From Antedon bifida (Eukaryota; Echinodermata; Crinoidea; Comatulida; Antedonidae): a DNA stretch of 64,000 nt. This document shows, piece after piece, positions 1-64,000 of this stretch. The translations under genes and the position numbers were made by a program. Each line of letters opens with the position of its first letter. Within the stretch, counting starts at the first letter, position 1. The notes under the pieces were generated by a model that saw only the letters and a list, made by a program, of their open reading frames with translations, was not told where the DNA came from and searched no databases. Where the stretch lies: positions 22,568,001 to 22,632,000 of the forward strand of contig OY727097.1 in NCBI GenBank assembly GCA_963402885.1. The letters run 5' to 3'.

Positions 1-200
1 TTTAGGTCATCGTTACCACTTAGATATACAATACAATTTCAGCAAACTTTAGAAAAGAAATCAGTTTGTCAACTCAGAGAATCAAGTGGAATCATAAACT
101 TTAAAAGACTTGAATTTGCAAACAAAAGTTTGGTAAAGTTTGATAATGTAATCTTTTCTAGGCTTCATATCATATAGAGGAAACTCTTTAGACTATTTAC

Positions 201-3200
201 CTATTGTAGGTATAAAGTCTTGCTGTTTTCTCATCATAGCTGGAGCCGTCTCTGATAATGTTACAATAACCTCTAATGCCAGTTGACGCCAGCTGTCTGG
301 TAGATTTTTATTAGATGTGATCTACATAAACCAAGGAAATAAGAGTTCAAATAGATTAAAATAATATTAATATTTTACTTTGGTTCAACATGTAGTGATA
401 ACAGTTTAGGACACATTTCCCTACAATTTTTGACGTTTTGTAAAAATAATGCATGACATACCCTGAAATGTGGTTATGTAGTTTGCATCAACTCGTTTTT
501 TACAAGGCGAGCCAAGAACTAGGTTACTAGGCTCTACTCGTTACTGATAACAGCAGTAATGTATAAATATATTTACACTAGCTATAGATAGTTTGTTTCT
601 CAATTTTGTCATTCTTTTTTGGCAGAATCCGCTAAATTGGGGAAGATCCAGTATTCTAAAAGTACAGTACAGTACAGAAAGAAAGTACTGCAACTTTACC
701 TACGAAGTAGCTTCGTAGATAGAACGTAGGCTACGTTGTTGGCTTCGTAGGTTCCATTGTTTGGCTTCGTAACCTCAATAAACAACTTTCAATGAGCTAC
801 TTTCTGAACTTCGTAGGGAGTTCGTAACCTATATAAACAACCCTGCGATGTTCTTAGTGAAGTAATTAAGAAGGTGTGAAATTAATGTGTTAAATTTAAC
901 TAGCGGAGGACCAAGTTGTAAATTACTAAAAAATAAATAATATTTTTTAATCGTAATCTTTTCCTTCGTGCGTGTTTACCTACTCAACGGCGAATATAAA
1001 TTTCCCACGATGTAAACGTAGAGACACGATCCAACACAGGTGAACCGCAACGAACAGGCCAACTAATATAGCGAACGTCTAGTCCATCCAGAAACGATGC
1101 CGAGAAAAAAAGATCGTAAACAATTCATTCTAAATATAGTATCAGAACGTTCAATCGGTCGCTCAAAAAGACTGCCGACAGAAGACCGTAATTAATACAG
1201 ACCTAGTTTTTTTGTCACATGGCATGAAACGCGATACTCTCTGCTTTACCGCAATCGTTCACGTGTTTTTTTAAACTTAGTACGAGAGGGTGGCTGCCGG
1301 TCTGACGACGATTAATAAGATCGTGTACCTGGATTTTGTGTCACATGACATGAAACATAATACTCTCTCTCTCTGAAACTGCTCACATGTTTTTTCCACT
1401 CCAAATTCTGGTCGGGCTTTTTTCTATACACACACATGTCGTAATCATTTTAAAAGGCCTAAGCCATGCCTATGTTAAATCTTAATATGGAATATATATT
1501 TGTTTTGCATATATTTTGTTGGGTTAGGTGTCGTTGTTTTTATAATTCGTAGGAATTCCAAGGTAGGATTAAATAATTTTTAGTGTAGGCCTAGCCTAGG
1601 CCGCCGAAACAGGCTAGCCTCGACTCTCTCTACGTGAGCTGAGGTCCACCGGCCCGATGTCATTTCGTCGGCGGATTTCCGTCCAAATTAGGATAACCGA
1701 TGCGTAGGGCGGCTACAAAAATTGACGTCTACTATCTTTAGATAGGATTTTAATTAGCAAACAATACATCGTTTGTTTGCATTGTCAATGCTTTTAAAGG
1801 CGATGACAATGGTGTTTACTAACCCTACGAACCACCCTACGTAGGCGCGCCTAGATAATTATCATAACAATACATCGTAGACTACGAACAATACATCGTA
1901 GGCTATGAACAATACATCGTAGGAGAGAACAATACATCGTAGGCTACGAACAATACATCGTAGGCTACAAACAATACATCGTAGGCTACAAACAATACAT
2001 CGTAGGCTACAAACAATACATCGTAGGCTACGAACAATACATCGTAGGACAGAACAATTACCTACGCGTAGGCTACGAAAGGCTACGCGTAGATACGAAG
2101 CAGTAATTTCTTTCTGTACTGTAGATCGACTATCGCACTAAAAGTGCCAAATGAAAATATCAATGCGCTCTGTGAGGCACGCTGGTATTTATAGGGGGCA
2201 GTTTAAGTTATTAGAATTGTCTTAGACAAATACAACAACTTACTACAAGGAACATGGTAAGGACTTGTGGTAGATGTGGGCGGATCATCTTTGGTACAGT
2301 CTCCACAAGTTCTATGAAGGCTTTTAGCAATGCATCGTCATCTTGCTGACCAATACACAACTCAACAGCCTAACAAAAACGAAATATTTAAAGTCAGACA
2401 AAAATAAACTGCACAATGTCAGAGATGGTAAACAACCACAAAAGTGGAAATCAAACCAAATTGGAAAAATCTAAAGATACTGGCATCTTTGTGGAGCACT
2501 GTGGCGCAGTGGTTAGAGCATTGGACTTGCAATCAAGAGGTTGTCGGTTCAAGCCCCGGCTTGGTCACTGCAGTGTTGAGTCCTTGCGCAAGATTCTTTA
2601 TCCACATTGTTCCTCCCCACCCAGGTGATAGAAATGGGTACCGGTATGTAAAAAGTACTGGGAAGGTAAATCAGACTCGTTTGTGCGGGAGTGGCGTACC
2701 CCCACAAACATACACACTTAGTGGAGTCTAGCCCAAACGATAAATAAATGGAGATGAGCACCACGGCCGTTAGCATTAGCTTAGGTTTGGACATTTTTTT
2801 TTTTTTACTTAATAGTTAACATGGAATGTCAGTAATGACATTTTAGTTAATGACATGAAATATCGGGAGACCCCCATGATTGTTGGGAGTGCTGTAAACT
2901 TACCTTTAACAGCCCTGGTGTTAGGTATAGAAAATGTTTTTGAGTAGCTACATCCTTTCCTTGATAGAGAACGAATGAAATAGTAGCCCTTGCAGCCATT
3001 ACTTGTACCTAAAACAATGAGTATATAGTTAGAATTTTACAATACCTAGGCCTATGCCAAGTTAGCTAGAATATTGATGAATAAGTGCTCATCTCAAGAT
3101 TCGTTATTACAAATATGAACACTATGTTCCACACTAATGGTGTACACATTTTTGTATGTGAAATAGGTCATATAAGATGGTAAGCCTGTTTCCCACTAAA

Positions 3201-6200
3201 TTAATTTGTTTGTGCAAATCAAAAGCATCAGCATATTCATATTTCCATCTCTCCTTTCTTTAACCAAGTTTCTTGAGTTTTTCACTAGTTTAAATAGTTT
3301 CTACTTTTGGGCAAGCAAAAAATTGCTTAACACAAATAAGGGCTCTGGAAATGGCACTTTCATAAGCACTCATGCGAATCGAAAAGCTCAGTAGAATGCG
3401 AAGATCACAGATATTGCTCTTGTAAATTTGCCTAGTGGAAAACAGGCTTTAGACTAGTCTAACAGGAAACACTGCATTTAGTCCAGATCCCTATGTCAAA
3501 AAAAGTGCCTTCGTGTGCAGATCATGGGGAAAGTGTAAACATTGTGTTTTATGAATATTTGAATCATGCTGGTTATAAAAACCCATGTTGTCAAATTTCT
3601 AAAATTCATCTTTGACCTCTGACCTCAATTTGAATGTTTTGACCCATTGAAAAAAAAATGTTCATATCTTTGCAACGCTTAGATTAAATGAAATAATTTT
3701 AGTGTCAAATTATTTGGGAGATGCATATTTATATTCGTTCTAATGGAAAAGTTTGTCCAAAAATGGCCAGAAGTATGATTTTTGGCTTTTTTGACCTTTG
3801 ACCTACATATCATATAACTCCGTAACTAACAGTTGGACAAACTTTAAATACGACTCAAATTAATCTCAAGGTATAAGTTTCTATTCAGCCTAATAAGAAC
3901 TTTTTCACGAAAATGACCCAAAATGTTCTTATTGACCTTTGACCTGTACTGGTAGTACACATTCCTATAATCTTAAAAACTATTGGCCGTAAAAGGGTTT
4001 TTTGTGAAATTGTTCGAAAAATTTACATTTATATGTTGTATAATAACAACATTTTATAGAAATGTAAAAGAGTTCTATTTATGATCACTAACTTTGCAAT
4101 TTATTAACATTACTAGCGTTTGTTATAGTATTATTATTGTAGTATATTTGCTGATTTTAAGCACTTCACATGAATTTATCAGAATTATGTGTATTTAATA
4201 TAAAGTTTTATTTTTTTGATATAAAGAAAACTTAATTATCTATCAAATAAGACCATTTTTCAAATTATTATGGCTAAAACTTAATTAGATACAGGGAAAA
4301 AGGTGTATTTTTACTTGTGTGAACAGCGCCCTCAATCTTAATTTTTTTTTCCAAAAGTACCACATTTTTATGGTTTCATAAACTTGACTGGTTATAACTT
4401 TGTTTTAAAGATTTTTTACAGTAACCTGTAATTTACATACCACTTTTATAACGTACTAGGTCAGTTTCTGAAAAAAATTGAGAAAAATATTCCGATAGCT
4501 TGATATTTTTGTTGAGGTTATTAATTGATACACACCAAAAAAATATTTTAATTTTGTGCTAAAAGTCCATATTTTTGGTTTAATAAAAGCTATCTAGCAG
4601 ATATTAATACACAAAATTCATATTTTATTGGATAGATATTATGATTATCTTTCCAATAAAATATGCCGTTTGTGTAAGAATGTCTGTACAAGATTGTTTG
4701 TACTGGACCAAAAAGATGGATTTTAGCAAAAAATCTAAATCTTTTTTAGCGTGTACCATGTAATAACCTCAAGAAAAATATCAAGCTATAAAAATATTGA
4801 TTTCATTTTATCTCAGAAACTTACTTAGTATATGGTAGAAGGGGTATTTAAATTACATGTCACTGACAACAAATCTTTTAAAAAGTTACAACCAGCTAAG
4901 TTTATGAAACCACATAAAAATGTGGTATTTTGAGAGAAAAAATGAAGATTGAGGGCGCTGTTCACACAAGTAAAAATACATCTTTTTCCCTGTATCTAAT
5001 TAAGTTTTAGCCATAATAATTTGAAAATGGTCTTATTTGATAGATAATTAAATTTTCTTTATATCAAAAAAATAAAACTTTATATTAAATACACATAATT
5101 CTGATAAATTCATGTGAAGTGCTTAAAATTAGCAAATATAACACATGTTAATACTATAACAAATGCTAGTGATGTTAATAAATTACAAAGTTAGGGATCA
5201 TAAATAGAATTCTTTTACATTTCTATAAAATGTTGTTATTATACAACATATAACTGTAATTTTTTCGAACAGTTTCATAAAAATAACCTCTTTACGGCCA
5301 GTAGTTTTTAAGATTATAGGAATGTGTACTACCAGTACAGGTCAAAGGTCAATAAGAACATTTTGGGTCATTTTCGTGAAAAAGTTCTTATTAGACTGAA
5401 TAGAAACTTATACCTTGAGATTTATTTGAGCCGTATTTAAAGTTTGTCCAACTGTTAGTTACGGAGTTATATGATATGTAGGTCAAAGGTCAAAAAAGCC
5501 AAAAATCATACTTCTGGCCATTTTTGGACAAACTTTTCCATTAGAACGAATATAAATATGCATCTCCCAAATAATTTGACACTAAAATTATTTCATTTAA
5601 TCTAAGCGTTGCAAAGATATGACCATTTTTTTTTCAATGGGTCAAAACATTCAAATTGAGGTCAGAGGTCAAAGATGAATTTTAGAAATTTGACAACATG
5701 GGTTTTTATAACCAGCATGATTCAAATATTTATAAAACACAATGTTTACACTTTCCCCATGATCTGCACACGAAAATACATAGGGATCTGGACTAATTGT
5801 TTTACAGTGACTAAATCATCCTCACCATAAATTTGTTACAGATAATCTTAACTGTCACAGTTAGACTCTAGCTGTCGAGATGCATGAAAATTGCTATAAA
5901 TGGATACAATCAACCTCTAGCATCCTAGTATTGACATGCAAATTGATAAAGATGAATACAAGTTACTTACTTCTAAAGAACCAGTATCCTTAAGACTCTG
6001 TTCCAACATTTGTTTAATCACTTCGATGTAATGGCTTTGCTTATTGCCAAATATTCCAGGGAAATTACTAAATTTAAAAAAAAACGTTCTTAAAATTGTA
6101 TTTAAAAATATATAGTAAAATCAGAATGACATTTAACTTTTAATTTGAGGGCGTACTGTACTGGGTCGTCCTGATTTTTTGTACATTTTATAGATTTGAT

Positions 6201-9135
6201 TTGATTTCTTAACTGATTTTTTCCACAAAATAGAAGAAAAATAATTGTCTTTGTCCCTTCAAAAGGACGCTTAAGTTCCTCCTCTCTTCCTTCCCTCTAC
6301 CCACACTCTCCCTCACCTATAAGGTAAATATTAACCGCTTTCTGCCCTCCCGGATGACATTAAAATGTATAGTATGGATTTATAATGTATTGTCTGTTTA
6401 TGCAGATATTTGCCCTTGACAAAATTGAAATTGAATAAACTCAATAAATGCAGATAATAAGAAATCTGGAACTATAAAAAAAAAATATTTGTTTGAAAAA
6501 ACTTCTTCAATGGAAAGAAATGCAGTAAAAAGGGCAAGTCAATTGACTAGTCCACATTGAACTTCTACAACAATTAGCAAGTATGGCCTATGACAATTCT
6601 TGTTTAAGAATAAGTAGTTTGGTGGTAGGAACTGCCCTTCACCATCAATGAGCCTGTCAAAGGAAGGTGGCTGGAAATAGCCTAAAACAATATTGCTTAC
6701 TTAAACACATTCAGGGCACACTCTCTGTTGACAGGACTACTTGATGATGCATTCTCAAAGAGAAACTGAAGAACTTCCGGCCAAGTATTATTTCCATCAT
6801 CATCTAAAAAAAAAACTATAGTCCTTATTTGAACTTTCATACTGTACAGAAAGAAAATAAACCTGCAACTTTTCCTATGAGTTGGAGGTAGAATGTAAGC
6901 CATGTTATTAACATTTGAAAGCTACGTTTTAGCTTCGTAAAATCTTTCAATGGACTTGGTTCTATAAATTTTAACCTCAATAAACAAACCTTTCAAAAGA
7001 GTTTTCTGTAAATTACTCAAAAAACATCATAACAATAGTTTTTATCTTCTTAAAATGTTTATGTAATTTTTGTTGTTATGCTACAATCCTCTTCCGGAGA
7101 AAAGTATGTTTTGGATAATTGAATGAGAATGTTTGTAATTGTTTTTTTAAATTTGTTTTGTGATGTAATATTAAAAATAAAATCATAATGTGCCATTGGT
7201 GAATTTCAGTTAGCGAATGTCCAGTTAATCACAGAAAGGGTTGCTGGCATATTAACATTATACCTAGAATATGATGGTCACATGAAACTGGACACTGTGC
7301 CACCTTCTGGTCAACTACATACAATTTGAACATTGTCTCTCACCTATAAGACTTCTTGACAATTCTGCAATCGTGTCACAGATTCTTCGTCTCACAAGCG
7401 GCTGAGTTTCGCGTTGTAAAGCAGCCAGCAACTGAACTTTGGTTGCATTTTGTGTTTCAGGTGGCAAGGTTGGCCAGTCACTTTCAAAACTTGTGCTAAG
7501 AAATCGGCGCAAGAGAACGGCAGCAAATTGCTGAAGCTAATGTAGAATAAAAGTTTTAAAATACAATTGTTCTTACGCAAAGGCTGGGTATGATAAAACA
7601 CATTAATAATCAAATAATAATTTATATATTGTTCACCAACTTTTAAAAAAACGATCCAGTTGGTAAATATAAAAGTTTTTCAATTAATTTTAACGAATCA
7701 AAAGTGGGTGAAGTTTGAAAAAGTTGAGAGTTCGTTCCAAAGAGAGGATGCAACAACGGAAACATGCATCCACTGTAAGTCTTAGTCCAGAACAAGGAAA
7801 CAGATAGCAAAGATTTGTCAGAGGAGCAGATGCGATGAGATGGAACATATTAATAAGGAACAAAGTTAAACAAACATATCAAGCATTTATACGGTTATAT
7901 TAATAGGTTATAGTAAAAAATATTATTGAATTGTAGTTAGCATATATTACCTCTGGTGCCAATGAGTCTGTCTGAAGTGCAGTGACAAGGTATGGGATTT
8001 TCTTGTTTGCTGGTATTGTTTCATAGGTTTTCTAAGAAAAAATTATAAAATATTAAAATAATATGGTATTTTTTTCCACCATTAGTTTTTATCGGCATGA
8101 TTGATCATCCGTATATTAGGTATGGTGGCTATTGGCAGGGTCAACTCATGGAGTAAACTTAGGCTGTGTTCGGACGTAAAATCAGTTACATGTGTAATCA
8201 GTGATCGTTCGGACGATGAACAATTTACACATGTAAACGGTCATATTTCATGCATCTCACTATTAAGGTCAAATTGCTCCTTCTTGCGGTTATTAATCAG
8301 ATTGCGGTTTAAGGTGTAATTGAAAAATCCACCTCATAAGGTGGATTTTTGAAACAGCAAGTTTATCTCAAAATTTACACCACACACGACCATTACACAT
8401 GTAAATTTGTTCCGTTCCGAACGGGCTCTTAATGGTAAGTTAATTTTGTTATCTTATTTCATTGTCCAGCCAGCCAAATCATTATTACCATGCTAAGTAA
8501 GCTACTTATTATCTATATTTTTAACCTAGCTAGAGAACTAGACCAAAATGATTATAAATAAGTTTATTTTAACTGACATTTATGGTAATGTACTGTCTCT
8601 ATAATAATAAGATAATAATATGGCCTACTACTGGGCCCTAGGCCTAAATAAACTTTATTATTAATATAATATTCTAATAAAAAATAAGAAAAATGCTGTT
8701 TATTTGTAATTGTATAACTGTAAACTGTGTTCTTTGATTTTCCATATTTTTATTTATGAATATGCAGCCGATTATTGTTAGAGACATCCATGCATGGTTA
8801 GAGGCTGTAAGTATATAATCGCTCTTAAGCACACCATAGTCAGGCCCATGCCTTGATTTAGGCCTAATGTCTGTCGCATGGCATGTGTCATCTTTCGTCA
8901 GAGAACACCCCCACACTCGCTATCATATCAAGAAACGCGCATGGGCACCACCAAAATATGACCACATGATGCCAGAGAAAATCAACTTTAACAAAGTTTC
9001 CATGATTTTTTTATTATCAAATTTAAGTAGTCAATAGAATTAAGATAATATTACCTCTGAGTTTGATCTGATATCATTGTCTGGGGACATAAGTGTCCCC
9101 AAAAGTTGATTAAATTGAGGCTGTTGGTCTGCCAT
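201..9135 (-). CDS. IPO5: importin-5 (karyopherin beta-3), N-terminal part
   Basis: Nuclear import receptor of the HEAT-repeat importin-beta family; it carries cargo through nuclear pores under RanGTP control. Eight coding exons were read on the minus strand: 9055-9135 (ATG at 9135), 7951-8031, 7344-7536, 6701-6803, 5971-6067, 2904-3008, 2244-2369, 201-321. All junctions are GT-AG and the frame is continuous, giving about 303 residues. Stretches matching the family from memory include SPDN near residue 17, [63 protein letters not shown] and [12 protein letters not shown]. These follow human IPO5 order without gaps. The vertebrate protein has about 1100 residues, so the remainder lies left of base 1. 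RANBP6 is the close paralogue, but a single invertebrate gene is normally called IPO5. Introns 5 to 7 are full of repeats. Confidence 0.93.
668..2123. mobile_element. TIR element with 21-bp tandem repeats, in IPO5 intron 7
   Basis: Both ends carry TACAGTACAGAAAGAAA in inverted orientation (668-684 and 2107-2123), followed by CTACGAAG/CTTCGTAG-rich subterminal repeats. Near the right end about nine copies of a roughly 21-bp unit with core ACAATACATCGTAG lie head to tail (about 1866-2056). No coding potential was seen, so it looks non-autonomous. A diverged copy of the left end occurs at about 6840-7010. Confidence 0.75.
1866..2056 (+). repeat. tandem repeat, about 21-bp unit x 9
   Basis: Head-to-tail copies of a unit with core ACAATACATCGTAG followed by variable GCTACGA/GCTACAA spacers. 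It is part of the 668-2123 TIR element, and the spacers match the element's CGTAG-rich subterminal sequence. Confidence 0.85.
2501..2806 (+). mobile_element. tRNA-derived SINE
   Basis: The head (2501-2570) looks like a tRNA, with an A box at 2502-2512 (TGGCGCAGTGG) and a B box at 2546-2556 (GGTTCAAGCCC), the internal RNA polymerase III promoter. A roughly 230-bp body follows and ends in a T-run at 2794-2806. The body recurs at 35085-35312, confirming a dispersed family. It lies in IPO5 intron 6. The anticodon arm pairs poorly, so this is a SINE head and not a functional tRNA gene. Confidence 0.88.
3481..5793. mobile_element. 2.3-kb foldback element (near-perfect palindrome)
   Basis: The whole 2313-bp segment is one inverted repeat centred near 4637 with almost no spacer. 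The left arm starts GTCCAGATCCCTATGT and the right arm ends ACATAGGGATCTGGAC. The arms stay alignable throughout; shared landmarks include the TGACCTTTGACCT blocks and the 'dinucleotide-rich' AT core. It is flanked by TA on both sides, consistent with a TA target duplication. No ORF. It sits inside IPO5 intron 5. Confidence 0.9.
6840..7010 (+). mobile_element. diverged fragment of the 668-2123 element family
   Basis: Begins TACTGTACAGAAAGAAA and continues with the same order of blocks as the left end of the 668-2123 element (CTGCAACTTT, AGCTTCGTA, CCTCAATAAACAA, CTTTCAA). No matching right end was found nearby, so this is a fragment. Confidence 0.6.
8162..8428. mobile_element. Harbinger/Tourist-type MITE
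   Basis: A 267-bp element with imperfect terminal inverted repeats (left GGCTGTGTTCGGACG; right, reverse-complemented, GAGCCCGTTCGGAACG), flanked by TTA on both sides. TTA target sites with GGCTGTTCGGA-like ends are typical of PIF/Harbinger MITEs. Subterminal ACATGTGTAA motifs also face each other. It lies in IPO5 intron 1. Confidence 0.7.
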
Positions 9136-10654
9136 ACTTTCGCGGTTTTACCTTTGACCACCAAAAAGGAGACTGCTGCGCAATTGAGATCACCACTAAG
9201 TTTATTTATGACATACACATATTGAGATAAAACAAGCTAAAATTTAATAAAACTTATACGATAATTAGTTTTATGAGTTATATTTATAATATAACTGACA
9301 AATACTGTTTCAATAACACGTTTTACTAATAAAGTTAACAGCAGTGTAAACTAATACTGAACGAGGTAAATTTCCGGGAAAATAATACTGATTGTAACAT
9401 GCGGAACAAAGAGTGGCACTGCCTATATACCATCACGGTTTAGAGAGCAGCAAGTTCCATGTTTTACATTATTTCTATGAACCGCGAATTTGAGGAAAAA
9501 AGGAGTGAAGACATCGAAAACAGAGAATGTATACACAAAAACAATTTGATTAATCATTGTTTTATGGATCGTTGCTAATATTGACAGTTTTAGAACATTT
9601 GGCGAATTCATCAATTATATACCAAGGTATTTATTGAGTAAACAAATTGTATTTTTTTATACCATTATCATTATGGGTTTCCAAAAATCACAAACAAAAG
9701 TAAACTAAACAGAACGACGTCGTGCGCGGTGTGGTGTGTGGGGATCAATGGGGAACCCCGGTGTTTGGATCGGAGTGTGTTAAATTGCCAATGAGAGGCC
9801 TAGGTATCCCCTAGTTTATACTATAATAGATGGTATCGGTGTTCGACGTAGCGTAGGCCTACAAACAAGCCTAGCCTAGCTAGGCCTAGTCGTTAATTCA
9901 ATCAAGCATTCATTCAAAACTACAATTAAATCACAATACAAAACAAAAAATCAAAAGTACAACTTCAACTTCTTTGTTTTTTTTATGTATGCCTAGGCCT
10001 ACAGTAAGCCTGTGCTGTAGTGTAGGCCTACTAGTACTAGTCTAGTGTAGTAGTAGGTGTCCCGCCTACAGTTCAGTAAGCCTTCCGTGTAGAGCCTCTG
10101 CTGTAATGGGATGATTCAAATGGATTCAAATCGGCCCATTTAATAATAATACTATTTTCTTTGCAGTGATTCATTTTATAAACATGATACTGTAATAATT
10201 TTTGTTTAATTTTCAGAAAGACTGTGAGTAATATTAAAAATAGTCATAAACTATGCAATAGAAGCTGACTTGTTTTTAAAATATACTGTTCCAACATTTT
10301 ACGGTTGTGAGGATCAATCACAATACACACGGTTGACTCTAACTGAAAGTTTGAAAATCCCTTCACTGATTAGTATTAACTATTAGTAATCCTTGAATTA
10401 ACTGAATTCTCCCCTACTGACCTGTACCTAAAGAAATTCGTACTGTAAGTGTAACAACATTGAAATAAATGAAGTCTTAATTCTAAAATCTGATGCACAC
10501 TCCCTAAAATAAAAATGTTGGCACCTACTCTCCTTACCTGTGTGATAATGACTGGAAATATGGTAATGAGTACTCTTATTTTTTAAGTAAAAGCAGTTTA
10601 TCGAAGGAACTAAATGCAGCATTACAATAAATGAAAGATCCTAATTCAAAATTA
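9136..10654. other. intergenic region between head-to-head IPO5 and USP genes
   Basis: Upstream of the IPO5 start. No coding sequence was recognised. The stretch is AT-rich with a few CpG-containing bases around 9715-9760 and TAGGCCTA motifs around 9840-10060. The non-coding first exons and promoters of both genes should lie here, but no core promoter element could be assigned. Confidence 0.5.
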
Positions 10655-11330
10655 ATAATAATAATATACCACATTTAGCGCCCTTTTCATGAAAAAAACA
10701 TGCCCAAAGGCGCTTTATAGAAAATACATCAAGACAGACAAAAAGTTAGTTATACATAGATGTATAAAAATATGGATGCAGTTTAAAAATAAATCTATTA
10801 TTAGGTAGTTAAATTTATATTCAGTTTCCATTATTAAAAAATTGGCTTATATAAAAATATGTTAACCAAAACCTCTTAAAAAAAAACATTATTATAAAAA
10901 TCATTAACAAAAAAACTGTTTATACACAATATATTAAAACATCAAAAATACAACATTAAAAAGTACGACAAATTAGATTATAATAAGCATCACAACCATT
11001 ATTATATAAATTATTAAAATTTAAAATACAGTTTATATATTCAACATAAAATAATACAACATTTAAAAGTACAAAAAATAGATTCTTAAAAATACCATTG
11101 TTATCTAAATAATTAAAAATATTAATCATATATTTATACTGTATATTATTATTTTTACAACATTAAAAAAAAATGAATTCACTGATCGGTACCATAGTTC
11201 ATGACAAAAAGGTGTGTTTTCAATAATTCTTTAAAAATGCTCAAAGTAGTAGTACAACGTAACTCAAAAGGCAAATTATTCCAGAGAGTTGGTGCAGCCT
11301 TTAAAAAACATATCTCTGTAGGATCTCGTT
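10655..11330 (-). mobile_element. LINE fragment, C-terminal and 3' end
   Basis: On the minus strand the segment near 11315-11179 encodes the C-terminal signature of Jockey-like non-LTR reverse transcriptases (LWNNLPFELR, then LSIFKELLKTHLF) and stops at 11181-11179. An AT-rich 3' region follows and ends with the AAAGGCGCTTT motif near 10720 and an ATT-repeat tail near 10655-10670. The element is 5'-truncated and inactive. It lies just upstream of the USP start codon exon. Confidence 0.7.
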
Positions 11331-11510
11331 TTTATCCTAGGAACGCATAAAGTGTTTGTGAAAAAAAAAAATTGGCCACCCTCAACTAACTGCCCACTCA
11401 AATCCTCTTAATTTTCTGCTAAATTGACATGTGTATTATTATTATGCCTTTCATGGGGAAATGCTTTAATTTCGCTGAATTTGTTGTCAATTTTTTTTTT
11501 AGGTTTAAAC

Positions 11511-14500
11511 ATGGAAGCACATGATGATCCAGCCCAGGCTAGCAGTACTAGCAATACTATGGACTCTTCAGGAGAAACCTCTGATCCATTGTCTACATCA
11601 ATGGATAGTGCTGCATGTGAACCCAGAGATTCTGATGTAACAACAGACTTTCTTTCGTTGTCAACAGAAATGTTAACTTATGAACATCAATTCCCTCAAA
11701 ATTTTGATACAGGTGAGAATGAAATGGTTAAAATGCAATAATGAATGTTTATGAGTGCAATGCCCTTTGCAAAAAAGCCGTATACGATTCGTATACGCTG
11801 AAAACGTATACGACGTATACGGATCGTATACGATTTCACTGTTTACATTATTTCCACTCTGTTGCTCCACAAAGAGTTGGCGTCGTATACGTTTAGCATA
11901 CGTAACGTATACGTTGTTTATTCATGATAAGAATATCGTATACGGGACGTATACGAATCATATACGAACAAACTAGGCCATTTTATAAATTATAACAGTA
12001 GTAATGAGTAGAATAGAGCTAAATAAAACATTTAAATTGTCATTACAACAAATACGTACGTAGGCTGGCTCTCTGGCCTAGCTAGGGGATCCAGTCAAGT
12101 CGCCCCATCGCAAAGTCGCCCCATACAAAGTCGCCCAATACAAAGTCGCCCCATCGCAAAGTCGCCGCATAACAAAGTCGCCCCGGCACAGTCGCCCCAT
12201 CGCAAAGTCGCCCCATCGCAAAGTCGCCCCAACGCAAAGTCGCCCCATCGCAAAGTCGCCCCAACGCAAAGTCGCCCCAACGCAAAGTCGCCCCATCGCA
12301 AAGTCGCCCACGGTTTTATTTTGGTAGTTAGTACTATACGCTGTTTTAATCATATCGGTTGCGTTTGACATTGATCGCGTTGTTACTTTGGTCGCGCTAA
12401 ATGTCGTATACATTATAATGTTTATCCTATTATATACATAATTTGTGGTTTAATTTTTATTTTACAGGTTTTAATGGAGTGATGTGCTTTTTAAAAATCA
12501 TTAAAAAAATAGTTCCTTGTTTGAAAGTTCTAAAAAGATTATCCCTGATTTATAGTTTCGAAAATTTTAATTTAATATGATTTTAAAATTAGTTACCAGA
12601 GCCACAATTACGAAAAGTGGAATTATCTTGGTAAAGAAATTGAAATAGTAAAATCTCTTAAATATCTTGGAGTCACTTTCGATTGTTCAGGAAATTGGGA
12701 AAAGGCCAGAGAACAAAATAATACACAGGCTAATAAAGCACTTTTCTCACTCAAAAATATAGTATATCAGAAATATGGACATCTACCAGTGAATATTTGG
12801 AACTACTTATTTGATGTTAAAATAAACCCAATTATACTGTATGGTAGTGAAATATGGGGAAAACTAAACAACAAAAAAATTGATGATATTCAAAATAATT
12901 TCTGTAGATATGTTTTAGGGGTCGGGAAATCAGCCACAAATGTTTCAATTAGAGGAGAATGTGGACGATTCTCTTTATCAATCGAAAGTGTACTCAATGT
13001 TATTCGTTATTGGGTAAGACTAGTAAATATGAACGAGGACAAATATGCGAAGAAATGTTATAAATCTCAACTTCATAAAGCGCAAAATAATAGTAATTGT
13101 TGGGTAAGCGATGTAAAGCATATGTTATGCTCTATTGGTCATGGAAACATATGGTTTTCACAAAATAATGTCCTTGATAAATTTTATATAATTAATAAAA
13201 TAAAAGAAAGGCTAACCGATATGGAACGCTAATAGTAAACTGAATGTTTATAAATAAATTGTTTTAGGTAATTTGTTGCATATAAAATAAAAGACACAGA
13301 CGTAGCCTACGTTCCCAATCAAATATTTCACATTTAAATAATTATGTACTGTTAAATGACATTATGCTGAATAATACTATAATATAATCTTAAACTATGT
13401 TTACAAATTGTCAAGGCACACATCTTTCTCATCATAAACCTGTAAAATAAAAAAAAATCAATTATTAATATAGCCCTAATAATAATAATAATAAATATTC
13501 ATCGACCAAAGTAAAAATAATCTAGATCGTAACATCATTTTATCGCAACCAAAATTAAACACGACCGATTTCAAACGCGACGCGACTGATATCATCGTAA
13601 AACTCCGGTGGGGTTTCCCCCCATCTTCAGATGGTGCGTTGTATAGTGCGACAACGGCTGAGTAATTACGGGGGTTTCCCTCTGGGTGGTGAGCTCAGTG
13701 CGACCGCGGAGTGATTAGTCGGGGGCTTCCTCTCTGCTGATGATGGGGGGGAGCGTGCCGATCGTGTGACCTGAGACTACATGGCGGGGCTTCCCATTTT
13801 ATGCCTACACGTTCCGTGTTTTTTTTTGTATCATTGCGACATTTTACGCACTTGTAAACTATTTTAACGTTTTGGGGCGACTTTGCGATGGGGCGACTTT
13901 GTGTTGGGGCGACTTTGCAATGGGGCGACTTTGAGTTGGGGCGACTTTGCGATGGGGCGACTGTGTCGGGGCGACTTTGATTTGGGGCGACTTTGCGATG
14001 GGGCGACTGTGTAAGGGGCGACTTTGTATGGGGCGACTTTGCGATGGGGCGACTTGACTAGCATCCCTAGCTAGCACCATGCAGCCACTAGTCTAGTACT
14101 AGTAGTATTATTATTAGTATAGTAGGAGCTAGGACATAAGACCATATTTATTTCTATTATAGATAGCCTAGGCTACCGATAACATTCAAACAACGTTTTT
14201 CGCAAGTCAATAAAATACGCTAAACAGGTATAATACTAGGTAGGCCTAGAAAGGACAAGACAAGGGGCCATTTTCACGATGTTGTTTGCAGTTTTCCTTT
14301 ATAAAATATGACAGAGGTCAGTAAGTTCAGCCGCCGACGACGACCGAGCGTCGCTCGGTTGCCTACAGTTGCAACTCGTGGTCGACTCGGCTCTCTGGTG
14401 GCCAATCATGCATATCATCGGTCGGGTACGTCGTTCGATTTTCTCAATTCGTCACACCACGTGCGAGCTTTGGGTGGTCAAATTACATCGTTTATGTTAA

Positions 14501-17500
14501 GCGATATTATTCCGCGACATGTGTTGTAGTATAGCATGGAGATGGAGTAACAATAATTTGGCAAATAATGCCGAAGAGGAAAACCATGATCCAAAACAGA
14601 AGTGGGATGTGTTGATATGTACATTAACATTATATAATAATAATTATTATTTAACGATGAATACAATCGGATTTTGAATATGAAGTTGATCACTTCCGTA
14701 GAAAAAAAAATTAAAAAACAAAATTAGTGGTTATAGTAAATACAATTATATCGAATTTCAATTTTTTCCCGGTTAAGCGAACAGATGGAATTGCTTTCAT
14801 TTATCTCAGCGGTATTTCTGCTTGGTGATTAAGAAATCATAAAACATGTCTTTCTTTATTTTTATGGTATTCCAATATGTTTAAAAAATAACCACCCTCA
14901 ACTGTAAATAACAAATTAAATAAGTCTACTAAACATTGTTGATTTCCCATGGACCCAACAATACCCCAACTATTTCATTCATAATTGTTTATTTGTAACA
15001 GTTTATTTGAAATCCTTGTCCTTTGTTAATTCAATTGTGTGACAATTAAATTAGATTGTACATGCTGATGCTGTATATTATGTAAAAAGATGAGTCATGT
15101 TTATCAGATTCTTGAAAAAGATCAAAACTTTGAATTCTCAAAATGTGTTCTATATCTTTATTTGGAGTTAGACTCGTACTACATTCATTAAAATGATAAA
15201 CAAATATCCAGCTGCAGCCGTGTGTACAGAGGGGGCACAAAAAAACTATTAGCTACTAATATTGTACACAATTTATTACATCCTTTTTTAAGTAACACAT
15301 ATTCAATATTATAGTAAAACGTCTATACGTCAATACGTGGTTACGAGGCGGTATGCTCGCAACAGGCTCATAGTTGTTTACCACTTCATCACATATGATA
15401 TGAATAAAGCCTATAATCTTATTAAATAGTATCTCGCGCCCGCGCATATACAACAAAAAGTTACAAAGGTTCACATATTTATATTAACGTTTTTTTTTAA
15501 ATTTACGAATTAAATAAAAATATAATTAAATACCGCTTGGCCTGTCAATGATGGAGGCATAAAAATGGGGGCGTGGGGTAGGCCTACCTTTTTAGTTTAT
15601 CAGAGAGATGTAAAATAAGTATTTATTAACATTTACCTGGTTTTACTACGTTCGCGTACAATTTATCATTTGGATTTTACATATAGGTTATGTTAAATTG
15701 TATTCATCAGTGACAACTCTAGGAAATTTACAGCAATATTAGTTCTGATGCCTAAAATAGTAAAATGCTTTAAAACGTCGGAGCTTCTTTTTTTGTATTT
15801 TTGGCTGTTGAATGTTTTGTTGGCACCCCCTAACTCTGCAACGATGATATCCATAATGCATCGTGTTTCCATTTCACCGTTGTTGATTTACTAGCTAGAG
15901 TAGGTTATTAAAATAATACAATATAACCAAATCTAATATATAGGGGAAAGCTAGCTAGCTTATTTTCACAATGAGTGTACCACAGACTCTTTTCCTTGGC
16001 GTATTTTTCCCAGGCCTAGTTACTCTTTAGTTTACTAGAGCTGCTGCAGTATACTGCATGTTCGATCTATACAATTACAGTACAATATGCCTATAGCCTA
16101 GCTAGCTAGAAGTCATCGGATTTACTATCTACTTTGGCCTACTGTAACTAGGCCTACATCCCATTTTTTTATGGCGAGTTAAAACCCGTAGCAAAAAAAA
16201 TCCTGTTGGACAACAACAATGATGATTGAAAATGAATGAAATGTGATCCATCCATGTGATGCATGCATGCAGCACACACAACACAGGCACGTTTTAAGCG
16301 AATTTATTTGGATCATTCCATATATATAATAGGGAGCCACATGTATTCTACATTTTTATTACATCGTAATTTATGGATTTTACTTACTCGTTTTAAATTT
16401 AATATACTGCGGGCCCAATTTAATATTTATTTATTTATTTCCAAGTACATTAATATTAATTAAAGCACTTTCAAATTAATAACAGCACATTTTGTATGAT
16501 TCACTTATTAATGGAACGTACCAAAGGTAAAGAAATAGCAGAGGGGATAAACAAGGCGGAACAGCCTGGGTGGGTTTTTATGCTTGATAGAAAAATAACG
16601 TCTCGTAAAATACAGCACCAATTTTTTTCATTACCGAAAACTATGAACTAAATCATCATAGGGAATTTAATGTACATATGAAAGACTGAAAAAAAAACAA
16701 ATTATACACACTAATTATTGAAGTCAAGATGCTCCTGCCATCGTAAACGTATGCTATCGTCGTCTTGTAAAAAGAGGGACAGTCCCTTTTCGCTTGGTAA
16801 TATGATGCAGTTTGTATACACGCGTCGTATCGTATACGGATCGTATACGGATCGTATAATTAGGAAATTGTTTATAAATGATCGTATACGGTTCGTATAT
16901 GTTTATTATGCGGGCAGGAACTTCCGAATTGACGTATACGTTTCGTATACGAAGTGGACTTCCTATACGAAACATATACGAAACGTATGTAAATCGTATA
17001 CGTTCGTATACGGCTTTTTTGCAAAGGGTGGTACAAATAATTCCATTCGGTGAAAAAAATTAAAATCTTTCATCAAATGAAATTATTTGTACCATTGCAC
17101 GAATATAAAACATTTATTATTTGTTTTATAATACACCTACTTTTAACGAGAGGCTAGGCCAGTCTAGAAGGCAGCAATACAATTGAACACAAAGTACATG
17201 TATATTACGATTCACACTGATTTTCGGCCTTTTTTAACCAACCCACAAGATCTGGGTAAGCTTTGAATAATAAATTTAATATGTGTGTGTCGTACACATA
17301 CTTACCAATCTAAAACAGTCTACTTTAAAAAAAAAATTACAATGTCTTGATATTCTGGTAACTTTTATTTTGGTAACGGAATTACACAGAAAATTGACAA
17401 TTCAATTTTTAACTTGAAACATGAGATTCCGTCTGAATACTATAAACAACTGAAGATTATGATTGGTATTACAGTGTAGACATAAGATGTGGCTAATTTA

Positions 17501-20500
17501 TTAATACAAGTTTACTTCGGATATTTTCATAGTTTATCTGCACTTGGTTAGTTTTGTCTGGTAACGGAATTACATGACATGGTAATGGAATTACGCGTCT
17601 GATAATTGATTCGAATACAACATCAAATAATAATTTTTTCTATGTTTTTTAGTGTTCTCATGAAACTTTAACAATGATTGATGTCTATTTAAACCAGATT
17701 TTATAAAAATCATTACATGAATTCGTTGGATCTACCTACTATAAAAATAAACAAATGCGCCTATCTGTGGTTCACAGAGCTTAGTAAATATATCCATGAT
17801 TTTCCCACTGTATTTAAGTCATATACACTATAACTAGAAACAAAATGTTCCAAATTTTAAAATGTTAACAAATTGAATTGTGAAGCTTAATTTTCATTGT
17901 CATATTCAAAAGCCTGGCCAAAATTTCTCTAATATTATTCTGGCCGAAGTGCCTAAAACTACTCACTTTAAGCTTAGATCGTCAGTGTTATCACTATTGA
18001 AGTTTAACTAGCTGTTGTATACACTGTACTACAGCCATCATCAAAATAATCATTATTAAATATAAGTTTATTCACTACTGTCATCAGCTTTATGATTATT
18101 AACCTTCATCAACTTATTTTGATTCAGATAGATCCTTAAAGTGGTGCCCGTATAGGGAATGAATTTGAATGATTTTAGCATCGATCGGAAATATAGTATC
18201 TACCGTTTACTGTACTATGACTCTATATACTATGGATTTGTTTTGGAATTGGATTCATTATTTATTAATTAATTGTTGATTAGCTTCATTTAGAAACAAT
18301 TTATACAGTACTAAGACATATGTAGTGAATTAAGGTATATTACTTTATACATAACCCAATATAATTCCGTTACCATGTAATACCATTAATTTATACCAAA
18401 ATTTAATTATGTTACCCAGGCTTTCTAAAAAAACTAGAGGAGACATAACTGGTTACTGATAATGATATTGGTTTGAGCATACCTAGTATTAGGATAATAT
18501 AAAGTAATTTAAGTTTTAATAAGCATTGGTTAGCTCATAGAAAGTATGTTTTATAAACGTTTTAAGTGATTTTGTGCATCAATAGTAAATTTCTACTATT
18601 AGTAACTCCATGGAACTGTTTTGGCCACTAGGAATTGGATTTATTATAAATAATTAATTAATTGTTGATTCCCTTCACTTAAAAACAATTTTATGTGATT
18701 ACAGAGACATTTATTATAGTGAATTAAGATACATTATTTTATACCTATACCTCCATGTAATTCCGTTACCAAATGTAATTCCGTTACCAAGTTTTCTACA
18801 AAACTAGAGAAGACCAAACAAAATGTGTAATTGATATAGGTAAATGGACATACCTAATAAGAGAATTTAAAGTAACTCAAGTTTATAAGCATTGGTTAGC
18901 TCACAGGAAAACTTTAATCAATTTTTTGGTAACGGAATTACAAACCAATTTACTAGAAAATGAATGATTTCTTATAGAAAGTGGGAGATGCGACATGAAA
19001 ATTTATATTAATATTAGTGTTCTAGAGACCATGAACTCAAATAATTAGAATAATTAAAGTCAACAAGGGTTGAGTTAATTACATAGTTCAGGATTGTCTA
19101 ATTTCAGCTATTTTTTCAGTTTCAAATTTTAAATTGCACATTCGACAAGGAAAGCAATTTTTGAAAAAATGTGAATTAATAAAACAAACATTTTAGTTGG
19201 AACTAAATTCCACAATATTAGTAAACAAAAAATAACACTTAAGTGTAGGTTCATGTAGATTTAAAAAATGATGATTTTGGTCTTCCAATGGAGAATTGCC
19301 CATATAGACAGCGTGACACTAAAGGTTGATTTTTGAAAAGTCTCGGCAGGTTGCTCAATGTGTAACACAAAAATATTGCACTTTGACAAAAGAGTTCAAT
19401 AGTATAATGTCTCTTGAATATCCAGTGACCCACAATCCTCCGACAAAAATCTATTTAGGTGTGTAAGAATAAAGATTGCTTAGCACAATAACTCTTTGCC
19501 TGTTAGTAGTATTTTTTTTTATTATGTTTAAAGAACAGTAAGACATTTTTTTTTCACAGGCCATGCAAACAGTCCGAACTACCCAGACTACTCAGGAATT
19601 GAAGATTCTTATGATTGTGATATGAGAGGTACAGTATAAGATCTTCTTTTTTCTTTTTTTTTTAAATTCTTTAATATGCTTAGTACACTTTACAAAATAT
19701 TAGGGAATGGCTGTCTGTGGCTTGGCTATAAGGTAGTAGAAGGCAGTGCTCAAGTGTTTACAGTAAAATCCAGTATATATTCAGAACATTTGTTTTTTCT
19801 TCAACAGATCCAAATTCTAAAAAGGGTGTGTGTGGACTACGTAACATTGGCAACACTTGTTTTATGAATACTGGTCTACAGTGTCTCATGAATATTTCAC
19901 ATTTGTGCAAATTTATATTGGAACATGATGAGTTTCAAGAGGCAACGTTAGCCAGAAAATTTAGTGATCTTATGAAAAAGATTTGGAGTGGTGAATTCTC
20001 TGTATTAAAACCTTTGATGTTCAAGAATGCTCTAAGTGATATGCATTCACAATTCAGGGGTTTTCGTCAGGTGAGCCTTTTTCTCTAAAAATGCACAATA
20101 GTTTCTATTGTTCATGCTTTTAAAAATATACTATAATGACATGTACACTTGTAGAAAATGTTTTAAGAAAAGTGATTTGTTCCAAAATAAAAACTGAATT
20201 GAATTATCTTCCTCGTCTACAGCATGATGGTCAGGAATTTCTAGCTCTTCTTCTAGACACATTACATGAGGAACTGAATCAGGCAAATGTTGTACATAAA
20301 TCAATCTCGCCAATAGAAGATGTATCAGAGGAGTCGTGTGACTCTCAGAATGTATCTGAAGCTTCAACCTCTAAGTTAAGCGAACTTGAAGCTCTGGATA
20401 TAGACTCTGGGAAAGAGGAAGCAACATGTAGCAACAATCTTGTTGCCACGGACCAAACGAAGGCAGTACTTCAAAAACATGAAAACGCTGAGAAAATTCA

Positions 20501-23500
20501 AACTCTTGAAGATTTTTATATGAAAGATGTTAAAACACTAAACACCAATGTTCTAACAGAAGAAGAGTCAATGCCTGTTACAACCGACAGTGAAAAATTC
20601 CCGAAATCACCTGGCCGTCGAGGAAGACGGCCTGAATATCAATCTAGTGTTGAACATGTCACTGAAGGAAATAATAGAGTTAAGACGAGGGAGAAGAGAA
20701 CCAATGTTCTAGCAGATATAAATAGTCAAAAAGATGTAATTCATGAAAATTCACAAGGGACAAAGCTGCAACTGGATGAAACCAACAGTTGTATGGATGT
20801 TGACACTAGTAAAAGGATGAAAATGGATGATTGTTCCAAACCGGAGTTTATAAAGGATTTTTCTAAATACAATGCTATACCAGACTCGAGCAGTGAATAC
20901 AGTGTGTATTCCGTGATGAATACAACCCAAAAGAACTTTGACCAGATAACCTCAGAAAAACTTTGCAGCAAATTAATGTTTTCCGAGGCATTGAAGTGTG
21001 ACATGACAAAGCAATCAAAGTATGAAGATGAAGCAAAACAATTAAACACTTCCAAAGAAAAACTTGTGAATGTTTTACACAATGTAGATATAGTAACGGA
21101 AAGTTGTGTTGATGAAAATCTTCCAACTGAAAAGGTAGCATTAACCTTTGAACGGAGGTCTTCAGAAGATGTATGTGGAAATATGGTTACATCTTCATCA
21201 GATGACTTTGGTGCTACTACAGATGACTCAAGCAGTTGCCAGTTGTCAGAGGCATCTGCTGCCAGTGATAACATGTCTCAGCAGTCTTTCCTTCCAAATA
21301 ACAGGAATGTGTGGAAGAATGATGGTGATGATGCTTTGAAATCTAAGGATGTTGGAGCAGGCTCTGAATCAAACCCATTGCCTCTAGATCCAGAAGCTGA
21401 AGCTGATAGGGAATGGGCTAAGTACTTAAAGCAGAATAAATCTGTTATAACAGAGACTTTCCAAGGACAGTTCAAGAGTACAGTAAGTAATCATCTACTA
21501 CTGTAGAACTACTACTATGTAGACATTGATGAATGTCATGCTTTAGTACTAAATCATAAACATAACCAATATACAGTGACGTAAAGCTTTGAGCGCTCAC
21601 TTGCTTAAGGGACCCCAGAGCATGAACAGCCCTAATGCAATTACCCAGTATTGGAGGGCCCATTAGGAGCACTAAATCAGGGGGCCTTTGCCCTATGCTT
21701 TATGCCGCTCTGCCAATATATATATATATACGGTTAGATTTTAAAGTCTTTTACAGAACAGTAGATGCTAAGTGAAATTGAAGCTGGATGGAAGGAATTA
21801 TTTAAATCACAGTAGATTACCTTACCTTAGGTAGATTACTTTACCTTACCTTATTCATTTGTTTTATTATTGATTGAAAGAAAGAAAATAAATGTTTACG
21901 TTGAATTGAATTGAGACTGAATCGGACAAACTAATTGTAAAGCCAAAGTTTGTCTCAAAAATTACTTTTTTTTGTCATTTCAGGTTGTATGTAATGTCTG
22001 CAATCATGTGTCAGTGACATACGAGCCATTCATGTACTTATCTGTTCCACTGCCCAGAGCCATGGAAAAACAGTTAGGTAGGTACCGTAATGTACCACAC
22101 ATATTAAAACAAAAATAACATGAATTTTCTAAAAGTACTTTGAATTTACCTCTTATAATCTAAATCTCTTGTTTAGACTTTAATTGTTCATTCTAATATT
22201 TTTTTGTGACTAACTGAATAAATTGTTTTCTTTTTCTTTTTTTTTAGTTGTAACATTTGTACCAATAGACAAGTATCCTCCAACTCGTTTTTTGGTAACT
22301 CTTAACAGACAAGATCTTGTAGCAAATTTGAGACAGATTGTTGGTGCAGCATTCCTCAAGGAAAATCCCATTGAGGCTACAGAAATTCTGCTAGCAGAGG
22401 TTCTTGATAACCACATCTCACGATTTCTTGTAATAATATTTTGTTATATTTTAATTTCATTTTATTCTGCAGTGACATATACAGGGTCCTCAAAAACAAA
22501 ACTCACCTATATCGATGGTTTGGTTTATTAGTATTCACCACTTTGAAACAAATCTCTCCATAACTAGTAAATATTGTATCCACTAATTCTTAAAGCAAGA
22601 GAGATATCAAATATTTAATGGATCTAAAGTGCATGCATTATTGATGTTAAAATATTTTTATAAAATATACTGTTTCCTAATTATTTCAGTTATCTGCTAA
22701 GTAATTTTTTGCCTATAGGTAACCATCTTAAGTTTGTAAATTACACACACAATGAAGCAAATATGTGTATATGTATTGTCATGTAAGGTTATATATCTTT
22801 CAGGATGATGGTATTCAGATTAGTTATATCAACGATTCTTGCAGACTACTCTATGCAATAGAAACTGAATCTAAGCAATCAATAGAGCAACGATACCTTT
22901 TAGATGCTTCTTCAGACATTCCTTCTGAGTTCAGAACTGACGCTACTAGGTCAGAAGAAGAGGAAAAAGTATACATGTCTTTGACAAATGTTCAGATTCT
23001 GCAATCGATGGAAAACGATGTAGATGAAAACATTGTTAATCCCCAAGTCATCAGTTCTGCTGATAACGTAATCAGTTGTGACAAAGTTTCCAGTTCCAAT
23101 AGTTTAATTACTGAAACTGGTTCTCATAGTCTGACTGAAGAGATGATCAATAATGCATCAATGAACTGTGATGGGTTTGGTGCAACCTCTTTGGATCCTA
23201 CCAGTTCTGGACAACAGTTAAACAATGAAGTTGGAGAAAGAATTGTTGATATTCAACACCCATTTGATGGTGTGATAAATAACCATGATGTATTACCAGA
23301 TAAACTGGACAATATCAGTAACCTTGAAAGTTACAGATGTTTAGAGGAAGCTGATAAACTTTATCCTTTGACGCCATCTAATGGTGATCAATCAACAGGG
23401 GCACCAATCAGTGTGGGCTGGAAACCATGTGTTATATGTCTTGATGATTTCCCAGAAAATGAACTGCTTTTGCACACTGTTTGCCAAGGAGTTCTTTGCC

Positions 23501-26500
23501 ATACATGTAGAGAGGTAAGAACAAAAACCTGTGGTGTTTTAAGAATGTTTTGTACTTAGCCATAAAATCATAAAAAAGTTAGATCTCGCGGTACGAACTA
23601 AGAGATCAATTCACAAATATAACCTTTATCAAGGATGTACCAAGCTTCCAGGTTAGGTTTTTTTTAAATTTATTTTTAGACGATGACATAGAAAAAAATG
23701 TAAAAAAAACAGAAAGCATGAGGATCGGATTGAGGATTTAAATAATGTGCATGACACGACGAAGAGAGATGGCAAAAAAAACATGGAAAGAGACACATTC
23801 AATAATAAGATGGAGACAACTTAATTTAAAAGAAAACAGTTGATTAGGTTATTTGCAAGAAAAATACTGTGATTATAAAAAGCATCAAAATAATCCGACG
23901 ATGGAGATTGCAGATCTTCTAAGTGTATTTGATTTTTGTCACTAATGATGTTTTATTCTTTTAGAGAGTTACTGCTCACTGTGGGTTTGAAGCAATGAAA
24001 TGTCCAGTAAGTGTCTTCTATCCAATCTAAATAAATACAATAAATAGTTATTATTCAATAAATATTTTAGCATTATTCATTGAAAGAGAATTGAAAATTT
24101 TATAGCATTAGCAGTAACCTCCGAAGAGTTCTGTTTGATATGATAAAAAATGTCAGGCCTTATGATTGACTGCATAAAGGTGTTTGTATGTATTTTATGG
24201 AGTTTGGGACCACAAGAAACATTTTATATAGTTTTTGGTTTCAGTATGCATAATACTGTACTGTAGTCAAGAAGCAGAATCTCGTTTCACTAAACAACAA
24301 TTCTCTTTTTTAATAAGGTGTGTTCACAAGAAATTGACCCGATTGTAGATTATGTTCCAGTTGTTAGCAGCTGTCGGACAGTTATCATCAATAAGCGTAT
24401 ATTACTTTTACCCATACAATTCCAGTTTTTATATGAAGAAGACTCAATACAAAAGGTAAAGTTAAGCTCTGTCTATGCTACCAAACTTAATGTGACAAAA
24501 AATATATGGACTCGATGATGTCATATTACTACCATTGAGCACATCAAACTTCTTTTGGTTCTAGTTGGATAGTTTACAAAGGCTCAAATCTTTCTTCTCC
24601 CTAAAAGCCTTCTGGGTTTATTTAACTGCACTTTTTTACTGGCCCTTATGTTAATACTAAAATTATAAACTGCTTATTTATTCAAAGATATTTCATTGGA
24701 ACTCCATTCTGTAGTTTTCCACAATATCATTAGACTCCAAGATTGCAAATAAATTTGCGAGCTTAGTGTCGTTTTTACTAGACAATAGAGAGGTTTCGCA
24801 ATCTTACGAATACGATAACGAAAACGGATACGTCACGCACACGTATTCGTTTTCGTAAGCCAGTAAAAATCTGTTTCGCATGGCAACAAAATATTGAGGG
24901 CGCCGTCGAAAATATAACTGCGGTAAATGTGAGCGAAGCACAGGTACGTGTTGCTTGGCTGCCTAGGCCTAGCGTAACATCAAAGCGAGTGAAGACTTTA
25001 AAAACTTCTATTTATCAAAATTGACCTGGCATTTTAGTAAATTACTTTAGTAAATTACTTTCAATAAATCTATAATTATATTATAATCATGAATCATTCA
25101 TGATTCAAATGCAAAATGTGCAAAATAGGTCAAAAACTATACTCGTTTTGTAGTTACGAATATGACTGGTGATATTCGTCAACACAAATACGCTTTACGA
25201 ATATGAAATGGGGATCAGCTCAAAAGTTTCACAAATGTGTGACGTATCCGTTTTCGTTATCGTATTCGTAAGGTTGCAAAACCTCCCTATTATGTCCTGA
25301 GCTACCATTGCCCAATAACATTCTTCCATCAATAATAGTGAGATTTCATCCTAAATACCTAGGAAAAAATAGAATAGGTGTCCAAACAGTTTGATTACAA
25401 TACTACTATTATTTTGTGTAGGCTTGTCTGTTTGGCCATCCACGTGCAATGTATATTCCAAATGAAATAGATGCTGAGATGCTTTACCGTCGCATTCAAG
25501 ATATGCTACTGGTGGATGCTCCTTTCAAATTGGTTTTGTCTGATGGACAGGTAACATTAAAAAAATAGCAAAGATTTATAAGAACACTATTTGAAAACAA
25601 ACATAACAGAACACAACACAAACATACGGTTTATAGTCCGATAAGACTTGTTCCACCACCGTAACTAGGAGCAAATCAGCATCAACCCCATGCCAATTTT
25701 GATTGCTCTTTAAGTACACTAAACCCTGCCTTAAGCGCTCGGCCATTTGACTCGCTCAAATTATACTGATGTTCTTACTATGAATTCTATAAATTTCCTT
25801 TTTTACCAATGTTTTTTGTTCATGTTTCTCCACTCTTTAGTCAGTTTGATGTTATTGTCTTTCTCTAGGGATATCAATGTAGTCGATGTAGCTATGAGGT
25901 GCACTGCCGAGGTTGTGAGATTTCTTGCGAAGGAGTGATCACTCTCCAATCCAGTGACACCATCATGGTGGTCTTTGATAACCTACTTCCAGAGCAGATT
26001 GAGATCACCAGTGCCTGTCATGAGGATCCCATGTTGACGGATCTCCGTCAGGATGACTCCATCACATTAAAGCAATGTTTTGAGGCATTTTCCAAGAGGT
26101 AAGTCGTTGTGTGGGCTCGAGTCATAAATAATATTAACCTGAATATTTTGAGGCGCTCTTTATCAAATAACAGTTAATATAAATATTTGTGTTTTTAATT
26201 TAAATTACTGATTATATTTGTAGTGTAGACAGAGCTTAACTTTACCTTTTTGTATTGAGTCTTCTTCATATAAAAACTTTAAATGTTCTGTTCACCAGTG
26301 AATACTTAGATGAACATAATCCTTGGTTCTGCCCTTGTTGTCGAAAGCCTCAGTGTGCAAGCAAGACTTTGTCAATATGCCGTTATCCAAATGTTCTTAT
26401 TGTCTACCTCAAAAGGTAAGAATCTTGTAAACTTCATTCTACATATTTATACAAAACTGTGTGATGTCCAGCTTCCAGCACCAGGACAATTTCCATTATT

Positions 26501-27974
26501 TTATGTGCAGATGATGGTGGTGTTGTTGGCAAAAGACTGTTTAAATTATTTTGAAAACATAAATATTTCGCCTCATTTGTTTCACAGACAAGAATCTCCT
26601 TAATAGTGGTGTATACCCTAAGTATGGGGTGTCCCAATTGAGGAATTCTAAGGTATTGAATGTCATACATACATTGTTTCTAAATTATATTATCAGATTT
26701 GTCTTCCATAACTTGATGAGTACCAAACTGGAGAACAACGTTTTGTTTCCATTGGAAGATCTTAATGTCAGTTCATATCTATGCCCTGCCATCAGTGCTG
26801 ACAAGGTCCAGTTGCTGTATGACCTTCAGGGATGTGTATGTCACTTCGGAGGTGAGGATTACCCTTTATATCTTGTGTTCCGCATTGAAATCCTGCAATG
26901 GATTCAATTACACATACACCAATACTGTCAACATCTGAGCAAGCTTGTTGATTATTTTTTTAGGTGTGAATGCAGGTCACTATACCTCGTATGTTAGGAA
27001 CCCATTGACTCAGGAATGGTATTACTGTAACGATGAAACAGTACAAGAACAAACGCCAACAGAAAAGGATGCTGCCAGTATTTATATACTCTTCTATTGT
27101 AGAAAAGGTGACTTTTCACACTAATTCTTCACAAAGCATATGATAGTCTTAATAAATATAAATATGTATAGACATATTGTTCAAAAACAGTATTCAATTA
27201 ATGTAATAAAGTTTTGAATTGATTTATTGACTGACCTAAATTATGTGAAATATCATAAACACTGAAAGTGTTGCATCATAAAAAGACAATAGAATTAAAA
27301 AAAGGCAAAATTATCATTAAAATAATATCTTAAAAGGATAAAAATACTGACAATTAGTAGACTATCATTTAAAAAAGGTAAACATACTGACACTAAAATT
27401 ATATAAAAATATTCAATGTTTTTGAAAATATGGGGGTGGTTACGGTAGGCCTACTATTGTCTGTTGAATATTGCATGCATGAATGATTTGGATGCAGACA
27501 CTCTCCAAAACGCAGTATCTGTCGAGTCATTAAAAAAAATGTGTAATTCTTACCAGCCCTTGTTGATGGAATCCATTTACGACTTTTAAAACCTGAACTG
27601 ACTATAGAAAATAGGACATGGAGAAAATATTAGAAGTAGGCCTACTACTTAATAAACAAATCTCATTGGGCATTCACATGTATAGAATATATTTGGGTTC
27701 TTTTTCAGGTTCAAATGTGGACTTTAAATTCCCCAAAAGTTTGCAAGAAATCGAGACAATTACCTCAACAACATCAACCTCTGGAATAACATCAAGAGAT
27801 ATGCCATCAGATGCAGGAGATATGGCATCAGATCACAAAAAGACCACAATGAATATTGATGAGAATATGACGATGCTATACAACTCGGACCTAGATGATT
27901 TATTGAAGGAGTTGCAAAACAGAAAAGAAAAAAATGAAAATGATGAAGATATGAAGGAAGATTTCTATCAATGA
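11511..27974 (+). CDS. ubiquitin-specific protease with RING-like insertion
   Basis: Cysteine deubiquitinase (C19), nearest in feel to the USP4/15/19/31 group. Fifteen exons: 11511-11712, 19560-19628, 19808-20070, 20223-21482, 21984-22077, 22248-22429, 22804-23514, 23965-24006, 24318-24455, 25422-25550, 25869-26098, 26299-26415, 26697-26851, 26964-27107, 27709-27974. Frames join without a break, giving about 1333 residues. The Cys box is CGLRNIGNTCFMN with Cys near 108; QHDGQEF follows near 179. The His box is NAGHYTSY with His near 1203, followed by YYCNDETV. Zinc pairs occur at VCNVC (about 601), QCSRC and FCPCC. Two acidic Ser/Thr-rich inserts (exons 4 and 7) split the domain. Between them and the finger, C899xxC902, C917, C922, C925 and C940xxC943 form a RING-like cluster. 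Human USP19 has a MYND finger at a comparable point. The exact orthologue is uncertain. Confidence 0.88.
12086..14066. mobile_element. nested TIR element with GTCGCCCC repeats, 8-bp TSD
   Basis: A 1981-bp element flanked by CTAGCTAG at 12078-12085 and 14067-14074. Both ends carry AGTCAAGTCGCCCC followed by arrays of about 16-17 bp units (AAGTCGCCCCATCGC and variants), about 13 in the left arm (12098-12312) and about a dozen in the right arm (13874-14056), in inverted orientation. The interior includes a reverse-transcriptase fragment and a GC-rich degenerate repeat at 13600-13800. The 8-bp duplication would fit hAT or P-type elements, but it is itself palindromic. Long in-frame Arg/Gly or Ser/Pro repeats in the arms are translation artefacts of the arrays. 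Confidence 0.78.
12600..13232 (+). pseudogene. non-LTR retrotransposon reverse transcriptase, C-terminal fragment
   Basis: Coding similarity starts near 12625 with YLGKEIEIVKSLKYLGVTFD, the conserved region after the RT palm, and runs into the open frame 12789-13232 (about 147 residues) with ILYGSEIWG and GECGRFSLSI. These features are typical of LINE pol C-termini in marine invertebrates. Palm motifs (SPQG, FADD) are absent, so it is a 5'-truncated remnant. It is trapped between the arms of the 12086-14066 element. Confidence 0.7.
14075..16740. other. interior of the 5.3-kb element, no recognised gene
   Basis: AT-rich sequence with short random ORFs only. A minus-strand open stretch at about 15480-15046 and a plus-strand one at 14308-14529 show no family I recognise and no coding-like conservation. 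A transposase gene for the surrounding element was looked for here and not found. Confidence 0.4.
17101..19559. repeat. USP intron 1 segment with dispersed GGTAACGGAATTAC motif
   Basis: No exon was recognised. The motif TTGGTAACGGAATTACA or a near match recurs about seven times in both orientations: plus near 17371, 17558, 17579 and 18925; minus near 18361, 18751 and 18772. The blocks around 18240-18330 and 18630-18720 are also similar to each other. The arrangement looks like a non-coding element or satellite-like array, but no terminal repeats could be placed. One related copy is at about 38392. Confidence 0.5.
24788..25287. mobile_element. 500-bp MITE with about 50-bp TIRs
   Basis: The ends are GAGAGGTTTCGCAATCTTAC and its near-perfect inverted copy, continuing through GAATACGATAACGAAAACGG to GGATACGTCAC, giving about 50-bp TIRs with few mismatches. 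TA flanks both ends, consistent with a Tc1/mariner-type target. No ORF. It lies in the USP intron between exons 9 and 10. Confidence 0.8.
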
Positions 27975-30900
27975 CAAGTTTGAACATTTTTGAAAGAAAA
28001 AGTTAGTTTTTCTAGAAATCATTGGAAGACAAGTGTGACATTTGTAGACTAAAGATGAAGAGTGATTGTAGAGTACCACATTTTCACTGTTTTATAAAGT
28101 TTTGTTTATTAAGTTGCTAAACTTTTTTTTAAATTAATAATAAAGGAATGATCCTCATATCACATTTATATTTTTAGTTACCATCTAGAAATGCATCCCT
28201 TTTCCATTTGTTTTAAAGAACTGTGGTTTATTAAATTGTTTATAAACATCTGCAAAATAAAATTATGTACTGTATAAGATAAATGTTATTCTAGATAAAG
28301 TGTAGTAACAGTCTCATCCAATAGTTTATTTCATATTTGTTTTATTTTTTGTAATAACTTTAATTTCTTTTATTTTCTAAATGTATTGATACATCCTCAA
28401 AAATATTTTTAGTTGACAATATTTTTTCAAAGTAAAGTTTTGTTATGCAATGTTATATATACAAATGTTTCAGGTGTAGATGTGGTTTGCTAATAGATGA
28501 ATCGGGGCAGAGGAAACACTTTCATAGTTTACCCTTCTGGATGAAACCATTACTCAACTTAATTTTGTACCAATCATGTCCAAGCTTTAGTTAAAACTGA
28601 CTAAAACCTAGTTTTACCATAGAGATAAAATACAATGTTTTTTTTTTATGCAAATAATAAACACTTAAAGCAAACTCAAAGAGAGATTTAAACTTGAAGA
28701 GTGAAATAAAATTAATGGACATACATTATACTGAAATTGCTGAAACATCCACACCAATTCATGTTCTTGTTTTACTGTTTAAAGGCTGAGAACATGCTAC
28801 TCGTCTTTGCTCTGCCATATGGATTTCCCACAATTTTAGTTAATGTTTGAACTTACATTATTCTACTGAGGTTACTACATTTTATTACTGCAATAACCAA
28901 ATTTAGTTTAGTTTCAATGTCAGTTTATGAGGCAGTCACTGCAATAAAAAGTGTGTTATGATAGCTAAGCTTGATAAATAATGGCATATAAAGGTTAAAG
29001 GTTATACAAAATATAGATAACTGCAGGAGAATAATTTTGACAAAGTATTCAAACATTTTCTTTCTGTACACAACAAATTTTCACAAATTTATATTTGAAA
29101 TATTACCATTGAAATGGTGTTGAATTATTGTGATTGGTGATCGGAGGTGGAAAGAAAGATATTATATACAGTAATGTCATTAAAAAAATAATAGATAATA
29201 TTAATGTAAACTAAACAAGATAGTTCATTTCTCTTGCCATCGTTTTTTCAGCAAATTTCTTTAAGCATTGCAATATTTATAATAATTATTATATTTTGAG
29301 TAAGGCTATACAGTCAATAGTTTGATATCATTCTATCTAGCCATTTGATTCGTTTAGTGCATTAAAGATACAATGCTACTTTATACAATTGTCATGCATA
29401 ACAAGTATATTTAATAGTAACACTTTTATTCTAACATAATTAAGTAGTGTTGGATCAAGATTTATTCAGATTCAGGGCTTGGGGTTCAGTCTACTTACAT
29501 AATAAAACAGTCTATTCAGTTTTTTTTATTCATCAATGGGTTTTGTATTGATAATGATATCAATAGATTTGTATCTATTACAGATTTTTATAAAGCATGT
29601 AGACCTAGTTTGAATAATAATTATTGTTTCTTGAAAAAAATAAACTAGCTATTTCAATACAATGTATACATTTAAAAACTTGATTATTAAAATCAATGAA
29701 ACTGATGAGAATCTAGTACTCTGCACTTATTATTTGTGTCGATTTAATACCTACTATTTATGGACGAGAAATATATATATAAATACCGAAAAATAAATTC
29801 TGGTATTTCAAGTTTTTAGTTGAAATGAAGTGGATTACCTGAATGTCTGCCACAAGCTTTTTGCTTTTTTGAACATGCCTTCTTCAATCATATTACCTTT
29901 CTTTACACCATTTTGTATCCTGTTTTTATTTGAAGAAAATAAATGTTACTTTGAATGAATGAATGAATGAATATTGAGTGTAGGCCTATAGGCCTACCAG
30001 CTAGTCCATTTCTTGGTGGGTGATGGTTACATGTGAAATCTTCCTATAAACCATCTCTTTTATTGTAATATTCAAGAAAAGTAAAATATTGTTATTGCTC
30101 TTGTACAACATGGCATTCTATAACAAATTGAATTTGGATTATATTAAATTAAAAAGTAAAGTATATTTTAATCTATATTGTGCCCTCACGGTTTTGCATA
30201 ATAATTATGGCTGAATGAAAAGCGAGTGTACTTTACTAGGCCTAGAGTAGTAACCATACTTACCGTACCTTGGGCCGGCAGCTTGGTGTAAAAAATATAT
30301 AATTAGGCCTAGTAGTAGTACGGTAAAGCACAACATTTCAATCTACTAAACATACTGTTTAACATTTCTAATTTACTTTAGTATAATAATTATACAATAC
30401 ATTCACTAATTTGATACAAACAAAAGTGTGTACTTCCCATTCTTTTTACTTAAAATAAGGTTTATAAATAAAAGTGTCATTATGTCATACCCGGTATCAT
30501 ACCTTACATCATACCTCACCTTGGCTAACTTTATTCAAAAACTTGAATTAGGCTACCTGCGCGCGGACTAGTAATTTGACTAATTAGGTTTAACTAACTG
30601 ACTAGGTTTAGTTAGTCCAGGTCGGCCCTGGAAGTTCTCTATTCTGGGGTAAACCTAGTCTAGTTATAATATGCGCTTTCCAAGACGTATAATTATAATA
30701 GGGGTATGAAAAAAAGTGTCCGCTCATATAATAGTATAGTCTGTAAGATACCACGGTAAATAATTGTGCCACACCGACCATTACATGGTAATTTTTTATT
30801 TCATTACAACAGCAAAACAAAAAAATACAAATCAAAACAAAAACAACGAGCTGACACTAAAGAAGAGCGTATCTATCGTTATTTTTTTTCGTAAATACAC

Positions 30901-31380
30901 TCAACGTACGTTGAGACATATTCTAAAAATATGTAGGAGGATTACGAATTCATTTTATATTTTATTTAAATATTCAGGTTGCTTTTATAACTTGCAGTAG
31001 TAGTCATAAAGCAGTAAAAAATAGTGAAATTCAGAATAAATGTCCGTTCGATTTCGGCGATTTCAGTGAAAGAAAAATAAAGACGTCTTAGGCCCAAATC
31101 TTAGGAGTGGAATGGCAGGCGAATCCGAATCAGGAGGCTAATAGACCTACTAGCAGTAGTTATTTCATTTTTGTATTTGAAGGTTCAAATCAATATTATT
31201 AATTACGCCAACACCATGTGTTGCAAATAATAGCTCAGAACACAATGCAAACAGGGTGCAACAGTTGTACAATTATATGCTATGCACAACGGCTGTGAAC
31301 AAATAATGTAGAGGCTACTGTATTATGTAATAACTACTTTAATAACATCACATTAACGAAATAAGTGACCTATAACAAAC
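27975..31380. other. USP 3' untranslated region and intergenic DNA
   Basis: The USP stop is at 27972-27974. An AATAAA at 28139-28144 is a plausible polyadenylation signal. The rest is AT-rich and has no recognised gene. A (GAAT)n tail at about 29940-29972, preceded by GAAAATAAATG, looks like a LINE 3' end. TAGGCCTA-type motifs lie near 29980 and 30235. Short ORFs at 30608-31000 show no family resemblance. Confidence 0.5.
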
Positions 31381-31382
31381 AT

Positions 31383-31605
31383 TAAAGATGTATTGTCTCC
31401 CAAAAAACATCCCAATACGTCATTTTGTAGTCCTCTTTAGAAACAAAAAATAATGACAAATAAAAAACCTCATTGGCAGATAATTTGACTATTTTTTTGC
31501 TTTAAATTACAGTTTTTTCAGGTAATTTTTTTTCCGATCCTATTTTTTGATCAAAGTGAATAACTATTAAGTGATATTAAAATGGCATATTCAACAAAAC
31601 ACAAT
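31383..31605 (+). repeat. dispersed repeat, copy 1 of 3
   Basis: Shares with 42447-42652 and 48236-48345 the ordered blocks GATGTATTGTC, CAAAAAACAT, TTGCTTTAAATTACAGTTTT, CAGGTAA, GATCCTATTTTT and TGGCATATTCAACAAAA. The right terminal repeat seen in copy 2 was not found here, so this copy is incomplete. Confidence 0.6.
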
Positions 31606-31851
31606 TATTTGTATATACAATATTATTATTAAGATTATTATACTTATATTTATCTTTTTCCTTTTCAGAACAAAAAAAAACCCACATAGCCTGACATACA
31701 TTAATATTGATCAGTCTGATGCACCATTTTGTTTGTTCTTTTAAAACTAAAAACAACAAAATAATGTTTTTTTAAAGGCTAATACAAATATCAGAACTAA
31801 ACTACGTGCAATGTTTTCCATTGTTTCAACAACGTCTTGTACCAGTTATAG

Positions 31852-33995
31852 CTAGTTAGCACCTTGTCGTTTGCGTATCAACGCCGTATACTGTACATCG
31901 TTTAAAGCAAGCGCTTTGCAAATGTCTCTTGCCTCCTCTTTAACAACGATGTTATCTTCACGATAGTCACTGACATCACGCTTTGACGTATCTATACACT
32001 CGTCTTGAATTGCCCCAAGCCGACCTTCAAACTCCGCCAAATCATTCCAAAAACCTGGCCCATATTCCGTAATCTTCTTCCAAAGTGTTTGGTTGTAATA
32101 ATCGTAAAGTTGTTTATCGAGTGCGTTCCAGTTTTGTATTTGTAATTTAGTTTCTGGACTAATTTGATAACGAATGCGGGAATTACGAATTCCTTTAGAG
32201 ATGTACAAAATGTCATCCCAATTCCAACATAAAGTGTTTTTCATTAAAACCAACGAATGGTTGAAATATTCTGATATTAATACAAAATCGAGTTCTTGTT
32301 TTAACGATGTAAATACGTTATGAAATATAATTTTATCAGTCTGTAAATTTGTGTCCAACCCTAAATCATATATCTGACCATTTTTAGCTTGATTTTTAAA
32401 GTAGAAACCGGGTGTGTTGTAAAATTTATCAGGGTCTTGAAAAAACGTACCAATGGGGTCATCAACATCTTTAATTCCCGCACTGTGTGCGAAATCAAAA
32501 TATCCAAATGAAGATTCAAATTGAGACACTGGGTTTCGGAGGATCGTGACGTATGTTGCATTTGGGAATACCGCTTCCATTTCTTCGCGATTGTATCTCA
32601 CGTGATTGGTTAAAAAATGGTATTGATGTTGAGTATTGCTTCGATGGATCATGTCACGTTGGAAGTGGTTATAGCTTGATATAACATGAGTACCAACTCC
32701 TACACCAAAACTTAGATTACGTGAATAGCCATATCGTTCGAATATGGAAGCTAAAGTTGTGCTTGCAGTTTTGTGTGTTTTTATAAATACGATTCTGTTT
32801 GTTGGTCTACATTGTGATATGCCTAAACGGGACTGTGTAGGCCTACTGACAAAATCGTTAGGACGCCCATCTGCCATGTGTAATCTGAAATTAAGTAAAC
32901 ATGATATTGTCAAATATTGCATGGACTTGTTGGTACTCCATGGATATTGTAAGCTTACACCACATCACAATATGTGAAGCTGTACCGCGAGTCAAACTGA
33001 AACCCCAACGACTTCGATTGTTTAATCAACTGGCTTCGCTCCTTACCAATGAGGACTTCAAATCTAATCGATGTTGGCCAATTATGTTCATTCATTATGT
33101 TGTTTACATTACATTTAAATGAACAGAATATCAGATTATGAAGTACTATTTCTGACCCCTGGCAGGCCTCTCTGATATTATCAGAGCATAAAAACTCTAT
33201 TTTCGAAAATAGGCCTTACTCGTTTAATATCTGGGCGGCTATGATCAAACATTGTTCATTACATTATTGAAATTAACATTTCTTTGATTGAAGAAACATT
33301 AGCAAATGTCAAATACAATTTAGCGTAGGGCCTACATTATTAGTGATAGACTATACTATATACGATAAATAAATAACTTGAAAATAATTGTTCCTTCTTT
33401 TTTCTACATATGTAATTTTTTAAAGTTTTAAACTTGCTAATTGGATGTATTTATTGTAAAATAGTATACTGATTAAGTTTAAATTAAAAAATATTATAAT
33501 GAAATGTTTACAATTGTTATTGTAATGAGTAAATGTGATTAATACACAAAATAAAAAATAGGGCCTATATATTTAATAATAATCGTACTTTCGTGCTTTT
33601 CAAAATGTTGGCCTAATTCTTGGACACATTTGTCGAATAGGCATACACGAAAAGCAACAGTTTTAGGCCTATAACGGAGTAATAATAAAATATAATATGT
33701 ATAATAATGTAATGTTAAGGTAATGTAGGCCAATCAGCCCAAAGTACCTAACTTGCACACTTAGTTCTGATAAATATTTGGATATTGTGTCTTTTCCTAT
33801 CCTTCACTATTTACAAATCCTCCAGCAACATTTATTTTGCCGAAACAATTTCATGGGTCTCTAAGAAACATTATTAACTTACCTGTACCGGATATCAGAA
33901 TCTGCATAATACGGTTCAACATAATGAGAAATCAACGTGTAAAAAAACATTACACAAAGTGCAACGAAAATTAAAATCCGTATTTGCCGTCGCAT
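31852..33995 (-). CDS. galactose 3-O-sulfotransferase-like (Gal3ST family)
   Basis: Transfers sulfate from PAPS to the 3-OH of galactose on glycolipids or glycans in the Golgi lumen. Two exons, 33883-33995 and 31852-32884 (GT-AG; AG|A makes an Arg), give 381 residues, close to the 423 of human GAL3ST1. Exon 1 encodes a short basic start (MRRQIR) and a hydrophobic signal-anchor of about 18 residues, the expected type II topology. The 5'-phosphosulfate loop is KTHKTASTT at residues 73-81. The 3'-phosphate motif is YVTILRNPVSQFESSF at about 149-164. A TNHVRYN segment precedes it, as in the family. Several NxS/T sites are present. Invertebrates carry many Gal3ST paralogues, so the acceptor sugar cannot be assigned. 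Starting inside exon 2 would lose the membrane anchor. Confidence 0.88.
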
Positions 33996-34799
33996 TGTGT
34001 CTGATTGATGGTGATGGTCTGATTGAAAACTTCATCAATTGACAATGACGGTTGATTATTTGGACTGTACCATTGTTACAATACGGGTAATACCATCCTG
34101 AATGAATCATTATTTTTTTTTTAATACGGTATGCCTTATTCCTTATTCTTTCTATTCATCGTAAATCTTTCAATAAAAACCTACTACTTTGGATAAACCT
34201 TGAAGTAACCCATCCTAAATTAAATATAATATAAATATATATATATATATAATAAAATACAATATAACCCACTTTAAGTCAATAGTAGACATAACCATTG
34301 AATGGAGCATGGATTAATGAGTGATGATGAGACTAAATAATGTTTTTTTTTTTTATATTTTATGTTAACCATCTTTAAAGAGGGTATTCCCTTCCAGTTT
34401 AGCCTAGTGGGTAACTGATATTCAGGCCCAAAATTTTTATTAAATATCGTCCCATGTTTTATAGTAAAAATCGTCCCAGTTTTCTGCACAAAAGCTATTA
34501 CAGTTCACTTCAATGTAAGACAATACCAGACAGCGCCTGTAAGTGCTTATTTTATAGAATAGTAACCCGGGTTACGGCGTAGAGTCTTTACGGTATTGAG
34601 TCGGGAAACAAAATGCATATTATACGGGGGTTTTTTGCCATCATACTTTAATTTGGTTGTCAACAAGTCTTACTTACAAAACGAACATTATAGTGGTTCA
34701 GCAATAAAATGCTTATATTGATAATACAAGATGGTTGCTTCATTTTATATTCCAGTCAAACACACATTACATAGTTTGAAATTGTAGTCGTTGAAGATA
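33996..34799. other. intergenic DNA upstream of the sulfotransferase gene
   Basis: No gene recognised. A short (AT)n microsatellite lies at about 34230-34250 and a poly-T run at about 34341-34352. The sulfotransferase promoter should lie just right of 33995; no core element was identified. Confidence 0.4.
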
Positions 34800-34958
34800 A
34801 TGCTAATGCCACTAGAGACGCAACACAACGGCGTAACGCAACGTAAGGGGTTTGACCAATCACAAGCGATGGATTTATTCGACTGTTGCTTGTCATTGGT
34901 CAACTCGTGCGGCGTTACGTCTACGTCCTTGCGTTACGTCCTAGTGGGAACCAAGCAT
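34800..34958. mobile_element. 159-bp MITE
   Basis: The whole segment folds back on itself. The left end ATGCTAATGCCACTAG pairs imperfectly with the right end CTAGTGGGAACCAAGCAT. Inside, GGCGTAACGCAACGTAAG faces GCGTTACGTCCTAG, and TTGACCAATCACAAG faces CTTGTCATTGGTCAA. No ORF of its own. Confidence 0.7.
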
Positions 34959-35084
34959 AAAACACAAATAAACACAGAAATACACAACAAAGATGGGTAT
35001 TGTTTGTTACCAACACCGACAAGACCACCAGTTAACTATGGCATTAGCTTAATTCATCCTCTTCCGTCAGTTGACCATGTTTAT

Positions 35085-35312
35085 GCAGTGTTGAGTCCTT
35101 GAGCAAGATTCTTTATCCACATTGTTCCTCCTCACCCAGGTGATAGAAATGGGTACCGGTATGTAAAAGGTACTGGGAAGGTAAATCAGACTCGTTTGTG
35201 CGGGAGGAGTGGCGTACCCCCCACAAACATACACACTTAGTGGAGTCTGGCCCAAACGCTAAGGAAATGGAAATGGGCACCACGGCCGTTAGCATCATTA
35301 GCTTAGGTTTCG
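35085..35312 (+). mobile_element. 5'-truncated SINE, same family as 2501-2806
   Basis: Over about 225 bp it matches the SINE body at 2573-2793 with few differences, from GCAGTGTTGAGTCCTTG to GCTTAGGTTTCGAC. The tRNA-like head is missing, as expected for a 5'-truncated insert. Confidence 0.88.
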
Positions 35313-35339
35313 ACTTCACCTTACCTATGGTTAAATTGG

Positions 35340-35700
35340 AGGCGCGAAAGTGCTCCAAAATCTGCTAAATTTACTACATTCTCCATTTGGAAGATATTTC
35401 CACCGCTTATCATTTAGAATTAGCTCAGTACCGGAAATATTCCAGAAACGCATGTCGCAAATACTTGATGGTTTAACTGGAGTAGTCGTCTGTATTATTG
35501 AAGACATCCTCGTGTAGGAAAGATCACGCCAACAATTACCAACGGTTGTCATCAATCGCTTGAAGTCAATATTCGCACGTCATGAAATTCCTCAAGAAGT
35601 TGTCTCCGATAACGGACCACAATGGATAAAATGTAAAAAATACAATTGTCGACTAGCAACATCATCGCTTAAAGGATCTTCCACACCTGTTACGGCACGG
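35340..35700 (+). pseudogene. decayed Ty3/Gypsy retrotransposon pol fragments
   Basis: Bases 35380-35516 encode a Gypsy reverse-transcriptase segment (SPFGRY, RISSVPEIFQKRM, then IIEDILV where active copies have a DD pair) and end in a stop. From about 35552 the sequence jumps to an integrase-core motif (KSIFARHEIPQEVVSDNGPQ). The connecting RNase H and zinc-finger parts are deleted and the frame soon degrades. No LTRs were found. Confidence 0.75.
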
Positions 35701-36938
35701 TTTGGGTCAATGTTTCGTTTTCACACGGCTACGTCGTGCATATATCGATTGGCACATAGCCGAGTGACATTCGATTCGCCGGACCAGAACCGTGTCGGGA
35801 ACAGGCGTGAAAGACCCTTAAATCTCAGAATTTGCGTTGATTTGAGAATAGTTCTTTGCGAAATAAGGAGGAATCACAGAGAAAAGATGATCTGCTGAAA
35901 TTGATCAATTTAAGTTCATATTTAAGATTTTATTTCAACCGTACAGTTAAATTCAATGCTGAATCACCTAGGATATTGATTGGAAATGTCACTGTCCAGC
36001 TTTATAGAAGTTTTAAACCACTTCTACAAAAAAGTACTACTGTATAATAAATTACAGTACCTTTACTTCTATTTGATTGGTAGATTAATTGGGCACAGTA
36101 TAGCATTGTTCTGAATGAGCTCAGATTATCCGTGTTCATAAGTAATATGTTATCAGTAATGAGTGATACTTTCTATAGCCTGTAAAGATAGTGTATGCTA
36201 GTAAGATGTTTTGGTTATTTTCACAATCACCATCACGACGGAATTTATATTTGTTAGGATTATTTTGGACTTGATGAATTCTCTGTCATCAAATTACGCG
36301 CGCTAAAACCCAAAACAAAACGTTTCAGGTGCTCTTTTGCACCCAATGCAATTTATTTGTATACAGTAACTCTAAAGTTAAAAGATAAATAGGTGGATGT
36401 ATGTTTTAAATTAGACAGTAGGCCTACTTTTGTAAATATATAAACTTTTAATTATCTGTATTTTTCTGTGTATTTTTACCGTTTTATTATGATATGCCAG
36501 TTTTCAAAATAAATTTCTTTAATTTTCTGAACGAAAGCTGGCGTCCTATTGATGAACCCAGGCTATAACCCGTACTGTATAATTAAAAGCTTTTCATTAA
36601 AATAACCAATAAAAATCAATTCACAGTTTGCAATTATAATTTGATTGAAATTCACTTTACTAAATTCCTAGAAAATCATCGCGAGATTATTCTCGGCTAT
36701 GATTTTGGTAGACTTATTCAGCAAAAAGACATAAAATAATTTTTTCCACATGATTTTACAATCAAATAGCATTCTCTTCTTAAATCAAATTCAAATAATC
36801 TTAATTGCAGAATTTCTTCTTATAATTAATCATATTCAGCATCATGGCTTCTCATGTAATATGAAATGTTTTTACATGTTTTTTATCACAATGTTCTAAT
36901 TTAAACAGAGTCTCTACTGTGTATTTTCAAATACCCAT
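35700..36938. other. intergenic DNA, no recognised gene
   Basis: AT-rich; short ORFs downstream of the Gypsy relic show no family resemblance. The 3' end of the zinc finger transcript (minus strand) should extend into the right part of this region. Confidence 0.4.
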
Positions 36939-38294
36939 TCAAATCTCCACTATTGCAATTTCACTTTCCTCCTTTTTCACATCTAACATCAACTTTCGTG
37001 AATGCATTTTCCTATGCTTTTTCAAGTAATCATTATCAATAAATGTTTTGCCACAATGTTCACATAGAAATGATTTTACCTCTGAATGTAATCTTAAATG
37101 TCTTCTTAAATGACTATTTCGTTTAAATTCCTTACCACAGTGTTCACAAATAAAAAGGATTTCTCCTGTATGTACACTTAAATGGCTTTTTAAATAGACA
37201 CTTTCACGAAATGTTTTACCACAATGTTCACATTGAAAAGGCATCTCTCCTGTGTGTATTTTAAAATGCTTTTTTAAATAGCTCCTATCACGAAATTTTT
37301 TCCCACAATCTTCACATTCAAGCGTTTCTTCTGTATGCGTTATTAAGTGTCTTTTTAAATTAGTACCTCGGTTAAATTTCTTTCCACAATGTTCACACTC
37401 AAATGGCATCTCTCCAGTGTGTATTTTCAAATGCCTATTCAAATCACCTTGGCTGCCAAAATTCTTCTTACAATTTTCACATTCAAACTGTGTGTTTGCC
37501 GTTTTTAATGTTGCATGTGATATCTCTTCATGTTTTTTCAAATGTTTTTTTAAGTACTCAATATCACGAAATTTCTTTCCACATTGTTCACACTCACATT
37601 TTTGCTCAGCTTCTCTATTGTGTGTTCTTATATGTCTTTTTAAATTACTGCTTAGGCTAAATTTCTTCCCACAATGTTCGCATTCATGTGGCTTCTCTCC
37701 AGTGTGTATTCTCAAATGTCTTTTCAAATCACCACTATTGTAAAATTTCTTTTCACAATGTTCACACTCAAATGACATCACTCCTGTATGTATTCTCAAA
37801 TGCTTTACCAAACCACAGCTATCTCGAAACTTCTTCCCACAATGTTCACAATTATATGGCATCTCTGCAGGACTAGTAATAGTATGTGTTTTTAAATGTC
37901 TTTTCAAATTAAATTTGTGACTAAATTTTTTTCCACAATGTTCACATTCGAATGGCATGTTTCCTGTGTGTATTTTTAAATGTCTATTAAAATCACCAAC
38001 TAGGATAAACTTTTTTCCACACTGTTCACATATATATGGCATCTTTTCTTTATGTTTTTTCAAATCACAACCATTTTGAGTTGCATTCTCCACTAGCTGC
38101 CCATAATCTTCAAGAACTTCTTTCTTAACGTATACCGACAAATGAATTTTTAAACTTGGCTCAAAACTGTCATCAGACTGTTCAGAATTATGTTGATTTC
38201 CTTGCCTTTCAGTTTCTGAATTGATTTTAGAATTCTGATTCGATATTTCACCGAAATCTAAAGGCACATTTGTCCTCAATTCCATTGTTGTCAT
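36939..38294 (-). CDS. C2H2 zinc finger protein, 12 fingers
   Basis: Probable nuclear DNA-binding protein. From ATG at 38294 (MTTMELRT) one exon runs to the stop at 36939, about 451 residues. An acidic, Ser/Gln-rich stretch of about 85 residues with no KRAB, SCAN, BTB or ZAD domain I can see precedes twelve C2H2 fingers. Most have the form CEHCGKKF...L..H...H joined by HTGEM/HTGEK-like linkers; fingers 2/3, 5/6 and 6/7 have longer linkers. All twelve keep their Cys and His pairs. Helix residues vary strongly between fingers, as in lineage-expanded arrays. The frame is open to 38345, but TTTTACAG at 38333-38326 is a good acceptor, so an upstream exon could supply another start. Confidence 0.85.
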   Translation of the reverse strand: MTTMELRTNVPLDFGEISNQNSKINSETERQGNQHNSEQSDDSFEPSLKIHLSVYVKKEVLEDYGQLVENATQNGCDLKKHKEKMPYICEQCGKKFILVGDFNRHLKIHTGNMPFECEHCGKKFSHKFNLKRHLKTHTITSPAEMPYNCEHCGKKFRDSCGLVKHLRIHTGVMSFECEHCEKKFYNSGDLKRHLRIHTGEKPHECEHCGKKFSLSSNLKRHIRTHNREAEQKCECEQCGKKFRDIEYLKKHLKKHEEISHATLKTANTQFECENCKKNFGSQGDLNRHLKIHTGEMPFECEHCGKKFNRGTNLKRHLITHTEETLECEDCGKKFRDRSYLKKHFKIHTGEMPFQCEHCGKTFRESVYLKSHLSVHTGEILFICEHCGKEFKRNSHLRRHLRLHSEVKSFLCEHCGKTFIDNDYLKKHRKMHSRKLMLDVKKEESEIAIVEI

Positions 38295-38345
38295 GGCTGT
38301 TCTTCCATCACAATTGTAAAAATCACTGTAAAATTTTGTAAACAA

Positions 38346-38820
38346 GGTTTATTAAAAAATATCATTTATCATTGATAAATAAACGTGCAATTCCACGGTA
38401 ACAGAATTACACATTTTCCATAATTTGATAATTGAATTACTTGTAATGTATGCTTTATTTTGTAATTGGTATGTACGCACTATCTACGCATGTGTGCCAC
38501 TGTTAAAAAAGTGTTGTTCCAAATAAATATTATTATTATTATTATGGTGGTTGATTTTATGTTATGTTCCTTTTTGCTTGTAAAATATACCGTCTAGCAG
38601 AAACTGGCCTATCAGCACAACAAACACCATGTACACACAGAAATGTGAAACGTTGATAAAACTATTCTTAAATATAAAATAGGCTATTTCATAATTCTTT
38701 TACATACTGTAGTTTATTACATTTGTATCACGAACTCAACTCGTGGAAAGAACACATTTAATTTATTTATTGTGAACAATTATAAATCAAATTCATTTTC
38801 GTGGACCCGATCATCTTTCC
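38346..38820. other. spacer upstream of the zinc finger gene
   Basis: Mostly AT-rich. It contains one CACGGTAACAGAATTACACA motif (near 38392), related to the motif array in the USP intron, and an (ATT)n tail at about 38528-38543 preceded by CAAATAAAT, probably a LINE 3' end. Confidence 0.4.
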
Positions 38821-40822
38821 ATTATTTTTATAATGGGCCCAATCAACAAATTAATTTCGAATTTTGGTTTTCAACGTGATTTTGTATTATGGATTATAAG
38901 TTTTCTTACGAACAGATGTCAGAGGGTCTTAGTTAACCAAAGACACTCGAATGTACGTATGACAAGTATTGGATCCCCCCAGGGTTGCGTCCTCTCTCCT
39001 CTCCTGTATATTATATACACGGATGACTGTCGCAGCAAACAGGACAATAGTCATCTTGTTAAATTTGCTGACGACACTGTCTTGCTGTCTCTCCTTCAAA
39101 ATTCACAGGACGGCCATGGTTCCGCTTTAGATGATTTTATCCAATTTTGTGGAAACTCCTACTTGGAACTCAATGTGACCAAAACCAAGGAGATGATTGT
39201 AGATTTTAGGAAGGAGAAAGGACGCAACCCTTGGGTATCCATTATAAATGACGAACCAGTCGATATTGTCCATTCCTTTAAATACCTAGGTACTATATTT
39301 GAGGACAATCTCGGCTGGGAATTAAACACAGAGGCAATAGTAAAGAAAGGACACCAGAGACTTTATCTGTTAAGGAAGCTGAACCATTTTAATGTCGATA
39401 AAGTAATTCTTAGGGTTTTTTATAATTCCTTTATTGAGAACGTTTTAACTTTTTCCTTTATATGCTGGTTTTTTAGTCTTAGGGTCAAAGAGAAAAACTC
39501 ACTACAAAGAATTGTTAACTTAAGTTCTAAATTAATAGGTTGTCAACTTCGTAGCTTATCTTCTTTCTGTGACATGCAAACTCTAGAAAAAAGTAGAGCT
39601 ATTCTAAAAAATATTAACCATGCCTTGTTCAGTGATTTCGAGCTCATGCCTCATGGGCGTCGCTTTCGAGGGTCCTCCTAAATACCAAGACCTACCAAGA
39701 CCTACCAAGAACTACCAAGACCTACCAAGAACTACCAAGACCTGTCAATTTAAAGTGTTAATTTAACGAAATATGATATATATAGACTTCTAATAGCATT
39801 TCCAACAATAAAACCTTAATTTTAGCGCGATATAGACACCAAAAATGTTAAATAATCGACAAGCTTCGCGTTCGCGAAACGAACTGAGTTGATGCATACA
39901 TTGCGTCACAAATGTCCGTATTGCGTCAACTAGTATGACCAACCAAGACCTACCAAGACCTGTCAATTTAAAGTGTTATTTTAACGAAATATGATATATA
40001 TAGACTTCTAATAGCATTTCCAACAATTTCAGCGCGATATAGACACCAAAAAATGTTACGAAAATGTTAAATAATCGACAAGCTTCGTGAAATGAACTGA
40101 GTTGTTGATGCATACATTGCGTCACAAATGTCCGTATTGCGTCAACTAGTATGGCTCACTGACACTCGACGCAGTTCTCCTGTCATAGGCCACTGGGTCG
40201 TAGGCCTACATTTAACATTTTTGGTGTCTATATCGCGCTACAATTGAGGTTTTATTGTTTGAAAAGCTATTAGAAGTCTATATATATTATATTTCGTTAA
40301 AATAACACTTTAAATTGACAGGTCTTGGTAGGTCTTGGTTGGTCATACTAGTTGACGCAATACGGACATTTGTGACGCAATGTATGCATCAACTCAGTTC
40401 GTTTCGCGAACGCGAAGCTTGTCGATTATTTAACATTTTTGGTGTCTATATAGCGCTAAAATTGAGGTTTTATTGTTGGAAATGCTATTAGAAGTCTATA
40501 TATATCATATTTCGTTAAATTAACACTTTAAATTGACAGGTCTTGGTAGGTCTTGGTAGTTCTTGGTAGGTCTTGGTAGGTCTTGGTATTTAGGAGGACC
40601 CGCTTTCGATGCCCGGCATGTAGAACAAACCGGAAAAGGAATTCGTTTTTGCCAGTGGCTATTCGACTCTTAAATTCTTGAACCTTGACTTGACTTTTTT
40701 TCTATTTTGTACTGTGTATTGTGATATTTTGTATATTTTGTAAGATCATTTTAATCCAGACCTTTTTATTTGAATTGCCCCGTGTGGGATGATTAAAGAA
40801 TTTTGAATTGAATTGAATCGTC
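38821..40822 (+). mobile_element. Rex1/Babar-like LINE, 5'-truncated, interrupted
   Basis: Reverse transcriptase reading frame 38833-39672 with hallmarks SPQGCVLSPLLY, KFADDT (catalytic Asp pair), LNVTKTKEMIVDFR and FKYLGTIF. It then continues after a 932-bp insertion from 40602 with the conserved C-terminal PVAIRLLNS and a stop near 40675. The 3' end has an AATTGAATTGAAT repeat tail near 40800-40820. The order and wording of motifs resemble the Rex1/Babar clade known from fish. The endonuclease and early RT are missing, so it is a dead copy. Confidence 0.82.
39670..40601. mobile_element. 932-bp foldback element inside the LINE, TSD GCTTTCGA
   Basis: Ends are GGGTCCTCCTAAATACCAAG and its inverted copy, followed by short arrays of ACCAAGACCT/ACCAAGAACT. 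The arms carry the same landmarks in mirror order (CTGTCAATTTAAAGTG, GACTTCTAATAGC, GACAAGCTTCG, TTGCGTCAACTAGTATG). The left arm has a second, partly deleted copy of this block. GCTTTCGA is duplicated at 39662-39669 and 40602-40609. Removing the element and one copy restores the LINE reading frame. No ORF. Confidence 0.92.
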
Positions 40823-42443
40823 TAATTATGTTGGGCCCGAACGTCCACGCACGCGTTGGTACCCGATCGTCTTGGAATAAGCCCGATCGTGTCTACTAAA
40901 AGCCATAGTTAGAGAGGCCTACGCCTACGGAACATTAGCGCCAGGGATCTCCAACGCCAGAAGTGATATACTTACTACAGAATTGTTACAGCTGTAATAA
41001 TAGAAACGCTATATTTCTTGATTAGGCCTTGTCTATCACTGTTTATCAGATTCTTCGGTGATGAGGGGCGAAGGCGGGAGGGGAGAGAGAGGAGGAGGAC
41101 GACAAGTTACAACACGTATCCGCGAAGTATGCGAAGCGCAGACAGAGTCTGTAATCTCTTTGAATTGCGCCCTCTATTGAGCACGTGACTGACATTCAGT
41201 TGACATTTAAAATCCGTTACTTCCGTTTCTCTCCCACGTTGTTTTCGTCACTTGAGGTTGGCATAACAATAAAATAACGAATTTGTTAGGCTTGTCATCA
41301 ACACTTTAACTTATAAACATTCTAAATAACATTTAAAAAATACTATGAACACATTTTAAAGCAAAAATAATATTGTTTGAATATTGCTGTTTTTTTTGGT
41401 ACAAAATAACATAATTTTTGTATGTTATTTAATTTTTTATAATACCAATTATTAGAAGTTTTTTGAAAATGGACTATGGTCTTATGGGTAATATGGATAG
41501 TTTCACTATGGATTGCACATGGTCATAACCGGGAAATAATTGAATATACGGAATGGGAACCGGGCAAAATGTGAACTTTTACTGATATTTACATGGAATA
41601 TGAGCATTTACCAATTTGTATAAACATTCATTTTTTCAAGACGAAACTTGATATTGCTTACATCCGACACAATGAAGATGGCAATTGAGTATTTATAATT
41701 ATAATTATCGGTTTGTCAAATTAAAACGCCATTTTTTAAAGATTGCGCAATCAACAGAATACTGCCGACCTCATTAAATAGTCGCATGTCTTATCTGTAA
41801 ATACATACTTATCAGCGAGGAAATTGTTACCACACATTCTAAAAGTATTTTCTGTAATAGAGTGTTTTTTTTATAAACTAAAATATGTTTACGATTGTGT
41901 TTGATGCAAGTATATTATATATTTTTAAAAATGCAATTGTACTTACCCCTAATAAAACAAATGGAACGATCCAATTTACACTATGTGATTGGTTGTTGTG
42001 GATTATACCATTGTCAAATAGGTAAGTAATTATACAACATTGTTATTGTTAATCAAATATATTGAATGGCATGTAATCCAGTTTTTAAAAATAATTAAAC
42101 ATAATTTATTGATTTATAGACTGTTTTATAAGAATTGTTAACACTATTAAAATATAATATAATATAACAAAATAACAGAGAACAAAATGATTGATATAGG
42201 TCATCAAATAAATCAAAGAATTTGATCGATGACATTGACGACATTTATTTCTAATGAGGTATTTGTTATCAGTAACTGATAATCTAAGATTGGAAAAATA
42301 TTTGAATAGTTAGTTGTACATTCAGCTTTCAACAGAGATAGGAAATCTGTAAACTAATTCACATTACTTTCATATTTGGACAAGAAAGAAAGAATGTTCT
42401 TAAACTTCCTACTTAAATCCAGTAACGTAATACAGTACTTAGT
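40823..42443. other. spacer downstream of the RAG1-like gene
   Basis: No gene recognised. Bases 41050-41240 are relatively GC-rich with CpGs, possibly a promoter or CpG-rich spot; the rest is very AT-rich. I searched here, on the plus strand, for a Kelch/PHD-type RAG2-like frame convergent with the RAG1-like gene and saw none. Confidence 0.45.
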
Positions 42444-42446
42444 AGT

Positions 42447-42652
42447 AGATGTATTGTCCTCAAAAAACATGAAAAATAAAGATAAAGCCAATTTGACTAT
42501 TTTTTGCTTTAAATTACAGTTTTTTAGGTAAATACATTTTCTTTCGATCCAATTTTTGGTCAAAGTGGATACTATTAGGTGACATTCAAATGGCATATTC
42601 AACAAAAAATGTTTTAATAATTATTTTTTTCAGGAAGACAATACATCTTTAA
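42447..42652. mobile_element. short MITE-like repeat, copy 2 of 3
   Basis: About 206 bp with inverted ends GATGTATTGTCC and GACAATACATC. The interior matches 31383-31605 and 48236-48345 block by block. It lies about 155 bp beyond the RAG1-like stop codon. No ORF. Confidence 0.65.
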
Positions 42653-42807
42653 TAATTTGTTGTTGGGCACAAAGATTGCACATGAGATTTTTTGTTTTCT
42701 GTATTATCACAAATTTTATACTCTATCCATTAAAAAAACATTATTAAGATCAACTTCAAAACCTGTGAAGATACAACAATCTGTGAAGATACAACAGTGC
42801 CAGTACA

Positions 42808-45800
42808 TTATTCCTCAATTTTCCTTTTATTGGCCTTCTTTTCAGGAATCGCCTTTAGAGTTGATGGACTGCACGAAACCCAGTGATTTTTCACCACTGA
42901 CAGCAAAATGGTTAATCTGTCTGTTGTTCTGCCACGGTAGTCACGTTGGATGCCATTCAATCTTGCGTGCATTGACTCACCACCTTGTTCGCCATGGAAT
43001 CCTAATCCCACCCCCCATTTCTTGATCCATGGTATGATATGCTCGCACAATATGTGAAATTTTGGAGGCTGCGTTTCATGGAATGTGGCGAAAATCTCTT
43101 TATAGATTGATATATTTTGTTCTGTAGGTAACAAAAGCAAAGTTGTCATTTATATTCTGAATGCTTAATATTTATTTAATAATAAATATGCAATTATTTA
43201 AAATTTAACAAAGATTTCTGTACTGTACATACGCAACTGATCAATTTCAGCATTCCCGAATTGTTCTGCTGAATTGTATAATCTGTGGCAGGCTCCAAAT
43301 GCATTAAATAACTTTGTGTAGGCCACAGCTACATCTTCAGCCTCCTTCAAAAGAGTTGGACAAATGGCTTGGACAGTGTGGGTTATTCCATCCATTAAAT
43401 ATTTAATATTTGTTGTCTGAAATGATTTAATTTATTGTTTATTCAAAATGCAATTATTAAAAAAAAACTGAAACAGCCCATGCCACATTTGTAAGTCATC
43501 AACGTCAGCTTTATACCTACCATGTACAATTTATGGATATGGTTCCCAACAAAACACTGTCCCCAGTATGCCTGCCTTGTTATGCCCATTTTGATCAAGC
43601 GTTTGTCCAACTCCTCACAAATGGGACCCGTTCTCTTCAAAAAAGTTGGAGACGGTGGCGTGGCTTCAATATGTTCATTCTACAAAATAATCATGACATA
43701 ATTCACATAGTTTTCTCATTCAATTTGCTTTGTTCAATAATAACAATAAAATATTTCTTATACTTACATGAGCATTTAATTTCTCCATTTTCTGATTAAT
43801 CTGTGTAATCAGTTCAATTGCACAATCATCATTTCCATGACCAAGTAAATTAAAAGCATTAAAATAATCAGTCATTTGGCCTATCTCCTGTTCCAGATTT
43901 TCCTTTTCATTTAAATGGTAACGCAAACATTCATTATGTTCCACTAACTGAAAAATAGGGTTAAAAGGGTCATTGTAAGTAACATGGATGGAATGCTCTG
44001 TATACAGGGTACCAACAAATGAAATTATGATGTACCTTAATGTACTCTTTACGAGCAATGCTTGCATTGATGCCGTCAGCTTGTTGGGCCATCTTTTTAT
44101 CGAGTGTGTGGCATGCATCCTCTAAACTTTGATAATGCTTCAACCCAAGGCCTAAGCTAATATGCAGTCCAGGTGGACAAACCTAATTGTAATGAAACAT
44201 TCTTTATTTAAAACTGATGATGGTATATTTATTCAAACATTAATCATACAAGGCAGAAATTATATATATAATTTTTCTGATATAAAAAGCATCAACTTAT
44301 CAACTCTTATCAAACAAACAGTTTGATCAATCTATGAGCTTTACAGTACTTACATGATCAATGTCAATGTCGAGTATTGGTGAACTTATTACGTTGTTGT
44401 GAAACTTTGCATTTTTCAACATGCTTCCATTGCTTGCAAAACTGTCCAAATCTTTCTTCATAGATTCTAGAGATCTTTTTGTTAAATCCACTTTACCCTT
44501 CGAACTCAGGCAATATAAGCAAAAGTGTCGTCCTATAAAAAATACATTTTTTTAGTATTAAACTATTTATGAGATATTGCCTAATATAATACTAGGTTCC
44601 AGTGTATTAGAATTACAGTACTTACCACTTGCTCCGGATAATCCGTAAACACGGCATTCATATTCGTAATCCCCGAAAGCAAACAATTCAATTTCTTTTC
44701 CACTGAAATAAAGGAAGAGGTATATATTATGTACAGAATTATGAAACATAAAAAATACATACTTACCACTTTGCTTCAGACAATCCATAAACACGACATT
44801 TGTATTTATAGTACTGTAGCTGAATGCAAATAATTCAATTTCTTCTCCACTGAAATAAAATAAAAATAAATCAAAACATATAGTGAAATCATAAATAGTA
44901 AATACTTTTATAAATTGTCAGAACTGTTATGATATAAACTACTTACTTCCACACCAATGTCTTGAGGTCTTCAACTTGGTTCCTAATTCTCTCCATTCCT
45001 GTTTTTAAATTGTAGGTGCAATCGCCTGCTTCCCATATCAAAATTGTAACTGTATTTTTCAAAGAATTGGGCCGGTCAACATTGCCAATTTGCAGCATAA
45101 ATTTGTAAGTTCCTCCTCCTTTGTCTCCGCCTAGTTTAATCCATATTTTATTTTCTGGTATCAAACCATTGTGCCAAGTAAGCATATCAAGACTAAAAGC
45201 AATAATAAAACAATATTGTGTTCATATTTCAAATGCTTTGAAAAAAAAATCTAATGAAAAAAAGAAAGAACATTTGATAAACGTGTGTATTTATACCTTT
45301 GTAGCTCATCTAACAATTGTGTTACTTTCACTCTTAAGTTTTTCACTACAACTAATGGCACATCTGTGAGCAACAACTCATCTGTCTTGGTATCTTTCAC
45401 TAGCAATGGCACATACTCAGATGTCAGATTGTCGCCTATGATCTCATCAACTTGACAGCCAATACTGGCTTCGCATTCACAAATGACCCGGTACTTTGCT
45501 AACCATCTAAAAATAGAAGAAATAATAGTTTGGAACGGATGCTTATTTTAAATGAAGTAGATTGAATAATAGGTTGAAATAATAATTTGGTTTTATTTCA
45601 GAATAAATAAATGTCTAAATAATAAAATATACCTTTTTAATAATCTTGTTCTAGAGCCACTTAGTCCAAGGTGAGTTCTCATTGAGAGTATATCTCCTTG
45701 GGGCATCCTAATGGGTGTTCGAAGCATAGTCTTTAATTCTTCATTTAATTGGGAAAATTCGTGTCTGTGTTGTTCTAATTCAGCATCTTCTCCACTTATC

Positions 45801-46986
45801 AGTTTTCTGAATTGTTGAATCTGTGAAAGCAAAGGTATCAGTTGTTGAAATTGACGATTGATTCAGAAGTTCCCTTATAAAACATTAACAATCAACTTTT
45901 GTACCTGGTGTGTCCTCCTGTCTTTGGTTTTTTTTGATGCTGTATTTGACGACACTCTAACTGCAGGTATCTTCATATACCTAACCGTCTTCAAAACAAA
46001 AAAGAAAATATGAATAAATTTAACAGTATAGTATGTACACGGTCAATTGTAATTATGAGAAAATAAAGAAATGTATTGTACCTGCCCCTTTGATCTGAAG
46101 GTAGCTATACCATTTTCTGCTGTTTTGGCAGACAGTAGTTGGTGCCCTAAAACTTCGACATTCGCTTGCACAGGGCTTGTGGAAGGTTGTTTTGCATAAG
46201 TGTGTTCTTTTAAGACACACACATGTGTATTACACTGTCGACATTCAAACTGACACTGACATTTCTTACATTTGACAGCAACAGACATATAACATTGAAT
46301 GAAAAGATCAGGTACAGCAGTGACAGACAAGTAGTGTACATTAGTTAAACAGGTAGGACAAATCATGAACTCGACATCAACAAAACAAGTATTAACACAT
46401 GCTTTACAAGCAACATGATGACATGGTAACTCGACAGGACATTCACACAATACATTACAGATGCAACACATGAATGGTCTTAGAGAACCGATAATGTTGT
46501 AAGAATCGGGAATAGTTGTTAGTGTTGTGTTTATTGGTTCAAAATGCTTGGTAACTGATGAGGTATGAGCCATTTTTCTTTGACACTCTGCATTTCCACG
46601 TCCCCTCTTCTTTTTCTTTGGCCTTCCACCTATGTGATAACAATTAACAATGGCTTTAAAAGTATTTGCTGTACATTAAAAATATAAACAAAATAAATTT
46701 TCTCTACCAGTATTAACTAACCTTTTCGTAGTTTATCTTCACAGATGTTACATCCTATTCGTTTATGTGGCGGCCAGTCCTTGCAGGAAATTTGTTGTTT
46801 TTGGACAACACACTTGATGTAGCAGAGATTACAGAATGACGATGGAGTTACGCTACTATCTTCATCTCTGCTAACATTAAGCTGTTCCCAATAGTCTGCC
46901 ACTTTCTTTGACCGAGAGCCGGCTTTGTTTAATTTAATACCACACACTCTGCAGAGTGTACACAGTATTTGTTTGTGGTTTTCCAT
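42808..46986 (-). CDS. RAG1-like protein (zinc region, RING, DDE transposase core)
   Basis: Thirteen coding exons (46722-46986, 46082-46629, 45905-45988, 45633-45820, 45297-45506, 44947-45192, 44626-44702, 44354-44532, 44036-44182, 43768-43947, 43521-43679, 43233-43416, 42808-43121), all GT-AG, give 926 residues. The N-terminus has C12xxC15, C52xxC55, H74 and C79xxC82, as in the RAG1 N-terminal region. A GGRPKKKKRGRG basic motif is at 89-100. A C3HC4 RING spans 143-182. In the core, Asp455 (GGD), Asp525 and Glu871 are candidate DDE residues. Asp525 lies 19 residues before C544xxC547, the D708-C727 spacing of human RAG1, with a shared GL. H845 and H850 match H937/H942, and VVKNHW matches VLKHHW. 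Alternatives are an N-RAG-TP-like or ProtoRAG-type transposase; no terminal repeats or RAG2 partner were seen. Confidence 0.85.
44626..44702 (-). other. RAG1-like exon 7b, carries the second catalytic Asp
   Basis: A 77-nt exon (phase 2 in, phase 1 out) with acceptor TTTATTTCAG|TGG and donor AGTG|GTAAGTAC. It encodes GKEIELFAFGDYEYECRVYG followed by LSGASG. Asp525 in AFGDY is at the position of RAG1 Asp708. It is used in the main model because it keeps the expected Asp and the GLSGASG run into the zinc Cys pair. Confidence 0.85.
44767..44849 (-). other. RAG1-like exon 7a, tandem duplicate without the catalytic Asp
   Basis: An 83-nt duplicate of exon 7b lying 64 nt upstream of it in transcription order, with equally good splice sites and the same phases (length 3n+2). 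It reads GEEIELFAFSYSTINTNVVF and then MDCLKQSG. Its first half matches 7b, but small indels put its second half in a different frame from 7b, so the Asp and GLSGASG are lost. Including both exons would break the frame, so they could only be used alternatively, unless 7a is simply a decaying copy. Confidence 0.75.
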
Positions 46987-47700
46987 CAATCTGCCAAAAA
47001 AAAAAAAAATTATGATTACTCTATTCTAATGTACTTATCTGGTATACAGGTACAGGTCTGGTATGTCTATACAAAGCACATAGTAGGCCTACTTATGTTG
47101 ATTAATACTATGCCTAGGCCTAAAATACTAATTATAGGCTTATTAAATAGCAGTAAAACATTCTAACATAATTATAAAAAAATAATTATTTCCCAAGTCT
47201 TACTAGGATATTTTGTCTCTATTTTAATACAAATTTAATTTAAACCATTTCATTTATTACCAAAAACTTCGTGTAAAGAAATATAAGCAGATACTTAAGT
47301 ACCTAGATTAGTTTTGCGGACTTCGTCATTGACGAAATCTAGGCCTATCACTAAATAAAATGATCAAACTTTTCCAACATTATAAAGTTGAGATAAATTA
47401 TAAATTTTACACGTATGTGTAAATCTTGTTTAATATATTTTAAAAATATAACTTACGTTGAGTTTGTTGATTTACTTTGTCTTAAAACAGGGAAACAAAC
47501 AGGGGGTACTATTGATATTATACGAATCGGCGACGAAATTTCAAAACAAACCAGTGAAGCGTATCGCGATACGCGCTAACTGCCAAACCTGAGGGCGCTG
47601 TCGCTGAATGCGTCCGTCGCGGATACGTGACAACAACACAATAAACATGCACAAAAAAAAACGGACGCGACGTGTCGATGATGGCAGCAGATTCGGTAAC
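46987..47700 (-). promoter_or_regulatory. probable 5' untranslated exon and promoter region of the RAG1-like gene
   Basis: The coding start exon is preceded by a good acceptor (poly-pyrimidine tract, GGCAG at 46995-46991), four bases before the ATG. The best upstream donor is CTCAAC|GTAAGT at 47457-47456, which would make a non-coding first exon from 47457 upwards. The stretch 47530-47660 is CpG-richer than its surroundings. No TATA box was identified. Confidence 0.45.
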
Positions 47701-48500
47701 AGAGTGAGAAAGTTTTTTTTGTACGAGGCGCCAAACACGGCATTAGGGCTTGTTAATTTACGGGCTTGATTGATCAATGAATAATTTGTGTTTTCACGCT
47801 GCTGCTTTAGCCAGCTACGTCCCAAGAGGACTACTCATTCAGAAGCTAAAGCAAGTAGCAGTTATAGTTCTAAAGGCCGACGTTTTTGGTAATTTGTAAA
47901 TTAGGATGAGTCATGCTAAAATTACAAACCCCAAAGCACGTCTGGGAGAAGAGAGTATATTACAAAATTTGCTGATAATACAGTATTATAGATTATATAA
48001 GTAATATTATTTAGATATCATTTTTATTTAAATTATTTAATACGCACATTATCTTTTACAGATTCAGTATTTTTTATTTTTCAATTTCAATTGCACAATT
48101 ATGACATATCAAAGTATGAATTCTTGTTGTATTTTACTTCAAATACAAAAGTTATTCACTTCTGTAAAAAAAAATAATATCTATTCACGTATAAAAAGAG
48201 AAAAGAAACGTTTAATTATAACCCAAAAACCATTGTCTGACAGACAATTTAAGTATTTCTTGCTTTAAATTACATTTTTTTCAGGTAAATAATCGTTGGT
48301 TAACATGAATAGCTATTATGTGACAATAAAATGACACATACAAAAACAGTCCCGCACGTGAGCATGGATCACGGCAAGAAGAACATTCCAATTGGATGCT
48401 ATAAAAGCCAATGGATGCCATCTGAAATGGCATCCTGCAGCTCAGTAAGTGAGGCGTGATGTCGTGACTTAAGAGCAATGCGCCTGGTGTTTTTATCTAT
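47701..48500. repeat. spacer with dispersed repeat copy 3 (48236-48345)
   Basis: Contains a diverged copy of the 31383/42447 repeat at about 48236-48345 (CATTGTCTGACAG, TTGCTTTAAATTACATTTTT, CAGGTAA, GAATAGCTATTATGTGACA). Otherwise there is no recognised gene. Confidence 0.45.
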
Positions 48501-50210
48501 TATTAAGCAATTTAGACAATGGCAACCCCAATGCGCCTAAGTGTGTAGAACACGTATTGACACTGGTGTTGTTATTAGTTATCCGCACTCAGCGGATAAC
48601 TCCTTGGAACTGTCCTGTTTCATCTTTTTTTTTTTTTTTTTTCTGTATTATTCTTTCTTTCTGTCATTTTTGTGCAGAGCGTATCTCTAAAACTTGTAAA
48701 GTTAACATTTCATAACTTTGTTAACATGTGGGCATTCACGTGAAGTTGTGCTTTTTTATTTTTGAATGACGTCAGAGTTGCGCAACATGACTTACGCGCG
48801 TTTTAACGAATTTCGCGTATTTAACATAAATCGAAAACCATATAACATTTGAATTTAAAACTTAGTAAAAGTTTAATTTATATCTTGCGCTAACTGACTG
48901 TGAAAAAAAAATGGCATGTTTCACACAAAGTTACGCGCGCACGCGCGTTTAAAATTTCGAAATGCGAAAAATCAATTTCTAATCAACTTTCTACGCGTTT
49001 CATGTCATTTTAAGCATGTAAAAAATTCCCACGCGCGCGCATATTTTTACGCGCGCGGTGCGCACGTAGCATTGAAAACAATTTTTTTCGCGTGATTTAT
49101 GTTTTTTTAGCCTTTTCTAGTAATTTTACCAACTTTTAAACATTTTTTACTTAAAATTACGTCATACGGGCACGTTGAATTGGATAACTTACGTGCGTTT
49201 TTGATGAAAAAGTTCAAAAATTTTGTCAAAATTTGTCAAAATTATACCTTTTTTTAAACAGTCGTAGTTTCTAAACTAAACGGTAAAAGTTATTTTTATT
49301 ACGTATTCTGGAAGTTGATGAGTTGTAGATATTGGATCATGCATTAATATGGCTAACCGGACATTGTGACGTCATCGTGTGGCCACGCGAATATAAAATA
49401 TAGGATTTTTGTATCTTTCGTCTTAGCGTATCACATTTAATTGAGCGCATCTTCACTTATCCGTTTTCCAATTTCACCCCGATTTTGATATTTTGTAGGT
49501 AAATGAACTATCTTTCGTATGAGTTAAAAATATTTTAATTCTATGACGTCATCATGTTGAAAAAATTTAAATAACGTGGGTCACTTATTTTCTTCTTTAA
49601 AGTAACTTTCAATCTGTTATAGCTCGTCAGAATAAAAAGCTATAATCATGATTAAAACGTTTTCTGGAAGCTATTGGATTGTAGATACGAATTCATGTGA
49701 ACATTTTTCCAATCCGACGTTGTGACGTCATTATATGGCCAGTTGAATAAAAAAAGTTGTATTTTCATCTTTTGCGTCATAGTTCATCACATTTAAAAGA
49801 GCGCGCATCTACATTTTACGTATTCAAATTTCTTCTACACGTTAACATGTTGTTGCTGAGATAATGTACTTCCGAAATTGCTATCTTAGTGTTTCATTTT
49901 GATACCGTCGCCATGTTAAAAATAAGAATAAACGGGGGGTCCCGTAATTTCACCTATTCTACACTGTATGTAACATGTATACAGATTATACCGTTTGCAC
50001 TGTATATACTATATGACACAAAATTGACAGAATTCGGCACTAACAGCATATGATATTCTTCAGTTCAGCTCATAATGCCATAATCTTTTTCCGTGTGCAA
50101 AATTCCAACGTATGACGTGCGCGTGGCGTTTGTCGTGCGGATAACTAACTCGTCAAAGTGACGAGTTCAAGTCTAGTTGTTATTGCAATTTAGACAATAG
50201 CAACAATAAT
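48501..50210. repeat. non-coding repeat region with hairpin ends
   Basis: GCAATTTAGACAATRGCAAC occurs at about 48508 and again at about 50189, with a third copy at about 50486. Between them the region starts with the hairpin GTTATCCGCACTCAGCGGAT and ends with GTGCGGATAAC, then ACTCGTCAAAGTGACGAGTT, so inverted TTATCCGCAC motifs bound a 1.6 kb segment. Inside, a roughly 350-bp block with GACGTCATCRTG and TCATCACATTTAA occurs twice (about 49310-49600 and 49650-49930). CpG-rich ACGCGCG runs lie at 48790-49080. No ORF of note. Confidence 0.5.
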
Positions 50211-50442
50211 ACGCCAACAAAGGTATTTCATTTCAATTTTATTTCGTCAATACAATATTACAAATAAACATAACAAAACCCATGACGGCGACAGGATTAA
50301 ACAAAACCAAACTTAATTCCCGTCACGGGTGGCATGTAGGTAATAGACATCAATTAAAATCATTAGAGTTATTTAAATATACAAATATTATCACAGAAAT
50401 ATTACAAAGCTATATACAATAAAAAGATACACAATAAACAGT

Positions 50443-50908
50443 TGTAGCGTGCGTAATGACACGTACTGATGTTCTTAGTTATTCAGCAATTTAGACAATA
50501 TCAACTATAAAGACAAATTTTTTTGTGATTTTATTGGATCTATTTTTATATACACATCGGTAACAGTCGCGAATGTTTACATTTGTGTTAGCGCCATTGT
50601 GATAAGATCATTGGGTTGTGATCCTAAGACGCGCACGCAAGAGTCAGTTGATGTAGAGACAAGACGTAAGAGATAGGAAGCTAACTTCATGATCAAAATG
50701 TATTCTATTTAATTTAATGAGACCTGGCTGTTTGATGAATGACTAGCCTGTGTATTTACTACTGTATAACGCTACCAGACAGCATTGTAGGGGTTGTTGT
50801 TTGCTCATGTTGTTCTTCCGTTTGAAAGTTACAGTATTCAATAAACGTTTAACACTACACGTTACTTTGGACTTTGGATTCCTTGAACTCAGTTTCCAGC
50901 CCACGACA
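50443..50908 (+). repeat. putative LTR of the BEL/Pao relic
   Basis: Starts TGTAGCGTGCG and ends CCACGACA, giving TG...CA boundaries. An AATAAACG-type polyadenylation signal lies near 50839. It is followed two bases later by TTGGTGGCAGCAGTGG, a primer-binding-site-like sequence typical of Gypsy/BEL elements. The left boundary is a guess because the second LTR is missing. Confidence 0.55.
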
Positions 50909-52830
50909 AATTGGTGGCAGCAGTGGAATCAAGCTGTGACGGACGCGGATAAACAACGAAGAAGGGACAAGATATGAGGCTATGACTAAGCCAAGAGGTG
51001 GTGTTACGTTTGAGAATGCTCATCAGTAGTTATCTACTCTTGCAGACTGAAGATGCTTATGCTCAAGCAAAAAACAAGCTTAAGACAAGATATGGTCATT
51101 CCACCGTGGTAGCCACTGCATTGTTAACAAAGTTGAATGAATGGCCAAAGATAAGTGGCAAAGATAATTTAGGATTGAGAAGATATTCAGATTGTCTCAC
51201 GGAAGTGGTAGCAGCCAAGAAGACCATCAAAGACTTGGCTTTATTAGATTATCCCCAGGTCAGTTTTCCTACAGCGTAGCAGTTCTGTGAGTTTATTAAA
51301 AATAAATCTAAAGAAGCCAACATACCTATGTTTCATACACAGAACACAATCCAAGTTAATCAAGAGCATACAAAGCATTCTAAAAAACCTGTGCAGCCAC
51401 AGTGGCAGTATGTTATGAGTTGAGGAATTGTAATGGTTTCTCAAGGCTGAATAATGAAGATAAGGTTAAATTAATTAGATAATATAATATAATAATAAGA
51501 TTGATTAAACAATGGAGACTCTGCTTACGAGAAGGACATCGATCCAAAGAATGCAAAACCGGCTTCATTGTGAAAGGTGTAAGGGCAGGCATCCTTCGGT
51601 TCTGCATATGGAAATAAGCCTAAAGCTATCCCATCGACCACCAGATCTAAAGAGGCTGTTACAGCCAAAGCAGAAAAAAAGGAGTAATTTCGTCTAAGGC
51701 AACTCCTGCCGAAGCAGCAGAAGCGGTGAAACAACCAAGTCCTTCTTCTGCTTGCACTAATAATGAAGGAGTTATTACTTCCTACGGCCATAATTCCAGT
51801 CATCGTGAAATCACAGAAGAACGACCGAGCAGTCTAAACATATGCATTCTTAAATCCATGCTCTAGCATATCGTTCTGCACTGAAAGGTTAAGAAATCAA
51901 ATAGGCATTAGCGGCCGCAAGGCACAAATGGAAATCGACACAATGTCTAATCCATACAAATTGCAAACTCGTATCATAACCAACTTAGCAATTAGTAATT
52001 TAGAAGGTGGATGAGATATCGACCTACCTAATGTCTACACTAAGGCCACCTTACCTTTAACAAAGGAACACATTCCTACGCAAAGTGATATTGATAAATG
52101 GGACCATCTAAGGAACCGGGGTTGCAGTAAGGATTATAGACGAAGATATTGGATTGCTGATTGGCAATGCAGTGGCGGATGCATACACCCCACTGGAGGT
52201 TGTTTCAGATAAAAATGTCCCAGGATCACCCTATGGAGTCAGGTCTTTGCTGGGATGGATCCCTTGGTCAATCGTTCGACAAGACGCTACAACTAAAGTA
52301 CTGTAAGTAAAGTAAATAGTAAACCGTGTTGAATTAAGAGCCATTGAAGAACATCAGCAGTTAACTCAATTAATGAAAGATTCAATCAAAATTGCCTTTC
52401 CGGAGATCGGATCATCAGAAAAAAGAAGCCTGTCTGTAGAGGACAAGACATTTATACAGTTAATAGGAGAGAATATAAAATTCGAAAATGGTCATTATGT
52501 AGTCCCTTTGCCGTGGAGAGATCACCAATCATCTTTACCAGACAATCAAAGTCAAGCTCAGCGACGTTATGACTTACTAGAGAAGCGATTAGCTAGAGAT
52601 CCTGGACTAAAAAGGCAGTGAAAGGCTGAATTCATGAATAACATGATGAGTAGGTTGATGTTTTCCTCACCACCCAGTCGTAAGTGATAAGAAGCCAGGA
52701 AAAGTCAGAGTTGTCTTTGACTGTGCTGCCAAATATGCGAAAAAAAAAAAATTTCCACCCTTAAGACAAGAAGATCAGGTTGGAAATATAGCAGTTTCAC
52801 TTGTCAAAGTGGCGAGAAGTAGAGTTACGC
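50909..52830 (+). pseudogene. BEL/Pao retrotransposon gag-pol relic
   Basis: Follows the LTR in the expected order, with many stops and frameshifts. Gag segment at 51045-51270 (DAYAQAKNKLKTRYG, LNEWPKISGKDNLGLRRYSD). Zinc-knuckle region near 51530-51610 (GHRSKECKTGF, CKGRHPSVLH). Protease-like segment near 52150-52290. Start of the reverse transcriptase at 52373-52620 (GHYVVPLPWRDHQSSLPDN, LEKRLARDPGL), with KPGKVRVVFDCAAKYA near 52695-52735. The sequence breaks off near 52820 where piggyBac-related sequence begins. Confidence 0.8.
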
Positions 52831-52839
52831 TGTCAAGGC

Positions 52840-54178
52840 CCATGGGGTCATATTTGACCCGTCACATGACTTACAGTAGTCATGTGATTTTACTAGGCAA
52901 ATGTTTTAACAAAAAAATCACTGCAAGACCCATAGGCACAGATAAGGCACAGTTTGAGGTCAACAGGAAGTCAATTGAGCCTAGAGTTTTTTGTTACAGT
53001 GTTTATACAATGGCTTCTTCAAGCAGGTAAGCATGCTTTGTTGTCTTTGGATCTTCTAAAGCCTATAACATCTAAAATATTGTGTTATTATTTGTTTTAA
53101 AAACTAGATAGATATTATCAATAGACTTTATAGTTTTAAAAAATGGGGACATATATGCCCATATGGCCCTCTCTGTTGTGGAACATGAGTCATGTATGTC
53201 CCAATGGGTTACCATGCTTGTATTGTGTTATAATTACCCAAATTCATATGTCAATAATTTACAGAATGTTTAATCTTATTATGACTTCAAAAATACGAGA
53301 CCATAATATTATTCATTTTCAAAACATTTTCTTATAAAATTATTTTTATTGTGTCTAATTTATAATTGTAATGTTTTATTATATTTTTTTTTTATAGTAA
53401 TCGTCAAAGACGTTTTAAATGCAATTGATGGAAATGAAAGCGAGTATCTAGCAGTGACGATGATGGTGATACAGAAAATAAAGATTTATCTTTTGAGTAG
53501 GCCCAGGGAGTTAGTTGTTATAACAACTCTCTAGTAGGCCTAAATCAAGATGAGATCAGTGGTGATGAAAGTAACGAAAGCGGTAGTAGCGACTCGACAA
53601 CAGTGAGGATGAGCAAATTTTGCTGGGCCTGAAAAGAAGGGTGGAAAACAAAAAAAAAGCAAAAAAAAAACATACAAATGGCAAAAGAAACAATTTGAAC
53701 CAGAAGACACCGCATTTGCAGGGCCAGCTTCTATCCAGATATTGTGGGTGTTGCTACGCCATACGGATATTTTAGAAGGTTTTTTACTGCAGCTGCAGCA
53801 GCAGCTATTGACATGATTGTTGAAAACACTAACATTTACAGCATGGGTAAAACCGGAAAGTGTGTCAACACAAATAAAAAAGAAATCGAACAGTTAATTG
53901 GAATTTACTTCAGGATGGGCATCGTACAAATGCCGGGTGTAATTAGGGTATATTGGGAGAATGAAACCCAGTATGTTCCTGTAGCCGATTTTATGAGTCG
54001 TAATCGCTTTCAGATGTTCCTAACAACAATACACTTTGTAAACAACAATGCCGTAACTGAAGAGGAGAAGAAAAATAAACTGTGGAAAATAAACCCCTTC
54101 CTCGAAATGCTTCGTACTGAATGTACAAAAGCTGTCGGAAGAACATAACTCTGTGGATGAAATGATGGCTTTATCTTT
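52840..54178 (+). pseudogene. piggyBac transposase relic A, N-terminal part
   Basis: A short first exon (MASSSR, 53012-53028, donor GTAAGC) is followed by an intron ending TTTTTATAG near 53398 and an acidic N-terminal region broken by frameshifts. An open stretch at 53744-54148 has the piggyBac signature TPYGYFRRFF, then NKKEIEQLIGIYFRMGIVQM and FMSRNRFQMFLTTIHFVNNN. It breaks after a trace of the catalytic SVDEMM motif near 54150-54165 and fuses to the PC4-like unit. Upstream, 52840-52900 contains hairpins (GGTCATATTTGACC; GTCACATGACT/AGTCATGTGA) that may belong to the element's end. Confidence 0.75.
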
Positions 54179-57100
54179 ACCTCAGAGAGTATTACCAAAC
54201 GGAAGAAAATGGTGCCTTCAAACCTGGACCTCTAGGTATTAATTTACCCGTTCTGCTGTGGCAAAAACTTTTTAACAATATTGATTTAATTCTCCAGTCA
54301 CTGGACGACTTACAAAGAGACTTCAACATGGTGGAGGGGCATTCCACAGTATTTGGTCCGTGGGTTTAAAAATTTCATTTACTGATTTTGATGTAACTCT
54401 TGGCCATTTCTCAAAGTAGACATGTTGAAGTTTATTAAATAACATTTTTTTTATTTTTCTGATATTGATTTTTTAAGTTATTGAATATTAAATATGAAAA
54501 AGTCATATTTGGCGTTACGGACGGGACATTTTTAATCTTATTTATTTCATAAACTATGCATCTTATTACTGTTTTTTCAACAGATATAGTTACTTTATGT
54601 CTCAATAATACATAATCAAGTATTTAATTAAAATTTTGTTGTTTATTAATTTCATACATCCATTTCAAATTCATAAATGTCCCGTCCGCGACGTTTTAGG
54701 CGGTTTTTTTACATTTATTTTAAAAGTAATGATGCAAAAATCTTGATATTTCATTTTCTCCTCCTGAGGACTATATCTCATTATATTATGAACAAATTTT
54801 TTGAAAATTTTAGATTTTGATGAAAATATCATATTTCAAAAATATATTGTTACGGACGGGACATTTTTGTTACGGACGGGACGTATCATTTAAATCCTAA
54901 TTATTTCACAAACCATGCATCTTTTGAACATTTTTTTGCCAGATATAGTTACTCTATGTCCCTATTGTACATATTCAAGCATTTTATAACACATATTTTG
55001 TTTATTAAATTTCATATATACATTTCAAAATTCATAATTGTCCCATCCGCGACATTTTAATAGTAGTTTTATGGTGGTTTTTACATTTCAGTTAAAAGTA
55101 TTGATACCACAATTTAATATTTTGTTTTCTCCTTTTAAAACTATATGCAATACATTATAAACAAATATTTTGAAACTTTTGGTGAAAATATCATATTCAA
55201 AAATATATTGATGACATTTTTCGTAGGCACGGGACAGACATTTTTGGGACGGGATATATCATTTAAACCCTTTTTATTTCATAATAAAACCATGCATCTT
55301 GTTAACATTTTTGCCCATAAATATACTGCAGTTATTTTTTTTTCAAAGTAAGCTCCAATTATTCATAATAAAGTATTTTATTAAAATTGTTTATTAATTT
55401 CATACTTGCATTTCAAAATTGATAATTGTTACTTCTGAGACATTTCGATTGGGGGTTTTTGCCTCACTTGTGTTTATTGAAGTAATGGCTTTAAAATTGT
55501 TATTTAAATCCTAATTTTAAATCCTAAGGATATTAAATTGCAATAGATTTAAACAAGTTTTTTAAAAGTTGTATTTTTTTATTAAAAAAACATTACTATC
55601 AAAATTTATTGAATGTTACGGATGGGACATTTTTTTTATGGATGTGATGACAATATTGTAAGAATTAAAAAGTATTTTTGTACTGTAGGCTGAGAAGTAC
55701 TGTACAAAGGTGTTAACTGTTGTTTATTAATCACAAAACATTGTGGTCTGTATTTAAAATAACAATCCACAAAAGAACAATTAACCTAAATCCAAAACAA
55801 CATGACCAGTATGAATGGGAGTATTGGGTGCGGTCATCGCTTTGTAGATTTCATTCTTTGGTGAATTTGCAACCAAGAACCTTCTATAAATCAGATACTA
55901 AATAATTAAGATTGAATTTTAATAGAAGTAGGCCTACAGTTATTAAATCGAAGCAAGGATAGAAGAAAATTTCAGATGCAACTTGGATCCACTAACAAAT
56001 TCAGACGTCAAACGCCAACGCCAATTTTTAAAGATTCGCCTTAAATGTGTTAATATCTTGAAGTCTTGTTTAATATGCCAAGCATAACTTTTATATTAGT
56101 GTAAATAAATATTTTGATAACATTTTACAATATTGCTTCTCGTTATAACTCTTCGAATAATTAATTTTATAAATAATATTTCATATTTATGAATTTTAAT
56201 ATTTTCACTTGACATAAACTTTTAAACAGTGTTTCAAAGGTTGAATTATATTTTGATTTGTAAATAAAAGATTACATATTTTTAAATATTTTTAATTGCA
56301 AAATTATACAATTTTTTAGCGTGGACAAAGTTGTCCTGTCCGCGACGTTAGAAATGTCCCGTCCGTAACGACATATAAATCATATTTATTAATAAATTTG
56401 CAGTTCAATTTTTATAATTAACATTCAGTTATCTAAAACAACTATCTGGCAACATAATAATACAAAACAAATTTTAAAATCTCTTTTAAATGAGGAGAAA
56501 TATTACAATACGTAAACCTTCTCAAAAGTCATGTCCATTTGCCGTCCTGTCCGCGACGCATACAATTTTCATAATAAAATTTTTTTTGTACAGTCTTTTT
56601 TCTTTTTTTGACTTTCATAATAAACATTGGCCATATATGTATACATTTATTCTACTTTGAATCTTGTATTCTTTTTTATTTCTAAGATATGTCTAGTTAT
56701 ATTCTCAAAAATGTCCCGTCCGTAACAAAAAAATACTGTGGAATGCCCCTGGAAGCAGCAAGAATCCCACTTTCGGACAAAATACATGTGGTAGTAAGTA
56801 GATGGAAAGAAGAACAGTTTGTGTGTACTCGCCGCTATTACCAGTCTGAAGAAGAAGGCAAGTTTAAACCCGGTAAAAAAGGTGTAAACCTTCCAAAGAG
56901 GCAGTGGTACAAGTTAATTGAAAAACACGGTGAAGTTCAAAAGATGATTGAGGAGGTTGACTATTCAGACAATGATAATACGGTTACTGTTTATGGTGGT
57001 GTTGACGAAAACGATAATGGAGGACGTTCACCATGATGCTGAAGTGGTTCAGCGCCATTACAAGTGGTTAACGTAGAAAACAGATACGAAGCATCAGTTA

Positions 57101-57447
57101 CCCTATTGGACAGATTACCCACGTTACTCGGTAAGAACGAATCATCGATTCCTCAAGGATCTAGTATGCCCGGTTCTAGACCCGCTTACATTCATCAGCT
57201 CCATAAAGCAGCAGCTATTGAATGTAGTGATGACGGCATAATTAAGATGGTCCTATTATTAATGGGCTGTTATTATGTTTGGGACTTGGTTTATCCCCAA
57301 CAGTACCAATTACTTGGGTTCTTACAGGAACAAGTTTTTAAAGATTTTGACAATAAGATACTTAAAAGTACCAATTTCAAAAATTTTGAAAAGCGATTTG
57401 AGCTAAAAAAAAAAATGATGGTGAATAAATTATTCCCTCATGCTTAA
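54179..57447 (+). pseudogene. PC4-like unit, copy A (interrupted)
   Basis: Outer parts 54179-54335 and 56750-57447 belong to one gene copy split by a 2.4 kb element. The first part ends a PC4-like domain (REYYQ...GAFKPGPLGINLP...). The second begins with AARIPLSDKIHVVV and encodes another (CTRRYYQSEEEGKFKPGKKG, VNLPKRQWYKL). PC4 (SUB1) is a single-stranded DNA-binding and transcription coactivator fold; REYY, KPGKKGxxL and QW are its usual landmarks. A frameshift near 57036 separates a downstream frame (57064-57447) ending with SDDGIIKMVLLLMGCYYVWD and a Lys-rich tail. This is the only copy with that C-terminus. Its function is unknown. Confidence 0.65.
54336..56749. mobile_element. 2.4-kb TIR element, TSD TGGA, repeated 20-mer
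   Basis: Ends GGGGCATTCCACAGTATTT and its inverted copy; TGGA at 54332-54335 and 56750-56753. The uninterrupted copy C (63120-63130) reads ATAGTGGAAGC, so the empty site is seen directly and the target duplication is four bases. The body is non-coding but carries GTTACGGACGGGACATTTTT or close variants at least eight times in both orientations (about 54511, 54848, 54865, 55616; reversed near 54677, 55036, 56351, 56703). Superfamily not recognised. Confidence 0.85.
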
Positions 57448-57771
57448 ACTCACTATCGTATGCACTTTGCACTTTTGTTATTATAAGTAAAACTATCTTC
57501 ATATTTGGTGTAAATTAATTGTGCTATAAAACAGATAGTTTTACTTTCATTTTAAGCTGGATTTATTTGTTTGTAAGTAAGATTTATGCCTGTAAGTACA
57601 TTTTCCAATTTGTAAAGATTTTCGTTTTGTTTATTTATACTGATTGTTTTTCCTGAAATCTATAGTAGTCTTATATAACACATATATTAGGGTAAAATAT
57701 TATATGATAAGCTTCTTGGTTGAGCCACGTATTTTTTTTCTATGACACGAATTAATGCTGTCTGTGCCTAT

Positions 57772-58913
57772 GGGGTTGGTTGAATCAGGTGATGCAACCT
57801 ACCCCATCACGTGATGCAACCAACCCCAAGATAATAATGTGCATTGTTTATGTTAATTTATGTAGTTTTAAACTTTTTCAACTCAATAATATTAACTATA
57901 GAAATGTTCTTCTTGTAAATTGTAAGAAATTAAACTACTACTACACTAGGCCTAGCCTAAAATTACAGTATTATTATTATTAGGTATAGTAAAAATATAA
58001 ATAAACATCCAATGAAACTATCAACACCCAATGAAATTTTAGAGGATGAACCGTCCACATCTGTTGCATGCCGAAGATTGCCATTTAGCCCGGAAACTAT
58101 TCGCCCATTTCCAGTTGCTCCAAAAACAAAGGCCATGGCAGAAAAACTTTAAAATCTGCAATTCTGACTGACACCCCAGAAAAAGAGGCAATAAAGAAAA
58201 GGAAATCTGCAAGTAAAAGTAAGGGTAAATCAAAATCAAAGTCTAAAACGCCAAACAACACTCAAAAAGAAAAACCAAGTAAGGGAACTGACTGGTATTG
58301 TGAAATTTGTGGAGAAAGCTACTCAAATAGCAAACAGGGAGAAAAGTGGGTAAAGTGTTTTGCGGAGGGTTGTGAAGAATGGTCACATGTGGAGTGCACC
58401 GAAAATAGTAAACATTTACTGTATATATTTAATTATATTTCGTTGTTGTTGTGCCAAGTTTGTGCCTGTAATTCTAATATATTATTTTAAACAACTCAAA
58501 TAAACAACTTTTACGTGTAATAATAACCAACATTTTAAAAACATAATAGTGCAGCAGCTTTATATATCATGAAATAGTTTTTTTAATAGTAGTTTATTAA
58601 TTAATATATATTTTTTATAATGTTGTTTTCATCTTAATAAATATATATTAAAGATATCATTGTATTTATTACATATTATTTCATGATTCAACCAACCCCA
58701 CTATGTGATTCAACCTACCCCGATGAAGGACTCATCTTGGTAATTTGCTTCTAACTTTTAAATATGTTTTCTGATGTCCATATAATTCACTGTGTTGCCT
58801 GAAGGAATGTTAGTGAACATACACTGTTAATTACAGCTTAACCAATGCAACCAAAAAAAAATTATGGTCCATAATAGAAAATTTGATTCAACCAACCCCA
58901 CTCTCCCCTACTG
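57772..58913 (+). pseudogene. Pogo/Tigger-like transposon relic with PHD-type C-terminus
   Basis: Right end GATTCAACCAACCCCACTC continuing to CTACTG at 58913, then TA. Left GGGGTTGGTTGAATC at 57773-57787 is its inverted partner, although the outermost left bases are lost. Inside, 58030-58490 encodes the end of a Pogo-like transposase: LPFSPETIRPFP, then (after a frameshift) ILTDTPEKEAIKKRKS, a Lys/Ser-rich stretch, and a C4HC3-like PHD finger starting DWYCEICGESYS with WVKCF..GCEEWSH and CQVC. The DDE domain is deleted. Confidence 0.75.
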
Positions 58914-58931
58914 TAACGAGCTACTTCCTCA

Positions 58932-59036
58932 CTGAACTGTATATATATTGGAGCTGATTAAAGCGTATCATTCAGAACTGTCAGCAATCATTCGTCTCAC
59001 TCTCTGTACCTCTCTACAGCTGTTAAATTATAATCA
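58932..59036 (+). promoter_or_regulatory. TATA promoter and leader of the PC4-like unit, copy B
   Basis: GAACTGTATATATATTGG (TATA box about 58938-58948), followed about 30 bases later by TCATTCAGAACTGTCAGCAA. The same arrangement recurs at about 59781-59862 and 60025-60106, so it is a shared feature of the unit. The transcription start is inferred from spacing only. Confidence 0.55.
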
Positions 59037-59489
59037 TGAGTTTCAACTGTTACCTACTCCAAAACAAGGACAAGTTGACGAGTGTAGCAGTTTTAAAATA
59101 CCAACGATGGCTTCTACATCAGCGAATATATTGGATCCGATTTATTTAACGGTCAAACTGACGATTGTAAAGGTTTTAACAAACCAATGATAAAAGGTAA
59201 ACCGAACCCATGGGGACTAAAGATATGGTGGCGTCAGGGTTTCTTTATAACTGTGAGGTATACCAAGAAAAGTCACAAGATAGACAAATAGTAGGTAGGG
59301 CTACAAGCAGTATATTTACGTACGTAGACGAGGTGGACAGGGAATTTTTGTTGAAAATGGAATGGTTAACCAGAGAACTGTTTGTTTCTCAAGTTTTAAA
59401 CAAGTGTTGGTTGCTAAGTACAGCGGCTTGTTGGCTGTGAATTTGATAGTTTCAGTCAAAAAGACCATGATTTCTATGATTTCTGTTGT

Positions 59490-59690
59490 ATGAAATCTCT
59501 AGAAGAACAGATTAACTATTTGTATAGGGATGTTCTCGATAAAGAGTATGTTACAGACGATACCGTGTACAGTGAACTAAATATGCACGGGGAATATTCA
59601 TTGCCTCGGTATAGACATTTTGTTTATTTTCTTGTAAATACCATGGTTAATTCAGAGACTATTTTTAAGTTGCTGTGCGAGGATATCTAA
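59490..59690 (+). CDS. small conserved ORF of unknown function (66 aa)
   Basis: Open frame MKSLEEQINYLYRDVLDKEY, ending in KLLCEDI, rich in Tyr and acidic residues, with no membrane segment or zinc motif. The same frame occurs at 63897-64000 (Asn to Asp at one position), where it runs off the right edge. Conservation between two otherwise rearranged copies suggests it was coding in the parent element. I do not recognise the family. Confidence 0.4.
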   Translation: MKSLEEQINYLYRDVLDKEYVTDDTVYSELNMHGEYSLPRYRHFVYFLVNTMVNSETIFKLLCEDI

Positions 59691-60176
59691 AATGTGTTTC
59701 GCCCGTGTCACGGAAACGATTGGCTGGAAAAAAAACAATTAATATCTCTTTAATCAGTGTAACAGGCTACTTCCAATACGGAACTGTATATATATCGGAG
59801 CTGATTCAATCGTAATCATTCAAAACTGTCAGCAATCATTCGTCTCACTCTCTCTACAGCCGTTAACACATTGACTGCCAAGGCATTTTCCGTAATTTCT
59901 GTCCCAGTGCCAAGTCCCGTTTACATATATCTAAAATGTGTTTCGCCCGTGTCACGGAAACGATTGGCTGGAAAAAAAACAATTAATATCTCTTTAATCA
60001 GTGTAACAGGCTACTTCCAATACGGAACTGTATATATATCGGAGCTGATTCAATCGTAATCATTCAAAACTGTCAGCAATCATTCGTCTCACTCTCTCTA
60101 CAGCCGTTAACACATTGACTGCCAAGGCATTTTCCGTAATTTCTGTCCCAGTGCCAAGTCCCGTTTACATATTAAA
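59689..60176 (+). repeat. 244-bp tandem duplication
   Basis: Two almost identical 244-bp units (59689-59932, 59933-60176). Each contains the start of the region after the small ORF, the TATA promoter, the leader, a TTAA and the first 50-60 bases of the piggyBac element. The duplication therefore occurred after the piggyBac insertion. The offset is exactly 244 at every landmark checked. Confidence 0.88.
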
Positions 60177-62627
60177 TTACAGTTTGAAAGTGTAACATCT
60201 GGTCACAGACTATCATGATGTCATTCAAAATACGATGGCGGGAAAAACCGTTGAGACGTATAAATACGTCACTGGCAATGGTCCAACAATTTTATTGACT
60301 TTGCCAGGAACGTAAATATACATCGGGGATTTTCCGCGCTAAAATCGGTCAAACTGTTCATATACGTCATTGTCCACGCTCATACGTCATTGTCCACGTG
60401 CATGCGGTACATCATTGCCCACATTGCTGTTCACAATGGCGGAAAACATTAGTGCTGACCAAGCTATAGCTATACTTATGGCAGACGATGAAGATGATGT
60501 AGATACAGATTCTGATATGCGATCAATTGATGAATATAGTGAAGATGACATGAGTAGTGATTATGCAGATAGTGATCATAGTATCACTTCTTCGGATGAC
60601 ACAGACGTAGGCCCAGCAGTGGTGATGCGTGGTAGACCTGTACCCCGCGGGCGTGGCCCAAGAATGAGAGGAGGGCGCGGACGAGCAGTCGGTCGCGGAA
60701 GGAATGCATCTCCAGTAGGAAGTCCAAGACGTGGTCGTGCACCTCGTCGTGTGCCGCGTGGTGCTGCTGCTCGCCGTGGTGCTGCTGCTCGCCGTGGTGG
60801 TGGGCATCATGTATGGACAGACGTTGCAGAGGACCCACCAGATTTTATATTTTCAGAGATCCCTGGATTAAAAATCCAAATGCCAGATGATGCATCACCC
60901 TTTGATTTTTTTGAATTGTTTATTACGCCACCGATAATAGATATGATGGTTACCGAAATGAACAAATATGCTATATCGGAGATCAATAAAAACAGACCGT
61001 TGAAACGTTCTTCACGTATGCATGCCTGGTACAATACGAACGCAGTTGAGATGAAGAAGTTCCTTGCTCTAATGATTCAACTTGGTCCAAATAATAAACC
61101 AACATTGGAGCACTACTGGAGCTCTAATGTCTTGTACAAGAACACATTATTCGGCGGTGTTATGTCCCGTAACCGTTTTCAACTAATGTTACGATTCTGG
61201 CACTTCGTTGATAATGAAGCACATCATGATGATAGATTATACAAGATACGACCTCTTGTGGATCATTTCAATGACACGATGAAGAACATTTATTATCCAA
61301 CAAAGAAATTGTGCATTGACGAATCAATGGTACTTTGGCGCAGCAGGCTACTATTTCGACAGTACATAAAGAATAAACGCCACAAGTATGGGGTGAAATT
61401 TTATGAACTATGTGAATCGCGAGGTATGATCATAAAAATCGCTATATACACTGGAGCTGGGTTTATTGAAGATAATGAAGACCTAGGACTGACTGCAGCT
61501 ATAGTTTTAGAACTTATGAAAGATTACCTGGACAAAGGCCATGTTTTGTATACGGACAATTATTATAATTCTGTAGGGCTGACAAAACACCTAACCCAGC
61601 ATTCTACATACTTATGTGGAACGCTCAGATTTGATCGCACCGAAAACCCCAAGGATGTGGTAAACAAAAAATTGAAGAAAGGAGAAATTGAATGGAAACG
61701 GTCCGAATCAGTAGTCGTTTGTAAATGGAAGGACAAACGAGACGTGCTAACAATATCGAACATGCACAGAGTTGAGATGGTCGATGTTACGAATCGAAAT
61801 GGTAAAATTCAGAACAACCCAAATATTATTGGCGACTACAACATGGGAATGTCCGGTATTGACACGTCCGACCAGATGTTGTCTTATTATTCTTCTTTAC
61901 GTAAGACGCTTCGCTGGTATAAAAAGATAGGCCTACATATAATCGAGATGTGTATTATAAATTCCCATATAATGTATAAAGATAAAACCGGGAAAAATAT
62001 GTCACTTTTGGAATTTCGTGACAGTCTGGCAGTTAGTTTGTTAGGAGATGCATATACTGCTCTTCAGGAGAAAGGGGACCCAGTCCCAATCCCACCTGCC
62101 CCGGCCGGGGCCGCATTTCATTACCTTGATGTGCTGCCAGCTTCGGAAAAGAAAGCCAATCGTGCCAAAAGATGCGTTGTCTATGCAAAAAATGATTATT
62201 ATTATTATAGCGTAATTATAGTATTTATTTCCAATGACGTCACAAGCTGGGGTCAATATCTGACCCCCATCCTCGAGAGATAAAAACAGTAAACCACACT
62301 GAATCATTTCATCCTTTATTATTTTTATTTACTATTAGCGCAATTTATGACATGTTTGAGATGATTATATTGAGTGTGAGGGCGCCATCGTATCAACCAT
62401 ATTCAATGCATGAGGGAATAAACACAAACAAACATATGACATTTATTTTTAGATTATCGTTTACGTACATCATTCATAAACTGCCATGCGATAATTCCTG
62501 TTCCAATCACCACTGCCAGCGATTCTACATACAATACAAAAGTGCTACGATTTTGACGTAGTATTACGTCTTGGCAAGTAGCGACACGCAATTTTTGACG
62601 TATAAATACGCCGTGGCAGTGAACGTG
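60111..62627 (+). mobile_element. piggyBac element, nearly complete, TTAA target
   Basis: 2517 bp from CACATTGACTGCC (60111) to its inverted partner GGCAGTGAACGTG (62627), flanked by TTAA at 60107-60110 and 62628-62631. The same host sequence without insertion is seen in copy B (CAGCTGTTAAATTATAATC, about 59017), confirming the TTAA target. It carries one transposase gene. Confidence 0.92.
60436..62283 (+). CDS. piggyBac-type transposase
   Basis: DDD transposase that cuts and reinserts the element at TTAA. 615 residues from ATG at 60436 (MAENISADQ); the open frame extends 66 bases upstream but without an ATG. An acidic N-terminus is followed by an Arg/Gly-rich segment of about 75 residues. 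The DDE_Tnp_1_7 core follows: MSRNRFQLMLRFWHFVD, first Asp in LCIDESM, second in VLYTDNYYNS, third in GMSGIDTSDQM. All three Asp residues are present and the frame has no stops. The C-terminus is odd: after KKANRAKRCVV the usual cysteine-rich zinc domain is replaced by a Tyr-rich run coded by ATT repeats and an unrelated tail. That domain binds the ends in piggyBac, so activity may be impaired. Confidence 0.92.
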   Translation: MAENISADQAIAILMADDEDDVDTDSDMRSIDEYSEDDMSSDYADSDHSITSSDDTDVGPAVVMRGRPVPRGRGPRMRGGRGRAVGRGRNASPVGSPRRGRAPRRVPRGAAARRGAAARRGGGHHVWTDVAEDPPDFIFSEIPGLKIQMPDDASPFDFFELFITPPIIDMMVTEMNKYAISEINKNRPLKRSSRMHAWYNTNAVEMKKFLALMIQLGPNNKPTLEHYWSSNVLYKNTLFGGVMSRNRFQLMLRFWHFVDNEAHHDDRLYKIRPLVDHFNDTMKNIYYPTKKLCIDESMVLWRSRLLFRQYIKNKRHKYGVKFYELCESRGMIIKIAIYTGAGFIEDNEDLGLTAAIVLELMKDYLDKGHVLYTDNYYNSVGLTKHLTQHSTYLCGTLRFDRTENPKDVVNKKLKKGEIEWKRSESVVVCKWKDKRDVLTISNMHRVEMVDVTNRNGKIQNNPNIIGDYNMGMSGIDTSDQMLSYYSSLRKTLRWYKKIGLHIIEMCIINSHIMYKDKTGKNMSLLEFRDSLAVSLLGDAYTALQEKGDPVPIPPAPAGAAFHYLDVLPASEKKANRAKRCVVYAKNDYYYYSVIIVFISNDVTSWGQYLTPILER

Positions 62628-62631
62628 TTAA

Positions 62632-64000
62632 ATTATAATCATGAGTTTCAACTTTTACCTACTCCAAAACAAGGACAAGTTGACGAGTGTAGCAGTTTTA
62701 AAATACCAACAATGGCTTCTACATCAGCGAATATATTGGATCCGAGAAAGCCTTTTAACGGTCAAACTGACGATTGTAAAGATTTTTAAAAACCAATGAT
62801 GCCGTCTACTTCAGCCTACAAAAAGACATTTCACTCAGGAATGAGCGCCAGGAATTATGCCGTAATGACCAGTGTTGTGCCAAAGAATACCATAACTTCA
62901 ACGAATCGGGTTTTTCTGTCTGAAAAACATCATGTGGTTGCCCAACAATGGGGTGATGATGTTTATGTTTGCCGCAGAGAGTATTACCAAATAGAAGAAA
63001 ATGGTGCCTTCAAACCTGGACCTCTAGGTATTAATTTACCTGTTCTGTTGTGGCAAAAACTGTTTAACAATATCGATTTAATTCTCCAGTCACTGGACGA
63101 GTTACAAAGAGACTTCAACATAGTGGAAGCAGCAAGAATCCCACTTTCGGACAAAATACATGTGGTAGTAAATAGATGGAAAGAAGAACAGTTTGTGTGT
63201 ATTCGCCGCTATTACCAGTCTGAAGAAGAAGGCAAATTTTAAACTTGGTAAAAAAAGCTGTAAACCTTCTAAAGAGGCAGTGGTACAAGTTAATTGAAAA
63301 ACACGGTGAAGTTCAAAAGATGATTGAGGAGGTTGACTATTCAGACAATGATAATAAGGTTACTGTTGATGGTGGTGTTGACGAAAACGATAATGGAGGA
63401 CGTTTACCAATGATGCTGAAGTGGTTCAGTGCCATTACAGAATTGGTTAACGTAGAAAACAGCTACAAAGCATCAGTTACCCTATTGGACGGATTACCCA
63501 CATTACTCGGTATTGACGAATCATCGATTCCTCAAGGATCTAGTACGCACGGTTCTAGACCTGCTTACATTCATCAGCTCCATAAAGCAGTACATAAAAG
63601 GTAAACCGAACCCATGGGGACTAAAGATATGGATACGATGTGGGGCGTCAGGGTTTCTTTATGACTGTGAGGTATACCAAGGAAAGTCACAAGATAGACA
63701 AATAGTAGGTAGGGCTAAAAGCAGTATATTTGTGTACGTCGACGAGGTGGACAGGGAATTTTTGTTGAAAATGGAACGGTTAACCAGAGAACTGTTTGTT
63801 TCTCAAGTTTTAAACAAGTGTTGGTCGCTAAGTACAGCGGCTTGTTGGCTGTGAATTTGATAGTTGCAGTCAAAAAGACCATGATTTCTGTTGTATGAAA
63901 TCTCTAGAAGAACAGATTGACTATTTGTATAGGGATGTTCTCGATAAAGAGTATGTTACAGACGATACCGTGTACAGTGAACTAAATATGCACGGGGAAT
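62632..64000 (+). pseudogene. PC4-like unit, copy C (runs off the right edge)
   Basis: Continues the unit interrupted by the piggyBac insertion. It begins with the leader, MASTSANILDP at about 62713 and a stop created near 62787; the main frame resumes at 62796. The 62796-63242 frame has two tandem PC4-like domains (CRREYYQIEENGAFKPG; CIRRYYQSEEEGKF), and a frameshift follows at about 63240. The next frame (63245-63604) continues to YIHQLHKA, where it joins the piggyBac piece KQYIKGKPNPWGLKIW at about 63590. VDEVDREFLLKMERLTREL and the start of the conserved small ORF (63897) follow. This is the longest copy but is clearly broken. Confidence 0.65.

Follow-up and report, generated by a model that had tools for sequence, protein, structure and literature searches.

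Gene model and intron positions

On the minus strand of the window (the whole 64,000-nucleotide stretch of Antedon bifida DNA that was analysed) lies a predicted transposase gene, carried by an element whose ends fall outside the gene interval 42808..46986 (Table 1). Splicing of 13 exons at GT-AG introns, from 46986 to a TAA at 42808, gives a protein of 926 residues with no stops, and the 12 introns of the model were found again, identical, by a spliced aligner. In two relatives, L036 and L041 (41.5% and 39.5% identical to the window protein), nine and eight of the 12 intron positions, respectively, recur with the same phase, and because of this recurrence the exon junctions are considered to reflect more than chance. 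The first-pass annotation had described 13 exons in a single stop-free frame of 926 residues, which is borne out by the splicing, the aligner and the relatives' introns, and an apparently intact gene, an appearance with which the open frame agrees. A 5′ untranslated exon upstream of the coding exons is possible from the splice-like signals listed in Table 1.

Table 1. Coordinates of the transposon, its gene and associated features in the window.
Feature	Position	Strand	Content or basis
Whole transposon, 6,517 bp	41113..47629	-	CACGTATCCGCG inverted repeats at both bounds; copy comparison
Target-site duplication ACAA, left	41109..41112	.	Adjoins inverted repeat
Terminal inverted repeat, 12 bp, gene 3′ side	41113..41124	+	Read at copy-defined boundary
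Transposase gene	42808..46986	-	13 coding exons, 926 aa; splicing and recurring intron positions
Exon 1	46722..46986	-	N-terminal zinc (Chapa / RAG1 importin-binding-like) region; PF12560 and profile match to RAG1
Exon 2	46082..46629	-	GGRP basic motif, C3HC4 RING, then zinc pattern; PF13920 and profile match to 1rmd
Exon 3	45905..45988	-	Start of DUF1280 match at aa 290, near exon end
Exon 4	45633..45820	-	Inside DUF1280 match
Exon 5	45297..45506	-	Inside DUF1280 match
Exon 6	44947..45192	-	D455 (KLGGDKGGG); DUF1280 match ends here
Duplicate of exon 7, 83 nt	44767..44849	-	Splice sites kept; outside the 13-exon model
Exon 7	44626..44702	-	D525 (FGDYEY)
Exon 8	44354..44532	-	Zinc ligands C544xxC547
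Exon 9	44036..44182	-	Invariant CPPGLHISLGL
Exon 10	43768..43947	-	Spliced gene model
Exon 11	43521..43679	-	Spliced gene model
Exon 12	43233..43416	-	Spliced gene model
Exon 13	42808..43121	-	H845xxxxH850, E871 (HGEQGGES), VVKNHW, stop
Possible 5′ untranslated-region intron	46991..47456	-	GTAAGT ... ggcag before attgATG, read by eye
Terminal inverted repeat, 12 bp, gene 5′ side	47618..47629	-	Read at copy-defined boundary
Target-site duplication ACAA, right	47630..47633	.	Adjoins inverted repeat

Element ends, copies and mobility

The element is bounded by CACGTATCCGCG...CGCGGATACGTG, that is, by short (12 bp) inverted repeats that begin with CAC. These ends were defined by comparing copies; in a scan for inverted repeats by itself they did not stand out among the 25 matches listed of 463. 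Each of the terminal stretches was matched at three places in 315.6 Mb, one of these places covering 421 of 530 bases only. The second copy (C10:22747483-22753997), situated ~132 kb away, is 99.86% identical to the window copy over 6,520 columns, and its protein shares 925 of 926 residues with the window protein and carries no stops or frameshifts. It is flanked on both sides by CTCA, as opposed to ACAA in the window, and such different target duplications at near-identical copies therefore point to two separate, recent insertions. A genome-wide search for an empty site of the window insertion found none, the joined flanks matching only the window's own two flanks. It is barely conceivable that these copies were made by segmental duplication instead of transposition: they lie on one chromosome, and a related family on C8 looks to have been spread by segmental amplification, but the similarity between the window and C10 copies starts and stops exactly at the inverted repeats with no flank shared beyond the ends, and the 4-bp flanks match within each copy and differ between the two.

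The third copy is broken by ~7 kb of extra DNA and its 5′ end is missing. Between the window gene and this broken copy, there are six silent codon differences and 11 that alter the residue, numbers that are small and give no clear sign of constraint. These observations bear on whether the gene is domesticated, one of the readings offered by the first-pass annotation, in which case it would be a transposon-derived host gene kept by selection. The intact 926-aa frame, the 13 exons and the conserved intron positions would suit such a gene, but it is very improbable in view of the broken third copy, the codon differences, the intact inverted ends, the exact 4-bp duplications and the near-identical copy at another site; a domesticated gene would be expected to have lost its ends and mobility, whereas this element retains its ends, is flanked by target duplications and has a second insertion that is young. 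The same two near-identical insertions indicate that the element has been recently mobile; the recent silencing that had also been proposed is not evident from them. A target duplication of 4 bp is usual for Chapaev elements, and the CA..TG ends and short duplication of that group are found here, with 4 bp in both of the two-ended copies. The clade to which Chapaev belongs is described as having CA..TG ends, target duplications of 2-5 bp, and C(2)C and H(3-4)H motifs (PMC12730594).

A Chapaev-type core behind a RAG1-like N-terminal region

The core of the protein matches DUF1280 (PF06918) along positions 2-219 of the 220-position profile, with an E-value of 1e-17 and a score of 64.9 bits (cut-off 25). 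DUF1280 was matched in all three family members, and it has been described as an animal Chapaev transposase (PMC3985635). The match spans aa 290-510 only, so that D525, the zinc ligands, E871 and the RAG1-like N-terminus lie outside it. Beyond the match, D525 and C544 are 19 residues apart, CxxC and HxxxxH motifs occur at 544/547 and 845/850, E871 follows the second His by 21 residues, and VVKNHW stands near the C-terminus; the D-to-C distance of 19, the CxxC, the HxxxxH, the Glu after the His pair and the V-K-x-H-W noted earlier were thus all recovered. The corresponding RAG1 residues (D708/C727/C730/H937/H942/E962) give 19, CxxC, HxxxxH and 20 (PMC4914335). D455, D525, C544, C547, H845, H850 and E871 are all conserved in L041 and L036, and H845, H850 and E871 are kept in the broken copy (L037), in which the part from D455 to C547 is unaligned. 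D455, D525 and E871 make up a candidate catalytic triad, the clustering of which is suggested by conservation and spacing.

The C(2)C and H(3-4)H motifs expected of Chapaev between the second D and the last E are also present, and EnSpm, Mirage, Chapaev, Transib and RAG1 are described as sharing a D, D, C(2)C, H(4)H, E arrangement (PMC12730594). Zinc-ligand and catalytic spacing by itself does not identify a RAG1 core. The first-pass annotation had read the core as RAG1-type and had named a profile search of the spliced translation as a check; this search assigned the core to DUF1280 and away from RAG1, with no RAG1 match to E=10 and no Transib chain matched in the Pfam and PDB profile searches. 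The RAG1-core assignment, for which there was no profile support, was dropped, the description holding loosely in that the residue pattern is also seen in RAG1, and on its sequence the catalytic half belongs to a different, already described transposase family, Chapaev.

The N-terminal Cys/His pattern, a GGRPKKKKRG motif and a C3HC4 RING are present in the window protein and conserved in L041 and L036. A profile built from three N-terminal sequences found as its best PDB match full-length RAG1 (residues 102-379, 1.3e-9) and also matched the RAG1 RING/zinc-finger domain 1rmd (4.7e-5). PF12560 (RAG1_imp_bd) matched aa 1-118 of the window protein at 2.8e-4 (21.0 bits, below the cut-off of 23.3) and was found in two of the three family members, with a best value of 4.3e-8, and the PF13920 RING matched the window sequence alone at 0.02 (15.2 bits, below the cut-off of 27) and reached 7.3e-4 among its relatives. 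The N-terminal 257-residue piece of the window protein, searched alone, gave no Pfam match up to E=1. Judged from these profiles and motifs, the N-terminal region and RAG1 are homologous. The zinc pattern, RING and GGRP motif claimed in the first-pass annotation were therefore upheld, and its broader claim of a RAG1 relative stands for the N-terminal region and fails for the core. The arrangement of a zinc-rich Chapa domain followed by a RING, as in RING-bearing Chapaevs, is found here through relatives and profile, the window sequence itself scoring below the cut-offs; RAG1 N-terminal zinc fingers and a RING also mark RAGL/ProtoRAG, and their presence does not discriminate between the two groups.

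An element of the RAGL/ProtoRAG/Transib type, with a core truly related to that of RAG1, would account for the RAG1-like N-terminus, the near-RAG1 spacing of D, D, CxxC, HxxxxH and E, and the CAC at the element ends, but is highly improbable, since the core matches DUF1280 and neither the Pfam RAG1 model nor any RAG1 or Transib chain in the PDB. The duplication is 4 bp at two sites, as against the 5 bp given for RAGL, ProtoRAG and TransibSU (PMC7204232). Behind the gene (41113-42808, 1.7 kb), where a RAG2L partner would be looked for, no RAG2 match was obtained at E=10 in 10 of the 21 stop-to-stop frames listed (50-134 aa), a scan that could miss a gene split into many short exons. The zf-RAG1, RAG1 and RAG2 models gave no match genome-wide and were equally silent in control genomes, so that this is no proof of absence.

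Together, the inverted ends, the duplications, the near-identical copy and the DUF1280 core argue for a mobile element and against both a domesticated gene and a ProtoRAG-type element, and, with high confidence, the gene encodes the transposase of a cut-and-paste transposon of the Chapaev group (CACTA/Mirage/Chapaev) that is complete and has recently been mobile. In such an element the transposase would bind the CAC...GTG ends, and its RNase H-like DDE domain would cut them and join them to the target with a 4-bp stagger. By analogy with RAG1, the N-terminal region may dimerise, act as a RING ubiquitin ligase tuning transposase level or target choice, or both.

The duplicate of exon 7 lacks the catalytic Asp. 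Over 44753-44859 and 44611-44712 the two regions are 78.7% identical, and the duplicate has identical letters in all three element copies. Splicing in both would break the frame, the phase making the two mutually exclusive. It is conceivable, but unlikely, that the element can still jump and regulates itself by exchanging the D525 stretch for the duplicate with the frame kept, yielding a binding-competent, cutting-dead isoform with a RAG1-type RING; were this so, it would offer a living model of how, before V(D)J recombination, a RAG1-type N-terminus controlled a transposase.

Comparison with known systems

The significance of the element lies in its being an intact, very young transposon in which a RAG1-type N-terminal region is joined to a non-Transib core. 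It supports the published view that the N-terminal module predates the RAG1 core and is not tied to it, and it provides a natural, testable protein for the question of the module's role in a transposase. Chapaev transposases with a Chapa zinc domain and a RING were reported by Kapitonov and Koonin in 2015 (PMC4411706). Compared by the description given there, the N-terminal Chapa-type zinc region, the RING after it and the Chapaev-type core are the same and nothing is qualitatively different, the window copy being intact and very young; the element thus adds an unusually intact member to a kind already in print. The DUF1280 Chapaev transposases have the same core, the match taking in neither D525, the zinc ligands and E871 nor the RAG1-like N-terminus.

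RAG1, RAGL and ProtoRAG share with the window protein the N-terminal zinc region, basic motif, RING, domain order, D-C distance of 19, CxxC and HxxxxH, whereas the cores are dissimilar by profile, and D455-D525 and C547-H845 measure 70 and 298 residues in the window protein against 108 and 207, respectively, in RAG1. The element further differs from RAGL/ProtoRAG in its 4-bp duplication and in that no RAG2-like partner was found in the frames scanned. N-RAG-TP (Panchin and Moroz 2008) is described as consisting of RAG1 N-terminal-like sequence throughout (PMC8355894); compared by that description, both are mobile and both carry RAG1 N-terminal-like sequence, to which the window element adds a full transposase core.

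The gene and its transposon

The gene runs on the minus strand from an ATG at 46986 to a TAA at 42808. Its 13 coding exons, assembled by three-frame translation of the minus strand from 47500 to 42500 and joining of the pieces at GT-AG sites, encode 926 residues with no stop, and the same 12 introns were returned by a purpose-written spliced protein-to-DNA aligner, bearing out the single frame proposed in the first-pass annotation. Two relatives, L036 (C12, 41.5% identity) and L041 (C8, 39.5% identity), share 9 and 8 of these 12 introns, respectively, at the same residue and phase, with one more in L041 lying three residues off and one intron in each relative that is absent from the window gene; since the window protein served as the guide for these alignments, this agreement supports rather than proves the predicted 13-exon model.

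In the genome searched (315.6 Mb, 27 contigs), where the window occupies C10:22568001-22632000, 14 kb of the window matched C10:22747483-22753997 at 99.86% identity (6,520 columns, one mismatch, two gap openings), with similarity confined to 41113-47629 and none outside. The inverted ends at these limits are CACGTATCCGCG, and the 4-bp flanks are ACAA on both sides of the window element and CTCA on both sides of the copy. The two elements are inverted relative to each other, with about 132 kb between them, and the protein of the copy is 925/926 identical, without frameshift or stop. A third copy (C8:21401649-21415304), with long pieces 98.6% and 99.3% identical and a 431-column piece at 89.3%, is missing the terminal 109 bases on its 5' side, has about 7 kb of additional DNA in its last exon and reads with two frameshifts. 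The terminal 488 and 530 bases each match three places genome-wide. Together, the ends, the near-identical copy and these three places show that the element is complete, young and rare; it was mobile in the recent past and retains intact coding capacity. In the 1.7 kb behind the gene (41113-42808), 21 stop-to-stop frames of at least 40 aa were listed (largest 134 aa), and 10 of them (50-134 aa) gave no RAG2 and no Pfam family over its cut-off.

A putative DDE RNase H-like domain would cut and paste the element at its CAC...GTG ends, with a 4-bp stagger at the target. By analogy with RAG1, for whose RING ubiquitin ligase activity is reported in the available text of PMC4411706, the zinc-RING N-terminus may regulate the transposase.

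Core and N-terminus of the transposase

DUF1280 was the sole Pfam family above its own cut-off in the whole protein (1e-17, residues 290-510, profile 2-219 of 220) and was present in all three core sequences. The RAG1-type core initially proposed was therefore rejected: up to E=10 the Pfam RAG1 model gave no match to the core, nor did the core profile retrieve a RAG1 or Transib chain from the PDB, its four matches being unrelated (E 0.94 or worse). In excerpts of PMC3985635, DUF1280 is said to correspond to putative Chapaev transposases and is grouped with RAG1 within one small clade, so a distant relationship of the two cores is likely. The window gene is a Chapaev-group transposon transposase.

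The N-terminus gave a different picture. In Pfam, the whole protein matched neither RAG1_imp_bd nor the RING model, and the 257-residue N-terminal piece searched singly matched no family to E=1; residues 1-118 reached RAG1_imp_bd at 2.8e-4 (21.0 bits, short of the curated threshold of 23.3), and the piece after residue 118 matched RING weakly (0.02). RAG1_imp_bd was, however, matched by two of the three members of the N-terminal alignment (window, L041 and L036; best 4.3e-8). The profile built from these three had full-length RAG1 as its top PDB match (1.3e-9, RAG1 102-379) and also matched a solved RAG1 N-terminal piece (1.4e-5); among the best 60 of 76 matches, the remaining ones were RAG1 entries or RING-domain proteins. 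The single sequence placed RING proteins such as RNF213 (8.7e-4) ahead of the RAG1 RING domain (0.0038). The profile and the relatives' Pfam matches thus argue convincingly for kinship with RAG1, and the zinc/RING region suggested by the first-pass annotation stands.

Duplicate exon, genomic relatives and neighbouring features

The segment 44753-44859, splice sites included, is 78.7% identical to the exon 7 region (44611-44712). As the duplicate exon and exon 7 both enter in phase 2 and leave in phase 1, they are predicted to be mutually exclusive. The translation of the duplicate lacks the FGDYEY stretch bearing D525, and its letters are identical across the three copies of the element. In L035, an 82-87% relative, the alignment passes directly from exon 7 to exon 6, skipping the duplicate; an exact-string comparison does not discriminate there, as the string of exon 7 is itself missing.

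The host is rich in Chapaev-like genes, as DUF1280 occurs at 68 or more places, and fragments on C8 and C10 are 58-82% identical to the window protein. A second gene combining a RAG1-like N-terminus with a Chapaev core (L041-L050; about 927 aa, 40% identical; C8:21.55-22.21 Mb and C22) was found by DUF1280 search at 20 places, 19 on C8 and one on the 45.8-kb contig C22. Its copies, in both orientations, are mostly 98-99% alike over long pieces, and 6 of 10 examined have no internal stop or frameshift, the stop at codon 928 being treated as the natural end. The stretch lying 2.4-3.5 kb upstream has been amplified along with the gene, at 16 places in the C8 block plus a single one at C8:11.18 Mb, a pattern that suggests segmental amplification rather than simple hopping.

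Elsewhere in the window, a nested repeat with palindromic structure (39670-40601), built of several units of 130-400 bp, lies directly behind the reverse-transcriptase fragment and, by eye, apparently interrupts it. The two DDE_Tnp_1_7 features are of the piggyBac type, and the sulfotransferase and zinc-finger frames are perhaps host genes.

Features in and around the element (window coordinates)
Feature	Position	Strand	Evidence
Duplicate exon	44849-44767		Copy of exon with second catalytic Asp (D525), splice sites kept
Reverse-transcriptase fragment	38776-39681		RVT_1 1.2e-14
Transposase, unbroken 646-codon frame	60343-62283		DDE_Tnp_1_7 9.6e-91
Second DDE_Tnp_1_7-type fragment	53699-54148		1.7e-20
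Galactose-3-O-sulfotransferase frame	31852-32964	minus	4.5e-64
C2H2 zinc-finger frame	36939-38348	minus	zf-C2H2, 11 stretches

Comparison with RAG1 and related elements

The candidate catalytic and zinc residues D455, D525, C544, C547, H845, H850 and E871 are kept in L041 and L036, the broken third copy being unaligned across D455-C547. The RAG1-like spacing listed in the first-pass annotation holds. Against the RAG1 numbering in the accessible portion of PMC4914335, the D-C distance is 19 in both proteins, CxxC and HxxxxH occur in both, and H-E is close (21 versus 20), whereas D-D (70 versus 108) and C-H (298 versus 207) differ. Moreover, EnSpm, Mirage, Chapaev, Transib and RAG1 all share C(2)C and H(3-4)H according to the sections of PMC12730594 available, so the pattern is not diagnostic of RAG1. 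Among related elements, RAGL elements are described with 5-bp duplications and RAG1L-RAG2L pairs (PMC7204232, in part), N-RAG-TP is described in PMC8355894 (in part), and Chapaev is filed under EnSpm by Repbase (PMC4455052, in part). The intactness and youth of the present element and its putatively exclusive duplicate exon are worth following; the element itself is a fresh example of an already published kind, the Chapaev-group transposon with a RAG1-like N-terminus.
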